Source: Talaromyces rugulosus (taxonomy: Eukaryota; Ascomycota; Eurotiomycetes; Eurotiales; Trichocomaceae). Taken from it: a stretch of 64,000 bases of DNA. How positions within the stretch are numbered: the stretch's first letter is position 1; each line of letters begins with the position of its first letter. The notes beneath the pieces are model-generated. The model saw only the letters and a list, made by a program, of their open reading frames with translations, was not told the origin of the DNA and searched no databases. The stretch is from NCBI RefSeq assembly GCF_013368755.1, contig NC_049563.1:3658001-3722000 (forward strand), in the 5' to 3' direction. This document shows, one piece after another, positions 1 to 64,000 of this stretch. The position numbers and the translations under genes are program-made.

Positions 1-2911
1 CAACTATACGTAGACTATTAGAGACTTAATATAATCATAGTAAAGAACTATTACCTAATTCCTCTAGTCTAAAAGACATTGAACTGCTTTACTAGCGCGA
101 AGTATTTTACTAAGCTAGATCTAAAAAATATATACCATCATATTAGAATCCAAATAAAGGACAAATAAAAAACCACTTTCTGAACCTATTATAGCCACTT
201 TAAATACTAAATAATACTATTCAGCCTTACAAATACACCAGCCACATTCTAGATATATATCAATAAGGTAATGTTAAATCTATTAGACACCTGTATAGTA
301 GTATATCTAAATAATATAATTATATATTCAGCTAATCTATAAATACATAAAGCCTAAATACAGAAAGTTATGAGCTAATTAAAAAGCTATAGCTTATACT
401 ATAAGCAAAACAAATATAGCTTTAGAGTAGATACCATAAAATATCTTAAATTCATTATAAGTCTATAAGAAATAATAATAAATCTAGACTAGATTCATAC
501 TATCACAGAATAGCCTAAACCACAGATAGTTAAAAAAATCTAGTCATTCTTAAGATTTATAAATTTCTATTATAATTTTATATATCAGTTCTTGCGTATA
601 TTAGCACTGTTATTCAAGATGACTAAAGATCCTATAGAAAAAATAAAACATAATAACTAAAAAGACAGCATTATCTAAAAATTTAATATAATCTTAAAAG
701 CCAGAGAATCCTTTTTAAGCTTAAAACAAATATTCTAGTACAAACCTATACTAAGACATTATAACCCAGCACTTCTAATTTACATAGAAATAGATACTTC
801 AGATGGAGCTCTAAGAGCAGTAATCACTTAGCTATTTAAGGATTCCTAATAGTATCCAATAGCCTTCTGGTCCTAGAAGCTCAAAAGACTAGAAATACGC
901 TATAAAATATATAATTCAGAACTTCTAATAATAGTAAAAGCTTTCAAGCATTGGCAGCAATATCTAGAAGATAGCCAATATATAATTAGGATCCTAACAG
1001 ATTATAGTAATCTACAGTACTTCGCTATTACTAAAAAACTCAGCAGGCATTAAGCCTAATAAATAGAATATCTATCAGTATTTAATTTTAATATAAAATA
1101 CTATCTAGATTTAAAGAACTTCACAGATATGCCAAGTCATCGTCCAGACTATATAGATAGTATTAAAAAAGATATAACAATACTCCTAACCCTATAGAAA
1201 AAGCTACAAAGAGATTACTTTAAGAAATAAGAATAAAACCTAATCTCTCTATATAACTAAAAATTATCTATAAATATGCTGATGCAAGTATGGAAGGCTC
1301 AGGAAACATCTTTTACTATCGATAAAGAAAATGCCCATAGGCCTAAAAAGAGGAATACCTCTATAGATAAAAATATCACCACTAGTGATACAGAGGGTCT
1401 AGAACTTTTAATACCACGGTCCCTAGCAACCAAAGCTATAAAGACTAAGACGGCCTATTCAGAAATAAAACCTAACATAAAAAGTCTCCTTTAAACATGC
1501 CAACAAGAGGACGCCTTTATATAGAAGAAGTCGAAAGAACTCCATACAAAACAGGCCAAGAGTTCGGTATAGAGTATCAGAGAATATAATCTTCTCTAAT
1601 ACAAAAGGACCACATATATACTACCCAATAAAGCCTTACAGTCAGAAATCATAAAGAATAACCATAATAATATGCAGAGAGGCTATTTCAGAAAAGCCTA
1701 TACTATAGCAGCTATCTATTAGAAATACTATTGGCCAATATTAAAAGCCAATATAGACTACTACATCCAAACCTATTCTATCTACTAACAGGTTAAGGTA
1801 CATAAGTATCAGTAGTATAGGCTATTCAAACCATTACTAATTCCATCAGAACCATTTAAAACAGTAACCATAGACTTTATAACAGGATTACTACCTATAG
1901 AATAACAAGAAGCAACAGTTAACACTATACTAGTCATTATTAATCCATTCTTAAAATATACTATCTACTTGCCAACACAGAAAATATTATCAGCTAAAAA
2001 ACTAGCAAAGCTACTTCTAGAGAATCTAGTACAGTAGATTACCTTCCCACAGTATATCATCTCAAATCAAGATAAACTATTCACCAACAAATTCTAGCAA
2101 ACCATATACTTCTACCTAAAAATAACCTAGAAACTATCAACAATAGCCTATCCACAAACAGATAGACAGACAGAGCGCCAGAATCAGACAATAGAACACT
2201 TTCTCTAATACTACACAAACTATAAGCAGATAGACTAGCCATAGTAGATCCCACTAACACAGAATATATATAACAACAGTCAGTATAATATCACAAAGTA
2301 ATCTCCAATAGAAATCCTTATAAGATTCCAGAAAGACCTAAGAATAGATATTCCTAAAAACACTCCCTTAAGTCTAAAGGATTAAAAGCCACGTGCTATA
2401 AACTAGATAAAAAAGCTCTATACCAAACAGACAAACATTTAGGAACACTTAGAAAAAGCTAAAGAAACACAAGCAAAATACTATAACCAAGGAAAGATCT
2501 ATTAAGAATTCAAAATTAGAAAACAAATTATACTTTAGACAAAGAATATAGCTTTGCTCCAATATAATAAAAAACTAGCTAATAGATATCTAAGCCCATT
2601 CTGAATAATAGATATATAGAGGTTAAACACATACAAACTTGACCTTACTCTAAGATATAGAAGAATCCATCTAGTTTTCCATATCTCTCTACTAGAGCCG
2701 CACTACACCAACACTAAAAACCATACTTCCCCAGGACCAGTACTAGTAGATAGCGAATCTAAGTATACTATTCAAAGAATAGTTTAGGACTAGAAGAGAA
2801 ACAGGAAAACAGAATATATAATCCAATAGAAAGGATAGCCGATTAAAGAAGCTATCTAGGAATTAGAAAAAACTATCAGAAAAACCAAAGCCCTTAACAT
2901 CTATCTATAAA
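1..2911 (+). pseudogene. Gypsy G1: RIP-degraded chromovirus pol (RT, RNase H, integrase, chromodomain), 5' part off-window
   Basis: Broken pol of a Ty3/gypsy chromovirus; many in-frame TAG/TAA stops replace Gln or Trp codons. Order seen: RT palm segment (KLDLKNIYHHIRI at about 109-155, then a PFGLTNAPATF-like stretch near 215-255); RNase H (IEIDTSDGA near 785-815); an open stretch 1276-1494 that is the linker to the integrase; the integrase HHCC region near 1680-1800; the integrase core (TIDFITGLLP near 1868-1900, later the TDRQTERQ-like Glu segment near 2158-2180); and a chromodomain (YTIQRIV, then IQ-KG-PI-EAI-ELE with stops) near 2765-2910. It was once a self-replicating element and cannot be translated now. 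The chromodomain places it with the chromoviruses. The + strand keeps CA but has lost TG over long stretches. Confidence 0.9.
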
Positions 2912-4544
2912 AAAAAGCTGAAAGATAAACTACATTAGAACTACACCAGCGAACTAAAAGGAAAAAAAATAAAAAAAACTTTCTATTAAAGGCCTAAAGG
3001 CTGTATATACTGCGCAAAAAAGACAAAAAACAAAATAAACCTAAACCACCTAGAGATATCTAAATATAAGCTCCATAGAGCACCATATTAAAACATTAGG
3101 ATATTTATAAAAAATCCCAAAAAACAAGTAAACACATTTCAATTTAGGCTTAAAAACCACAGTATCACTATACAAGAAGGAATTTTTCAGACATACCCCC
3201 AATAATAGAAATAGTCATTAAGGGTATAAGTTACCTTATACACTCTAGCCAACAGATACACAAGTTCAGAATTAAACCTAGCACCATAATCACTAAAGGA
3301 TTCCCTATAACCAGAAACAGGTAATCTACACTGCATATAAAACAACATAGTCAGCCTATACAAGACAGCAACACCCAATATAAAACCATCAAAGAGGACA
3401 GAATATCAACTCATAGACTACTAAACAATAATTAAAGAATCCACCATCATAATAACAGGCAAATCACCCTATATCACCACAGCAAAAGCAGAACTACCCA
3501 CACCAGTTAAAGACTTAGCCAAACAAAAATCAGACCAACAATACATCGCCATATCTAATACCTTAATAGTATCCTCTTAACTAGCAGTACAGATTACTAT
3601 TAATTCTATAATTACAGCAGCCTAGTCAAACTACTCTATAGAAACCTAATAAACATCAACACCTACAGAAATACACAGACAAAAGAAAAACTCACTAGAT
3701 AGTACTTAGCCGTAGACTTTTTTAACCCCTTATACCAAGGGCAGGGTTCATTATCAGGACCAGAGTACTCTAGATTAGGATCACAGCCTAATAACCACAA
3801 GCATCACTAGTAAGACAGGAAATATATTTTTAGAAAATATATATAAGACCTACAACAGAACAAAGAAGTCAGTATACTGGACAACACAGTATCAACTTTG
3901 TCATCTTTATCATCGTCATTATCTTTATCCTCAACATCATCCTTATCAGTATTAGCAAAAGAGAGAAAGCACATACACTTCTTCACAAAAAAGAGAGCAG
4001 CAACAGATTTACCCTTCTTTAAAAATGATTTCTTCAATGATTTCTTCTATACTACAGACCGCAGTACACTAACAGCCACACCACCAGCAGTACGTATTAG
4101 CTGGGTACAGCCCAATATAGAGATATCCCCGCCAGAGGATAAAGTGATTAGTGAAATAGCTAGAAAGCAGCAAAAAGTCTTTTTTTTTAAAACCATTCTA
4201 CAAACTGTTAGCAAACAACGAACCAAACAAACATTCAAATAGATATCACAATCAACATAAGACAACCAGCAGAGGATATATCACTTACATTCAGACAACA
4301 CAAACAAATAAGAAAACAGAGGGGATAAATATAAAATCAGCAGCAGCATAATAAACTGTTTAGTAATAAGAAAGAAGAAACAAACAACAATCTAATCTAT
4401 AAACGATATATCAACAACATATATAGATAGATCCACACACCACACGCACTAATCCCTGTAACAACAGCACCTAAGCTTATTTACACCTCCTACAAAAACC
4501 TACGCGAAGAACACCGGCACAGCTTCTAAGAAAAGAGGAGATAA
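2912..4544 (+). other. Unassigned 3' region of gypsy G1, ending in a polypurine tract
   Basis: About 1.6 kb between the chromodomain relic and the probable 3' LTR. It is rich in A and C and poor in G on the + strand. Short open frames on both strands (for example + 3898-4242, Ser-rich then basic; - 3187-3378) resemble no family I know. It is long for a gypsy 3' leader, so it may hold a decayed extra gene. It ends in a purine run (AAGAAAAGAGGAGATAA, about 4528-4544) that looks like the polypurine tract for plus-strand priming. Confidence 0.5.
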
Positions 4545-4760
4545 TATAAGGTTATAAGACCTTCAGAATGTATCAGATACCACACCTCGCTACACTAGCC
4601 TCACAGAAAATTGCTAAGCCACTAATAAAGCGGCATATATATACTGACCTTCACACAGGGATTGCTGAAGGTCAGCAATCAGTTTGACTACCTAGCGAAC
4701 CATAGCTTTACTATCGAATCCAACTCTTGCCTGCTCTCTATATAATATCCTCACAGCAGA
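4545..4760 (+). repeat. Putative 3' LTR of gypsy G1
   Basis: It starts straight after the polypurine tract with TATAAGG, which would be TGTAAGG before RIP. The right end is not defined; a candidate is the CA near 4757. No second copy is in the window, so the LTR call rests on position alone. It contains overlapping inverted repeats at 4646-4680 and a TATA-like CTATATAATA at about 4737-4746. Confidence 0.45.
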
Positions 4761-4859
4761 CTGTTATTTATAAAGGTTCTAATTGTTATTGTGTTTATAG
4801 AGATTATAAATTCAACTTATAGTATATACTAAGAGCTTTATTAATATAAACAGAGAGTA

Positions 4860-6215
4860 CTAAAAACACCTTTATTTCTGAAGCATTATTTTGGAAATTA
4901 AACCCTACTGATATACTATTATTTAAAAAACTACTGCCCATTTTAGAAGAAATAATTCAGTGTTTCTCTATAACTATACCTCTAGATAAGCCAGTAAAAA
5001 GACTATTATTGCCTTTAAATCAATACTTAGGACATACTCAATCAGTATTACTAAAAGAAAAAAAAATAGAAAAGTATAAGCTTAAAGAAGGAAGTTTAAT
5101 AAACATTAGTTAATTCTAAAGTAGAATCTATTATAACATATCTATATCTAATATGTCTATGAATCCTAAGGTAGGTATAAAACCAGAACAGCAAGCTCTA
5201 AAGATAGATAGATCTACAATTCTTTCTACATAGTATATATCCACTGGGATGCTGGTGAATATAGTATATATATTAATGCTAATATCTTAGACAGTAGATA
5301 TACCACACTTTTTTAAAAAGAAAATATCATATTTCTTAATAAAATTTAAACTAATATATAAAAGCTATAATATATTGTAAAAAGATTTTATAATAGACTT
5401 GTTGCTAGACTATTACAGTCCTTTTATTAGTTAATAGATTAGAACTCTGAGTAAGTATAAGTTTAGAGAATAGAAAGCACTATACACACAGTTGAAGAAA
5501 GAATTCTATTAAAATAATATTAAGTAAACTATTTATTTCTAAAAATTCTTAAACAGCTATTCTAATAAATAAAGATCTTAAGATATAAATATAATATTAT
5601 ATCTATATAAGTACATATTAATCTTTAAACAGATTTTAGACCAGAATTTTATTAATAGATTAATATATTATAATTAGTTCTTATATAGACTTCCTGAAAT
5701 ACTATATAAGAAGATACTAAATAAGGCCAATATAGACATTGATAACCTCTACAGTATCTTATTTAATTAGTTACAAAAGATAGCTTAGAAGCTTAAAAGA
5801 AAGAAGAATTATTAGGAAAACTACTATAGACATAATACTAGTTAAAAATTATTATAGTTCTACCAGATAGATAAACCAGCACTAGAATTGTAATTTTATC
5901 AAAGCTATATAGCCTTTAAACTGATTATTAAGAAAGCTGTCTTTAAGAATCTCCTTTAAAAGATTTCTATAAATAGGGCTATCTATAAGAAGTAGTTGAA
6001 TATAAAAAAAAAGTTCAACACTAACTAAATAAATATCAGTATTGACACTAGCTTTTATCATAAGGACTAAAAATACTAGTAACCTATTTATAGAAAGTTA
6101 AAAAGATTAAAGTCCTAATTTTAATAATAGACTATAAATAACTAAAAGAATTCTAAAAAAGAACTTTATATTAAATATAGACTAAGACAGTTACTACTAC
6201 TATAGGAAATTAGAA
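4860..6215 (+). pseudogene. RIP-degraded gag-like relic
   Basis: A + strand frame with scattered TAA/TAG stops can be followed through this stretch, including KLNPTDILLF near 4900, LNQYLGHTQSVLLKEK near 5010-5080 and a helical Lys/Gln/Tyr-rich part at about 5430-5860 (ALYTQLKKEFYQNN; KANIDIDNLYSILFNQ). The last part resembles the capsid helices of retrotransposon Gag, which is inference only. It may be the 5' half of a second gypsy copy downstream of the G1 LTR. It is cut off at its right by the tail of LINE-a. Confidence 0.4.
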
Positions 6216-9200
6216 TATATATTATTATTATTATTATTATTTAATCAAATTTAACGTCTATACCGAGCCCTAGACTATGACAGACAGCGATTCGTATGGA
6301 TTAGGCCTATTTATAGAGATTACCCTCCATAAGCCAGTATCTCTACTTCTATTGAATTTAGACTTTCAAAATATTTTACACTTTCTTTACTCTATACTAT
6401 TTATATACACAGGACGATTTAAAGACTTATAATAAATAATAATTATTACTCCTTCCTTATAGCCACTAATATTTAGATATTGTCTATAATAACAAACTGC
6501 CTCTATCTGCTATTCTTCTCTCTCTTACTCTTCCTTATCCAGGGCCTTAATGCCCTAATTATTAGTTTTATAGATCTGTTTCTAGGCCTATTAATTATTT
6601 TCTTACTTCTTAATAGCCTTTATAAATATTAGCAGCGCTATAGTGGCTTTTAAATCCTAGAATAAATATGCTTTAAAGCACTGCTTACTATTCTATAGAG
6701 TCTTTATCTCTACTTTAACTAAACCAGTATATAGTTTTTCCTATTAATAGTATTACTATTAACAGTTTATAAGAAAATATCTTATTATCTTAGTCCTTCT
6801 AGAGCATCTTAAGTAATTAGAGAAGTCTTAAGCCTTAATTCAGTATAGATAGGCCCTAATTAGAGTATAGCTAGTCTTAAATTAATAATACTGCCTTATT
6901 AAATACTTAGAGATGCTTGCTATTATTAGATCAAGTTTCTATCTTTAGAGGGGTTAGTAAATCTAGTCTATCTATTAAATATATCTTATAAGTTTTATAA
7001 TAAGCTAATTGGTCTTAATAGTATTATAAATTTTAATACATACCTACTAAGTATAGATTAGTAAGATATCTAAGTATTTATCTATATAAAGCCTTTCTAT
7101 AGCTTTCTTAATAGCTTTATCAGCTTTCTTATTATCTAGGATCCTTTTATAGCCTGGCACTCAGTATATAGTAATCCTATAGCTAATAACCTATAATTCC
7201 CTAGCTAGATCATATATCTACAACACTAAGGCTTGTCTTAGGCTAGACTAGATATACTAGAGCCTACTTATAGCAGCTTAGATATCTATAAACACTTTAA
7301 TTAGCTTTATAAGATTCTCTACTAGTGTTTACTTTAAGACTTTAACTACTTTTATTAGTTCTATATTAAAGACTTTAAAACCTGCGCTTAGAAAAGTTAA
7401 GTATAATTTTTAAAAACTAATAAATAGCTTATAAGCTACTACAGCATCTATATACTGATTATCTAACTTAAAACTATCTAAGTAAAGATTAATATTCTCT
7501 ATCTCACTTAGAAAGTCTAAAGCTAATTATATAATGGTTTCAGAAAAGTCTATTCTAAAATCTAGTAATATAGATCTATTATTAGACTTTATTATATATT
7601 TAAAGCCTTAGAAGAAGTTAATAATTAAAGCTTTTTATAGTCTATAGACTAGATCTATATCTAGTTTCTAAGGGTCTTAATAGGTTAATATTACCTAAGC
7701 TTAGTCTTCTAGTAGCTGCTCTCTAAGCTATATATAGATATTTCTTTTTCTAAGTGTTATAAGGAATATTTTTACTACTAGATGTTTTTAAAGAAGTCCT
7801 AGAAGTCTTAGAATATATCACTGCTATTTACTATCTAATAAAGTCTCTACTAGTTCTAGAGCTGCCTCCTTTATAAGCAGTCTTAATAAAATAGACTTCA
7901 GTATATCTATAACTGTCTAGGCCTAGTTATTAATTAAACCCTATAGTCTTTCTAAACAGTTCTTTTACCTATACTATTAAAGCTTAGCTTTATAAAGTGC
8001 TATTAACTATATAATAACCTTTTAAATTCACTATATTAAGCCTAGGAAGAGCTTTTAGATCTTACATAATATCTATACTTATTTTTTAGTATTTTAATCT
8101 TTTTACAGGCGATACTTATAATAAACTTTAAAAATAAGCTTTAGATCTAGTAAGACTCTTAATCATTAGATAGCTATTAAAAAAAATATTATTAAAGTAT
8201 TTTTTATCTACACCTTAACTTCCTAAATCTGATTTTTATATTCTCTGCTAATAGCTCTAGAAAATAGGATGGTCTCTGTCTTTTTAAGGTTAAATTTAAT
8301 ACTATCTACCAGTCTCTACTTAATAACAGTTTTTACCACTGTTTCTAGCTATTTATAGATCTTAGAAACTAAGCTTCTCTAAGCTACTAGGTCTATATTA
8401 TTAGTATAGAATAAAGCCTTAATCTTTAATATCTACTGTTCCACAGCCCAGAACATACTCTAGATATAGATAAGAAAAAAGATTAAAAAGATCAGTAAAC
8501 TCTAAAGCAGCTTTAAATTAATAAACTATTTAGAGGCTTTATAACTATCAATTATAAGACTAACCCTTCTATTTATAAAAAAGGATAAGGTCTATTTTAT
8601 AAGATTATTATCTAGGCTTACAGCTTTTATAGTCTTACTAAACTTATAGAGATCAATATAGTTAAAGGCCTCTATAATATCAATAAAGATAATATCTATA
8701 AAAAGCTTTTAAGTCTATTTCTTATACACTATTTATATAAGATAGGCTACTATGTCAATAGTTCTACAGCCCTATCTATACTCTATTTATCTAGGGTATA
8801 AAGCCTTTTAAGCCTTATATTAGTCTGCTATAAAGTCTGTAGTCAGCTTCTTAATAACTTTATCTAGACAGCTAAGTAAGCTTATCACCCTTTAGACCTT
8901 TATCTAGATATAATCAGATTTCTTTAGCTTCTAAAATAGGATATTTTTAGTGGTCTTCTAAGCCCCTAGATGTACTCTAAACTAAAAGCACTGCCTAGCT
9001 ATCTTTATAATTCAGAGTAAATCTAATATCTAAAATAGCTAGTATACTTTAAAATTAAGTCTATTAGCTCTTAAAGCTTTCTTGATACTTTAATTAAATA
9101 GGGCCTAATATATCCACTCTGGTGTTATAAATATATAGATCTATCTATCTAACAGCTCTTTAAGAGAGAAGCTATAAAAGGCATTAAGAAATACTATTTC

Positions 9201-10040
9201 TCTAATTAAAGCTTCTTTATCAGCTATAATAATGATAGGGAAAGCCTCTAAATCCAGGTCTTAGAGTGCTGAGGTAATAGGATTAGTCTGTAGCTTAGTA
9301 TACTATAAAACTATTTAATATCTATTAAAATCTTCTAGAAAAGGCTTTTCCAAGTTATTCTTAAGGTCTTTAAAAAAAGGGTTTCTAATAGGGTTAGAAT
9401 CCTTTTTCTACTCTTTCTTCCCTCTAGGGCCTCTCTTAATAAAGAAGGCTTTCTAATAGGTCCTTTTAGCTGCCTTTATTTTATAATAATAAACGGTTCT
9501 TGCAGTCTTAAATTTAGTATTAATATAGATATAGACCTATTACTACTTACAGGCTATAACCTATAAACTTTAAGCTTATCATAATTCTGACTTTTATTAT
9601 TGCTTAGAGCATATATAAAGCTGTATTACTTTAATATATCTATTAAGTACACTAATTAAAGTATCTTATATCCAATTAGTCTTTTTAGTAAGATCTTCCT
9701 TAGTGCATTAATTATTAAAAAAAAAATAGTCTATAGTCTCTAAGACCTAAGCTGCTATAGCCAGCTTTAAGACTTTTTTATTTATCTATAAAGCTTCTAT
9801 CTACTATCTAATAATCTCTCTAGAGATTTCTTCTAAAAAAGGTTCTTCTAAGGCTTTCTAAGCTAGAATGATAAGCTTATAATTAGATATTATAGACTTA
9901 TCTTTATCTATCTTTCAGACTTACAAAGGCTCTAGGGCTAGCAAAAATAATATTAAATTAATAATTAATACCTTCTTAGTCTTTTTATAGCATATAGTCT
10001 TCTCTAGTAGATTATTAATATATAGTAAATACCGCTCTAT
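6216..10040 (-). pseudogene. LINE-a: RIP-degraded Tad/I-like LINE, ORF2 part and 3' UTR
   Basis: Reverse-complement relic of the LINE seen un-mutated at 11644-13671. The 3' tail is the ATT-repeat at about 6220-6240 on the + strand, next to the conserved terminal block TAATCAAATTTAACG. Reading on the minus strand, the RNase H and CCHC part lies at about 8215-6510, reverse transcriptase upstream to roughly 9300, and the endonuclease part to 10040, where the copia LTR cuts it. Damage is heavy: almost all CpA and CpG are gone and no long frame survives. Confidence 0.85.
6309..6334 (-). other. LINE 3' UTR hairpin, RIP-damaged copy (LINE-a)
   Basis: The position equals that of the 11-bp hairpin with GCAA loop in the better kept LINE copies. 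Here several stem bases are changed (loop GTAA on the minus strand). Confidence 0.5.
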
Positions 10041-10438
10041 TATAAGATTATAATTATAAATATTATGTGATGTGGCAAATGATGTCATTTGGCAAATAAT
10101 AAAACTTATAACTACGAAATATCAGAATAAAATAATATATAATATAATAATGTGTAGCAAATTATTATATTAAACCGATATATAACCGAACCAAGGTTAA
10201 TAAATAATATTATACCGATATATAACCGAACCAAGGTTAAGAAATAATATTAAAGGTCTAGAACAATAATCTAGAACCAAAAAGAACTTTATAAAATGGT
10301 ATAAATAGAAGCTACATTCCCCTACATAGAAAAGAATTAACAAGTCAATGCAATAACCATCATACACCTTCTTATTCATTCTTTTATCTTCTCTTTTTTT
10401 TTATTTATCTCTCCTCTGATGCAAATAACTTACTAAGA
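10041..10438 (+). repeat. Copia 5' LTR
   Basis: Same length as the 3' LTR and differs from it at only a few positions, mostly transitions (for example GATGTGG against GATATGG, and ACTTACT against ACTTGCT near the end). It starts TATAAG, probably TGTAAG before RIP. It holds two 40-bp tandem repeats and a TATA box (TATAAATA, about 10299-10306). Confidence 0.9.
10171..10250 (+). repeat. Two 40-bp tandem repeats inside the copia LTR
   Basis: Units 10171-10210 and 10211-10250 share CCGATATATAACCGAACCAA and differ at two bases. The same pair is in the 3' LTR at 17474-17553. They lie about 50-130 bp upstream of the TATA box, so they may be enhancer-like U3 repeats. Confidence 0.85.
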
Positions 10439-10453
10439 GGTTATGAGCCCGGG
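10439..10453 (+). other. Copia primer-binding site matching the anticodon arm of initiator tRNA-Met
   Basis: GGTTATGAGCCCGGG follows the 5' LTR directly. Its complement, CCCGGGCTCATAACC, contains GGGCTCATAACC, the anticodon loop with CAU and flanking stem typical of fungal initiator tRNA-Met. Drosophila copia is known to prime from an internal half-tRNA fragment of this tRNA, so this is the likely mechanism here. Confidence 0.75.
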
Positions 10454-10543
10454 ATTTCTTATTTCTCAATAAGAACTTGAACCTTTTCTTTTTCTTTACT
10501 TTTTACACCTTATACAAAAACCATATATTATTCTTTTTGAATA

Positions 10544-11643
10544 ATGTCTTCATCAGGCAAAATTTAAATTGATCAATTAATTGGATCAGAAAATTATATT
10601 AATTGGGTACTCAGAATCAGAGCTGTTTTAATTAAAGATAATTTACTTGATCCAATTATTGAACAAAAGCCTGCAAATAATACAAAAAACCTTAAAGCAC
10701 TTGCAATAATTCAATTATTTTGTGCAAAAGGTCCATTGCTTTATATAAAAAGCTGTGAAACTGCTTATAAAGTATAGAATACCCTTGAAGAACTATATAA
10801 CCCTAAAGGGTTTACAACAGAGTTTTTGACTCTAAAAGAGTTTTTTGATTGTAAATTAGAAAACTTTCAATCAATGGAAGAATATTTGTACCAAATAAAA
10901 ATACTTCTAGATGATTTATCTTCTAGAAATATAGAAGTTGCAAATCAAATAAAATTTGTATGGGTTCTATATAATTTGGGTGAAGAATGGAAATTTTTTA
11001 CTCAAAATATTATTTAAGCATTAAGGAAGGATCTTAATGCTTATAATTTTGATTCTTTATGTGCTAGTCTTATTGACGAAGCAAAAGGGAAAACAGCAGA
11101 CCAAATCTATGCTATAAAAGCAAAAAATAAATACAAGAAAAAGAATGATTTATATTGCACAAATTGCAAGAAAACAAATTATGATATTTCTATCTGTTTC
11201 TTTTTACACAAAGAAATAAGACCAAAGAACTGGAAAAATAATGAAAAAATACAAAAATCAAATACCAATAAATATATAAATAAAAAACTAGAAAACAAAA
11301 AACAACAAGCATTATTAAATGCAATTGTTGATGCTGATTCAGAAAAATCAAATATTTCTGACTCAGAAATGAATCTTGATGAAGAGATCAATATTATACA
11401 AGATTTATCTAATAATAATCAAGAAAATGAAGATTATTTTGAAAACCTTGATTTTGACAAGGTAAATCAATACCCCATATATAATATAATAAATGCTGAT
11501 AAAGAAAACATAGATATAAATAAAAATAAAAATAATTATTTCAAAAACTAAATTGAGTTTATTATTGATACCGCTGCAACTATTTCTGCAATCTATGATT
11601 TATCTTATTTTTTAAATTATAAAAAGTCAAATAAAACAGTACA
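10544..11643 (+). pseudogene. Copia gag and start of protease, few stops
   Basis: One frame runs from ATG 10544 to the LINE insertion with only about four stops, at Gln (CAA to TAA) and Trp (TGG to TAG) sites. The start MSSSGKI-IDQLIGSENYINWV and the later KEFFDCKLENFQSMEEYLYQ are typical of copia Gag. A zinc knuckle CTNCKKTNYDISIC (about 11157-11198) has Tyr where His is expected, which fits CAT to TAT. The protease start FIIDTAATISAIYD (about 11560-11605) has the D-T-A active site. The LINE interrupts the frame at 11644. Confidence 0.85.
11629..11643 (+). repeat. Left copy of the 15-bp target site duplication of LINE-b
   Basis: AAATAAAACAGTACA, repeated without change at 13672-13686. This fixes both ends of the LINE-b insertion. 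Confidence 0.92.
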
Positions 11644-11645
11644 GC

Positions 11646-13382
11646 AGGGAACATAAAAATCAGGTCCAGGAAGCTAGGGTGCAGGTAGGAGACGCTTTAG
11701 TGGCATTCTCCCCAACAGCCATCCGGTGGTTAGGGGTCTTACTAGATCCAAAGCTTACCCTCAAAGCCCACTATAAGTACCGCCTGCAAAAAGGTCAAAA
11801 TACTGAAAGACGAGTGCGGGCACTGTGCAAGGCCCAGGGGCTCCCCCCAGGCCTGGCATGGCGAATCCAAAAGGCCACCGCGCAGTCAGTGGCGCTTTAT
11901 GGGGCCGAGCTTTGGTGGCATGGGCAAAAGAACTGCCTAGAAGGACTGCAGGGCCTAATTAATAACCAGGCCCGGGCAGTCACAGGCATGCTGAAGTCCA
12001 CCCCATTAGGACCGCTTATAAGGGAGGCAGCTTTGGAACCAGCAGAGGCCCTATTAGATAGTAAACAGCGGCGGTATGCCCTGAGACTCCTAGGACTTCC
12101 CCAGGGGCATCCAGCAGCAGAAATACTCCCCATAACGCTTAGGGAGGGAGACGCCCATGCACAGCCTGGAGAGCAGCCGCTAGAAGACCGAGCTTGGGCA
12201 ACACCAACCCGCCGAGGCCCCTGGAAGCTGGGCATGGGCCTGGCCCGCAGGCTACGAGAGGCCTTGACCGCCGACCCCTCCCAGGGCTTTGAGCGTACAA
12301 TAGAGCCTGGTAATAGGTCTATACCACTAGATTTCAGGATAGACTCCCCTGAAACCGCTATGCAATTAGCCTCAGACCCCCTAAGTGGGATAGGGAACAC
12401 TGACCTTTACTCAGACGGTTCCAGGTTAGACGATCAGCGCGTAGGCGCTGCGGTAGCTTATAAGCCACTTATTGGCCCCTGGAGGTCGCGCCTAGCTCCC
12501 CTGGGCGCAGGCTTCGAAGTCTTTGATGCAGAACTAATAGGAGTAGTCGAAGCCCTAGAGTGGGCGCTGGCAGAGAATCTTAGAGGGCCAATTAGGGTGT
12601 TTCTCGATGCTCAAGCCGCTATAGGCAGGCTTCAGCATACCCAGCCAGGCCCTGGCCAAGCCCTGGCGCTGCGGGCACATGATCTAGCCAAGGAACTGCA
12701 GGCCACCGGCCGCAGGGTTACTATATGCTGGGTGCCAGGCCATAAGGGGGTCCCAGGCAACGAAGAGGCCGATAAAGCCGCCAAGAAAGCTGCGGGGAAG
12801 CCCCGAACAGGCAAATACTCGGGCATCTCACTGGCACATGCTCAACGGGCCTGTACCGAAGCTTATAGAGCTGCCAGGGCCAACTGGCTTGCTGCAAAGC
12901 TTGCAAAGCGTGCCCAGCGGGCAAGCCAGGCCTACTATCCCCCCCGGGGATGGAAGCTTGACCCAATGTTGGCGAACACCCCCAAGCACCTAGCGCGGCG
13001 ATATTACCAGTTCAAGACTGGCCACGCACCAATTGGGGCCTATTTGCACCGAATTAAGGCCCGAGACTTCCCTAATTGCTTGGGGTGCTCTAGGGGGACT
13101 GAGACGGTAAGACACCTTCTTACAAACTGTCGACAGTGGTGCCACCAGCGGGAAAAACTATATGCCGGCTTGGCCGAAGCGGGGGTAAAGGCCCTGCAGG
13201 ATAGCGAGCAGTGCCCCGAAGCACGCCTATTCCAGGACCCAAAGGCCACTACAGCGCTGCTGGCGTTTATAGGGGCCATTAGGGAGCGAGAGGATAACCA
13301 ACAGGCCTGGGAGCAGGCCTATAAGACTGATAATTGGGGCATTGAGGCCCTGGATGAGGGAGAGCGAGAGGGGGAAGGATAG
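11646..13382 (+). pseudogene. C-terminal part of LINE ORF2: RNase H and CCHC domain
   Basis: Open from the insertion edge to TAG at 13380-13382. There is no true start: the first candidate codon, GTG at 11679, is inside the domain. Numbered from that codon (567 residues), the end of the RT-linked region is FSPTAIRWLGVLLDPKLTLK at 10-29. RNase H has acidic residues D246 (YSDGS), E285 (DAELIGVVEALEWA), D310 (FLDAQAAI) and D365 (GNEEAD). A CCHC motif lies at C467, C470, H479 and C484 (CLGCSRGTETVRHLLTNC). RNase H removes RNA from the cDNA hybrid. The reverse transcriptase core and endonuclease are missing, so the copy cannot move on its own. A RNase H after RT points to the Tad or I group of LINEs. 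Confidence 0.9.
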
Positions 13383-13671
13383 CGGGCAGGGGCGGCCCGC
13401 TATTGTAGGCAACGCCCAAACGTTAGTGGCCATAAGGAGGGGGTAGTGGTTGCCACCCACTATAAGCCCCCGAATCGTCCTGCGCATATAAGTGGCTTGG
13501 GGCGAGGAAAGTGCAAGATACCTTGAAAGCATGGATCCAATGGGGGTAGAGGCACCGGTTTATAGGGGGCAACCCCTATAAGCAGGCCTAATCCACACGA
13601 ATCGCTGTCTGTCATAGCCTAGGGCTCGGTATAGACGTTAAATTTGATTAAATAAATAATAAATAATAAAT
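13383..13671 (+). other. LINE 3' UTR with A-rich tail
   Basis: It is nearly unchanged among copies at 46330-46622 and 57600-57900 and, inverted, at 6216-6510 and 48066-48361. It ends with the block CGGTATAGACGTTAAATTTG and a TAAA/TAAT tail. The conserved 3' end is what the LINE reverse transcriptase is expected to recognise. Confidence 0.85.
13558..13583 (+). other. LINE 3' UTR hairpin with GCAA loop
   Basis: Stem GTTTATAGGGG / CCCCTATAAGC around loop GCAA (13569-13572), 11 pairs with one G-T wobble. The copy at 57794-57819 has the fully paired form GCTTATAGGGG / CCCCTATAAGC. GCAA is a GNRA-type loop. Stem-loops near the 3' end are known RT-recognition elements in some LINEs; its role here is inferred. 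Confidence 0.7.
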
Positions 13672-13686
13672 AAATAAAACAGTACA
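13672..13686 (+). repeat. Right copy of the 15-bp target site duplication of LINE-b
   Basis: Identical to 11629-11643. Confidence 0.92.
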
Positions 13687-16600
13687 ATGGGGAAAAGCAA
13701 AAAATATTAATATAAAATATAAAGGAACTGTTATTATAAGAACAAATATAAAACATATTTATATTTTATAAAATGTATTCTTTATTCCTGAATTGGGAAT
13801 AAATATCTTAAGCATAAATAGTATTAAAAATACTATATGCTTATTTATAGATAAAAAATGCTATATATATAATAAAATACCAAAAAAGCTTACATGTATA
13901 GCTTATAAAAAAGAAAGATTATATAAAACAAATTTTGATATTCTATGCAATAATAAAAATAATTATATCCTGTCAACAGATTATAAACAAAATAATATAA
14001 AAATATGGCATGAAAGATTAGGCCATATAAATGCAGAAGCATTAAAAGAAATATTAAAAATAAAAGAATTATATTTTTCTATTAAAGAAATAACTTCAGC
14101 AATTATTAATTGTGAAGTATGCCTACAATCAAAATATAATAGAAAAATAAATAAAACCTCAGAAAATAATTTAAAAAATTATAAAATAGGAGAAAAAATA
14201 CACAGTGATATTGGGGGTCCTATTTTTCCTCAAACATATGATAATAAATCATATTATATAACCTTTCTAGACAAAAAAAAAAAAAAAAAAAAAATCTAGA
14301 TATTTATTTACAAATATCCTAAAAGGAAAATATGAAGCTCTAGAAGCCTTTAAGAAATTTAAAAATATTATTGAAAACCAAAATAATATTAAAATAAAAG
14401 AATTCTTTTCTGATAATGGAGGAGAATATATAAATAATAATTTTGAAATATTATTTAATGAATATGGAATAATTCATAACAAAACACCTTTTTATACAAA
14501 AGAACCAAATGGATTAATAGAAAGAATTAATCTTACTTTAATGAATAAAGTAAGAAGCTTTTTATTTAATTCTAATAATAATAAAAATCTATGGGGAGAA
14601 GCTCTATTAGCTGCCACTTTTATATATAATAGAACTCCTCATAAATCTATTCAATATAAAACTCCATATGAAATATATTATAAAGAAAAACCAAAAATTG
14701 AACATATTAAAATATGGGGATCTATAATATATTATCATACAAATAAGAAAACTCATAAATTACTACCAAGAAAAAGAAAAGGAATCTTAATTGGTTTTAG
14801 TGATTATAAACATTATAAAATTCTTGATATAGAAACTAAAAAATCTCTATGGTCTAGAGATGTTTCTATTCTAGAAGGAATATATCCTAATAACAATAAT
14901 AATAATAATAACAATAACAACAATAATAACAATAATAACAATAATAACAATAATAACAATAATAACAATAATAACAATAATAACAATAATAACAATAATA
15001 ACAATAATAACAATAATAACAATAATAACAATAATAACAATAATAACAATAATAACAATAATAACAATAATAACAATAATAACAATAATAACAATAATAA
15101 CAATAATAACAATAATAACAATAATAACAATAATAACAATAATAACAATAATAACAATAATAACAATAATAACAATAATAACAATAATAACAATAATAAC
15201 AATAATAACAATAATAACAATAATAACAATAATAACAATAATAACAATAATAACAATAATAACAATAATAACAATAATAACAATAATAACAATAATAACA
15301 ATAATCATAAAGAAATAAATAATAATTTGGAAATAGAAATAAATAATATTCCAAATAAATCTTTTGAAATAGTTGAAACTATTCCAAAGAATAAAATTGA
15401 AATCAATATTCCTGAATATAATAAGGAATCAATAAATTATATAAATAAAATTAATAAAGAATTTATTTATAATATTGAAGACACTACAATATCTGATTTT
15501 ATTAAAATAATTGAATATAATCAAAATATTGAAAATATTCTGAATATAAATATAAAAGAACTGAATACTTTTAAACAAGCTATAAATTCTGAAGAAAAAG
15601 AAGAATGGTATAAAGCATGTTTAGAAGAAAATGAGGAATTATTATCTCAAAATACTTTTGAAATAATAGATATTCCAGAAAATATAATATCAATAAAAGG
15701 AAGATGGGTTTTTAAAAGAAAGGATATAAATCCTAATTCTTATAAACCAAATTTTATTACAAATAAGAATAAAACAATAAGATATAAAGCCTGATGGGTT
15801 ATACAAGGTTTTCATCAAAAATTGGGAATTGATTACCTAGAAACCTTTTCTACAACTGCAAGAACTGAAACCTGGCATTTACTGCTTATTATTGCAGTAA
15901 ATAAGGGTTGGTTTATAAAACAATATGATGTTAAAAATGCATTTGTACATGCAAATATTGACACAAAAATATATACAATTTTACCAATAGGATTATATGA
16001 TAATTCTAAATATAAAAATAAATGTTGCTTATTAAATAAAGCACTATATGGTTTAAAATAAGCACCAAGATTATGGAATTTATTTTTCAGAAATATAATC
16101 AAAAAATATGGTTTTACTGTTCTTCCATATGATGAAGGAATATATATAAATACTATAACAAATGCAATTTTAATAGTGCATGTTGATGATATAATATTTA
16201 TATATAAAGATTTATTATATATTGAAGATATGACAAATAAATTAAATAAAGAAATTAAAATTCAAGATATGGGAGAAATCTCTACATTCTTTGGAAATAA
16301 TATAAAAATAAATTATAAAGAAAAAATCATTATTATAAATCAAAAAGATTATATAATAAAACTATTGAATAAATTCAATATATTTAATAGCTTTATATCA
16401 AAGAAAATACCTGCATAATTAGGAATAAAATTATATAAAAATAATACTATAGCAGATAATAAAATTACTGTATAATATTAATCAGAAATTGGGTCTTTAT
16501 TATATTTATCTTTAAAAATAAGATCTGATATTATCTATAATATGAATCTAGGAGCTAGATTCATGAGTAATCCCTCCAAAGATTATATAAATGTAATTAA

Positions 16601-17170
16601 TAATATATGGAAATATTTATTATATACCTAAGACATTGGAATAACATATAATTGCTCAGGAAATAATTTATATATAAAAGGATATTGTGACAGTGACTGG
16701 GCTGGTGATATAAATAATAGAAAATCAACTACTGGTTATATTTTTAGCCTATCTGGTGATTTGGCTATTAATAATCCTATTAGTTGGAATTCTTAATTGT
16801 AAAAATCAGTTGCTTTAAGCATATGTGAAGCTGAATATATGGCTTTGAAAGAAGCAACAAAAGAAGCAATATATCTATCTAATATTTTTAATTATATTAA
16901 TGAAAATATGAATCTAGGATACACACCTAGTATTCTAAAAATACTATTAGATAATGAATCTGCAATAAAATTAGGAGAAAATCCTGAATTTTATAAAAGA
17001 ACTAAACATATAGATATTGCATATTATTTTATAAGAGAAAATATACAATAAAACAAAATAAATGTCATATATATTGAGACAAAAAAGCAATTAGCAGATT
17101 TATTAACAAAATCATTAAATATAACTGTTTTTGAAAACCTACAAGACCTAAGAAATATAACAAAAATATA
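13687..17170 (+). pseudogene. Copia pol: integrase, poly-Asn linker, RT, RNase H
   Basis: Continuation of the copia frame after LINE-b. Seen in order: pre-integrase zinc region (IWHERLGHINAEALKEILK then CEVCLQSK, about 14005-14145); integrase core (HSDIGGP near 14200; FSDNGGEYINNNF near 14405; NGLIERIN near 14510); a poly-Asn tract; RT (RWVFKRKDINPNSYKP near 15702; DYLETFSTTARTETW; KQYDVKNAFVHAN; HVDDIIFIYKD near 16179); and RNase H (CDSDWAGDINNRKSTTGY near 16687; CEAEYMALKEATKEA near 16825; KTKHID-like end near 17005). Damage is a 22-A run at 14273-14294 that shifts the frame by one, plus scattered TAA, TAG and TGA stops. Confidence 0.88.
14889..15305 (+). repeat. 417-bp AAC/AAT microsatellite coding for about 139 Asn
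   Basis: From about 14920 the unit is the 9-mer AACAATAAT repeated with almost no variation. It keeps the copia frame open between the integrase and RT domains. The reverse-strand open frames here (poly-Leu and others) are shadows of this repeat. Confidence 0.95.
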
Positions 17171-17343
17171 AAATAATATAAAATAACATAATATAATATA
17201 ATATAAAATAATATAAGATAATATATATAATACAAGTTTATCATAAAATATGAAATAAAAATATAATATAAAAAATAACATATATATATAATTATAAAAG
17301 TCTAATCCTTATATATTAAAAATATATAATGATTACAGGGGAA

Positions 17344-17741
17344 TATAAGATTATAATTATAAATATTATGTGATATGGCAAATGATGTTATGTGGCAAAT
17401 AATAAAACTTATAACTACGAAATATCAGAATAAAATAATATATAATATAATAATGTGTAGCAAATTATTATATTAAACCGATATATAACCGAACCAAGGT
17501 TAATAAATAATATTATACCGATATATAACCGAACCAAGGTTAAGAAATAATATTAAAGGTCTAGAATAATAATCTAGAACCAAAAAGAACTTTACAAAAT
17601 GGTATAAATAGAAGCTACATCCCCCTACATAGAAAAGAATTAACAAGTCAATGCAACAACCATCATACACCTTCTTATTCATTCTTTTATCTTCTCTCTT
17701 CTTTTATTTATCTCTCCTCTGATGCAAATAACTTGCTAAGA
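17344..17741 (+). repeat. Copia 3' LTR
   Basis: 398 bp, same length as the 5' LTR, with the 40-bp tandem pair at 17474-17553. Preceded by a short purine run (CAGGGGAA, about 17336-17343) as polypurine tract. Confidence 0.9.
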
Positions 17742-17923
17742 TCTACTACTAGATTAACTCTATAGTTATCTTAGTAAAAATAAATTAATAATAATACAAA
17801 ATTAAGATGTATATAGTATTAATAGTCTACTATAGCACTTCAAGATTAGGCCTAGCTAGAAAAGAAATTGAATTAAGGGGCATATATACCCTAATAAGAA
17901 ATCCTATCTAGATTAAGCTAATA
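17742..17923 (+). pseudogene. LINE-c, first fragment (ORF1 relic)
   Basis: Matches LINE-d at about 36360-36543 base by base apart from transitions. It continues at 23412 after the gypsy A insertion. Confidence 0.8.
17920..17923 (+). repeat. Gypsy A target duplication, left copy (AATA)
   Basis: AATA at 17920-17923 and 23408-23411. Removing the insert restores LINE sequence GCT-AATA-ATAGCTAT, matching LINE-d near 36540. Confidence 0.7.
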
Positions 17924-18173
17924 TGTTACGGGCTAAGTCCCGTCTTACTGGCCTAATGTAGGTCCAGGAATTGAGTAGATTCGAACGTGAGAAAGAGAAA
18001 GAAAAGGTTTGCAGGGGTTCGCATTGTCGATACAGGTGAGTATGGGTCCTGGGGGCGCCCTAGCGAATCTGGTGTAGCGTCAGAGGATTTTTCTATAGTG
18101 GATCAAGTGCAGACTAGGTGTGGTTATTCTACAAGAGCGAAGCCTAAGTATCTTAGAGGCTAGAACCTTAATA
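17924..18173 (-). repeat. Gypsy A 3' LTR
   Basis: 250 bp, pairs with 23158-23407. The first ~160 bp keep CG and CA dinucleotides. The end (ACCTTAATA) is RIPed relative to ACCCTAACA in the other copy. A short hairpin ACGGG...CCCGT is at its outer edge. Confidence 0.88.
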
Positions 18174-21100
18174 TTATTTCCTCCCTTCAGCAGGGGCGTT
18201 ATGGTATTAAAGCCAGTAATTGAGTGCTTTAGTGTCTTCCATAGACCAGGCAGGTTCCTATATAGATTGCACATATCCGGTCTAATAGATAAGGTATTGC
18301 TTCATATGTCCACAGCCCTAACGTATAGTCTATTCGTTAAGTATGCTATTAACTAGATACTCTTTATTACCTTCTACTAGGTGCACTAGTAGTTGGTAAT
18401 CATATTGGGTCTATAAAAGAAGTAGACATATACCTACAGGGCAGAAGAGCATTATATAAAAAATATCATAAATAGTTCCAAAGACATCGAGTCGATATAT
18501 ATAAGATCCCACTTTCTCTAATATAGTATATTTCGCATATCAGACATCTAGCTTCTTCAAAGATTATTTAGTCTAAATATTCTAAAGGTCTAACCATACC
18601 TTCTATCCTACTTTATACTCCAAAGGAGTCTCTCAGTGATAGTTCACATTATTTTCTATTCACTACTGCGCTGCAACAAGCTTAATCTGCGCTATATTAA
18701 AAGCCTATCATAGCTTAGTAACTATATCATTTACATATTCAGCAGCAGGTCTTTACTGTTTAGATATAGGGGTAGCTTCATCTAACTAGAGTAGTTTAAC
18801 ATTATATCCATAGATTAGAAAAAAGAAGCTAATACTAGTTACAGTAATATCATATCTATTTATTATGAGTTACATAGTTGCAGTTAGTAAGCTCTAGTCA
18901 ATTTAGAGATAGATACAGAAGTTCTATAGATATTCTTCCACCACAGAGTTAGCACGCTCCATCTGTCTATCAATTTAGAGGTAGTACATAATCAATAATT
19001 ATCTTATAATCTTTAGACGTTTGCATACACCTTTTCAAAGGTCATTAACAAATTACATGCCCTAATCCAATATAATACTGCTAGACAGCCTATATTCATA
19101 TATGAATCAGTCAACAAACATTAATATTACTATCTCAGTATCTATGTGTTTGCATGGTACCAATATAATCTCTTTTCCTAGTCAGTCAACAATCACCATG
19201 AGATTCATATTCCTATTAGACATTGGGAGTTTCTCTATAAAATCCATACTAATATCTCACCACATTCACAAGGGGACAGAGAGCAGTTTTAATAATCCTT
19301 ATCAATATTGTCTCTATACAGTGTTCGCACCATATTTGTCGCAGTTATTCACAAACTTTTAAATATCATCAAATAGGTTCAGCTAATATAGTTGTCAGGC
19401 CATAATAGCATAGATCATATTTCAGCCTAGATATCCAGTAAAATAGGAGTCATACGTCTCTTGTATAATACAAGTGCATAGTGGTTCACTATTTAATACC
19501 CATTGTCGGTTTTAAAATAGTAACCAGTCTGCTATATCAATTGTGCATTCAAATACCATGGTACAAAGTTATAAATCTTAAAGAAACCACAGGAACTTCT
19601 AGCATACAGCCTCTTTAATTCATTCATAATTCTTATCCTCAGCTTCAGCTAGTCGCCACTATTCTTTAATTAACATTAAATGCTCTATATAGATAGTATA
19701 GATATAGAATTCAGATACAGTGTTCAATAAGCAACCCTAGAGAAATTATTCTAGATAGTCTCTCTATACCTTATTAAGATTAATAAGATGCTTATTTCAG
19801 TATACTAGACATTCATTATCAATCCCATCAAGCATATCTTACAAGCGTTATAATAGTGCATCAGATCTAACAGCTAGTTATCCTAGCCAGTACTAAAGCT
19901 TATAGTTGAAGCATAAGAATATATCAGCCCATCTTATTTATCTTTCATTCAACCATCAGAGCTGCATAAAGTATTTAAGATTCCAATAATCGGTCAGAAT
20001 AGTAAACTCCTTAATACCAATTAATTCAGATTCCCATTGCTTCAAATACGCTATTATCACCAATAGCTTCTTATCATAAATCTTATAATTATATTCCACA
20101 GACATACACTTTCAGAAGAAATAGGCACAGATTCACAGAAGTCCTTTATTATTATACTGTAATAATATCCCCCCTATAACATATCCCAAAAAATCAGCTT
20201 CCATAATTATATCCTAATCAGGATTAAATTACACTAATATTAGATTACTTATAAATATTTACTTTAGTTGTTCAAAAGCTTTATTAATAGCCTTGGTCTA
20301 AATAAAAATAGTTCTTTTTTTAATCAGTTCTGTCAGCAGGCGGATTATATCAGAATATCCTCAAATAAACTATCAGTAGAAATTTGTGAACTCTAGAAAT
20401 AATTATATATCTTTCACACATATTAAAGCTTTCTATTCTAAAATAGCAGAGACTTTCATAGGGTCTATTCAGATCTCTTTTCCAGCTTCTAATATAAATC
20501 TAAGATATTTTATTATCTGCACCTCAAACTCACATTTATTAATATCTAGCTGTAGTCCTGCAATATATAAATATTCTAGCATCTTCATTACCTGTTTCCA
20601 ATAGTGCGCACGGCTGCCTTCTATAAAGATAAGCACGTCGTCTAGATAAACAGATATAAAGTTATCTAAAAACTCGCAAAGGGTCTAATTAATATATTAT
20701 TAAAACATACTTAGTATATTAGTAAGGCTAAAAGGTGTTACTAGCTATTTATAAAGTCTAAACCTGGTTTAAAAAGCTATCTTCTACTTGTCTCTTTCGG
20801 CAATGTATATCTTGTGGAAGGCCACTATAACATCAAGTTTTATAAACCATCAGGCTTTAGATATTCATTATAGGGTCTTATATATTAATAGTAATAAATA
20901 TTAGTCCCTTTTTATTATAGTGTTGAGCATCTAATAATCTACATAGAAGCACAGTCCTTCTCTGGATTTCCTTACAAATAGTACTAGCACTGCAGCGGGT
21001 GAGTTGTTTATACATATAAAATTCTTTAATAGTAAATTATAAAAAGTTTTCTATAGAACTAGCAGTTCTTTCTATAACATATTATAGAGAGAGCCTTATA

Positions 21101-23157
21101 GTATCTCTAGCTTATATCTCTTCGCGTCAGTATCAATTAGTTCAATCCAATAGTCGATATTTAGACACGATAATAATAGCTTATTAGCTTCCTTCAGGTT
21201 AAATAGTTCTAGAAACTCATGATAATACTTAGATAGTTTGTTCTCTGGGTCTATCTGTGATTTCAGGGCCAGAGCCTTCTCAATATTCTATATAGAGACT
21301 ATAAATATATTAATCTCCTTTTTCCTGCTTCGCATCCTTTTCAAAGCGTTCACTGCAGCTGCACTGATCTGTCGGGGAGAGTACTTAGGTCATAACAGAT
21401 TCTTTTTATCAATAGATATTCTGTTCCCGAATTCCAATCAGCCTCCAGTGGCGTCAATTTTCACATGTTGGTATTCCATCCATAGAAGACCCAATATTAT
21501 ATTGTATTCGCATTTCAGAACTATATAGAAGTAGGCTTTCTCTTGTATATTTCCCCCAATATCTAGTATCACACATGCAATTTCTTTGATGTATTGAGGT
21601 GCCGAACTATTGTATCTCTTAATAGATCTAGATTTGATAGCGCTATAATTCAGCTTTTTCTTTCAAGCGAAGGTCTCTTTAATAATCCTATAGATAAGAC
21701 ATCCACTATCAATTAAAGCATTGGCATTGGTTCTATGATCTAACCATACGTCTATATTGAATAAGGATCTATTGAACCTTCTAACCATCTTTTTAAAATT
21801 CTTGAAGTTATAAGCTGTTTTACATTTTGGCTTCTATGGGCGACTTTACGCAGAAGCTACTTTTTTGATTCTGGTATGCTATCTGAACCTGTATCAGATT
21901 TGGTCTCATTCTCCTTTACTTTAATGTTAGATATCCTTATAGGCTTGTTGTGTTTCTTCTTGCTATAGTTCCTTGGAGATGGCACCTAACAGAGTGGCAC
22001 AGGTTCGGGGCAGTATTGGGTAATATGACCTAGTTTTCTATATTAGAAACAGTTGTTTATTCTTATAGTATTGATTGATAGACCTATAGATATCCAGTCC
22101 ATAACTTAGGACTGTTCTTTGTTAGAGGAGGTTCTTTTTGTAAGTAGATAGAGAGTGTTCTGTTTATATTAGAATTAGAGATTATCAATCTTTTTTAGTT
22201 TTTTAAGATCATTTATTACTCGGTATAAGTATTTGTAGAAAGCTTTATACTACTTTAATATATTGCTCTCAACAGTCGCACGCCTTATTTTTTGGTTAAT
22301 CACAGTTTTCAGCTATAAGATTTTTATGTTGTTAGTCTATGATTGATTTCTTATAAGAAGTAATATCTGTTCAAATTCGCTAATAAAGTCCTAGAAAGGG
22401 ATGTACTCCTGTTGTATATAGTTAAGTTTAAGGTTCGCCTTCTCTATAAGTTAATAATCTTTGAATAGTATGTTAAGGTGTGTAAAGAAAGCTTTTAGTA
22501 TAGTAGGAGTAACTATATTTATATTTCTATAAAGCTGTATCTAGGGATAGACCTTCATCTAGGCCTTTCCTGTTAATTATTTATAGGTATACTATAATTA
22601 CTTGTATAGTCCTCTAATCACTGATGCATCAACTGTTAATTTTATATATAAGATTGCTATGAACTATATATATTTTAAACAATCACAGTCGTTATATTTA
22701 TCGGGATAGTTAAGGGAGTGATGTGGTTTGTTTGTACTGTATATAGAAGTTATCAATAATATAGCATCAGTAAGGATCTTGGGCATAGATAGTTTAGTTG
22801 TATTACTAACCTGTCCTTTGACATGCAATAGATAAGCAGATATATTCATCAGAAGGAGTTCTATTTATTGTATTTATTCTAATAATAGCTGGTTTGGTTC
22901 TGAAGATGTATTTATTTAGTTCAGACTGTCTCTTAGTGGGCTATTTATTATAATAAAGAAATTTCTTAATGCTCAATTTGGTCGTTAAGGAGCGGTGATA
23001 TAATAATTTAATCCTTTGAATGAAGAGAGTTAGTATAGTTCTCAGAGGCTTAACTTGAATAAATAAGAAGCAATTATATAAGTTTAATTCTTTAGATAAG
23101 GAAAGCAGCGCGTTCTTAATCTTTTAAATAGAGGAGGTGAATAATATTTGAATCTAA
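18174..23157 (-). pseudogene. Gypsy A gag-pol relic
   Basis: Minus-strand reading: zinc knuckle CF-YRKLGHITQYC (stop and Tyr at RIP sites, about 22020-22065); protease ALIDSGC near 21700; RT catalytic VYLDDVLIFI near 20625-20655; integrase Glu segment DRQMERANSVVEEYL near 18935-18985. Stops interrupt every domain. It encodes no working protein now. Single Gag-Pol organisation is likely but cannot be proven in this state. Confidence 0.85.
23144..23156 (-). other. Gypsy A self-primer binding site
   Basis: On the minus strand TAGATTCAAATAT begins one base after the 5' LTR. The same 13 bases occur on the + strand of the adjacent LTR (23210-23222; TAGATTCGAACGT at 17976-17988 in the better kept LTR). 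The RNA 5' region can therefore pair with this site, as in Tf1 self-priming. Confidence 0.65.
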
Positions 23158-23407
23158 TATTATAGACTAAGTCCTGTTTTACTGGCTTAATGTAGGTCTA
23201 GGAATTGAGTAGATTCAAATATAAGAAAAAAAAAGAAAAGGTTCGTAGAGGTTCGCATTATTGATATAGATGAGTGTGGGTCCTAAGGGCGCTTTAGTGA
23301 ATCTGGTGTAGCGTCAGGGGGTTTTTCTATGGTGGATCAGGTGTGGACCAGGTGCGGTTATTCTACGAGAGCGAAGCCTGAGTATCCTAGGGGCTAGGAC
23401 CCTAACA
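23158..23407 (-). repeat. Gypsy A 5' LTR
   Basis: 250 bp. The inner half (about 23158-23290) is RIPed and the outer ~115 bp keep CG and CA. The outer half of each LTR is the better kept one. Confidence 0.88.
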
Positions 23408-26248
23408 AATAATAGCTATTTAGACTAATAAGCAGTATTTCTCTACTATTATTATAATAGTAAGAGGCCTAGATAATATCTATAGATTACTCGCCCAAGG
23501 TATATGCTTTAAAGGCAATAGATATTCTACCAGCCTTTATTACAAAATAGATAAAAACACTATTTATATCTAATACTGTAGTATTAGTTACTAAATTTAT
23601 AGAGACTATAGTATCTAATTATTACTTTACACTATATATACTAACATCTATAAAACCTAAAAATATATCTGTAATATATTAGACTATAAAGCCTAAATAG
23701 GCTATTTATATCTGTATATACATACTAAATATAGTAACTATAAGAGAAAATACTAGGCTGATTCCCTAGGATATTCTAAACTTTAAAAGGTCTGCTAATA
23801 ACTCTATAAATACTTCTCTAGTATAGAGATTATTATGCCCTCTCTCTCCCCTGAATAAACTGAATAAAAAGACATTGCTAAGGAGGCTTTTCCCCTAACT
23901 ATTATCTAAGACGCTCCCTAAGCTCTAGAGCTTAGAAAAGTTAATAATACTATAGAAAATATCCTAGGAATATTATCTTTACTATATTTATCTTTGTGTC
24001 TAATACTAATGCTTAAAGCTGTAGCCTTTATTAATATTAATTATTTAATATAATTATGGCCATACTTATTCTGCAACTTTAAAGGCTCTAGAAACAGAGA
24101 TAGAATAGTAAATAAATATTATATATCTATAAGAGTCTTATATTGTCTATAACTTCTTTTATCTAAACTATCTACTGTGCTGATCAGGAAGAGAGAAATA
24201 GGATTAATAGATGCTTATAGCCATTTATAAAAACCTTATAGAGGTAATTAAGGTTAAGAACCACACTGATTTAATAGACCACCCCTATTTATAAGCCCTA
24301 GATATATAGGAAGCACTAATAATTAGTAGGTATATTCTCTAATATACTAAAATAGTCAACTGCTATAATATATAGATTAAGACTAGTTATTAGTAGCAAA
24401 AGGCCTTTCCTAGACAATACCAGGCTATTAAAGACACAGACTAGGACCTGCTTATAGTAGATAAATACCTATTAGTAGGTAATTTTAACGCCTATAGCTC
24501 TTTATAGAATCTACTAGCCAAAGGCCAGATTAACACTAAGCCCTTGAAACAGCTTATAGAGTGGTATTCACTATATATTAATAATCTACTAGGGGAAGCT
24601 ATATACTATAAAAAGACTAAAAGGATATTAATTATTAATTTAATATTATCTTTACCAACCTTAGGGCCTCTACAAGCCTAGGAGGTAGATAAGGATAAAC
24701 CTACAATATCTGACTATAAGCTTATTATTCTAGCCTAAAAAACCCTAAAAGAACCCTCCTTAGGAGGAATCTCTAGGGAGATTACTAGGTAGTAGATAAA
24801 AGCTTTATAAATAAATAAGGAAGCCTTAAAACTAGCTATAGTAGTTTAGGTCTTAGAGACTATAGGCTATCTTTTTTTTAGTAATTAATATATTAAGAAA
24901 GACTTTACTAGAAAGATTAATTAGATATAAAATATCTTAACTAGTATATTTAATAAATATATTAAAATAGTATAGCTTTATATATACTCTAAGTAGTGAT
25001 AAAAGCTAGAGCTGTGGTAAGCCTGGAGCTTATAGGCTATAGCCTGCAAGTAGTAATAAGTCTATATCTATATTAACACTAAATTCAAAGCTATAAGAAC
25101 TGCTTATTACTATAAAATAAAGGCAGTTAAAAGGACCTGCTGAGAGGTTTTCCTTATTAAGAAAGGCCTTGGGGGGAAGAAAGAATAGAAAAAGGATTTT
25201 AATCTTACTAAGAACCCTTTTCTTAAAGATTTTAGAGATAGTCTAAAAAAATCTTTTCTAGGAGATCTTAATAAGTATTAAATAGCTCTACAGTATACTA
25301 AGCTATAGATTAATTTTATTATCTTAGCATTTTAAAATCTAGATTTAGAAGCTTTTTCTGTCACTACTATAGCTGATAAAGAAATCTTAATTAGGGAAAT
25401 AATATTTTTTAACATCCTCTATAGCTCTTCTTCTAAGGAGCTACTAGATAGATAGGCCTATATATTTATAATATTAAAATAGATATATCAGGCTCTATTT
25501 AGTTAAAATATTAAGAAAGCTTTAAAAGCTAATAGACTTAATTTTAAAATATATTAGCTACTCTAAGTACTAGACTTATTTTAAATTATAAAGATAGCTA
25601 GACAGTACTTTTAACTTAGGATATATCTAGAAGTCTAAAAGACTGTTAAAGATATTCTATTTTAGAAGCTAGAGAAGCTTAATTATATCTAGATAAAGAC
25701 TTAAAGAATAATAAACTTACTTAGCTGTCTAGACAAGATTATTAAGAAGCTGGCTATAGGCCTTATAGTAGACTAGTGTAAGGCTTAGAGGGCTTTATAC
25801 TCTAGATAAATAGAATATAAACAGAACTGTGGGGCTATTAATATAGTAGTCTATCTCATGTAAATAATATATAAAGAATAGACTTAAAAGTTTCTTATAA
25901 ATACTATCTTTATTAATATTATAAAGGTCTTTAACTATATTGACCTCTATAAACTTAGTAAGGCTATAGAAGCTGTAGACCTAGATAATGATCTTATAAA
26001 ATGGATCTTATCCTTCTTTATAAATAAAAAGATTAGTTTTATAATTGACAGTTATAAAGCCTCTAAATAGCTTATTAACTCAAAGCTATCTCAAAGCTTA
26101 TTAATCTCTCTAATCCTCTTTTTTATCTATATCTAGAATATGTTTTAAACTATAGAACAGTAGATATTAAAGATTAAGGCCCTATTTTATACTAATAATA
26201 TAAGCCTGATAGCCTAGGAAAGCTTAGTCTTTGAAATCTATAAATAGC
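23408..26248 (+). pseudogene. LINE-c, second fragment (ORF1 end, ORF2 endonuclease and RT)
   Basis: Begins with the AATA duplication. ORF1 runs to about 23900. The ORF2 endonuclease part holds a VGNFNAYSSL-like motif near 24478-24500. RT motif A (FINIIKVFNYIDLYKL) is near 25910-25960, and the catalytic site, normally YADD, reads FYTNNISLIA near 26187-26215 because both Asp codons changed GAT to AAT. Interrupted at 26249 by gypsy B in the RT region and continued at 33922. Confidence 0.85.
26244..26248 (+). repeat. Gypsy B 5-bp target duplication, left copy (ATAGC)
   Basis: ATAGC at 26244-26248 and 33917-33921. Joining the flanks restores LINE sequence matching the region at 44510-44545. Confidence 0.9.
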
Positions 26249-26422
26249 TGTCAATCGGTTCAACAACTCGTCACCAAGATGTGAATCGGGGTGGGTATTC
26301 TGCTAACAGAAGGCAAGATGAGAAGTTTGTGTAAGGCAATCCTAGGATAAGTAGAGTACTATCGCAATGATAGGCTGCAAAGTATGTTGAAGAGTAATAG
26401 TAGTATGCTATTTGCTTGAGAG

Positions 26423-26432
26423 AATAAAACAC
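26423..26432 (-). other. R-region segment complementary to the gypsy B primer site
   Basis: GTGTTTTATT on the minus strand, about 40 nt downstream of the TATA box, so near the expected RNA 5' end. Its complement AATAAAACAC is found at the LTR/leader junction (33296-33305 on the minus strand). This is the Tf1-like self-priming arrangement. Confidence 0.65.
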
Positions 26433-26464
26433 AATAAGCTAGATACATGATGGTAAATGAGTGT

Positions 26465-26474
26465 CCTTATATAG
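26465..26474 (-). promoter_or_regulatory. Gypsy B LTR TATA box
   Basis: CTATATAAGG on the minus strand. It is followed after about 40 nt by the self-primer segment, so transcription of gag-pol from the matching site in the 5' LTR (33521-33530) would start in between. The + strand reading (CCTTATATAG) is also TATA-like. Confidence 0.65.
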
Positions 26475-26494
26475 CTGATCCTAAACATAGCGAG

Positions 26495-26519
26495 CATAGT
26501 CAAGCTCTGCTTGACTATG
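26495..26519. repeat. Perfect 11-bp hairpin in gypsy B LTR
   Basis: CATAGTCAAGC, loop TCT, GCTTGACTATG. Further CATAGTC and GACTATG half-sites follow to about 26570. It is repeated in the other LTR at 33551-33575. It may be a protein-binding palindrome or RNA structure; nothing decides this. Confidence 0.85.
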
Positions 26520-26591
26520 TCAGTACATAGTTCCTTAGCATAGTCTCACTATGTTGACTATGCAGTCACGTGCCTAAGTCCGTAAGGTGGG

Positions 26592-26710
26592 TCTTTTCGT
26601 ATGGAGACTCTTTTCGCGTGGAGATCCTTTCCGTACGGGATCTCTTTTCGTACGGAGTCTGTTTTCGTATGGAAACCATTTCCATACGACACAGGCTTCC
26701 GTTCGATGAG
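26592..26710. repeat. Array of seven 17-bp units in the U3 of gypsy B
   Basis: Units start at 26592, 26609, 26626, 26643, 26660, 26677 and 26694, with consensus TCTTTTCGTATGGAGAC (variants with CGTACG). The last two units are the most diverged. The array lies upstream of the TATA box for gag-pol and is repeated at 33648-33766. Probably enhancer-like. The short open frames over it are only repeat shadows. Confidence 0.85.
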
Positions 26711-26895
26711 TCATTCCATGCGGGAGTATAAGTGTAGGCGTTTCTTCCTTCTCGGGTACAATCAGAGATTCTACCCCACGAGAATATCCAATAACCTTTG
26801 CTTATGTAACTAGCGTCCGCTGTCACATCTATTGGCTGAGCGTTATCGATTCTTATGACAATCCCCTCCTTCGAAGGCTGGCGTCCCGACAGTCA

Positions 26896-26904
26896 CATAA
26901 ATAG
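26896..26904 (+). promoter_or_regulatory. TATA-like element of the antisense gene
   Basis: CATAAATAG on the + strand, about 70 nt upstream of the antisense ATG and outside the LTR. The same nine bases, in the context AGTCACATAAATAGTC, survive in the RIPed relative (58691-58699). Good spacing for an independent promoter. Confidence 0.5.
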
Positions 26905-26973
26905 TCGCAGGTCCCCGTCGCACAGGTAGGCTGATTCCTTTTCGTTAACATTCTTGGTGGTGATGTTCTAACC

Positions 26974-27507
26974 ATGTCGTCAAAGCAAAATATCGATAAA
27001 AACAATTTGTTCGCCCGTATTGTTGAAACCGGGATCGTTCTTCTTTTCCCTTGCCACAAGTGTGCTCTCTCAGGGAAGTCGTGTATTAAATCAGAAATTT
27101 CAAAGCGTTGCAGTGAGTGTGTTCGCAGCGGTCGCGGTCGCTGTGTTGAGATGGCGTCTTCGGATTTGGCATGGAAGAAGTTGTTGGCTGCTCAAAAGAA
27201 AATTGAGGAGGATGAGGAGGCAACTCTAGCGAAACTTCTTCGTCTCAAGAAACAGCGGAAGCTGCTTCAGAAGCGCGCCGGTCAGTTTATCCAGACGGAT
27301 ATTAAGGATGTGGAGGAGTTGGAGCGTTTGGAGGAGAAGGAGGAGGAGGAACGGAAACGAGAGGCCGAGCTGCAAAAATCAAACGAGATGATTGCGGCTG
27401 CCATCCAGGAGTTTCCCGTGTCGTCTAACAACGAGTTCGACCACGTCCTTTCCGAGTTTCTTTCTGGCGAAACGCTCGAATCTTTTCGGGGCAGTTCAAA
27501 TGCCTAA
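26974..27507 (+). CDS. Antisense ORF of gypsy B: Zn(II)2Cys6-like, coiled-coil protein
   Basis: 177 residues, opposite in strand to gag-pol, between the left LTR and the pol end; its last 83 bases overlap the pol C-terminus. ATG 26974 has A at -3. Residues 27-57 carry six Cys (C27, C30, C37, C46, C49, C57) spaced C-x2-C-x6-C-x8-C-x2-C-x7-C, which fits fungal Zn(II)2Cys6 DNA-binding clusters. Residues about 66-133 form a charged Lys/Glu-rich predicted coiled coil, a usual dimerisation element after such clusters. The tail (146-170, EFPVSSNNEFDHVLSEFLSG) is acidic and hydrophobic. A DNA-binding regulator of the element or its host is a reasonable guess, and a zinc-binding structural or RNA-binding role is possible. 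A decayed homologue is at 58771-59325. Expression is unproven. Confidence 0.8.
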   Translation: MSSKQNIDKNNLFARIVETGIVLLFPCHKCALSGKSCIKSEISKRCSECVRSGRGRCVEMASSDLAWKKLLAAQKKIEEDEEATLAKLLRLKKQRKLLQKRAGQFIQTDIKDVEELERLEEKEEEERKREAELQKSNEMIAAAIQEFPVSSNNEFDHVLSEFLSGETLESFRGSSNA

Positions 27508-30500
27508 CTGGTTCCCATGAATTGTGTTCAGGTCCGTATCCTTTCCAGCTGACTAAGTAAAAGATTCTTCCTTCCACTAACTTTCTCTTCAGAATGTTTT
27601 CAACTTCATATTCATCCTCGGTTGCTTCGTCGTTACTGTTTTCTGGGTTTTCGGTTGGTTCCAATAATGAGATGTGAAATACTGGGTGCACTTTCATTCT
27701 TGCTGGTAGTCGGAGTTTGTAATTGTCGTTGGCGAGTTTTTCTTGAATCGTGAAAGGTCCGTATTTGATAGCGTCAAGTTTGTTGCTTGGTCTCTTGCTT
27801 GGAATGTTGAAATTTTTCTGTCCAATTGTTCGTCGTAGTAAGTAAACTTTCTCCCCCTTTTTGAGGATTGGCGCGTCCTCGCGCTTCTTGTCGTAGTAGG
27901 TCTTCATTCGGTTTTCAGCCCACTTGATGTCTTTCGATATTGTGTGATGGAGTGCCTGTAGTTTGTTGGCTTGTATTATCGCGGCTTCGGATAATCCTTC
28001 TCGTGGTACTTCAGACCATGTCATTCTTGGGTGTCGTCCAAGATTTGCAAAATGTGGAACTTGTTTCGTCGTAGCGTTTTCTGCATTGTTTAATGCGAAC
28101 TGTGCTAATGGTAGTAGTTCTACCCAGTTATCTTGTTCCCAGTCTAAATAGTGTCGAAAATACTGTTCAACTGTTTGAATCATTCTTTCAGACTGGCCAT
28201 CAGTCTGTTGGTGATTCGCGGTTGATAGTTTGTGATGCATTCCGCATGCTTTTGCAATTGTCTGCCAATATTTGGATGTGAACAACTTGTCTCGGTCCGT
28301 GATGAGTTCGTTTGGTAATCCGGTCCATACAAAAACTTTTCGTAACATAAGTTTTGCACATTGTTCTGCTGTCATATCCTTTGGTGTTGGTTCTAGGATA
28401 ACATATTTCGTAAGTCGGTCGACTGTTATTATGGCATCGGTGTAGGTAACTCCTGTTACTGGGTCCTTGGACTGCGGTAGTCCTTGGATAAAGTCAACAG
28501 TGATACTTTTCCATGCTTCTTCTGGTACTTCCGGTATTTGCATTTTTCCAAAGGGTTTGTGGTGTACTGCTTTGTTTCTGTTGCATTCGTCGCAGTTTCT
28601 GATGTAATTCTCAACCCTTTTTCGGACATAAGGAAAGTAGAATGTTCGGGTAATCATTTCGATTGTCCTTTCAACTCCTTGGTGTCCTTTTGTTGGAGGA
28701 TCGTGGTAGCGCTGAATGACTTCCGTAGTCATATTCTGCGGTACTCTGATCATTCCATTCCATATCGCTAAGCCTTTCTGAACATTTTTCGTAACTTGTC
28801 CGGCTTGTAATTCTTCTTGTATTTTTTGATCCTTGTTGGTTTCCTGATGCATTCGTTCGTAGAATGGATCATCGTCAACAACTCTTATTGCGGTCGCAAT
28901 GATTGCATTGTGATTGTGGCGTAGAACTCCTGATTCTTCTTGCAGAATGTTTGTCTTGGGGGGTTCTATCCCGATCGCGTAATCTGGTCGTCTGCTTAAT
29001 GCGTCTGCGGCTGCATTTTGTTTTCCTGGAATATGTTCAATCCTGTAATTGAATTTGGCTAGTTCTTCGGCCCATCGTATTTGTCTTCCAGATAATTCTT
29101 TTGTTGTCGTAAAGTACTTCAAATTGTGATGATCGCTTTTGACGATTACTTCATGTTTCGCTCCTTGGAGATAGTGTCGCCATTGTCGAAATGCTTGAAC
29201 TATCGCGAGTAATTCTCGGTCGTGAACGTCGTAGTTAACTTCCGCCGATGTAAACTTTCTCGAGTAGAATGCGACAATCTGCGTTTCTCCCTTTTCATTG
29301 ATTTGTTCATGGATTGCTCCAAGAGCATATCCAGATGCGTCTGTTCGTAGAATGCTTTGTAATTCTGGGTTAAATAGTTGTAAGATTGGCGCAATTTTAA
29401 CGAGTTCTTTAACGTTTTCAAAAGATCGTTGTCTCCTTGCTGTCCAATCAAATGGTTCGTCTTTTTTCAGCAATTCTGTCATTGGTGTTGTAACGTCTGA
29501 GTATTTCTCAAGATATCGTCGAACGTATCCGCTGGCTCCAAGAAAAGATTGTACGTCGTGGACGTTCGTTGGAGTTGGCCATTCGAGGATAGCGTCTAAT
29601 TTTTCTTTCGGTATCTCTAGTCCGTTTGTTGTATATACCATTCCTAGGTAGTTGACTCGTGTGGTGTCGAATTCACACTTCTTGATTTTGAGAGTCAATC
29701 CTGCTTCCATAAGTTTTGTCATAACCAGTCGTACATGGTTATCGTGTTCCTTCGGGTCTTTTGAGTAGACTATAACATCATCGAAGTATACTGCAACGAA
29801 GAGGTTAAGGTATTCTCGTAGGATGTGGGTCATAAACCTCGCGAATTCTGCTGGTAGCCGTTTGAGTCCCATAGGCGCTACTAGCCATTCGTACAGTCCC
29901 AAGTCTGTAAGGAATGCTGTTTTCCAGATGTCGTCATTTTTCATTCGTAGGTTGTAGTATCCCCATTCAACGTCGAACATTGTCATGATTTTTGCACCTT
30001 GCAATAAATCTCTCTTCTGTTCCTGATGTGGCGCTTTGTTTGCGTCGTCTTCGGTCATGTTATTTAATTTTCGGTAGTCGATGACCATTCGTGGTGATCC
30101 GTCGCGTTTTGGTACAAACATTGCTTGTGCAGAAGCCTTTGCTTTTGATTCTCTGATGTAACCGGCTGCTAAGAATTTCTCAATGAATTCCTTAGTAGTT
30201 CGGAGTTCATCTTGTGAGATTTGTCGTTGCTTCACTTGTGGCACCTGTGCTCCTGCTTTGAGAGGTATCTCTGCTTCATATTCTTTTTCGTGTTGTGGTA
30301 GTCGATATTCTTTTTTCACAAATAATTCGGTAAAGTTTCGATATTTTTCTGGTAGCTTGTCGAGCGCTTCCTTCAGTTCCTTTTCGTAGATTTCTTTTGG
30401 TTTCCTTCGTGTTTCAATTTGTCGGCCTATTTCGTTTATTTCTTCAGCATGTTTCACCCTCAACTGCTGGTCCGGTTTGATCCCCATTTGCTCTGTTTGT

Positions 30501-33235
30501 AGCATCTTCAGGTCTATTGACACTGTCTCGTGTTTCCAGTCAATGACAGGATTATGTTTCCGTAGCCATGTCATTCCGAGTATAACGTCGAAATCCTTTC
30601 GCTCGAACGGACTTAAATCCAGTTGGATGCCTTCTTCGTGTTCTCCTGATTTGATTGTGATGTTTTCAGTTCGTCGTACGAATCCTTCGATCGTGATTTG
30701 TCCTTCAAAATTTTGTACAGTATGCCATAGGTTTGTTTCGTACGTTTGGATCCTGTTTTTCCTGACGTATGCTTCGCTAATGTAATTTGTCGATGCTCCT
30801 GAGTCGAGGAGTAGTTTGGCTTCGTGTCCGTCGATTGTTCCTTTGATAATGATCACAGTTTCTCCTGTCTTGATGGTTGTGGCAATAAGGTGATGTCCCT
30901 TTCTGTGTCTTTCAAGGTATCGTTTCTGTGATAGAACAATTTCGGTCCAATCTTCATCGGTGTAGATGACTCGTCCTTCGTGGTATGGACATTTTTTCGC
31001 GTAGCACTGGTCAGTTTCGATGCTATTATGGAAAGGATGCCAAATTTCTTCTGCGTAGCACCAACATTCGTTCCAGCCCTTCGGACAGTCCGGGATGGGT
31101 TGATAGATGATCATCGGTGCCGTTGGCTTCCATTTGTTCTTTTCCTTTTCTTCGAGGTGAGTCGGACATTTTGACTCATAGCATTGCGTCCAGTGTATTT
31201 TCTTGTGATGGTGTCCTCCATATTGTGGGTAGTACATGCATGAACATCTTTCGGTATGCCCAAGCATCGGGTGGCACAACCGTGTTCCTTTGGTGAGTGA
31301 GACGTATTCGAATTCGTTTGCGAGTGCGATGTTCTTTTTCCCGTGCATATCGCATTTGTGAAATGTCCACTCGTGGCATTCTTCGCATTCAAGGATGTGT
31401 TGTCGGTATGTCTGAATAGAGTCTTCCCAACATACTGGTTTGGGTGGTTTGCAACTGCATTCTCGTTTTGGTTCTTTGTAGTCGATTTCAGGGAATTCCT
31501 CTGTTGTTTCGGAGTCTTCACTGTCTGTTTCCAGTTCTTCTTTGCTTGTTTCTGGAATCTCAATTCTTGTTCCTGGAACCGTCGTGTTGGTTCCTAAGAC
31601 TGAATCCCATTCTTTCTTTGTGATTAGTGGTCGTTTCTGGAACAGTCTGATTGTTTCATTTGCTTGGTTGATCGCTCTTGCGGCGTCTTTTCTGAGGTTG
31701 GTTGTTCTTGCTAACTGTGATTGTTGCGGGGTGTCTGATTCTCGATCCGAGTCCTCGTGGTCAACTTCCTTGTCTTTTCCACCGTCTCGAAACGTCAGGG
31801 GGTGTTGGCTTTCACTTCCTGATGAAAGGTCATCAATACGCCGTCCAGCGGTTTTGCTGTATTGGTCTTCTCTGCGAGGTTCTCTGATTGGTCCTTTCTC
31901 TTGACCTTGTCGTAGGTGAGGTTGCGCTTCTTCCGGGTTAGCGTCTTCTTCCTGGGGTGGTTCCCTTTCTGAACTCTGTCTGAGGCGTCCCTTAGATTGC
32001 CCAGGGCTATCTTCTGGCTCGAAATTCTCGAGCGCGTTGTATATTTCTTTTTCCAATATTGGTCCCCAGAAGTCCTTGACTTCATCGACCTGTTCGTTTT
32101 CTGACTCCTCCTCTTCACTGTCCAAGGGGGTCACAATTGTCTGGTGTATGGCCGCAATTTGTTGATGGACTGTTGTTATCTTCTGAGGGCTGACGTTACC
32201 GTTCTGTTTGTTTTGCCCTGATCGGCACTGTCGTGCAAAGTGTCCTTTTCGTCCGCACTTGTAACAAGCTTTGTTTTCCTTGCGCTTGGCCATTTCTTCC
32301 TTACTGATCACGTTGTTGAGCTGCATCTTGACATCGCCGTCCTTGTCGTATTGGGTTCCTCGCTTTGCCGATGTGTTGGCATACTGAGGGAATCCTCCAA
32401 CTTTCTTCCATCTCTGAAACTCCTGTCGCTTCTGTTTGATCTCGAACAGTTTGTTGTCTATCTTGACCGCCATCTCAATGAATCTGTCAATGTTGTCGGG
32501 TCGGTCGAGTTTGATGAGTTCCGTCTGGACTTCTTCCTTGAGCATGTTCTCAAAGGTTGCGATTTGAATAGCATCATCATAGTGCAGTGGTGTTACTATC
32601 TGTCGGAATTTGGTTGCTAACTGCTGAGCGGATCCGGTTTGTCGTAGGTATCTTAGTTGTCTTTCTGCGGTCCGTAGCTCATCGATATTTCCGAACGCTT
32701 CTCCAAGTTTCTGTTTGAACATGCCGTAGTTCGAAAACAGTTCCCTGGTGATAGTTCCCCAACTACCTTTGTCGATAGTGTATAATTCACTTAGCATAGG
32801 CTGTATCCATTCTGCTGCTGCATCGGTAAAGCATGATGCCACAAAGATCATTTTCTTTTTGTCATTGGTGATCTGGTTGGCTTCGATATGCATTTCCATG
32901 TTGACCAAGAATGTCTTCAACTTAGATCTAGTTCCGTCGAAGGTCATGGGTTTTGGTAGCTTGACCCTGTTGCCGGCTGTTCCAGCTTCGCCAGGTGGTA
33001 TAGCCATGACTTGAGCTTCGAGTTGGTTGACATGATCGTCTCTTTCAGCGACCGCAGCTTGCAGTCTTTGAATGTGTTCATTCATTTGATCGATGACTCT
33101 TTCCAACGTGGTGAATCTTTGCTGAGTTTGTTCGTCGGGTTCATCGTCACTGTCTTGATCGACTGGTCTTGCTTGTCTTGCAGGTGGGCGCGGAGTTGCC
33201 GGTCCTGCTGCTGGTGCGTTGCTATTTCCTGCCAT
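27425..33235 (-). CDS. Gag-Pol polyprotein of gypsy B chromovirus (intact)
   Basis: 1,936 residues in one frame, ATG at 33235, TAG at 27425-27427. Order: coiled coil ~40-75; Gag capsid ~95-270; zinc knuckle CYKCGRKGHFARQC 324-337; acidic linker; Cys/His-rich module 593-752 (three C-x-C...C-P-x-H-type units); protease LLLDSGAS 808-815; RT 1010-1200 with first Asp in FDVEWGYYNLRM (D1088) and YFDD 1150-1153; RNase H D1299, E1341, D1368, D1411; integrase zinc H1511, H1518, C1548, C1551 and core D1581, D1647, E1683 (D-35-E); chromodomain ~1874-1922. It makes virus-like particle, cDNA and integration functions; the chromodomain would target heterochromatin. All catalytic residues are present. The single frame fits Tf1/sushi-type elements with no frameshift. 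Confidence 0.95.
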   Translation of the reverse strand: MAGNSNAPAAGPATPRPPARQARPVDQDSDDEPDEQTQQRFTTLERVIDQMNEHIQRLQAAVAERDDHVNQLEAQVMAIPPGEAGTAGNRVKLPKPMTFDGTRSKLKTFLVNMEMHIEANQITNDKKKMIFVASCFTDAAAEWIQPMLSELYTIDKGSWGTITRELFSNYGMFKQKLGEAFGNIDELRTAERQLRYLRQTGSAQQLATKFRQIVTPLHYDDAIQIATFENMLKEEVQTELIKLDRPDNIDRFIEMAVKIDNKLFEIKQKRQEFQRWKKVGGFPQYANTSAKRGTQYDKDGDVKMQLNNVISKEEMAKRKENKACYKCGRKGHFARQCRSGQNKQNGNVSPQKITTVHQQIAAIHQTIVTPLDSEEEESENEQVDEVKDFWGPILEKEIYNALENFEPEDSPGQSKGRLRQSSEREPPQEEDANPEEAQPHLRQGQEKGPIREPRREDQYSKTAGRRIDDLSSGSESQHPLTFRDGGKDKEVDHEDSDRESDTPQQSQLARTTNLRKDAARAINQANETIRLFQKRPLITKKEWDSVLGTNTTVPGTRIEIPETSKEELETDSEDSETTEEFPEIDYKEPKRECSCKPPKPVCWEDSIQTYRQHILECEECHEWTFHKCDMHGKKNIALANEFEYVSLTKGTRLCHPMLGHTERCSCMYYPQYGGHHHKKIHWTQCYESKCPTHLEEKEKNKWKPTAPMIIYQPIPDCPKGWNECWCYAEEIWHPFHNSIETDQCYAKKCPYHEGRVIYTDEDWTEIVLSQKRYLERHRKGHHLIATTIKTGETVIIIKGTIDGHEAKLLLDSGASTNYISEAYVRKNRIQTYETNLWHTVQNFEGQITIEGFVRRTENITIKSGEHEEGIQLDLSPFERKDFDVILGMTWLRKHNPVIDWKHETVSIDLKMLQTEQMGIKPDQQLRVKHAEEINEIGRQIETRRKPKEIYEKELKEALDKLPEKYRNFTELFVKKEYRLPQHEKEYEAEIPLKAGAQVPQVKQRQISQDELRTTKEFIEKFLAAGYIRESKAKASAQAMFVPKRDGSPRMVIDYRKLNNMTEDDANKAPHQEQKRDLLQGAKIMTMFDVEWGYYNLRMKNDDIWKTAFLTDLGLYEWLVAPMGLKRLPAEFARFMTHILREYLNLFVAVYFDDVIVYSKDPKEHDNHVRLVMTKLMEAGLTLKIKKCEFDTTRVNYLGMVYTTNGLEIPKEKLDAILEWPTPTNVHDVQSFLGASGYVRRYLEKYSDVTTPMTELLKKDEPFDWTARRQRSFENVKELVKIAPILQLFNPELQSILRTDASGYALGAIHEQINEKGETQIVAFYSRKFTSAEVNYDVHDRELLAIVQAFRQWRHYLQGAKHEVIVKSDHHNLKYFTTTKELSGRQIRWAEELAKFNYRIEHIPGKQNAAADALSRRPDYAIGIEPPKTNILQEESGVLRHNHNAIIATAIRVVDDDPFYERMHQETNKDQKIQEELQAGQVTKNVQKGLAIWNGMIRVPQNMTTEVIQRYHDPPTKGHQGVERTIEMITRTFYFPYVRKRVENYIRNCDECNRNKAVHHKPFGKMQIPEVPEEAWKSITVDFIQGLPQSKDPVTGVTYTDAIITVDRLTKYVILEPTPKDMTAEQCAKLMLRKVFVWTGLPNELITDRDKLFTSKYWQTIAKACGMHHKLSTANHQQTDGQSERMIQTVEQYFRHYLDWEQDNWVELLPLAQFALNNAENATTKQVPHFANLGRHPRMTWSEVPREGLSEAAIIQANKLQALHHTISKDIKWAENRMKTYYDKKREDAPILKKGEKVYLLRRTIGQKNFNIPSKRPSNKLDAIKYGPFTIQEKLANDNYKLRLPARMKVHPVFHISLLEPTENPENSNDEATEDEYEVENILKRKLVEGRIFYLVSWKGYGPEHNSWEPVRHLNCPEKIRAFRQKETRKGRGRTRC
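30980..31459 (-). other. Region of Gag-Pol coding for a triplicated Cys/His module
   Basis: Residues 593-752 between zinc knuckle and protease. Units begin RECSCKPP (593), TERCSCMYY (664) and WNECWCYAE (724), and end KCDMH (627-631), KCPTH (689-693) and KCPYH (748-752), with His pairs between. It looks like three divergent zinc-binding repeats. I know no name for it. RIPed traces of it are present in the relatives at 47800-48065 and 62800-63290. Confidence 0.7.
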
Positions 33236-33295
33236 GATTAGCTCGTTAGTAAGGTTCGATTGCTTACCTAGTTCTCAAAACTTCGTGTTATGAGG

Positions 33296-33305
33296 GTGTT
33301 TTATT
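33296..33305 (-). other. Gypsy B self-primer binding site
   Basis: AATAAAACAC on the minus strand: the last base of the 5' LTR plus the first nine of the leader. Complementary over 10 nt to GTGTTTTATT in the R region. No tRNA-type TGG start is present. Confidence 0.65.
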
Positions 33306-33916
33306 GTCAATCGGTTCAACAACTCGTCACCAAGATGTGAATCGGGGTGGGTATTCTGCTAACAGAAGGCAAGATGAGAAGTTTGTGTAAGGCAATCCTA
33401 GGATAAGTAGAGTACTATCGCAATGATAGGCTGCAAAGTATGTTGAAGAGTAATAGTAGTATGCTATTTGCTTGAGAGAATAAAACACAATAAGCTAGAT
33501 ACATGATGGTAAATGAGTGTCCTTATATAGCTGATCCTAAACATAGCGAGCATAGTCAAGCTCTGCTTGACTATGTCAGTACATAGTTCCTTAGCATAGT
33601 CTCACTATGTTGACTATGCAGTCACGTGCCTAAGTCCGTAAGGTGGGTCTTTTCGTATGGAGACTCTTTTCGCGTGGAGATCCTTTCCGTACGGGATCTC
33701 TTTTCGTACGGAGTCTGTTTTCGTATGGAAACCATTTCCATACGACACAGGCTTCCGTTCGATGAGTCATTCCATGCGGGAGTATAAGTGTAGGCGTTTC
33801 TTCCTTCTCGGGTACAATCAGAGATTCTACCCCACGAGAATATCCAATAACCTTTGCTTATGTAACTAGCGTCCGCTGTCACATCTATTGGCTGAGCGTT
33901 ATCGATTCTTATGACA
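33305..33916 (-). repeat. Gypsy B 5' LTR
   Basis: 612 bp; I see no difference from 26249-26860. Contains the same TATA box, hairpin and 17-bp array, shifted by 7,056. Confidence 0.95.
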
Positions 33917-33921
33917 ATAGC

Positions 33922-35228
33922 TAGAAATAATAGCAAAAGCTGCTATTAAGTAAAGACTGGTAAATAATATTAAATTTAACTCTAAAAAGACAGAGGCTAT
34001 TTTATTCTCTAAAACCATTAGCAGAAAATATAAAAATCAGGTCTAAAAAGCTAGAGTGTAGATAAAAAATGCTTTAATAATATTCTTTTCAATAGTTATT
34101 TAGTAGTTAGAGATTTTACTAGATCTAAAGCTTATCTTTAAAGTCTATTATAAGTACTGTCTATAAAAAGATTAAAATACTAAAAGATAAGTACAGGCAC
34201 TATATAAAGTCTAAAGGCTTCTTTTAGGTCTAGTATAATGAATCTAAAAGACCACTATGTAATTAATGGCATTTTATAGAGCTAAGCTTTAGTAATATAG
34301 ATAAAAAAACTGCTTAAAAAGACTATAAAACTTAATTAATAACTAGGTCTAGATAGTTATAGATATATTAAAGTCTATCTTATTAAGACTATTTATAAAG
34401 AAGACAGCTCTAGAATTAGTAGAGGCTTTATTAAATAGTAAATAGTAGTGGTATATTCTAAGATTTCTAGGACTTTTCTAAGAGTATCTAATAGCAGAAA
34501 TACTTTCTATAATACTTAAAGAGAAAGATATCTATATATAATCTAGAAAACAGCTACTAGAAGACTAAGCTTAGATAATATTAATCTACTAAAGTCTCTA
34601 GAAACTAGATATAGATTTAATCTATAGGTTATAAAAGGCTTTAACTACTAATCTCTCTTAAAGCTTTAAGCATATAATAAAGCCTAATAATAGATCTATA
34701 CTACTAGATTTTAGAATAGACTCCCTTAAAACTACTATATAATTAGCTTTAAACCTTTTAAGTAGAATAGAGAATACTGATCTTTATTTAAATAGTTTTA
34801 GATTAAATAATCAATATATAGACACTACAGTAGCTTATAAACTATTTATTAGTCTTTAAAAATCATATCTAGCTTCTTTAGATATAAGCTTTAAAGTCTT
34901 TAATATAGAATTAATAAAAATAGTCAAAGCTCTAGAATAGATATTAGCAGAGAATCTTAGAGAATTAATTAGGATATTTCTTAATACTTAAGCTGCTATA
35001 AATAGGCTTTAATATATCCAGCTAGGCTCTAGCTAAGCCCTAGTATTATAGATATATAATCTAGCTAAGAAACTGTAGATCACTAGCTATAGAATTACTA
35101 TATACTGGATACCAGGCTATAAGAAGGTCCTAAACAACAAAAAAGCTGATAAAGCTGCTAAGAAAGCTATAAAGAAGCTCTAAATAGATAAATACTTAAG
35201 TATCTTACTGGCATATACTTAACAGGGA
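33922..35228 (+). pseudogene. LINE-c, third fragment (ORF2 after the RT site, RNase H)
   Basis: Continues 26248 in register with the LINE at 44520-45800. RNase H traces are readable but heavily RIPed. Ends where the 5' start of LINE-d (AACCCGCC...) is inserted, at the point matching LINE-b 12843. Confidence 0.82.
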
Positions 35229-37847
35229 ACCCGCCAGGAAAATCAAAAATCAACCTTTTGAAATTCAATGCCTTTTGATGGTGTCCAGGGCCTCGCTATG
35301 GCCCAAGGATCCCCCAATATCGACAACGTCCCTCTAGACCCAGGGGGGCAGGCGTTAGGCCCGGTGAATCCTAAGGGTGCCTATATAGACATCCTAGTAA
35401 AGACAGTACTACCAGCACCTCTTGAGACCAGTATAATAATTCCTTAGAGTAAAGACTTCACATTTAATCTAAAAATTAAACCTAAGGAACTATTCTCTTC
35501 TCTATATTCCCAGGAAGCCTCTAAAGCTCTAGAGAAAAGGCAATAGAATTATAGCCTTAATAAAGCTAATAAAGCCTCTATAAAGGCCTTACTCAGCCTA
35601 ACCTATAAAGATATAGAATAGACCTTATTAAATCACTTTATAAACAGTAATAGTATATTATATATAGAAATAGCTACTATAAAGACCTATATAACCTCTC
35701 TAGTAAAGACTATAAAGCAGCATCTTATAGGCCAATTAAGTACTCTAGAACGCTATTTCTCAATTCTAGAAGCTTAACAAACTTCTTTAAACATCTTAAA
35801 CCATCTTCTAAAACCCCTATCATTAGAAAGCAACCATCAGGGCCTATAACAGCCTCTGCTATTCTAGAGAACAATATTTACAAAAATTATCTATAGCTTC
35901 TAAACTAATCTAAATAAGGCTACTAAGCCTATAGAGCTATATAGAGCCTTATTCTTGATATTAAAACCACTCTCTAAAATAAAGCCCATAACAGGCCTTT
36001 AATAAACCAATATAACAGCCAGCAATATCTAAAAATAATAAATTATTATAAAAAAATAGATTTACTCTCTAAACCAGCTCTTAAAAGTCTAAATAGACCT
36101 AAAAAATCTAAAGCCTATTTATAAAAGTAATAAAAAAAACTATAGACTTATATTTAAATATAAAAATAGCTATACTATCTTTAGAAAGTCTAAAGTCAAT
36201 ATTATCTTGTAGCTTAACTGCTGTCTAGCCTAAACAGATTTCCTAAACTTTACTAAGATAATAGACGCTAATTATACTGAATTAGAGATTATCTCAGCCT
36301 TATTAGACTAAGGAAGTATTATAGACTTGTTATTATCAGTCTATAAAGATCTATTAGTAGCTGTCTGCTACTAGATCAATCCTATAGTTATCTTAGTAGA
36401 AACAGACTAATAATAGTATAAGATTAAGATATATATAATATTAGTAGTCTACTATAGCGTCTTAAGGCTAGGCCTAATCAGAGAAGAAATTAAATTAGAG
36501 AGCACATACATCTTAATAAGAAACTTTATCTAAATTAAACTAATAACAGCTATCTAGACTAATAAGCAGCATTTCTCTATTATTATTATAACAGTAAAAG
36601 GCCTAGATAACGTCTATAGACTACTCACCTAGGGTATACACTTCAAAGATAATAGGCATCCTATCAGCCTCTATTATAAAGTGGGTAAAGACACTATTTA
36701 TATCTAATACTATAGTATTAACTACCAAATTTATAAAGGCTATAGTATCTATTATTACTTTATATTATATATACTAGCGCCTATAAAGCCTAAGAGCATA
36801 TCTATAATATGCTAGACTGTAGGGTCTAAATAGGCTATCTATGCCTATATATACCCACTAAATATAGCAACTATAGAGAGAAGCACCAGGCTGATTCCTC
36901 AGGATGCCTTAAGCTTTGGGAGGCTTATTAACGACTTTATAAGCACTTCCCTGGCATAGAGGTCGTTATGTCCCCTCCCCCCTCTAAATAGACTGAATAA
37001 AAAGGTGTTGCTAAGGAGGCTTCTTTCCTAATTACTACCCAAAACGCCCCCCAAGCCCTAGAGCTTAGGGAAATCGATAACGCTATAGAAGATGCCTCAG
37101 GGATATCACCCTTACCATACTCATCCCCATATCTAACACCAACGCCTGGAGCTGCAGCCCCTATTAATATTAATTATTCAATATAATTGTAGCTATATTT
37201 ACCCCACAATCTTAGAGACTTTAAAAGCAGGGATAGAGCGGTAAATAGATATTATATACCTGTAAGAGCCTTATATTGCCTATAACTTCTCTCACCCAGA
37301 TTATCTGCTGTACTGGCCAGAGAGGGAGAAGCAGGATCAATAAATGTTTATAACTATCTATAAAGACCTTATAAAAGCGGTTAAGATCAAGAACCATACT
37401 GATTTAGTAGACCACCCCTATTTACAGGCCCTAGACATATAAAAAGCACTAATAATTAGCAGGTATATCTCCTGACGCACTAGAATAATCAACTGCTATG
37501 ATATATAGATTAGGGCCAGTCACCAGTAGTAGGGGATTTTCCCTAAACAATGCTGGGCTATTAAGAATATAGATTAGGACCTGCTTATAGTAGATAGATA
37601 CCTATTAATAGATAATTTTAACACCTATAACTCTTTATAGAATCTACTAGTTAAGGGCTGGATTAATGTTAAGCTCTTGAAACAGCTTATAGAGCAGTAC
37701 TTACTATATATTAATAACCTACTAGAGAAGGCTATACGCTATAAGAAGACTAAAAAGATGTTAATTATTAATTTAGTATTATCTTTGCCAGCTCTAGAGC
37801 CTCTGCAAGTCTGGGAAATAGATAAAGATAAATCTATAACATCTAAC
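35229..37847 (+). pseudogene. LINE-d 5' part: 5' UTR, ORF1, start of ORF2 endonuclease
   Basis: Same 5' end as LINE-e (54355, inverted): AACCCGCC then GGAAAATCAAAAATCAACC. ORF1 ATG at 35268 gives MPFDGVQGLAMAQGSPNIDN and a Pro-rich start. The first ~150 bp are almost free of RIP, then stops appear. A helical, probably coiled-coil part matches LINE-e 53742-53927. ORF2 from about 37000 holds endonuclease traces (IDNFNTYNSLW near 37609-37640, GDFN-like). Cut off at 37848 by gypsy C. Confidence 0.85.
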
Positions 37848-38121
37848 TGTGACGGCTGAGCCTGAGGCTATCCCCAAGGGTAGGAGCGGCCTCGTGGCCG
37901 GATGGGAGGCCTCAGGCAGGAAGGGCATCAACCCTGACCCGCGATGCCAGATCTGGGAATAGCCTCACCCCAGGGCCATAAGGGGTCAAGCTGATTACCT
38001 AAGCACACAAGATAAAACCTTCCCGCAGATCCTAATAATTAAATTCCTTTCCCATACTTATTATTTTAAAGAATCACACCCCTAGATAGAAATCAAATAT
38101 CTTTAGAAAAGACATATTATA
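37848..38121 (+). repeat. Gypsy C 5' LTR
   Basis: 274 bp, TGTGACGG start. The first ~170 bp are GC-rich and the last ~100 bp are RIPed (ends ATTATA against GTCACA in the other copy). Confidence 0.88.
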
Positions 38122-41100
38122 TTACAACAAGCATCGCTACACTTTATCTTTATCTTTCTTACAACTAGTATAGCCAACACTCAGCTACAGTCAGTACTCT
38201 AGTTAGAAATAGACTTTTCTTTATCTTAACCTCTTTATGTTCAGTATAATCTGTATAGCTATAATAAACACCTTATCAGCACTCTAATCTTAAATCTTTA
38301 TTTACCTTCATTTAAAATCTAGAAATCTTATAAGCTAGTATAATAGTAAGACCAAATATCACTAATAGACATTAGTATAATAAGAGCGCCAGTAACGATA
38401 ATATAAAAAAGCCTAGTTACCATTTAATTATTAACCTTAAAAAACTAAAGCTTAGAGATATTCCTAAGGGACTACTCAATAAAGATAAATTCCTTAAACT
38501 TTATAAAAGCAACCTTAGAAATCTATTTAAAGATTTATTCTAACACCTTTTTATATAAAAGAAATAACTAAAAAAGACTTTTACTAAATCTAGTAATAAT
38601 AATACAAAAGAAATCAACTCTATAAAAGAGGAGATTCAGAACCTTAAAAATAATCTAGCCAACCATTACCAGACTATATCCAAACTAATCATAAAGTATA
38701 ATACTATAATCACCAATACCTCTCCAGCTAGAAAAGACTATAAAAAGAAGACCACTAAGCTGCCAAATAGCTAGCTGCTATCAGATAGAATCAATCCCAA
38801 GTATAAATCCTAAAAGATTGACATTGAGAACAAGTTAGAAGCTAACACTAACTATTACTCAATAGCCCTAGCCTATATAGTATACGTGAAGGGGATATAT
38901 AAAAAAAAAATAGCTAACCACTTACTTCTATAATTCCAGAAGAACTTAGCATAATATTACTAAAATATTAATAATATCTTCAAGCATCTAAAAACAATCT
39001 ATATAAACAAGAACCGCGTAATTAATACAAAGATAGAACTCTATCATCTAGTAATAAAAGATTTAAAGTTTCAAATCTTTTTATTAAAATTCACATTTCT
39101 TACCTAGAAAGCTGGCCTTACCCTATTAGAATAAAAAAAAAAACTTTACTATAAACTCTTATTCAATATATAACGCGCCATAATCAAAGAAAACACCAAC
39201 CTAATAGTATTATATCAGATCTTTATATAAAGATACTACACTACTATCAACCGCCTTAAGCAGATCATTAAAAAAGAATAACAAGCTTATAGCTGTAGGA
39301 TTAAGAGCAGTAAAGGCTATAGCCAGAAAGGCTACTAGTTAAATATCTCTAGAGAATTAAAGCTAAAGAATAAAGTTTCTCAACTATAACTCTTCTAGAA
39401 AAAAAAAAGAAGCTAATAAATAAAGATAAATACTTCAATTATAAATTAAATAATCACTATACTAATAAATATCTTCTTAAAAAGAAAATTCTAGATCTAA
39501 AGGCTTTAGAGAAATAAAATAAGAATAACACAGACAAGAAGTTAGAAAATATCTATACCTAGGAAAAATCTTTTTCTTAAACACATTAAGTACAGATAAT
39601 AAAGCTTTAGATCTCTTATAGCTGATAAAGAAAAAGAAAGATAGCATAACTATATCTATTCAGCTAGCTAAAAATAGATATTTAATTTATACCAAAGCTT
39701 TAGCTAATACTAAAATCAACAGATTTGTCTTTTTAGATATATTTTTAATAAAAAAGCTTATATAATACTTTTAGATATACACAGTACCTGTTTTTGAACT
39801 TTATAAGATAAAAGGATATAATAAGAAGATAATAGAACTAATCATGTATCTCATAATCTTAACACTAATTATTAATAGCCAGATATAGTAGCATCTACCC
39901 TTTCTCTTAATATGACTAGACCATCACAATATTATTTTAGATTATATATAGCTAGAAAAATATAATATATTAGTAGATTATAGGAACTATTATCTCTTAT
40001 AGCTAGAGGATATATCTCTTAAAGATTAAATAGAGAGAAAATAGTTTATCTATATACCAAAAACAATACTAAAGAGAAATAGACTAGTTAATCTCGAGCA
40101 CCAAGCTGATATAGAGCGCCGAGATTAGTTAATAAAAGAACCTGTCCCACTCCTATAACCAAAGCTCCAAAAAAAAGCGTCTATAGTTATAAGAAAAACA
40201 TAAAGAACATAATCAAGAATAGAACTATAGAAAATAGAAAAATCTTTATAATTAGAGAACATCATAGAACTCTTTAACAGTACTAAGAAAATGTTATTAG
40301 TTATCAGTCTAATAAGAAACCTATATCACCAACACTTAGAAAAAAGGATGTATAGAATAGACATAGCAATCATTAGAACTGTCAGATTCTATTATTATAT
40401 AAAAAAAAAGACTATAGATATCTTTATAACTAGTCTTTATAAAATAGAGCAGGCGCTGGAAACTAAAAAGAAAAAAATGGCTAAATTAACTAAAAATAAG
40501 AAGATCAAGCAGTAGCTGCTGGATTAATATTATAAGTTCGCTAATATCTTTTTAAAGATCTATTTAGACAAGTTGTTAGTTTACTAGAAATATGACTATA
40601 AAATTAAGTTGAATCAGGACTTAGAATTAGGTTATAGTCCTTTATATCAAATATTAGAGGAACAGCTCTAAACAGTCTAAGACTATATTATTAATAATCT
40701 AGATAAAAAATTTATTATCCTTAATAATACATTATTCGTATCTTTAATCTTTATGGCTAAGAAAGTTAATGGTGGATTCTATTTTTGTATTAATTACTGT
40801 AAGCTGAACACTTTAACTAGAAAAGACTAATATCCACTATTACTTATTAAGGAAGTCTTTGAGCGCTTAAGTAAAGTAAAGATTTTTATTAAGCTAGATA
40901 TTAGATAGGAGTTTCACCAAATCTGAATATATTTAGACTCTATAGATCTAACTATTTTTTATTGTTGGTATAGCACTTTTAAATATAAAATAATGCTATT
41001 TAGCCTTATCAATAGACTAACGACGTTTTAATAACTAATCAATAATATTTTTATAGACTATCTTGACCAGTTCGTAATTATATTTATCAATAATCTATTA

Positions 41101-43579
41101 ATATATAGTAAGAATAAGCTAGAGCATAAGATGTATATACAATAGATATTAGAAAAACTCTAAGAGATAAGACTACAAGTTAGTATCAAAAAATATGAGT
41201 TCCATATCATATCAACCAAGTATCTGGGCTTTATTATTACCTTAGAGAAGATAGAGATCAACCTAATAAAAATTAAGGTTATCCTTTCCTAAAAGATGTT
41301 AATAATAGTTCTAGGAATATAGTTATTCCTTAGTTTCTATAACTTCTATTAGAAGTTTATAAAGACCTATAGCCGAACTATAAAGCCATTATATTATCTT
41401 ATTCAAACTGATATTCTATTTATATAGAGTAAAGAGTATAAAGAAATATTTAAAAGTCTAAAAAAAAAATTATCAAAAGTCCTAATACTAGCCTATTATA
41501 ACCCTAATCGCTAAATCTACATAAAAACGGATGTATTAGACAGAATAATAGTTACAGTCCTATCTTAACTATATAAAAATAAGGAATGGCATTTAGTTAT
41601 ATACTACTCCACATTAATAACCCTAACTAAGTATAATTACAATATCTATAACAAAGAATTACTAACAGTAATAAAAGCTCTAAGGAAATAAAAATCTAAA
41701 TTAGTCAGACTAAAAAAATAGAAATCTTTTAATATTCTATTAAATTACTAGGCTCTTAAATACTTTATAACTACTAAAGCTCTGAATACCTAATAAATCC
41801 AATAATACAAGTTCTTAAAAAAATACCACTTTGTACTCAGATATCAACTAGAAAAAATAAATATATTAGCAGACACCCTTATCCGGAGAGAAGATAAAAA
41901 GATAAAAAATCTCAACTATTAGAACCAAACACTACTACTACAGTATAAAATTGATAATAAAATCATACTTAAGATAACATATACAGAACTAGTCACCTTA
42001 ACTATAAAAAATAATATTATCACTAAGATGTTAACAGCCAACAAGGAATATATAGCTAAAAAAGATGCTAAAGTCTTACTCTTAGAAAAAAAAAAGAGTT
42101 ATAAAATAATTAAAAAATAATTTTTCTTTAATAAATAACTCTATATTCCTAAAAAAGATAATTTATAAGTATAACTGCTAGACAAAGTACATTAATAATC
42201 TATAATAATATATTCAGAATGTACAAAGATGCTAAAGCTAGTCCAAGAATAATTCTACTAAGAGACATAGAGTAATGATATAAACCAGTATATAGATAAT
42301 TACAAGATATGCAAAAAGATGAACACACATAAAAACAAAGCCTCTAGACTCCTCCAACCATTATCTATCCCAGTACGACCTTGGCAGCATTTATTAATAG
42401 ACTTTATAAAGCTACCCTAGAACAAACAGAGATTTAATAATATTTTTGTCACTATTAACTACTTAACCAAAAAACCAGTCTCTATACCATACCATAAAGA
42501 AATAACAGCTAGAAATATAGCAAAGTTATAGATTCAATATATCTTTCTATAGACAGGCCTACCAAACAGTATTGTATCAGATCAAGAAGGCCAGTTCATT
42601 TCTAAATTCTAGAAAGAGACATGCCGAATTTTTTATATTAAAATAAAGCTATCAACAGCACAACATACCTAGACAGATAAACAAACAAAAATAGCAAATC
42701 AGTATCTTCAGCAACAGCTACAGCCATATATTAACTTTACAATAAACAACTAGTCAGAATACCTACTAATCATCAACTTTACAGCTGCGTCACTACCATA
42801 GAAATCTACAAAAATGTCCCTATTTAAAATAGAAAAAGATTATACTCCTTAGATATTATTTAATTAAATATTACCAACACCACCTAGAAGCTACACACTG
42901 AACAAGAAGAAAACCTAAATATAAATACAATATTTAGAGCATATATAGAACCACGCCTATAATAATATTATAGAAACACAAGATAGACAGTAACAGCAAA
43001 TAAATAAATACAGACAGAAAATAGACTTTGAAATTAATAACCACATCTATATTAATAACAAAAGATAGAATACAGAACAACTAGACAAAAAACTAGGCTA
43101 TTAATCTAAAGGACTATACAAGATACTATATAAGATAGAACATACCTTTAAATTAGATTTACTACAAGGCATACGAGTATATTATATCTTTTCCCCAGAC
43201 AAGCTCTACCACACCACTTCAACCAAGTCCCTCACTGGTCAACTAGAAAAAGAATGTCCTGAGCTCTAAATTAATAGAAATTCGGAATAAAAAGTTGACA
43301 GGATCCTAGACTCCTAGATACACTAGAAGAAGCTATACTATCAAGTAAACTAGCTAGACAGAGACCCAGATCCAATATAGTATCCAACAGGATATTTTTC
43401 AAACACTCCACTAGCGCTAAAATCGTTCTATAATACCAACCCTAAAAAGCCAGGTCCGCCACATCAATTAGATGTATAGATGAAAGCCATAGAGGAGGAT
43501 CAATTTATTAAAAAGTATACAGATAATAACAGACCAACAACCAACGCTTAAGAGCAAGCGTTTCCGAAGGGGGGGGTGA
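38122..43579 (+). pseudogene. Gypsy C gag-pol relic
   Basis: Gag-like helices at about 38600-39400; protease FVFLDI (ancestral FLDT/S) near 39727-39745; RT VNGGFYFCINYCKLNTLT near 40768-40820, with the catalytic site now FINNLLIYSK near 41083-41110 (both Asp to Asn); integrase LIDFIKLP near 42391-42415 and IVSDQEGQFISKF near 42560-42600; chromodomain start (VDRILDS) near 43291, with degenerate YYQVN-LDRDPDP following. A short open frame at 40291-40515 is just a surviving piece. Stops throughout. Confidence 0.85.
38124..38134 (+). other. Gypsy C self-primer binding site
   Basis: ACAACAAGCAT, two bases after the 5' LTR. Exactly complementary over 11 nt to ATGCTTGTTGT in the better kept LTR (43786-43796). 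Tf1 uses an 11-nt self-primer in the same place. Confidence 0.7.
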
Positions 43580-43853
43580 TATAACGGCTGAGCCTAAGGC
43601 TATCCCCAAAGATAAGAGCAGCCTTATAGCCGGATAGAAGGCCTCAGATAGAAAAAGCATCAACCCTAACCCGCAGTGCCAGATCTGGGGATAGCCTCAC
43701 CCCGGGGCTATAAGGGGTCAAGCTAGTTACCTAAGCACACAAGATAAAATCTTCCCGCAGGTCCTGGTAGTTAGATTCCTTTCCCATGCTTGTTGTTTTA
43801 GAGAATCGCACCCCTAGATAGAAATCGAATATCTTTGGAAAAGGCACGTCACA
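43580..43853 (+). repeat. Gypsy C 3' LTR
   Basis: 274 bp. The left ~110 bp are RIPed (TATAACGG start), the right ~150 bp are kept and end GTCACA. Mirror image of the 5' LTR pattern. Confidence 0.88.
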
Positions 43854-46622
43854 CAAATCATAGGGATAGCTAGGCAGTGCTTTCGGCTTGGGGTGTATCT
43901 AGGGGCCTGGAAGACTGCTAAAGGCATCTTACTTTAGAAGCTAGGGAAGCCTGATTATATCTAGATAAAGGCCTAGAGGGTGATAAGCTTGTTTAGCTGC
44001 CTAGACAAGGTTGTTAAGAAGCTGGCTGTAGGCTTTATAGCGGACTAGTGTGAGGCTTAGAAAGCTTTATATCCTAGATAAATAGGATATAGGCGGGGCT
44101 GTAGGGCTATTGACATGATGGCCTACCTTATATAAATAATATATAAGGGATAGACTTAAAAGCTTCTTATAGGCACTATTTTTATTGATATTATAGAGAC
44201 CTTTGATTATATTAACCCCTATAAGCTTAATAAGACTATGAAAGCTATAGGTCTAGATAATGATTTTATAAAATAAACCTTATCCTTTCTTATAAATAAA
44301 AAAGTTAGTTTTGTAATTAATAGTTATAAAGCCTCTGAACAGTTTATTAACTTAGGACTGCTCTAGGGCTTACTGATCTCCTTAATCCTTTTTCTTATCT
44401 ATATTTAGAGTGTATTTTAGGCTATAAAACAGTAGGTGCTAAAGATTAAAGCCCTGTTTTATACCAATAATATAGGTCTAATAGCCTAGGGAAGCTTGGT
44501 CTCTAAGATCTGTAGGCAGCTAGAAGTAGTAGTAAAAGCTGTTATTAAGTAAGGACTGGTAGATAGTATTAAATTTGACTCTAAAAAGATAGAGGCTATT
44601 TTATTCTCTAAGGCTATTAGCAGGGAATATAAAAATCAGGTTTAGGAAGCTAGAGTGCAGGTAGGAGACGCTTTAGTGGTATTCTCTTTAATAGTTATCT
44701 GGTGGTTAGGGGTCTTACTAGATCCAAAGCTTATCTTTAAAGCCCACTATAAGTACCGCCTGTAAAAAGATTAAAATACTAAAAAATGAGTGCGGGTATT
44801 ATGCAAGGCCCAGGGGCTCTCCCTAGGCCTGGCATGGCGAATCTAAAAGGTCACCACGCAGTCAGTGGCGCTTTATGGGGCTGAGCTTTGATAGTATAGG
44901 CAAAAGAACTGCAGGGCTTAATTAATAACTAGGCCTGGGCAGTTATAGGTATGCTAAAGTCTACCTTATTAGAACTGTTTATAAGGGAGACAGCTTTAGA
45001 ACTAGTAAAGGCTCTATTAGATAATAAACAGCGGCAGTATGCCCTAAGACTTCTAAGACTTTCTCAGGAGCATTTAGTAGTAGAAATACTTTCTATAATA
45101 TTTAGAAAGAGAGATATCTATACATAGCCTGGAGAGCAGCCGCTAAAAGATCAAGCTTGGGCAATATTAATCTGCTGAGGTCTCTAGAAGCTGGGTATAG
45201 GCTTGGTCTACAGGCTATGAAAGGCCTTGACTGCTGATTTTTTTTAGGGTTTTAAGCGTATAATAGAGCCTGGTAATAGATCTATACTACTAGATTTTAG
45301 GATAGACTCTCCTGAAACTGTTATATAATTAGCCTCAGACTTTTTAAGTAGGATAAAGAATACCGATCTTTATTTAGACGGTTTTAGGTTAGATAATTAG
45401 TATATAGATGTTGTAGTAGCTTATAAGCTATTTATTAGCTTTTAGAGGTCGTGTCTAGCTCTCTTGGGCATAGGCTTTGAAGTTTTTAATGCAGAACTAA
45501 TAAGAGTAGTTAAAGCCCTAAAGTGGATATTGATAGAGAATCTTATAAAGCTAATTAAGATGTTTTTAGATACCTAGGCTGCTATAAGCAGGCTCTAGTA
45601 TACTTGGCCTAGTCTAAGGCAAGCCCTAGTATTGCGGGCATATAATTTAGCTAGGGAACTACAGACTATCGACTACAGGGTTACTATATACTGGGTGTTA
45701 GGCCATAAAAGGGTCCTAGACAATGAGGAGGCTAATAAGACCGCTAAGAAAGCTGCAGGGAGGCTCTATACAGGTAAGTACTTAGGCATCTTACTAGTCT
45801 ATGCTCAGTGGGCATACATTAAGATTTATAGCGTTATTAAGGTTAACTAGCTTACTATAAAGCTTGCAAGACGTATTTAATAGGTAGGCTAGGTCTATTA
45901 ACCTCTCTAGAGATGGAAGCCTAATCTAATAGTGATAAGCACCTCTAAGTATCTAACATGATGGTATTACTAATTTAAGACTAGCCATATCCTAATTAGG
46001 GCCTATCTATACCGAATCAAGGCCTAAGACTCCCCTAATTGCTTGGGGTGTTCTAAGAAGATTAAGATAGTAAGACACCTTCTTATAAATTGTTAATAGT
46101 GGTGCCACTAACAGAAAAAACTATATGCCGGCTTAGCTGAAGCGAAGATAAAAGCTCTATAGAATAGCAAATAGTGCCCTGAAGTATGCTTATTCCAGGA
46201 TCTAAAGGTTACTACAGCATTGCTAGCGTTTATAGGGGTTATTAGAGAGTAAGAAAATAATTAACAGACTTAAGAGTAGGCCTATAAGACTAATAATTAG
46301 GATATTGAGGCCCTGGATAAGGGAAAGTAAGAGGGAGAAGGATAGCGGACAGGGGTAGCCCACTATTATAGGTAACACCCAAACATTAGTAGCTATAAAG
46401 AGGGGGTAATAGTTGCTACCCACTATAAGCCCCTGAATTATCCTACACATATAAGCAGTATAAGGTAAGGAAAATACAAGATACCTTAAAAGCCTAGATC
46501 CAATAGGGATAGAGGTACCAGCTTATAGAGAGCAACCTCTATAAGCAGGCCTAATCCACACGAATCGCTGTCTATCATAGCCTAGGGCTCGGTATAGACG
46601 TTAAATTTGATTAAATAAATAA
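43854..46622 (+). pseudogene. LINE 3' part (RT, RNase H, CCHC, 3' UTR), moderately RIPed
   Basis: Starts in ORF2 at the point matching LINE-c 25583. RT motif A FIDIIETFDYINPYKL near 44192-44235, catalytic YTNNIGLIA near 44460. RNase H and CCHC traces extend to the ORF2 stop equivalent near 46340. 3' UTR with hairpin 46521-46545 and tail ending near 46622. Less damaged than LINE-a, with blocks of intact CG next to blocks of damage. The next bases are a gypsy B-family fragment, not LINE-c, so this may not be the same insertion as 35229-37847. Confidence 0.85.
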
Positions 46623-46629
46623 ATAATAA

Positions 46630-48065
46630 ATAAATATATTATAAATTTTATGAATTCTATTAGTAGTCTTTTAAATTCTATAAATATTACTAGCTATTTA
46701 TACAGTCCTAAATCTATAAAGAATACTATTTTCTAGATATTATTATTTTTTATCTATAGATTATAGTATCTCTATTTAATATCAAATATTATTATAATTT
46801 TTATACCTTATAATAAATCTCTTTTTTATTTTTAGTATAATACTTTATTTACATTATCTTTAGTTATATTATTTAATTTTCAATAGTCGATAATTATTCA
46901 TAATAATCTATTGTATTTTGATATAAATATTACTTATATAGAAGTCTTTACTTTTAATTCTCTAATATAATTAGCTATTAAAAATTTTTTAATAAATTTT
47001 TTAATAGTTTAGAATTTATTTTATAAAATTTATTATTACTTTATTTATAGTATCTATACTTCTATTTTAAAAAATATCTCTACTTTATATTTTTTTTTAT
47101 ATTATAATAGTTTATATTCTTTTTTTATAAATAATTTAATAAAGTCTTAATATTTTTCTAGTAGCTTATCAAGCACTTTTTTTAGTTTTTTTTATATATT
47201 TCTCTTAGTTTCCTTTATATTTTAATTTATCAGTCTATTTTATTTATTTCTTTAATATATTTCATCTTTAACTACTGATCTAGTTTAATCTCTATCTACT
47301 CTATTTATAGCATCTTCATATCTATTAACACTATCTTATATTTCTAGTTAATAATAGGATTATATTTCTATAGTTATATTATTCCAAGTATAATATTAAA
47401 ATCCTTTCGCTTAAATAAGCTTAAATCTAGTTAGATATTTTCTTTATATTCTTTTAATTTAATTATAATGTTTTTAGTTTATTATATAAATCTTTTAATT
47501 ATAATTTGTCCTTCAAAATTTTATATAATATATTATAGATTTATCTTGTATATTTAGATCCTATTTTTCCTAATATATGCTTTGCTAATGTAATTTGTTA
47601 ATATTCTTAAGTTAAGAAGTAGCTTAGCTTTATATCTATTGATTATTTCTTTAATAATAATTATAGTTTCTCCTATTTTAATAGTTATAGTAATAAGGTG
47701 GTATCCTTTTCTATACTTTTTAAAGTATTGTTTCTATAATAGAATAATTTTAGTCCAATCTTTATCAGTATGGATAATTCATTCTTTATAGTATAGATAT
47801 TTTTTAGTATAGCATTAGTCAGTCTTAATACTATTATAGAAAAGATACCAAATTTCTTCTATATAATACCAACATTTGTTCTAGTCCTTTAGACAGTCTA
47901 GGATAAATTAATAGATAATTATTAATACTATTAACTTTTATTTATTCTTTTTTTTTTTTTTAAAATAAGTTAGATATTTTAACTTATAATATTATATCTA
48001 GTGTATTTTCTTATATATTATTTTTTATATTATAGATAGTATATATATGAATATCTTTTAATATA
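46630..48065 (-). pseudogene. Fragment of a gypsy B-family element (RT to Cys/His module), RIPed
   Basis: Aligns base by base, apart from transitions, to gypsy B 29830-31270: RT, the RT-protease linker, the protease and part of the Cys/His module on the minus strand. Both edges are LINE 3' tails, so two LINEs converge on it. No LTRs. Confidence 0.85.
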
Positions 48066-51000
48066 TCTAAATATTATTATTATTATTATTATTTAATCAA
48101 ATTTAACGTCTATACCGAGCCCTAGGCTATGACAGACAGCGATTCGTATGGATTAGGCCTGCTTATAAAGATTGCCCCCCATAAGCCAGTGCCTCTACCC
48201 CTATTAAATCCAGGCTTTCAAGGTATCTTACACTTTCCTCACCCCATACCGCTTATATGCGTAGGACGATTTAGGGGCTTATAGTAGATAGCAACCACTA
48301 CTCTCTCCTTATAGCTACTAACATTTAGATATTGCCTACAATAGCGGGCCACCTCTGCCCACTATCCTTCCCCCTCTCGCTCTCCCTCATCCAGGGCCTC
48401 AATGCCCTAATTATCAGTCTTATAGACCTACTCCTAGGCCTATTAATTATCCTCTCGCTCCTTAATAGCCTCTATAAACGCCAGCAGCGCTGTAGTGGCC
48501 TTTAGATCCTAAAATAAGCATGCTTCAGGACACTACTCACTATCCTACAAGACCTTTACCCCCGCTTCAGCCAAGCCGGCATATAGTTTTTCCCGCTAAT
48601 AGCATCACTGTCAACAGTTTGTAAGAAGATATCTTACTGTTTCAGTTTCTCTAGAGCACTCCAAACAATTAAAAGAGTCTTAGACCTTAATTTAATATAG
48701 ATAAGCCCTAATTAGGATATAGCCGGTCTTAAATTAATAATACCACCATATCAGATGCTTAGAGATGCTTACCACTATTAGATCAAGCTTCCATCCCCAA
48801 AAGAGTTGATAGGTCTAGTCTATCTATTAAATATATCTTACAAGCTTTACAATAAGCTAGTTAGTCTTAATAACGCTATAAATCTTAATATATGCCCGCT
48901 AGGCATAGACCAGTGAAATACCTAAGTACTTATCTATATAAAGCCTCTCTACAGCTTTCTTAACAGCCTTATCAGCCTTCTCGTTGCCTAGGACCTCTTT
49001 ATAGCCTGGCACCTAATATATAAAAACCCTACAGCCAGTAGCCTATAGTTCCCTAGCTAAATCGTATGCCCACAGCACTAAGGCTTGCCCTAAGCCAGGC
49101 CAGATATACTAAAGCTTACTTATAGCGGCCTAAGTGTCTATAAACACCCTAATTAGCCCTATAAGATTCTCTACCAATATCTACTCTAGGGCTTTGACTA
49201 CTCTTATTAATTCTATATTAAAAATTTTGAAGCCTATATCTAGAAAAGCTAGATATAACCTCTAAAAGATTAATAAATAGCTTATAAACTACTACAGCGC
49301 CTATATATTAATTATCTAATCTAAAATCATCTAAGTAAAGATCAGTATTCTTTATTCTATTTAAAGGGTCTAAAGCTAATTACATAATAGTTTCAAAAGA
49401 GTCTATTCTGAAATTTAGTAGTATAGACCTATTACTAGGCTCTATTATACGCTTAAAACTCTAAAAAAAGTTAGTAGTCAAGATCTTTTATAGCCTATAG
49501 ACTAGGTCTATGCCTAGCTTTCAAAAATCTTAGCAGGTTAATATTGTCTAAGCTTAGTCTTTTAACAGTTGCTCTTTAGACTATATATAGACATCTCTCT
49601 TCCTAAGTATTATAAGGAGTATTTCTGCTGTTAGATATCTTTAAAGAAATCCTAAAAGTCTTAGTATACCACCACTGTTTACTATTTAATAAGGCCTTTA
49701 CTGATTCTAAGGCTGCCTCCCTTATAAGTGGTCTTAATAAGATGGACTTTAGTATATCTGTAACTGTTTAGATCTAGTTATTAATTAGACTTTATAATCT
49801 TTCTAGATAGTTCTTTTATCTATACTACCAAAGCTTGGCCCTATAAAATACTACTGACTGCGTGATAGTCTTTTGGATTTACTATACCAGACCTAGAAAA
49901 AGTCTTTAGGCCTTATATAGTATCTGTACTTGTCTTTTAGTATTTTAATCTTTTTATAGGTGGTACTTATAGTAAGCTTTAAAGATAAACTTTGAATTTA
50001 ATAAGATCTCTAACTACTAGATAGCTATTGAGGAGAATACTACTAAAGTGTTTCCCACCTGCACCCTAGCTTCCTGGACCTGATTTTTATGTTCTCTGCT
50101 AATAGTCCTAGAGAATAGAATGGCCTCTGTCTTTTTAGGATTGAATTTGACACTATCTACCAGTCTCTATTCAATAGCAGCTTTTACTGCTGCTTCTAGC
50201 TATCTACAGATCTTAAAAACCGAGCTTTCCTAGGCTACTAGATCTATATCATTGGTATAGGACAGGGCCTTAATCCCTAGCACCTGCTATTCTATAGCCT
50301 AAAATACACCTTAGATATAAATAAAAAAAAAGATTAAAGAGACTAATAAGCCTTAAAACAGCCTTAAATTAATAAGTTGTTTAAAAACTTTATAACTATT
50401 AATTATAAAGCTGACCCTTCTATTTATAAGAAAGGATAAGATCTATTTTATAAGATTATTATCTAGGTCTATAGCTTCTATAGCCTTACTAAGCTTATAA
50501 AAGTTAATATAATTAAAGGCCTTTATAATATTAATAAAGATAGTACCTATAAAAAATTTTTAAGTCTATTCTTTATATACTATTTGTATAAGGCAGACCA
50601 TTATATTAATAGCTCCACAGCCCTACCTGTATCCTATTTATCCAAAGTGTAAAGCTCTTTAGATCTTATACCAGTCTATTATAAGATCTACAGTCAGCTT
50701 CTTAATAATCTTGCCTAGGCAGCTAAGCAAGCTTATCACCTTTTAGGCCTTTATTTAGATGTAATCAGGCTTCTCTGGCTTCTAAAGTAGGATGCCTTTA
50801 GCGATCTTCCAGGCCCCTGGGTGCACCCTAAGCCGAAAGCACTGTCTAGCTATCTCTATAATTCAGGATAAGTTTAGTGCCTAGAGTAGCTAGTATACTT
50901 TAAAATTAAGTCTATTAGCCCTTAAAGCTTTCTTGATACTTTGACTGAATAGGGCCTGATGCATCTGTTCTGATGTTATAAGCATATAGACCTGTCCACC

Positions 51001-54000
51001 TGGCAGCTCCCTAGGAGAAGAGCTACAGAGAGCATTAGAAAATACTGTTTCTCTAATTAGAGCTTTTTTATTGGCTATGGTAGTAGTAGGGAAAGCCTCT
51101 AGATCCAGGCCTTAGAGTGCTGGAGTAATAGGATTAGTCTATAGCTTAATATACTGTAGGGCTATCCAACATCTATTAAAATCTCCTAGAGAAGGCTTTT
51201 CTAGGCTATTCCTAGGGCTTTTGGGAAAAGGGTTCCTAGTGGGGTTAGAACTCTTTTTCTACTTTTCCTTCCCCCCAGGGCCTCTCTTAGTAAGGAAGAC
51301 CTCCCAGCAGGTCTTTTTAGCTGCCTTTATTTCATAGTAATAAGCGGTTCTTACAGCTTTAAATTTAGTGTTAATACAGACATAGGCCTGTTACTATTTA
51401 TAGGCTGCAATCTATAAGCTTTAGGCTTACTACAGTTCTAACTTCTATTACTGCTTAGAACGTGCACAAAGCTATATTACTTTAGTATATCTATCAAATA
51501 CACTGATTAGGATGTTCTATACCCAATTGGCCTCTTTAGCAAGGTCTTTCTCAGTATATTAATCACTAAGAGAGGGATAGCCTATAGCCTCTAAGATCTA
51601 AGCTGCTATAGCCAGCTTTAGGGCTTCCTTATTTACCTATAGAGCTTCTATCTGCTATCTAGTAATCTCCCTGGAGATTCTTTCTAGAAGGGGGTTCTTC
51701 TAGGGCTTCCTAGGCTAAAACGATAAGCTTATAGTCAGATATTATAGATTTATCCTTATCCACCTCCTAGGCTTACAGAGGCCCTAGGGCTGATAAAAAT
51801 AACACTAAATCAATAATTAACACCCCTTCAGTCTTTTTATAGCGTGTGGCCTCCCTTAATAGATTATTAACATATAGTGAGTGCCACTCTATAAACTGTT
51901 CTAAAAGCTCAGTATTAACCTGGCCCTTGGCCAGTAGATTCCACAAAGGGCTATAGACGTTGAAATAATCTACTAATAGGCATCTACCCACTATAAGCAG
52001 GTCCTAGTCTGTGTTCTCAATGACCTAGCGTCATCTAGAAAAAGCCTTTTACCACTAGTAACTAGCCCTAATCCACACATCATAGCAGTTGACTATTCTA
52101 GTGCGTTAGGGGGCATATCTACTAATTATTAGTGCTTCCTATATATCCAGGGCCTATAAATAGAGGTGGTCTACTAAATCAGTATAGTTTTTGACCTTAA
52201 CTGCCCCTATAAAGTCTTTACAGATGGCTATAAACACCTGTTAATCCTACTTTTCCCCCCCTGGCCAGTACAGTAGATAGCCTAGGTAGAAGAAGTCATA
52301 GGTAATATAAGGCTCTTACAGGTATATAATATCTATTTACTGCTTTATCCCTGCTTCTAGAGCCCTTAAGATTACAGAGTAGATATGGCTACAATTATAT
52401 TAAATAATCAACATTAATAGGGGCTGCAGCTCTAGGCGTTGGTGTTAGACATAGAGATAAGTATGGTAGAGATGATGTCCCTGGGGCATCTTCTATAGCA
52501 TCATCGACCTCCCTAAGCTCTAGGGCTTGGGGGGTGTCCTAGGTAGTGATTAGGAGAGAAGCCTCTTCAGCAATGCCTTCCTATTCAGTCCATTCAGAGA
52601 GGGGAGGGGGCATAACAACTTCTATGCTGGGGAAGCGCTTATAGAGTCGTTGGCAGGCCTTTTGAAGTTTAGGGCACCCTAGGGAATCAGCCTAATGCTT
52701 CTCTTTATAGTTGCCATATTTAGTGGGTATATACAGATATAAGTAGCCTGTTTAGGCCCTGCAGTCTAGCATGTTATAAATATACTCTTAGGCTTTATAA
52801 ACACCAGCACACATGGTACAGAGTGGTAGTCAGATACTGCAGCCTCTATAAGTTCAGTAGCCAATGCCACAGCATCAGGTGCAAACAGTATTTTTATCTA
52901 CTTTATGATAGAGGCTGGTAAGGTGCCTATTGCCTTTAAAGCATACGCCCTGGGCAAATAGCCTGTAGGCGTCATCTAAGCCTCCTACTATTATAATAAT
53001 AGTAGAGAAATACTACTTATTAGTCTAGATAGCTACTATCAGCTTAATCTAGATAAGGTTTCTCATTAAGATGCATATGCCCCCTAATTTAATTTCTTTC
53101 CTAGCTAGGCCTAGCTTTAAAGCGCTATAGCAGGCTATTAGCACTGTATATACCTTAATTTTATGCCACTATTAGTCTACTTTCACTAAGATAACTACGG
53201 GATTAACCCAGTGACAGACAGCCACCAATAGGTCCTTATAGACTAGTAATAGTGAGTCTATAATGCTTCCTTAGTCCAATAGAGCTAAGATAACCCCTGA
53301 TTCAGTATAATTAACATCTATTACCCTAGCAAAGTTTAAGAAGCCTACCTGGGCTAAATAATGATTAAACTATAAAATGACATCAGCTTTAGACTTTCTA
53401 GAGATGGTGCAGCTATTTTTATGCCTAAATATAAGCCTATAGTCTCTCTTATTGTTTCCGCAAATAGACTTTAGGCTCCCTAGGTCTATTTAGACTTTTA
53501 GGGGCTGGTTTAAGAAATAAGCCTGTTTTTTTATAATGATTTGCTACTCTTAGGCATTGTTGGCCACTATATCAGTCTATTAAAGGCCTGCTGCGGGCTT
53601 CACCCTAAGAAGTGGTTTTGATATTGGAGATAAGGCTCTGTATAGCTCTATAGGCTTAACGGCCTTATTCAGGTTAGCTTGGAGGCCATAGACAACCTCT
53701 ACAAACATTATCCCCTAGGATGGTAGAGGCTGTCATAGGCCCTAGTGGTTGCTCCCTAACAATAAAGACTTTAAAAGGTGGTTCAGGGCGTTTAAAGAGG
53801 CCTGTTGAGCTTTTAAGATTAAGAAACAGCGTTTTAAAGTATCTAATTGGTCTATGAGGTGCTGCTTTATAGCCTCTATTAAAGAGGTTATATAGGCCTT
53901 TATAGTGGCTATCTCCGCATGTAGCACGCTATTACTATTTATAAAGTAGTCTAATAAGGCCTATTCTATATCCTTATAAACTGGGCCGAGTAGGGCTTTC

Positions 54001-54355
54001 ATAGAGGCTCTATCAGCTCTATTAGGGCTATGATCCCGTCGCTTCTTCCCCAGAGCTTTGGGGGCTTCCTAGGGATGTAGGGGAGGAAACAGTTCCTTAG
54101 ATTTGATTTCTAGGTTAAGCGTGAAGCCTTTGCTCTGGGGGACCATTATACTGGCCTTGGGGGGCGCTGGCAGTGCTGTTCCCACTGGGGTGCCTATATG
54201 GGCACCCTCGGGGTTCACCGGGCCTAGCGCCTGCCCCCCTGGGTCTAGGGGGGCGTTGTCGATATTGGGGGATCCTTGGGCCATAGCGAGGCCCTGGACA
54301 CCGTCAAAAGGCATTGAATTTCAAAAGGTTGATTTTTGATTTTCCCGGCGGGTTT
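48066..54355 (-). pseudogene. LINE-e: near full-length RIPed LINE
   Basis: Minus strand from the 5' end at about 54355 to the 3' tail at 48066-48090. ORF1 start is kept open (ATG 54314 to 54069, 81 residues, Pro/Gly-rich, MPFDGVQGLAM) because the 5' ~280 bp escaped RIP. A helical, probably coiled-coil piece survives at 53927-53742. ORF2 endonuclease lies around 52480-51700, with an open piece 51991-51773 containing VDYFNVYSPLWNLLAKGQ. The RT catalytic site reads YTND near 50250. RNase H and CCHC lie at about 50060-48365. The total length, about 6.3 kb, defines the size of the LINE family here. Confidence 0.87.
48161..48186 (-). other. LINE 3' UTR hairpin, damaged copy (LINE-e)
   Basis: Equivalent of the GCAA-loop hairpin. 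On the minus strand one arm keeps TTATGGGG and the other has C-to-T changes. Confidence 0.5.
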
Positions 54356-57300
54356 TTTTTAAAGCTAGCTATAATAACTTAGGCCTTAAAGGCTGTAGGC
54401 TACCTTTCTCTTAATAATTAATATACTAAGAAAGACTTTGCTAAAGAAGCTAATTAGATATAAAATATTTTAATCAGTATATTTAATAAGTATATTAAAG
54501 TAGTATAGCTTTATATATGCTTTAAATAGTAGTAAAAACTAAAACTATAGTAAGCCTAAAGCTTATAGACTGTAGTCTATAAGTAATAATAAGTCTATAT
54601 CTATACTAATATTAAATTTAAAGCTGTAAGAACTGCTTATTATTATAAAATAAAAATAGTTAAAAGGATCTACTAAAAAGCCTTCTTTACTAAAAAAAAT
54701 TTTAAAAAGAAGAAAGAATAGAAAAAAAATTCTAATCTTACTAAGAACCCTTTTTCTAAAGGCTTTAAGAATAGTTTAGAAAAGCTTTTTCTAGAGATTT
54801 TAATAGATATTGAATAGTCCTACAGTACATTAAACCATAGACTAATTCTACTATTTTAGCACTTTAAGACCTAGATCTAGAGACTCTCTCTATCACTATT
54901 ATAGCTAATAAAGAAGCTCTAATTAAGAAAACAATATTTTTTAATACTTCCTATAGCTCCTCTCCTAGGAAACTATTAGATAGATAGGTTTATATATTTA
55001 TAATATCAGAGTGAATATATTAGGCCTTATTTAGCTAAAACATTAAAAAAGCTCTAGGGACTAATAAGCTTAATTTTAAAATATACTAGTTACTCTAGGT
55101 ACTAGACTTATTCTAAATTATAGAGATAGCTAGATAGTGCTTTTAGCTTAGGATGTACCTAGGGATCTAGAAAACCACTAAAGACATCTTACTTTGGAAG
55201 CTAAGGAAGCCTGATTATACCTAGGTAAAGGTCTAGAGAGTAATAAGCTTATTTAGCTATCTAGGTAAGATTATTAAGAAGCTAGCTATAGATTTTATAA
55301 TAGACTAGTATAAGGTCTAAAAGGCTTTATATCTTAGATAAATAGGATATAGATAGGACTGTAAGGCTATTAATATAGTGGCCTATCTTATATAAATAAT
55401 ATATAAAAGATAGACTTAAAAGCTTTTTATAGATATTATTTTTATTAATATTATAAAGACCTTTAATTATGTTAATCTCTATAAGCTTAGTAAAGCTATA
55501 GAAGCTATAGATCTAAATAATGATTTTATAAAGTAGATTTTATCCTTCCTTATAAATAGAAGAGTTAATCTTATAATTAATAATTATAAAGCCTCTGAAT
55601 AGTCTATTAACTTAGAGCTACTCTAGGACTTATTAATCTTTTTAATCTTTTTTTTTATCTATATCTAAAGTATATTTTAGGCTATAAAATAGCAGGTACT
55701 AGGGATTAAGACTCTGTTCTATGTTAATAACATAGGCTTGATAGCCTAAAGAAGTTTGGTCTCTAAGATCTACAGGCAGCTAGAAAAAGTGGCAAAAGCT
55801 ATTATTAAATAAAGACTAGTAAATAACATTAAATTTAATTTTAAAAAAACAGAGGCTATTCTATTCTTTAAGGCTATTAATAAAGAATATAAAAATTAGA
55901 TCTAGAAAGCTAGAGTATAGATAGAAAATATTTTAGTAGTATTCTCTCTAACAGTTATTTAATAGTTAGGGATCTTACTAGATTTAAAGCTTATTCTTAA
56001 AGTCTACTATAAGTACTATCTATAAAAAGATTAAAATACTAAAAAATGAGTATAGGCACTATATAAGGTCTAAAGACTCCTTCTAGGCTTAATATAGTGA
56101 ATCTAAAAAGCTACTGCACAGTTAATAATGCTTTATAGAGCTAAGCTTTAGTAGTATAGATAAAAAAATTATCTAAAAGAACTGTAGGGCCTAATTAATA
56201 ACTAAGTCTAGACAGTTATAGATATACTAAAGTCTATTCTGTTAAGACTATTTATAAAAGAAATAGCTTTGGAATCAGTAAAGATCTTATTAAATAATAA
56301 ATAATAATAATATATCTTAAGACTTCTAGGACTTTTTTAAAGATATTTAGTAGCAGAAATATTTTTTATAATACTTAGAAAAAAAAATATCTATATATAG
56401 TCTAGAAAGTAACTACTAAAAGACTAAAAATAGATAATATCAATCTACTAAAATCTCTAGAATCTAGGTATAAGTCTAGTCTACAGACTATAAAAAGCCT
56501 TAACTACTAATCTTTCTCAAGGCTTTGAGTATATAATAAAGCCTAGTAATAAATCTATATTACTAGATTTTAGAATAAACTCTCCTAAAACTGCTATATA
56601 ATTAGCTTTAGATCTTTTAAGTAAAATAAAAAATACTGATCTTTACTTAGACAGTTCTAGATTAAATAATTAGTATATAAGTACTGCAGTAGCTTATAAG
56701 TTATTTATTAGTTTTTAAAGATTATATCTAGTTTTTCTAGGTATAGACTTCGAAGTCTTTAATATAGAACTAATAGAAATAGTTAAAGCCTTAAAATAGA
56801 CGCTGATAGAGAATCTTAGAGAACTAATTAAAATATTTCTTAATACTTAAGCTGCTATAAGTAAGCTTTAGTATATCTAGCTAGGCTTTAACTAAGTCCT
56901 AGCACTATAAGCATATAATCTAGTTAAGGAACTGTAGGCTACTAGCTGTAGAATTACTATATACTAGGTGTCAAGCTATAAAGAGGTCCTAGACAACAAA
57001 AAGACTAATAAAGCTGCTAAAAAAGCTATAGAAAAGTCTTAAACAGATAAATACTTAGATATCTTATTAATATATATTTAATAGGCCTATACTAAAGCTT
57101 ATAGAGCTATTAGGATTAACTAGCTTGTTATAAAGTTTGTAAAGTATATCTAGTAGATAAGCTAGGTCTATTATCCTTTTTAAAGATAGAAGCTTGATTT
57201 AATATTAATAAATATCTTTAAGTACCTAGTATAATAATATTACTAGTTCAAAACTGGCTATATATCAATTAAGGCTTATTTATACTAAATTAAGGCCTAA

Positions 57301-57900
57301 GACTTCTCTAACTGCTTAGAATGCTCTAAAAAGACTAAAATAATAAAATATCTTTTTATAAGCTGCTAATAGTGGTATTATTAGCAAGAAAAACTATATA
57401 CCAGCTTAGCTAAAGCAGGGATAGAGGCTTTATAAAATAAAGAACAGTGCCCTAAAGTATGTCTATTCTAGGACTTAAAGACTACTACAGCGCTACTAGT
57501 GTTTATAGGGGCTATTAGAGAGCGAAAAGATAACTAATAAATCTAGGAGCAGGCCTATAAAACCGATAATTAGGGTATTGAGGCCCTGGATAAAGGAGAA
57601 TAAGAGGGGAAAGAATAGCAGATAGAGATAACCTGCTATTATAGACAACACCCAAATATTAGTAGCTATAAAAAGAGGATAGTAGTTACTATCTATTATA
57701 AGCCTTTAAATTATCCTGCATATATAAGTGGTATAGGATAAAGAAAGTGCAAGATACCTTGAAAGCCTGGATCCAATAGGGGTAGAGGCACTGGCTTATA
57801 GGGGGCAACCCCTATAAGCAGGCCTAATCCACACGAATCGCTGTCTGTCATAGCCTAGGGCTTGGTATAGACGTTAAATTTGATTAAATAAATAAATAAA
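54356..57900 (+). pseudogene. LINE-f: RIPed LINE, ORF2 and 3' UTR
   Basis: Starts in ORF2 at the point matching LINE-c ~24826, directly at the 5' end of LINE-e. RT catalytic site near 55715 reads FYVNNIGLIA. RNase H and CCHC region at about 55900-57610. The last ~200 bp are almost un-mutated and hold the perfect 11-bp hairpin (57794-57819), with the tail to 57900. Confidence 0.85.
57794..57819 (+). other. LINE 3' UTR hairpin, perfect copy
   Basis: GCTTATAGGGG, loop GCAA, CCCCTATAAGC; every base of the 11-bp stem pairs. Confidence 0.75.
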
Positions 57901-57998
57901 TATAACATAGTACTAATTAAATTTAGATATAAAATAGCTACTATATCTATTAAAAATTAGAATATAGTATCTTTTAACTATAAACAGTCTTATATAAA
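57901..57998. other. Short unassigned AT-rich spacer
   Basis: 98 bp between the LINE-f tail and the gypsy B2 LTR. I see no coding or repeat signal in it. Confidence 0.6.
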
Positions 57999-58655
57999 TG
58001 TCAATCGGTTCAACAACTCGTCACCAAGATGTGAATCGGGGTGGGTATTCTGCTAACAGAAGGCAAGATAAGAACGTTATATAAGGTAATCCTAGGATAA
58101 GTAGAGTACTATCGCAATGATAGGCTGTAAAGTATATTGAAGAGTAATAGTAGTATACTATTTATTTAAAAGAATAAAATATAATAAACTAGATATATAA
58201 TAGTAAATAAGTATCTTTATATAGCTGATCCTAAATATAGTGAATATAATTAATACTCTATTGGCTATATTGTTGATATATCCAAACATAGTCTAGCTAT
58301 ATTTGACTATGTTCCCTGTATAGTCACGTGCTATGATACACTTTCACTAATATAGTGTATGTGCACTGTTGGAGTATATCTACACTGGGTATACTTATAC
58401 AGGGTAGGTGGTTCTGCACTAAATATATTTATATGGAAATAGTGCAGCTACACTATTTAGGATATCTATCTACTTGATGTATCTTCATTAAACTAGTATA
58501 TCTGTACTGTCCAGATCACATAAGTTCCTATGTAGTCACTTCTGTCTTTATTCTTATATTTAGCAAGTCTACTCCATAGAAGTTTTAGGCAGCTTATTTA
58601 TATAAGTAGTGTCTGCTACTTATCAATTAGCTAAATATTCATAATTCTTATAATA
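57999..58655 (-). repeat. Gypsy B2 3' LTR
   Basis: About 657 bp. The first ~75 bp equal the gypsy B LTR end, then RIP begins. The middle of U3 (about 58330-58620) is unrelated to that of gypsy B: the 17-bp array is absent and other short repeats take its place. Confidence 0.82.
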
Positions 58656-58690
58656 ATCCTTTTCTTCAAAGGCTGACATCTTAACAGTCA

Positions 58691-58699
58691 CATAAATAG
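58691..58699 (+). promoter_or_regulatory. Conserved TATA-like element before the decayed antisense gene
   Basis: CATAAATAG in the same context as 26896-26904 in gypsy B, unchanged although neighbours are RIPed. Confidence 0.4.
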
Positions 58700-58770
58700 T
58701 CACAGATCTCCTATCATATAGATAGGCTAATTTCTTTCTTATTAATATTCTTAGTGATAATATTCTGACT

Positions 58771-59325
58771 ATATCATCAAAGTAAAACATAAATACAAAA
58801 AACCTTCAGCTGCGTATCAAACAGTCTAATACTATTCTACTGATTCCTTATCATCGTTATGCAGTCTAAGGGAAAGTTTACATTAAATCTAAAATTTTGA
58901 ATCGCTATAACAAGTATATTAATTTTAGTCACTGCAAGTATCGCAATATAGCCTTGTCTAATCTAGTATAGAAAAAGCTCATCAAGGCTCAAAAAAAGAT
59001 TAAAGCCAATAACGATTGGTTAAATACTAAGCTTAAGGCTCTCCTTGCCAAATAAGCTTGTTTACATAAACAAAAGAAACTTCTCTGAAAGCATACTAAA
59101 GAATTTATTCAAATAGATATAAAGAATATAAAGAAGTTAGAGCATTTAGAGAAAAAAAAAGAAAAAGAATAGAAATAAGAGGCTAAGCTATAAAAATTAA
59201 ACAAAATAATTACAGCTATTATCTAGGAGTTTCCTATATTATTTAATAATAAATTCAACCATATCCTTTTTGAGTTTCTTTCTAGTAAAACACTCAAATC
59301 TTTTTAAAGTAGTTTAAATACCTAA
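58771..59325 (+). pseudogene. RIPed homologue of the antisense Zn2Cys6-like gene
   Basis: Same strand, place and frame as 26974-27507. The start codon is ATA, and several Gln, Arg and Trp codons are stops. All six Cys codons of the cluster read Tyr (TGY to TAY), with spacing kept. The tail aligns without gaps to the last codon. It is 21 nt longer than the intact gene, which places seven extra residues in the coiled coil (between QKKI and FIQ). Confidence 0.85.
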
Positions 59326-62300
59326 TTAGTTCCTATAAATTGTGTTCAGATCTATATTTTTTCTAGCTGACTAAGTAAAAAATTCTTCCTTCTACTAACT
59401 TTCTTTTTAGAATGTTTTTAACTTTATATTTATCTTTGATTGCTTCATCATTACTATTTTCTAGATTTTTAGTTAGTTTTAATAATAAGATATAAAATAC
59501 TAGATACACTTTCATTCTTACTAATAGTTAGAATTTATAATTATTATTAATAAATTTTTTTTAGATTATAAAAGATCTATATTTAATAATATTAAGTTTA
59601 TTACTTAGTCTCTTACTTAGAATATTAAATTTTTTCTATCTAATTATTTATTATAGTAAATAAACTTTCTCTTCTTTTTTAAGGATTAACATATCTTTAT
59701 ACTTTTTATTATAGTAGATCTTTATTTAGTTTTCAGCCTACTTAATATCTTTTAATATTATTTAATAAAATACCTATAGTTTATTGGTTTATATTATTAT
59801 AGCTTTAGATAATCTTTTTTATAGTACTTTAAACCATATCATTCTTAGATATTATCTAAGATTTACAAAATGTAGAACTTGTTTTATTATAGTATTTTCT
59901 GTATTATTTAATATAAACTATACTAATAATAGTAATTCTACCTAATTGTCTTATTCCTAGTCTAAATAATATCAAAAATACTATTTAACTGTTTAAATCA
60001 TTCTTTTGGACTAGCCATCAGTCTATTAATAATTCATAGTTAATAACTTGTAATATATTCTATATACTTTTATAATTATCTATTAATATTTAGATATAAA
60101 TAACTTATCTTAGTCTATAATAAGTTTATTTAATAATCTAATCTATATAAAAACTTTTTATAATATAAGTTTTATATATTATTCTGCTATTATATTTTTT
60201 AGTATTAGTTCTAAAATAACATATTTCATAAGTTGGTTAACTGTTATTATAGTATTGATATAGATAACTCCTATTACTAGGTCCTTAGACTGCAGTAGTC
60301 CTTGGATAAAGTCAATAATAATACTTTTCTATACTTCTTCTAGTACTTCCAATATTTACATTTTTCTAAAAGATTTATGATATACTGCTTTATTTCTATT
60401 ATATTTATTACAGTTTCTAATATAATTTTTAACCCTTTTTCAGACATAAGGAAAGTAGAATATTTAGATAATTATTTCAATTATCTTTTCAACTCCTTGA
60501 TATCCTTTTATTGAAGGATCATGGTAGCGCTGAATAACTTCTATAGTTATATTCTACAGTACTCTAATTATTCTATTCTATATCACTAAGCCTTTCTGAA
60601 TATTTTTCGTAATTTATCCGGCTTATAATTCTTTTTATATTTTTTAATCCTTGTTGGTTTCCTAATACATTCATTTATAGAATAGATCATTGTCAATAAC
60701 TCTTATTACGGTTGCAATGATTGTATTATAATTATAGCATAGAACTCCTGATTCTTCTTACAGAATGTTTATCTTAAAAGGTTCTATCTTAATCACATAA
60801 TCTGATTATCTGCTTAATACATCTATAGCTGTATTTTATTTTCCTAAAATATATTTAATCCTATAATTAAATTTAGCTAATTTTTTAGTCCATCATATTT
60901 ATCTTCTAGATAATTCTTTTATTATTATAAAGTACTTTAAATTATAATAATTACTTTTAATAATTACTTCATATTTTACTCTTTAAAGATAGTATTACTA
61001 TTATTAAAATATTTAAATTATTATAAGTAATTCTCAGTCATATACATCATAGTTAACTTCTATTGATATAAACTTTCTTAAGTAGAATATAACAATCTAT
61101 ATTTCTCCCTTTTCATTAATTTATTCATGGATTGCTCTAAGAGCATATCCAGATACATCTATTCATAGAATACTTTGTAATTCTAAATTAAACAGTTATA
61201 ATATTAACACAATTTTAACAAGTTCTTTAATGTTTTTAAAAGATTATTATCTTCTTGCTATCTAATCAAATAGTTCGTCTTTTTTCAACAATTCTGTCAT
61301 TGGTATTATAATATCTGAGTATTTCTTAAGATATTATTGAATATATCCACTGGCTCCAAGAAAAGATTATATATTGTGGATATTCATTAGAATTGACTAT
61401 TCAAGAATAACATCTAATTTTTCTTTCAGTATCTCTAGTCCATTTGTTATATATACCATTCCTAGATAGTTGACTTATATAATGTTGAATTCATACTTCT
61501 TGATTTTAAGAGTTAATCCTACTTTTATAAGTTTTGTTATAACCAGTTATACATGGTTATCATATTCCTTAGGGTCTTTTAAATAGATTATAACATTATT
61601 GAAGTATACTGCAATGAAGAGATTAAGATATTCTTGTAAGATGTGGGTTATAAACCTCGCAAATTCTGCTAGTAGCTATTTAAGTCCTATAGATGCTACT
61701 AGCTATTCATACAGTCCCAAGTCTATAAAGAATACTATTTTCTAAATATTGCTATTTTTTATTTATAGATTATAGTATCCCTATTTAATATTAAATATTA
61801 TTATAATTTTTATACCTTGCAATAAATCTTTTTTCTATTCTTAGTGTAGTATTTTATTTGCATCATCTTTGGTTATATTATTTAATTTTTAGTAATTAAT
61901 AACCATTTGTAGTGATCCGTTATATTTTAATATAAATATTGCTTATATAAAAGCCTTTACTTTTAATTCTCTAATGTAACTAGCTGCTAAGAATTTCTTA
62001 ATAAATTTCTTAGTAGTTTGGAGTTTATCTTATAAGATTTATTATTACTTTATTTATAGTATCTATACTTCTATTTTAAAAGATATCTCTGCTTTATATT
62101 CTTTTTCATATTATAATAGTCGATATTCTTTTTTTATAAATAATTTAGTAAAGTTTTAATATTTTTTTAGTAGTTTATCAAGCACTTTTTTTAGTTCTTT
62201 TTTATAGATTTCTTTTAGTTTTCTTTATATTTTAATTTATTAGTTTATTTTGTTTATTTTTTTAATATGTTTTATCTTCAACTACTAATCTGGTTTAATC

Positions 62301-64000
62301 CTTATTTGCTCTATTTATAGCATCTTCAGATCTATTAATATTATCTCATGTTTCTAGTTAATAATAGAATTATATTTCTATAGCTATGTTATTCTAAGTA
62401 TAATATTAAAATTTTTTTACTTAAATAGACTTAAATCTAGTTAAATACTTTCTTTATATTCTTTTAATTTAATTATAATATTTTCAGTTCGTTGTATAAA
62501 TCCTTCAATCATAATTTATCCTTCAAAATTTTATATAGTATACCATAGATTTATCTTATATATTTAGATCCTATTTTTCTTAATATATGCTTCGCTAATA
62601 TAATTCGTCAATGCTCCCAAGTCAAAGAGTAATTTAGCTTCATATCTATTGATTATTCCTTTGATAATAATTACAGTTTCTTCTGTCTTGATAGTTGTAA
62701 CAATAAGATAGTGTCTCTTTCTATGCCTCTTAAGGTATCGTTTCTGTAATAGAACAATTTCGATCTAATCTTCATTAGTATAGACAACTTATCCTTTATA
62801 GTATAGACATTTTTTTGCGTAGCACTGGTCAGTTTTGATACTATTATAAAAAAGATGCTAGATTTCTTCTATATAATATTAATATTTATTCCAGTTCTTT
62901 AAACAGTTTAGAATAAGTTGATAAATAATTATTAGTACTATTAATTTCTATTTATTCTTTTTCTTTTCTTTAAGATAAGTTAGATATTTTAATTTATAGT
63001 ATTATATCTAGTATATCTTCTTATAATATTGTTCTCTATATTGTAGATAGTATATATATAAATATCTTTTAGTATACCTAAATATTAGATAGTATAACTA
63101 TATTCCTTTAGTAAGTAAAACATATTCAAATTCATTTATAAGTATAATATTCTTTTTTCTATATATATCATATTTATAAAATGTCTACTTATAATATTTT
63201 TCGTATTTAAGGATATATTGTCAGTATATCTAAATAGAATCTTTCCAATATACTAGTTTAGGTAGTTTATAACTACATTCTTATTTTAGTTCTTTGTAGT
63301 TAATTTTAAGGAATTTCTCTGTTATTTTAGAGTCTTTACTATTTGTTTCCAGAATCTCAATTCTTGTTCCTAAAACCGTCATACTGGTTCCTAGGACTGA
63401 ATCCTATTCTTTTCTTATGATTGATAGTCATTTCTAAAACAATCTAATTATTTTATTTACTTAGTAGATCACTTTTACAGCATCTCTTCTAAGATTTATT
63501 GTTCTTGTTAACTATGATTGTTGCAGGGTATCTAGTTCTTAATCTAAGTCCTTGTAGTCAATTTCTCTATCTTTTCTATTATCTTGAAATATTAGGAAGT
63601 GTTGGCTTTTACTTTCTGATAAAAGGTTATCAATATGCTATTTAGTGGTTTTATTGTATTGGTCTTCTCTATAAAGTTCTCTGATTAGTCCTTTCTCTTA
63701 ACCTTGTTATAGGTGAAATTATGCTTCTTCTAGGTTAGTATCTTCTTTCTAGAATAATTCTCTTTCTGAACTCTGTCTGAGGCGTTTTTTAGATTGCTTA
63801 GAGGTATCTTCTTATTTAAAATTCTTAAACGATTCATATATTTCCTTTTCTAGTATTGGTCTCTAGAAGTCCTTAACTTTGTTAATCTGTTCATTTTCTG
63901 ACTCCTCCTTTTTACTATTCAAGGGGGTTATAATTATCTAGTATATAGCTGTAATTTGTTAATAGACTATTGTTATTTTCTGAGGGCTGGTGTTATTGTT
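59243..64000 (-). pseudogene. Gypsy B2 gag-pol relic
   Basis: Aligns in order with gypsy B 27425 to about 32205: chromodomain, integrase, RNase H, RT, protease, Cys/His module (about 62800-63290), acidic linker. Stops and Cys-to-Tyr changes are throughout. The window ends near the zinc knuckle. No function remains. Confidence 0.88.

Follow-up and report, generated by a model that had tools for sequence, protein, structure and literature searches.

Paired divergence of a zinc-cluster-like antisense gene and a U3 site array in a Talaromyces rugulosus chromovirus

RESULTS

An antisense ORF within a chromovirus

The window, the 64,000-nucleotide stretch of Talaromyces rugulosus DNA analyzed here (C3:3658001-3722000), holds a complete-looking chromovirus. 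Its gag-pol open reading frame (ORF), at positions 27425 to 33235 of the window on the minus strand, encodes 1936 aa and matched models of the Ty3 capsid, CCHC knuckle, protease, reverse transcriptase, RNase H, integrase, and chromodomain. Both long terminal repeats (LTRs) contain an identical 614-base run (26249-26862 and 33305-33918). With the TG...CA termini and the flanking ATAGC on each side as guides, we set the limits of the 3' LTR at 26249-26860 and those of the 5' LTR at 33305-33916, each read on the minus strand. The database gag-pol TRUGW13939_04831 from T. rugulosus was 100% identical over the searched stretch. The annotated T. rugulosus gag-pol P0123 (1868 aa) stops short of the chromodomain encoded by the window frame, possibly through annotation choice or a difference between copies.

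Between gag-pol and the 3' LTR of this chromodomain Ty3/gypsy element, a 177-aa ORF with an ATG start runs antisense to gag-pol (26974-27507, plus strand) and overlaps the last 83 nt of the gag-pol frame. As the original prediction had described, its six Cys (residues 27, 30, 37, 46, 49, and 57) are spaced 2-6-8-2-7. The leader upstream of it (26861-26973, plus strand) comprises the minus-strand polypurine tract and the 5' flank of the ORF, and a TATA-like ATAAATAG at about 26897 may belong to its promoter. A candidate TATA box in the sense direction of the element, TATATAAGG, is located within the 3' LTR at 26466-26474 on the minus strand.

The window contains other transposon remains, namely, an open frame that encodes an RNase H domain and is located in a G+C-rich island (11679-13382, plus strand; 59% G+C over 12001-13000) and one with a retroviral SH3-like domain (14541-15794, plus strand). 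A 172-base direct repeat (18000-18171 and 23234-23405; 84% identical, 5234 apart) perhaps represents the LTRs of another element; the region searched began at 18000, and the repeat may extend further.

Homologues of the ORF and kinship with brtn

Thirty database homologues of the ORF were found at E <= 0.001. A profile search with 20 sequences, in which the best 8000 candidates were scored, gave 253 matches; 120 were listed, and among these were proteins of Aspergillus, Penicillium, Ophidiomyces, and Pseudogymnoascus. The same search recovered the "Putative BRTN" of Botrytis (P0087) at E 1.7e-30, with 34% identity to the query over 59% of its length and the Cys positions conserved in the alignment. 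One relative, P0019 of Aspergillus chevalieri, bears the automatic name "Zn(2)-C6 fungal-type domain." The contigs given for P0005 and P0125 are equal in length (6975), as are those for P0027 and P0129 (6298), a hint that some database relatives adjoin gag-pol. No confirmed match was obtained among the viral contigs and prokaryote genome contigs that were searched for relatives.

Since the profile search recovers "Putative BRTN" and the antisense placement is the same, we assign the ORF, by its sequence, to the brtn family of accessory genes, a kinship with a known antisense gene that the original prediction had missed. Excerpts of PMC8365987, PMC4227169, and PMC7264820 cite Zhao et al. (2011) for brtn as an antisense gene of Boty-like elements, and an excerpt of a further paper notes the BRTN similarity of a Monilinia transcript. 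According to the part of PMC8365987 available, the usual start of brtn is missing from one BcGypsy1 consensus, in which a putative ORF is nonetheless kept; this would fit a variable N terminus.

Predicted zinc-cluster-like domain and coiled coil

The Zn(II)2Cys6 pattern is C-X2-C-X6-C-X5-12-C-X2-C-X6-8-C, and the query spacing fits it. All six Cys were kept in 61 of 64 homologues, 60 of them with spacing in the canonical range and one with X11, and one Cys was missing in the other three. Pfam PF00172 (Zn_clus) did not match the query at E <= 1 or E <= 5, and it matched 41 of the 64 homologues at E <= 5, with a best E of 0.0029; bit scores were 9.6 to 15.6 against a cut-off of 21 (for the five of eight proteins with bits shown). 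In GAL4, K18 is the DNA-contacting lysine, in the basic loop between the second and third Cys. The query has G34 at this position and K35 one residue further.

The AlphaFold model gives residues 11-50 a pLDDT of 93 to 97 and a single helix from 64 to 145. When the model was compared with the PDB by VIA-align, all eight matches listed were zinc-cluster DNA-binding proteins, at weak resemblance. A single-sequence PDB search returned no zinc-cluster protein at E <= 1, and a 64-row profile reached PUT3 at E 0.38 and 1.6, ranked under coiled-coil and other matches. The coil could be parsed in 82 of 122 homologues, and its length differs in whole heptads in 77 of these, which are kin and hence not independent events. 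Conservation, predicted fold, and heptad-register coil lengths thus back a zinc-cluster-like domain with a putative coiled-coil dimer, and the fold check proposed with the original prediction gave a predicted zinc-cluster-like fold, weakly resembling known ones. The Cys spacing speaks for the Zn(II)2Cys6 identity put forward there; as a plain assignment it was overstated, given the lack of a PF00172 match and the noncanonical basic loop. The ORF probably encodes a DNA-binding protein, judging from sequence and model.

Two element types on a shared backbone

A genome search with the ORF protein gave 54 matches, 17 with an intact ORF and 37 degraded copies or fragments. The ORF is more than a chance frame, because it is intact at 17 places in the genome and has 30 homologues; together with the purifying selection described below, the homologues rule out a chance ORF. 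Six intact ORFs are identical (type A, the window included), and 11 are 81% identical to them (type B, L007-L017).

Types A and B differ in exactly two places, the N-terminal module of the ORF and a block in U3, and are nearly identical elsewhere. Across the 3' part, compared per 50 bases, identity was 94 to 100% on the U5/R side and in the gag-pol stretch (the final 6-base piece excepted) and 85 to 100% over the U3 tip and leader, with 92% for the leader. It dropped to 35 to 56% over 26499-26798, with 82% over 26799-26848, and to 46 to 72% over 26999-27298 in the ORF. Outside this part, the remaining gag-pol was about 97% identical and the gag end about 96.5%. The exchangeable module, consisting of the zinc-cluster-like domain and the first coil, was placed at 26995-27293 (plus strand; type A here, type B in L007-L017), and the type-specific U3 block, delimited by the identity drop, at 26502-26831 in the 3' LTR, with the candidate sense TATA box just outside it. 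An identical block lies in the 5' LTR at 33558-33887 (C3:3691558-3691887). The coil of type B has seven extra residues relative to that of type A, that is, one heptad.

Over ORF codons 8-107, 57 of 67 synonymous sites differ between A and B (dS saturated), with a dN of 0.27. At the 3' end of pol, dS was 0.07 and dN 0.005. Between the A copies L003 and L004, six changes are synonymous and none is nonsynonymous. Purifying selection acts on the N-terminal module: dN lies far below dS, not near it, in the comparison suggested with the original prediction. From the saturated dS and the dN of 0.27 against a pol dS of 0.07, it follows that the module is old, coding, and constrained and sits on a young backbone. 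Rapid drift of two unconstrained regions was rejected on the same low dN and on the 92% identity of the leader between the two blocks.

In three A copies, the middle of gag-pol was 97 to 98% identical to that of the window and the module was identical; backbones are therefore mosaic within type A, too. The A copy at C6:3382636 has a shortened gag-pol, with an LTR spacing of 6150 and 2713 of 2896 bases matched. When the A and B U3 blocks were each searched in the genome, with 40 candidates scored for each, neither retrieved the other. The finding of two element types with an anciently diverged module on a shared backbone is new here.

U3 site arrays

The type A block contains an array of up to nine 17-base units (26579-26731), with outer units degenerate and a palindromic core near TYCGTAYGGA. 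Tandem Repeats Finder (TRF) recognized 4.8 units of period 17, and the top autocorrelation was at 17 bases (0.396, against a shuffle maximum of 0.354). The word TTCCGTACGG occurred eight times with at most two mismatches, whereas in 20 shuffles no word exceeded five occurrences. TYCGTAYGGA had eight matches in the window, six in the two LTRs and two elsewhere, versus 0.09 expected from shuffles. The CGTACG-type LTR sites of the original prediction are therefore real and lie in 17-base-spaced units from 26579. At up to two mismatches, the A motif has five matches in each 612-base LTR and four in the 6442 internal bases.

Type B carries GTGC-N4-GCAC palindromes instead, with nine sites within three mismatches of GTGCATCTGCAC versus at most four in shuffles. 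Its best tandem period, 19 bases at 0.334, was below the 99% shuffle level of 0.342, and TRF found no tandem array at this period. The shuffles used for the TTCCGTACGG and GTGCATCTGCAC word counts and for autocorrelation keep base composition only. The A motif (at most two mismatches) was absent from L007, as was the B motif (at most three) from the window element. Both the candidate sense TATA box and, in the case of the 3' LTR, the antisense gene lie downstream of the array. Three LTRs (C6:3667457, C1:620133, and C5:5271592; the U3 block marks one as A and two as B) have no partner about 7 kb away and are probably solo LTRs.

Pairing of module and array

In all 17 copies with an intact ORF, which stem from few masters, the 3' U3 and the module were of one type. 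Fourteen degraded copies could be typed on both sides: eight were A/A, four B/B, two B/A, and none A/B. Module and array thus matched in 12 of the 14; the mismatched copies were L025 and L027. Besides these two, the set comprises L019-L022, L024, L026, and L028, then L018, L030, and L055, and two copies typed by position (C6:3393007 and C4:3447352); it leaves out L023 and L029 (not typable), L057 (which gave nothing), and degraded copies never cut out. In L027, the type switches between the U3 tip and the leader, and L025 is mostly unresolved at the junction. A strict one-to-one inheritance of module and array was rejected on L025 and L027, most clearly on L027. The pairing is strong but has exceptions, and the proximity of the two regions accounts for some of it.

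Module recurrence in other homologues

For 28 of 32 sequences (P0001-P0030 and the two T. rugulosus types), coil and tail types could be assigned with cluster cut-offs of our own choice; four were too short or could not be split. Four of the 12 tail clusters occurred with more than one coil type: tail 3 with four, tail 5 with three, and tails 4 and 6 with two each. The A-like 40-residue coil and the 47-residue coils of the B cluster were both found on tails 3, 4, and 5. In a pairwise comparison of the 85 of 123 proteins that could be split (3570 pairs), 26 pairs had tails at least 70% identical, and in 15 of them the N-terminal parts were below 65%. Conversely, N-terminal parts were at least 70% identical in 47 pairs, 38 of which had tails below 65%. 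The former figure is the more telling, because tails evolve faster.

Genomic setting

By hand count, with limits drawn afterwards and some rows being pieces of one copy, 32 of the 37 degraded or fragmentary matches fall within blocks, one on each contig, that together span about 1.07 of 35.8 Mb (C1 3.05-3.22, C2 3.06-3.14, C3 3.55-3.72, C4 3.33-3.50, C5 3.48-3.65, and C6 3.34-3.65 Mb). These blocks look like AT-rich centromeres degraded by repeat-induced point mutation (RIP). The window is inside the C3 block, and two of the six A and four of the 11 B copies with an intact ORF are inside blocks. An older B-type copy in the window (L030, 57999-59325), consisting of an LTR piece and a degraded antisense ORF, differs from B almost only by transitions, as RIP would give. 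Outside the blocks, C6:806030-806155 shows 50% identity over residues 50-91 without a stop (DNA 73% identical to the B module) and is either a lone fragment or a diverged relative.

DISCUSSION

LTR elements of fungi and plants can carry antisense accessory genes beside the 3' LTR, for which no function is known according to the excerpted text of the review PMC7264820. For the element described here, self-regulation is the simplest reading, because a change of the putative specificity module usually goes along with a change of the palindromic array in the promoter. The protein would be a homodimeric DNA-binding regulator with a Zn2Cys6-like N-terminal domain, as sequence and predicted fold suggest. 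A parallel coiled coil would hold the dimer, which would bind the array of U3 palindromes of its own element. Types A and B would then represent matched specificities, moving from one backbone to another. Because the array is upstream of both, one array could control gag-pol and the regulator alike. We consider positive autoregulation or anti-silencing, both putative, more likely than repression of the LTR. The idea that the element carries its own regulator acting on the LTR was part of the original prediction, and it now has some indirect support from sequence, in that the N-terminal module and the U3 array diverge as a pair.

That the protein is a dimeric regulator with exchangeable specificity, acting on the LTR of its own element, appears to us moderately probable and no more than that: given the linkage and the two mismatched copies, the pattern could also come from a neutral mosaic. 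Old A and B lineages would then have gained a common backbone by template switching, module and U3 would differ jointly only as neighbors, and the protein would function other than through the U3 array. The physical closeness of module and U3, the mismatched copies L025 and L027, the mosaic backbones of the A copies themselves, and the exchange of modules and tails in both directions among homologues all agree with such a history. However, chance would have to place the ends of the tract at a protein domain border and just upstream of the candidate sense TATA box; both arrays are repeated palindromes, suited to reading by a dimer; and the B and A coils differ by exactly one heptad. We regard the neutral account, the main rival, as rather unlikely.

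Among the host regulators of fungi, zinc-cluster factors are common. The U3 arrays could thus be read by host factors, with the protein acting elsewhere, e.g., on host genes or chromatin, and the gathering of degraded copies in one block per contig would agree with this. The usual joint change of module and array would then be left unexplained, and we give this version almost no credence. It is improbable, to a lesser degree, that the protein is a replication accessory factor, such as a nucleic acid chaperone or a factor for nuclear import or tethering of cDNA via the LTR ends or U3, and not a transcription regulator. The available part of PMC7264820 suggests roles like those of retroviral accessory proteins and cites nuclear localization of the Grande protein, but a replication role needs no switch of promoter-proximal U3 sites, and the LTR tips are conserved between A and B. 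Finally, the antisense RNA and not the protein might matter, with double-stranded RNA tuning the silencing of the element. Excerpts of PMC8365987 report retrotransposon small RNAs for Botrytis, and those of PMC7264820 discuss antisense transcripts as possible silencing triggers. The strong amino acid constraint (saturated dS with a dN of 0.27, and six synonymous versus no nonsynonymous changes between L003 and L004) makes an RNA-only role very unlikely.

Types A and B each offer a natural protein and a natural array, which makes self-regulation by the antisense protein directly testable. A preference of each protein for the array of its own type would clarify what brtn-like genes do. With more doubt than belief, we also put forward a wider proposal, that fungal chromoviruses carry cassettes resembling immunity types. 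Each would combine an antisense dimeric zinc-cluster regulator with a U3 operator array, and the two would be exchanged jointly between backbones. Old alternative specificities would thereby be kept in one genome, each type regulating or shielding only its own kind.

Among known systems, brtn of the Boty-like elements of Botrytis is homologous. It, too, is an antisense gene of a chromodomain Ty3/gypsy element, placed between the 3' LTR and gag-pol, and its protein shares the Cys pattern and the coil. The exchange of module and U3 found here is not described for brtn in the excerpts of the citing papers, and a literature search of limited scope, on partial texts, returned no paper in which brtn is read as a zinc-cluster gene or is described as exchanged jointly with LTR sites. 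The plant antisense aORF-3R genes (Grande gene23, Retand, RIRE2, and PvRetro13) are compared by their description in the excerpted PMC7264820.

The Zn2Cys6 domains of HAP1, PUT3, LEU3, Pho7, and GAL4 share the Cys spacing and a coiled-coil dimer element with the ORF protein, as well as the two short helices after the CxxC pairs that are predicted in its model. The ORF protein differs in having no Pfam match, other basic residues in the loop, a short length, and no large effector region. HBZ of HTLV-1 is likewise an antisense gene driven from the 3' LTR and a dimeric regulator of the DNA-binding type that acts on its own LTR; it is a bZIP protein, with an unrelated fold and host. In the repressor-operator immunity types of phages, the specificity of the regulator and its sites change jointly on an otherwise similar genome. 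The proteins are unrelated to the ORF product, and, of the two systems, only phages are known to show superinfection immunity.

By analogy, the nearest working parallel to the pairing of module and array is VANC of the Arabidopsis VANDAL elements. As described in excerpts of PMC5735166, VANC is an element-encoded sequence-specific DNA-binding protein with conserved and variable regions, and its targets are often tandem repeats that vary between related VANDAL transposons. In contrast to the ORF, it is the sense gene of a DNA transposon and an unrelated protein with DUF1985/DUF287 domains, according to the same partial source; the Pfam scan of the query gave no family, and neither domain was among the 25 of 109 families listed for the 64 homologues. 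VANC binding and anti-silencing were shown by experiment, whereas the present element is known from its sequence. The VANC-like trait here is that the repeated motifs differ between A and B elements, with a putative role as targets. If each protein does prefer its own array, an LTR retrotransposon would join the VANDAL transposons in element-specific self-regulation, with modules visibly moving between backbones.
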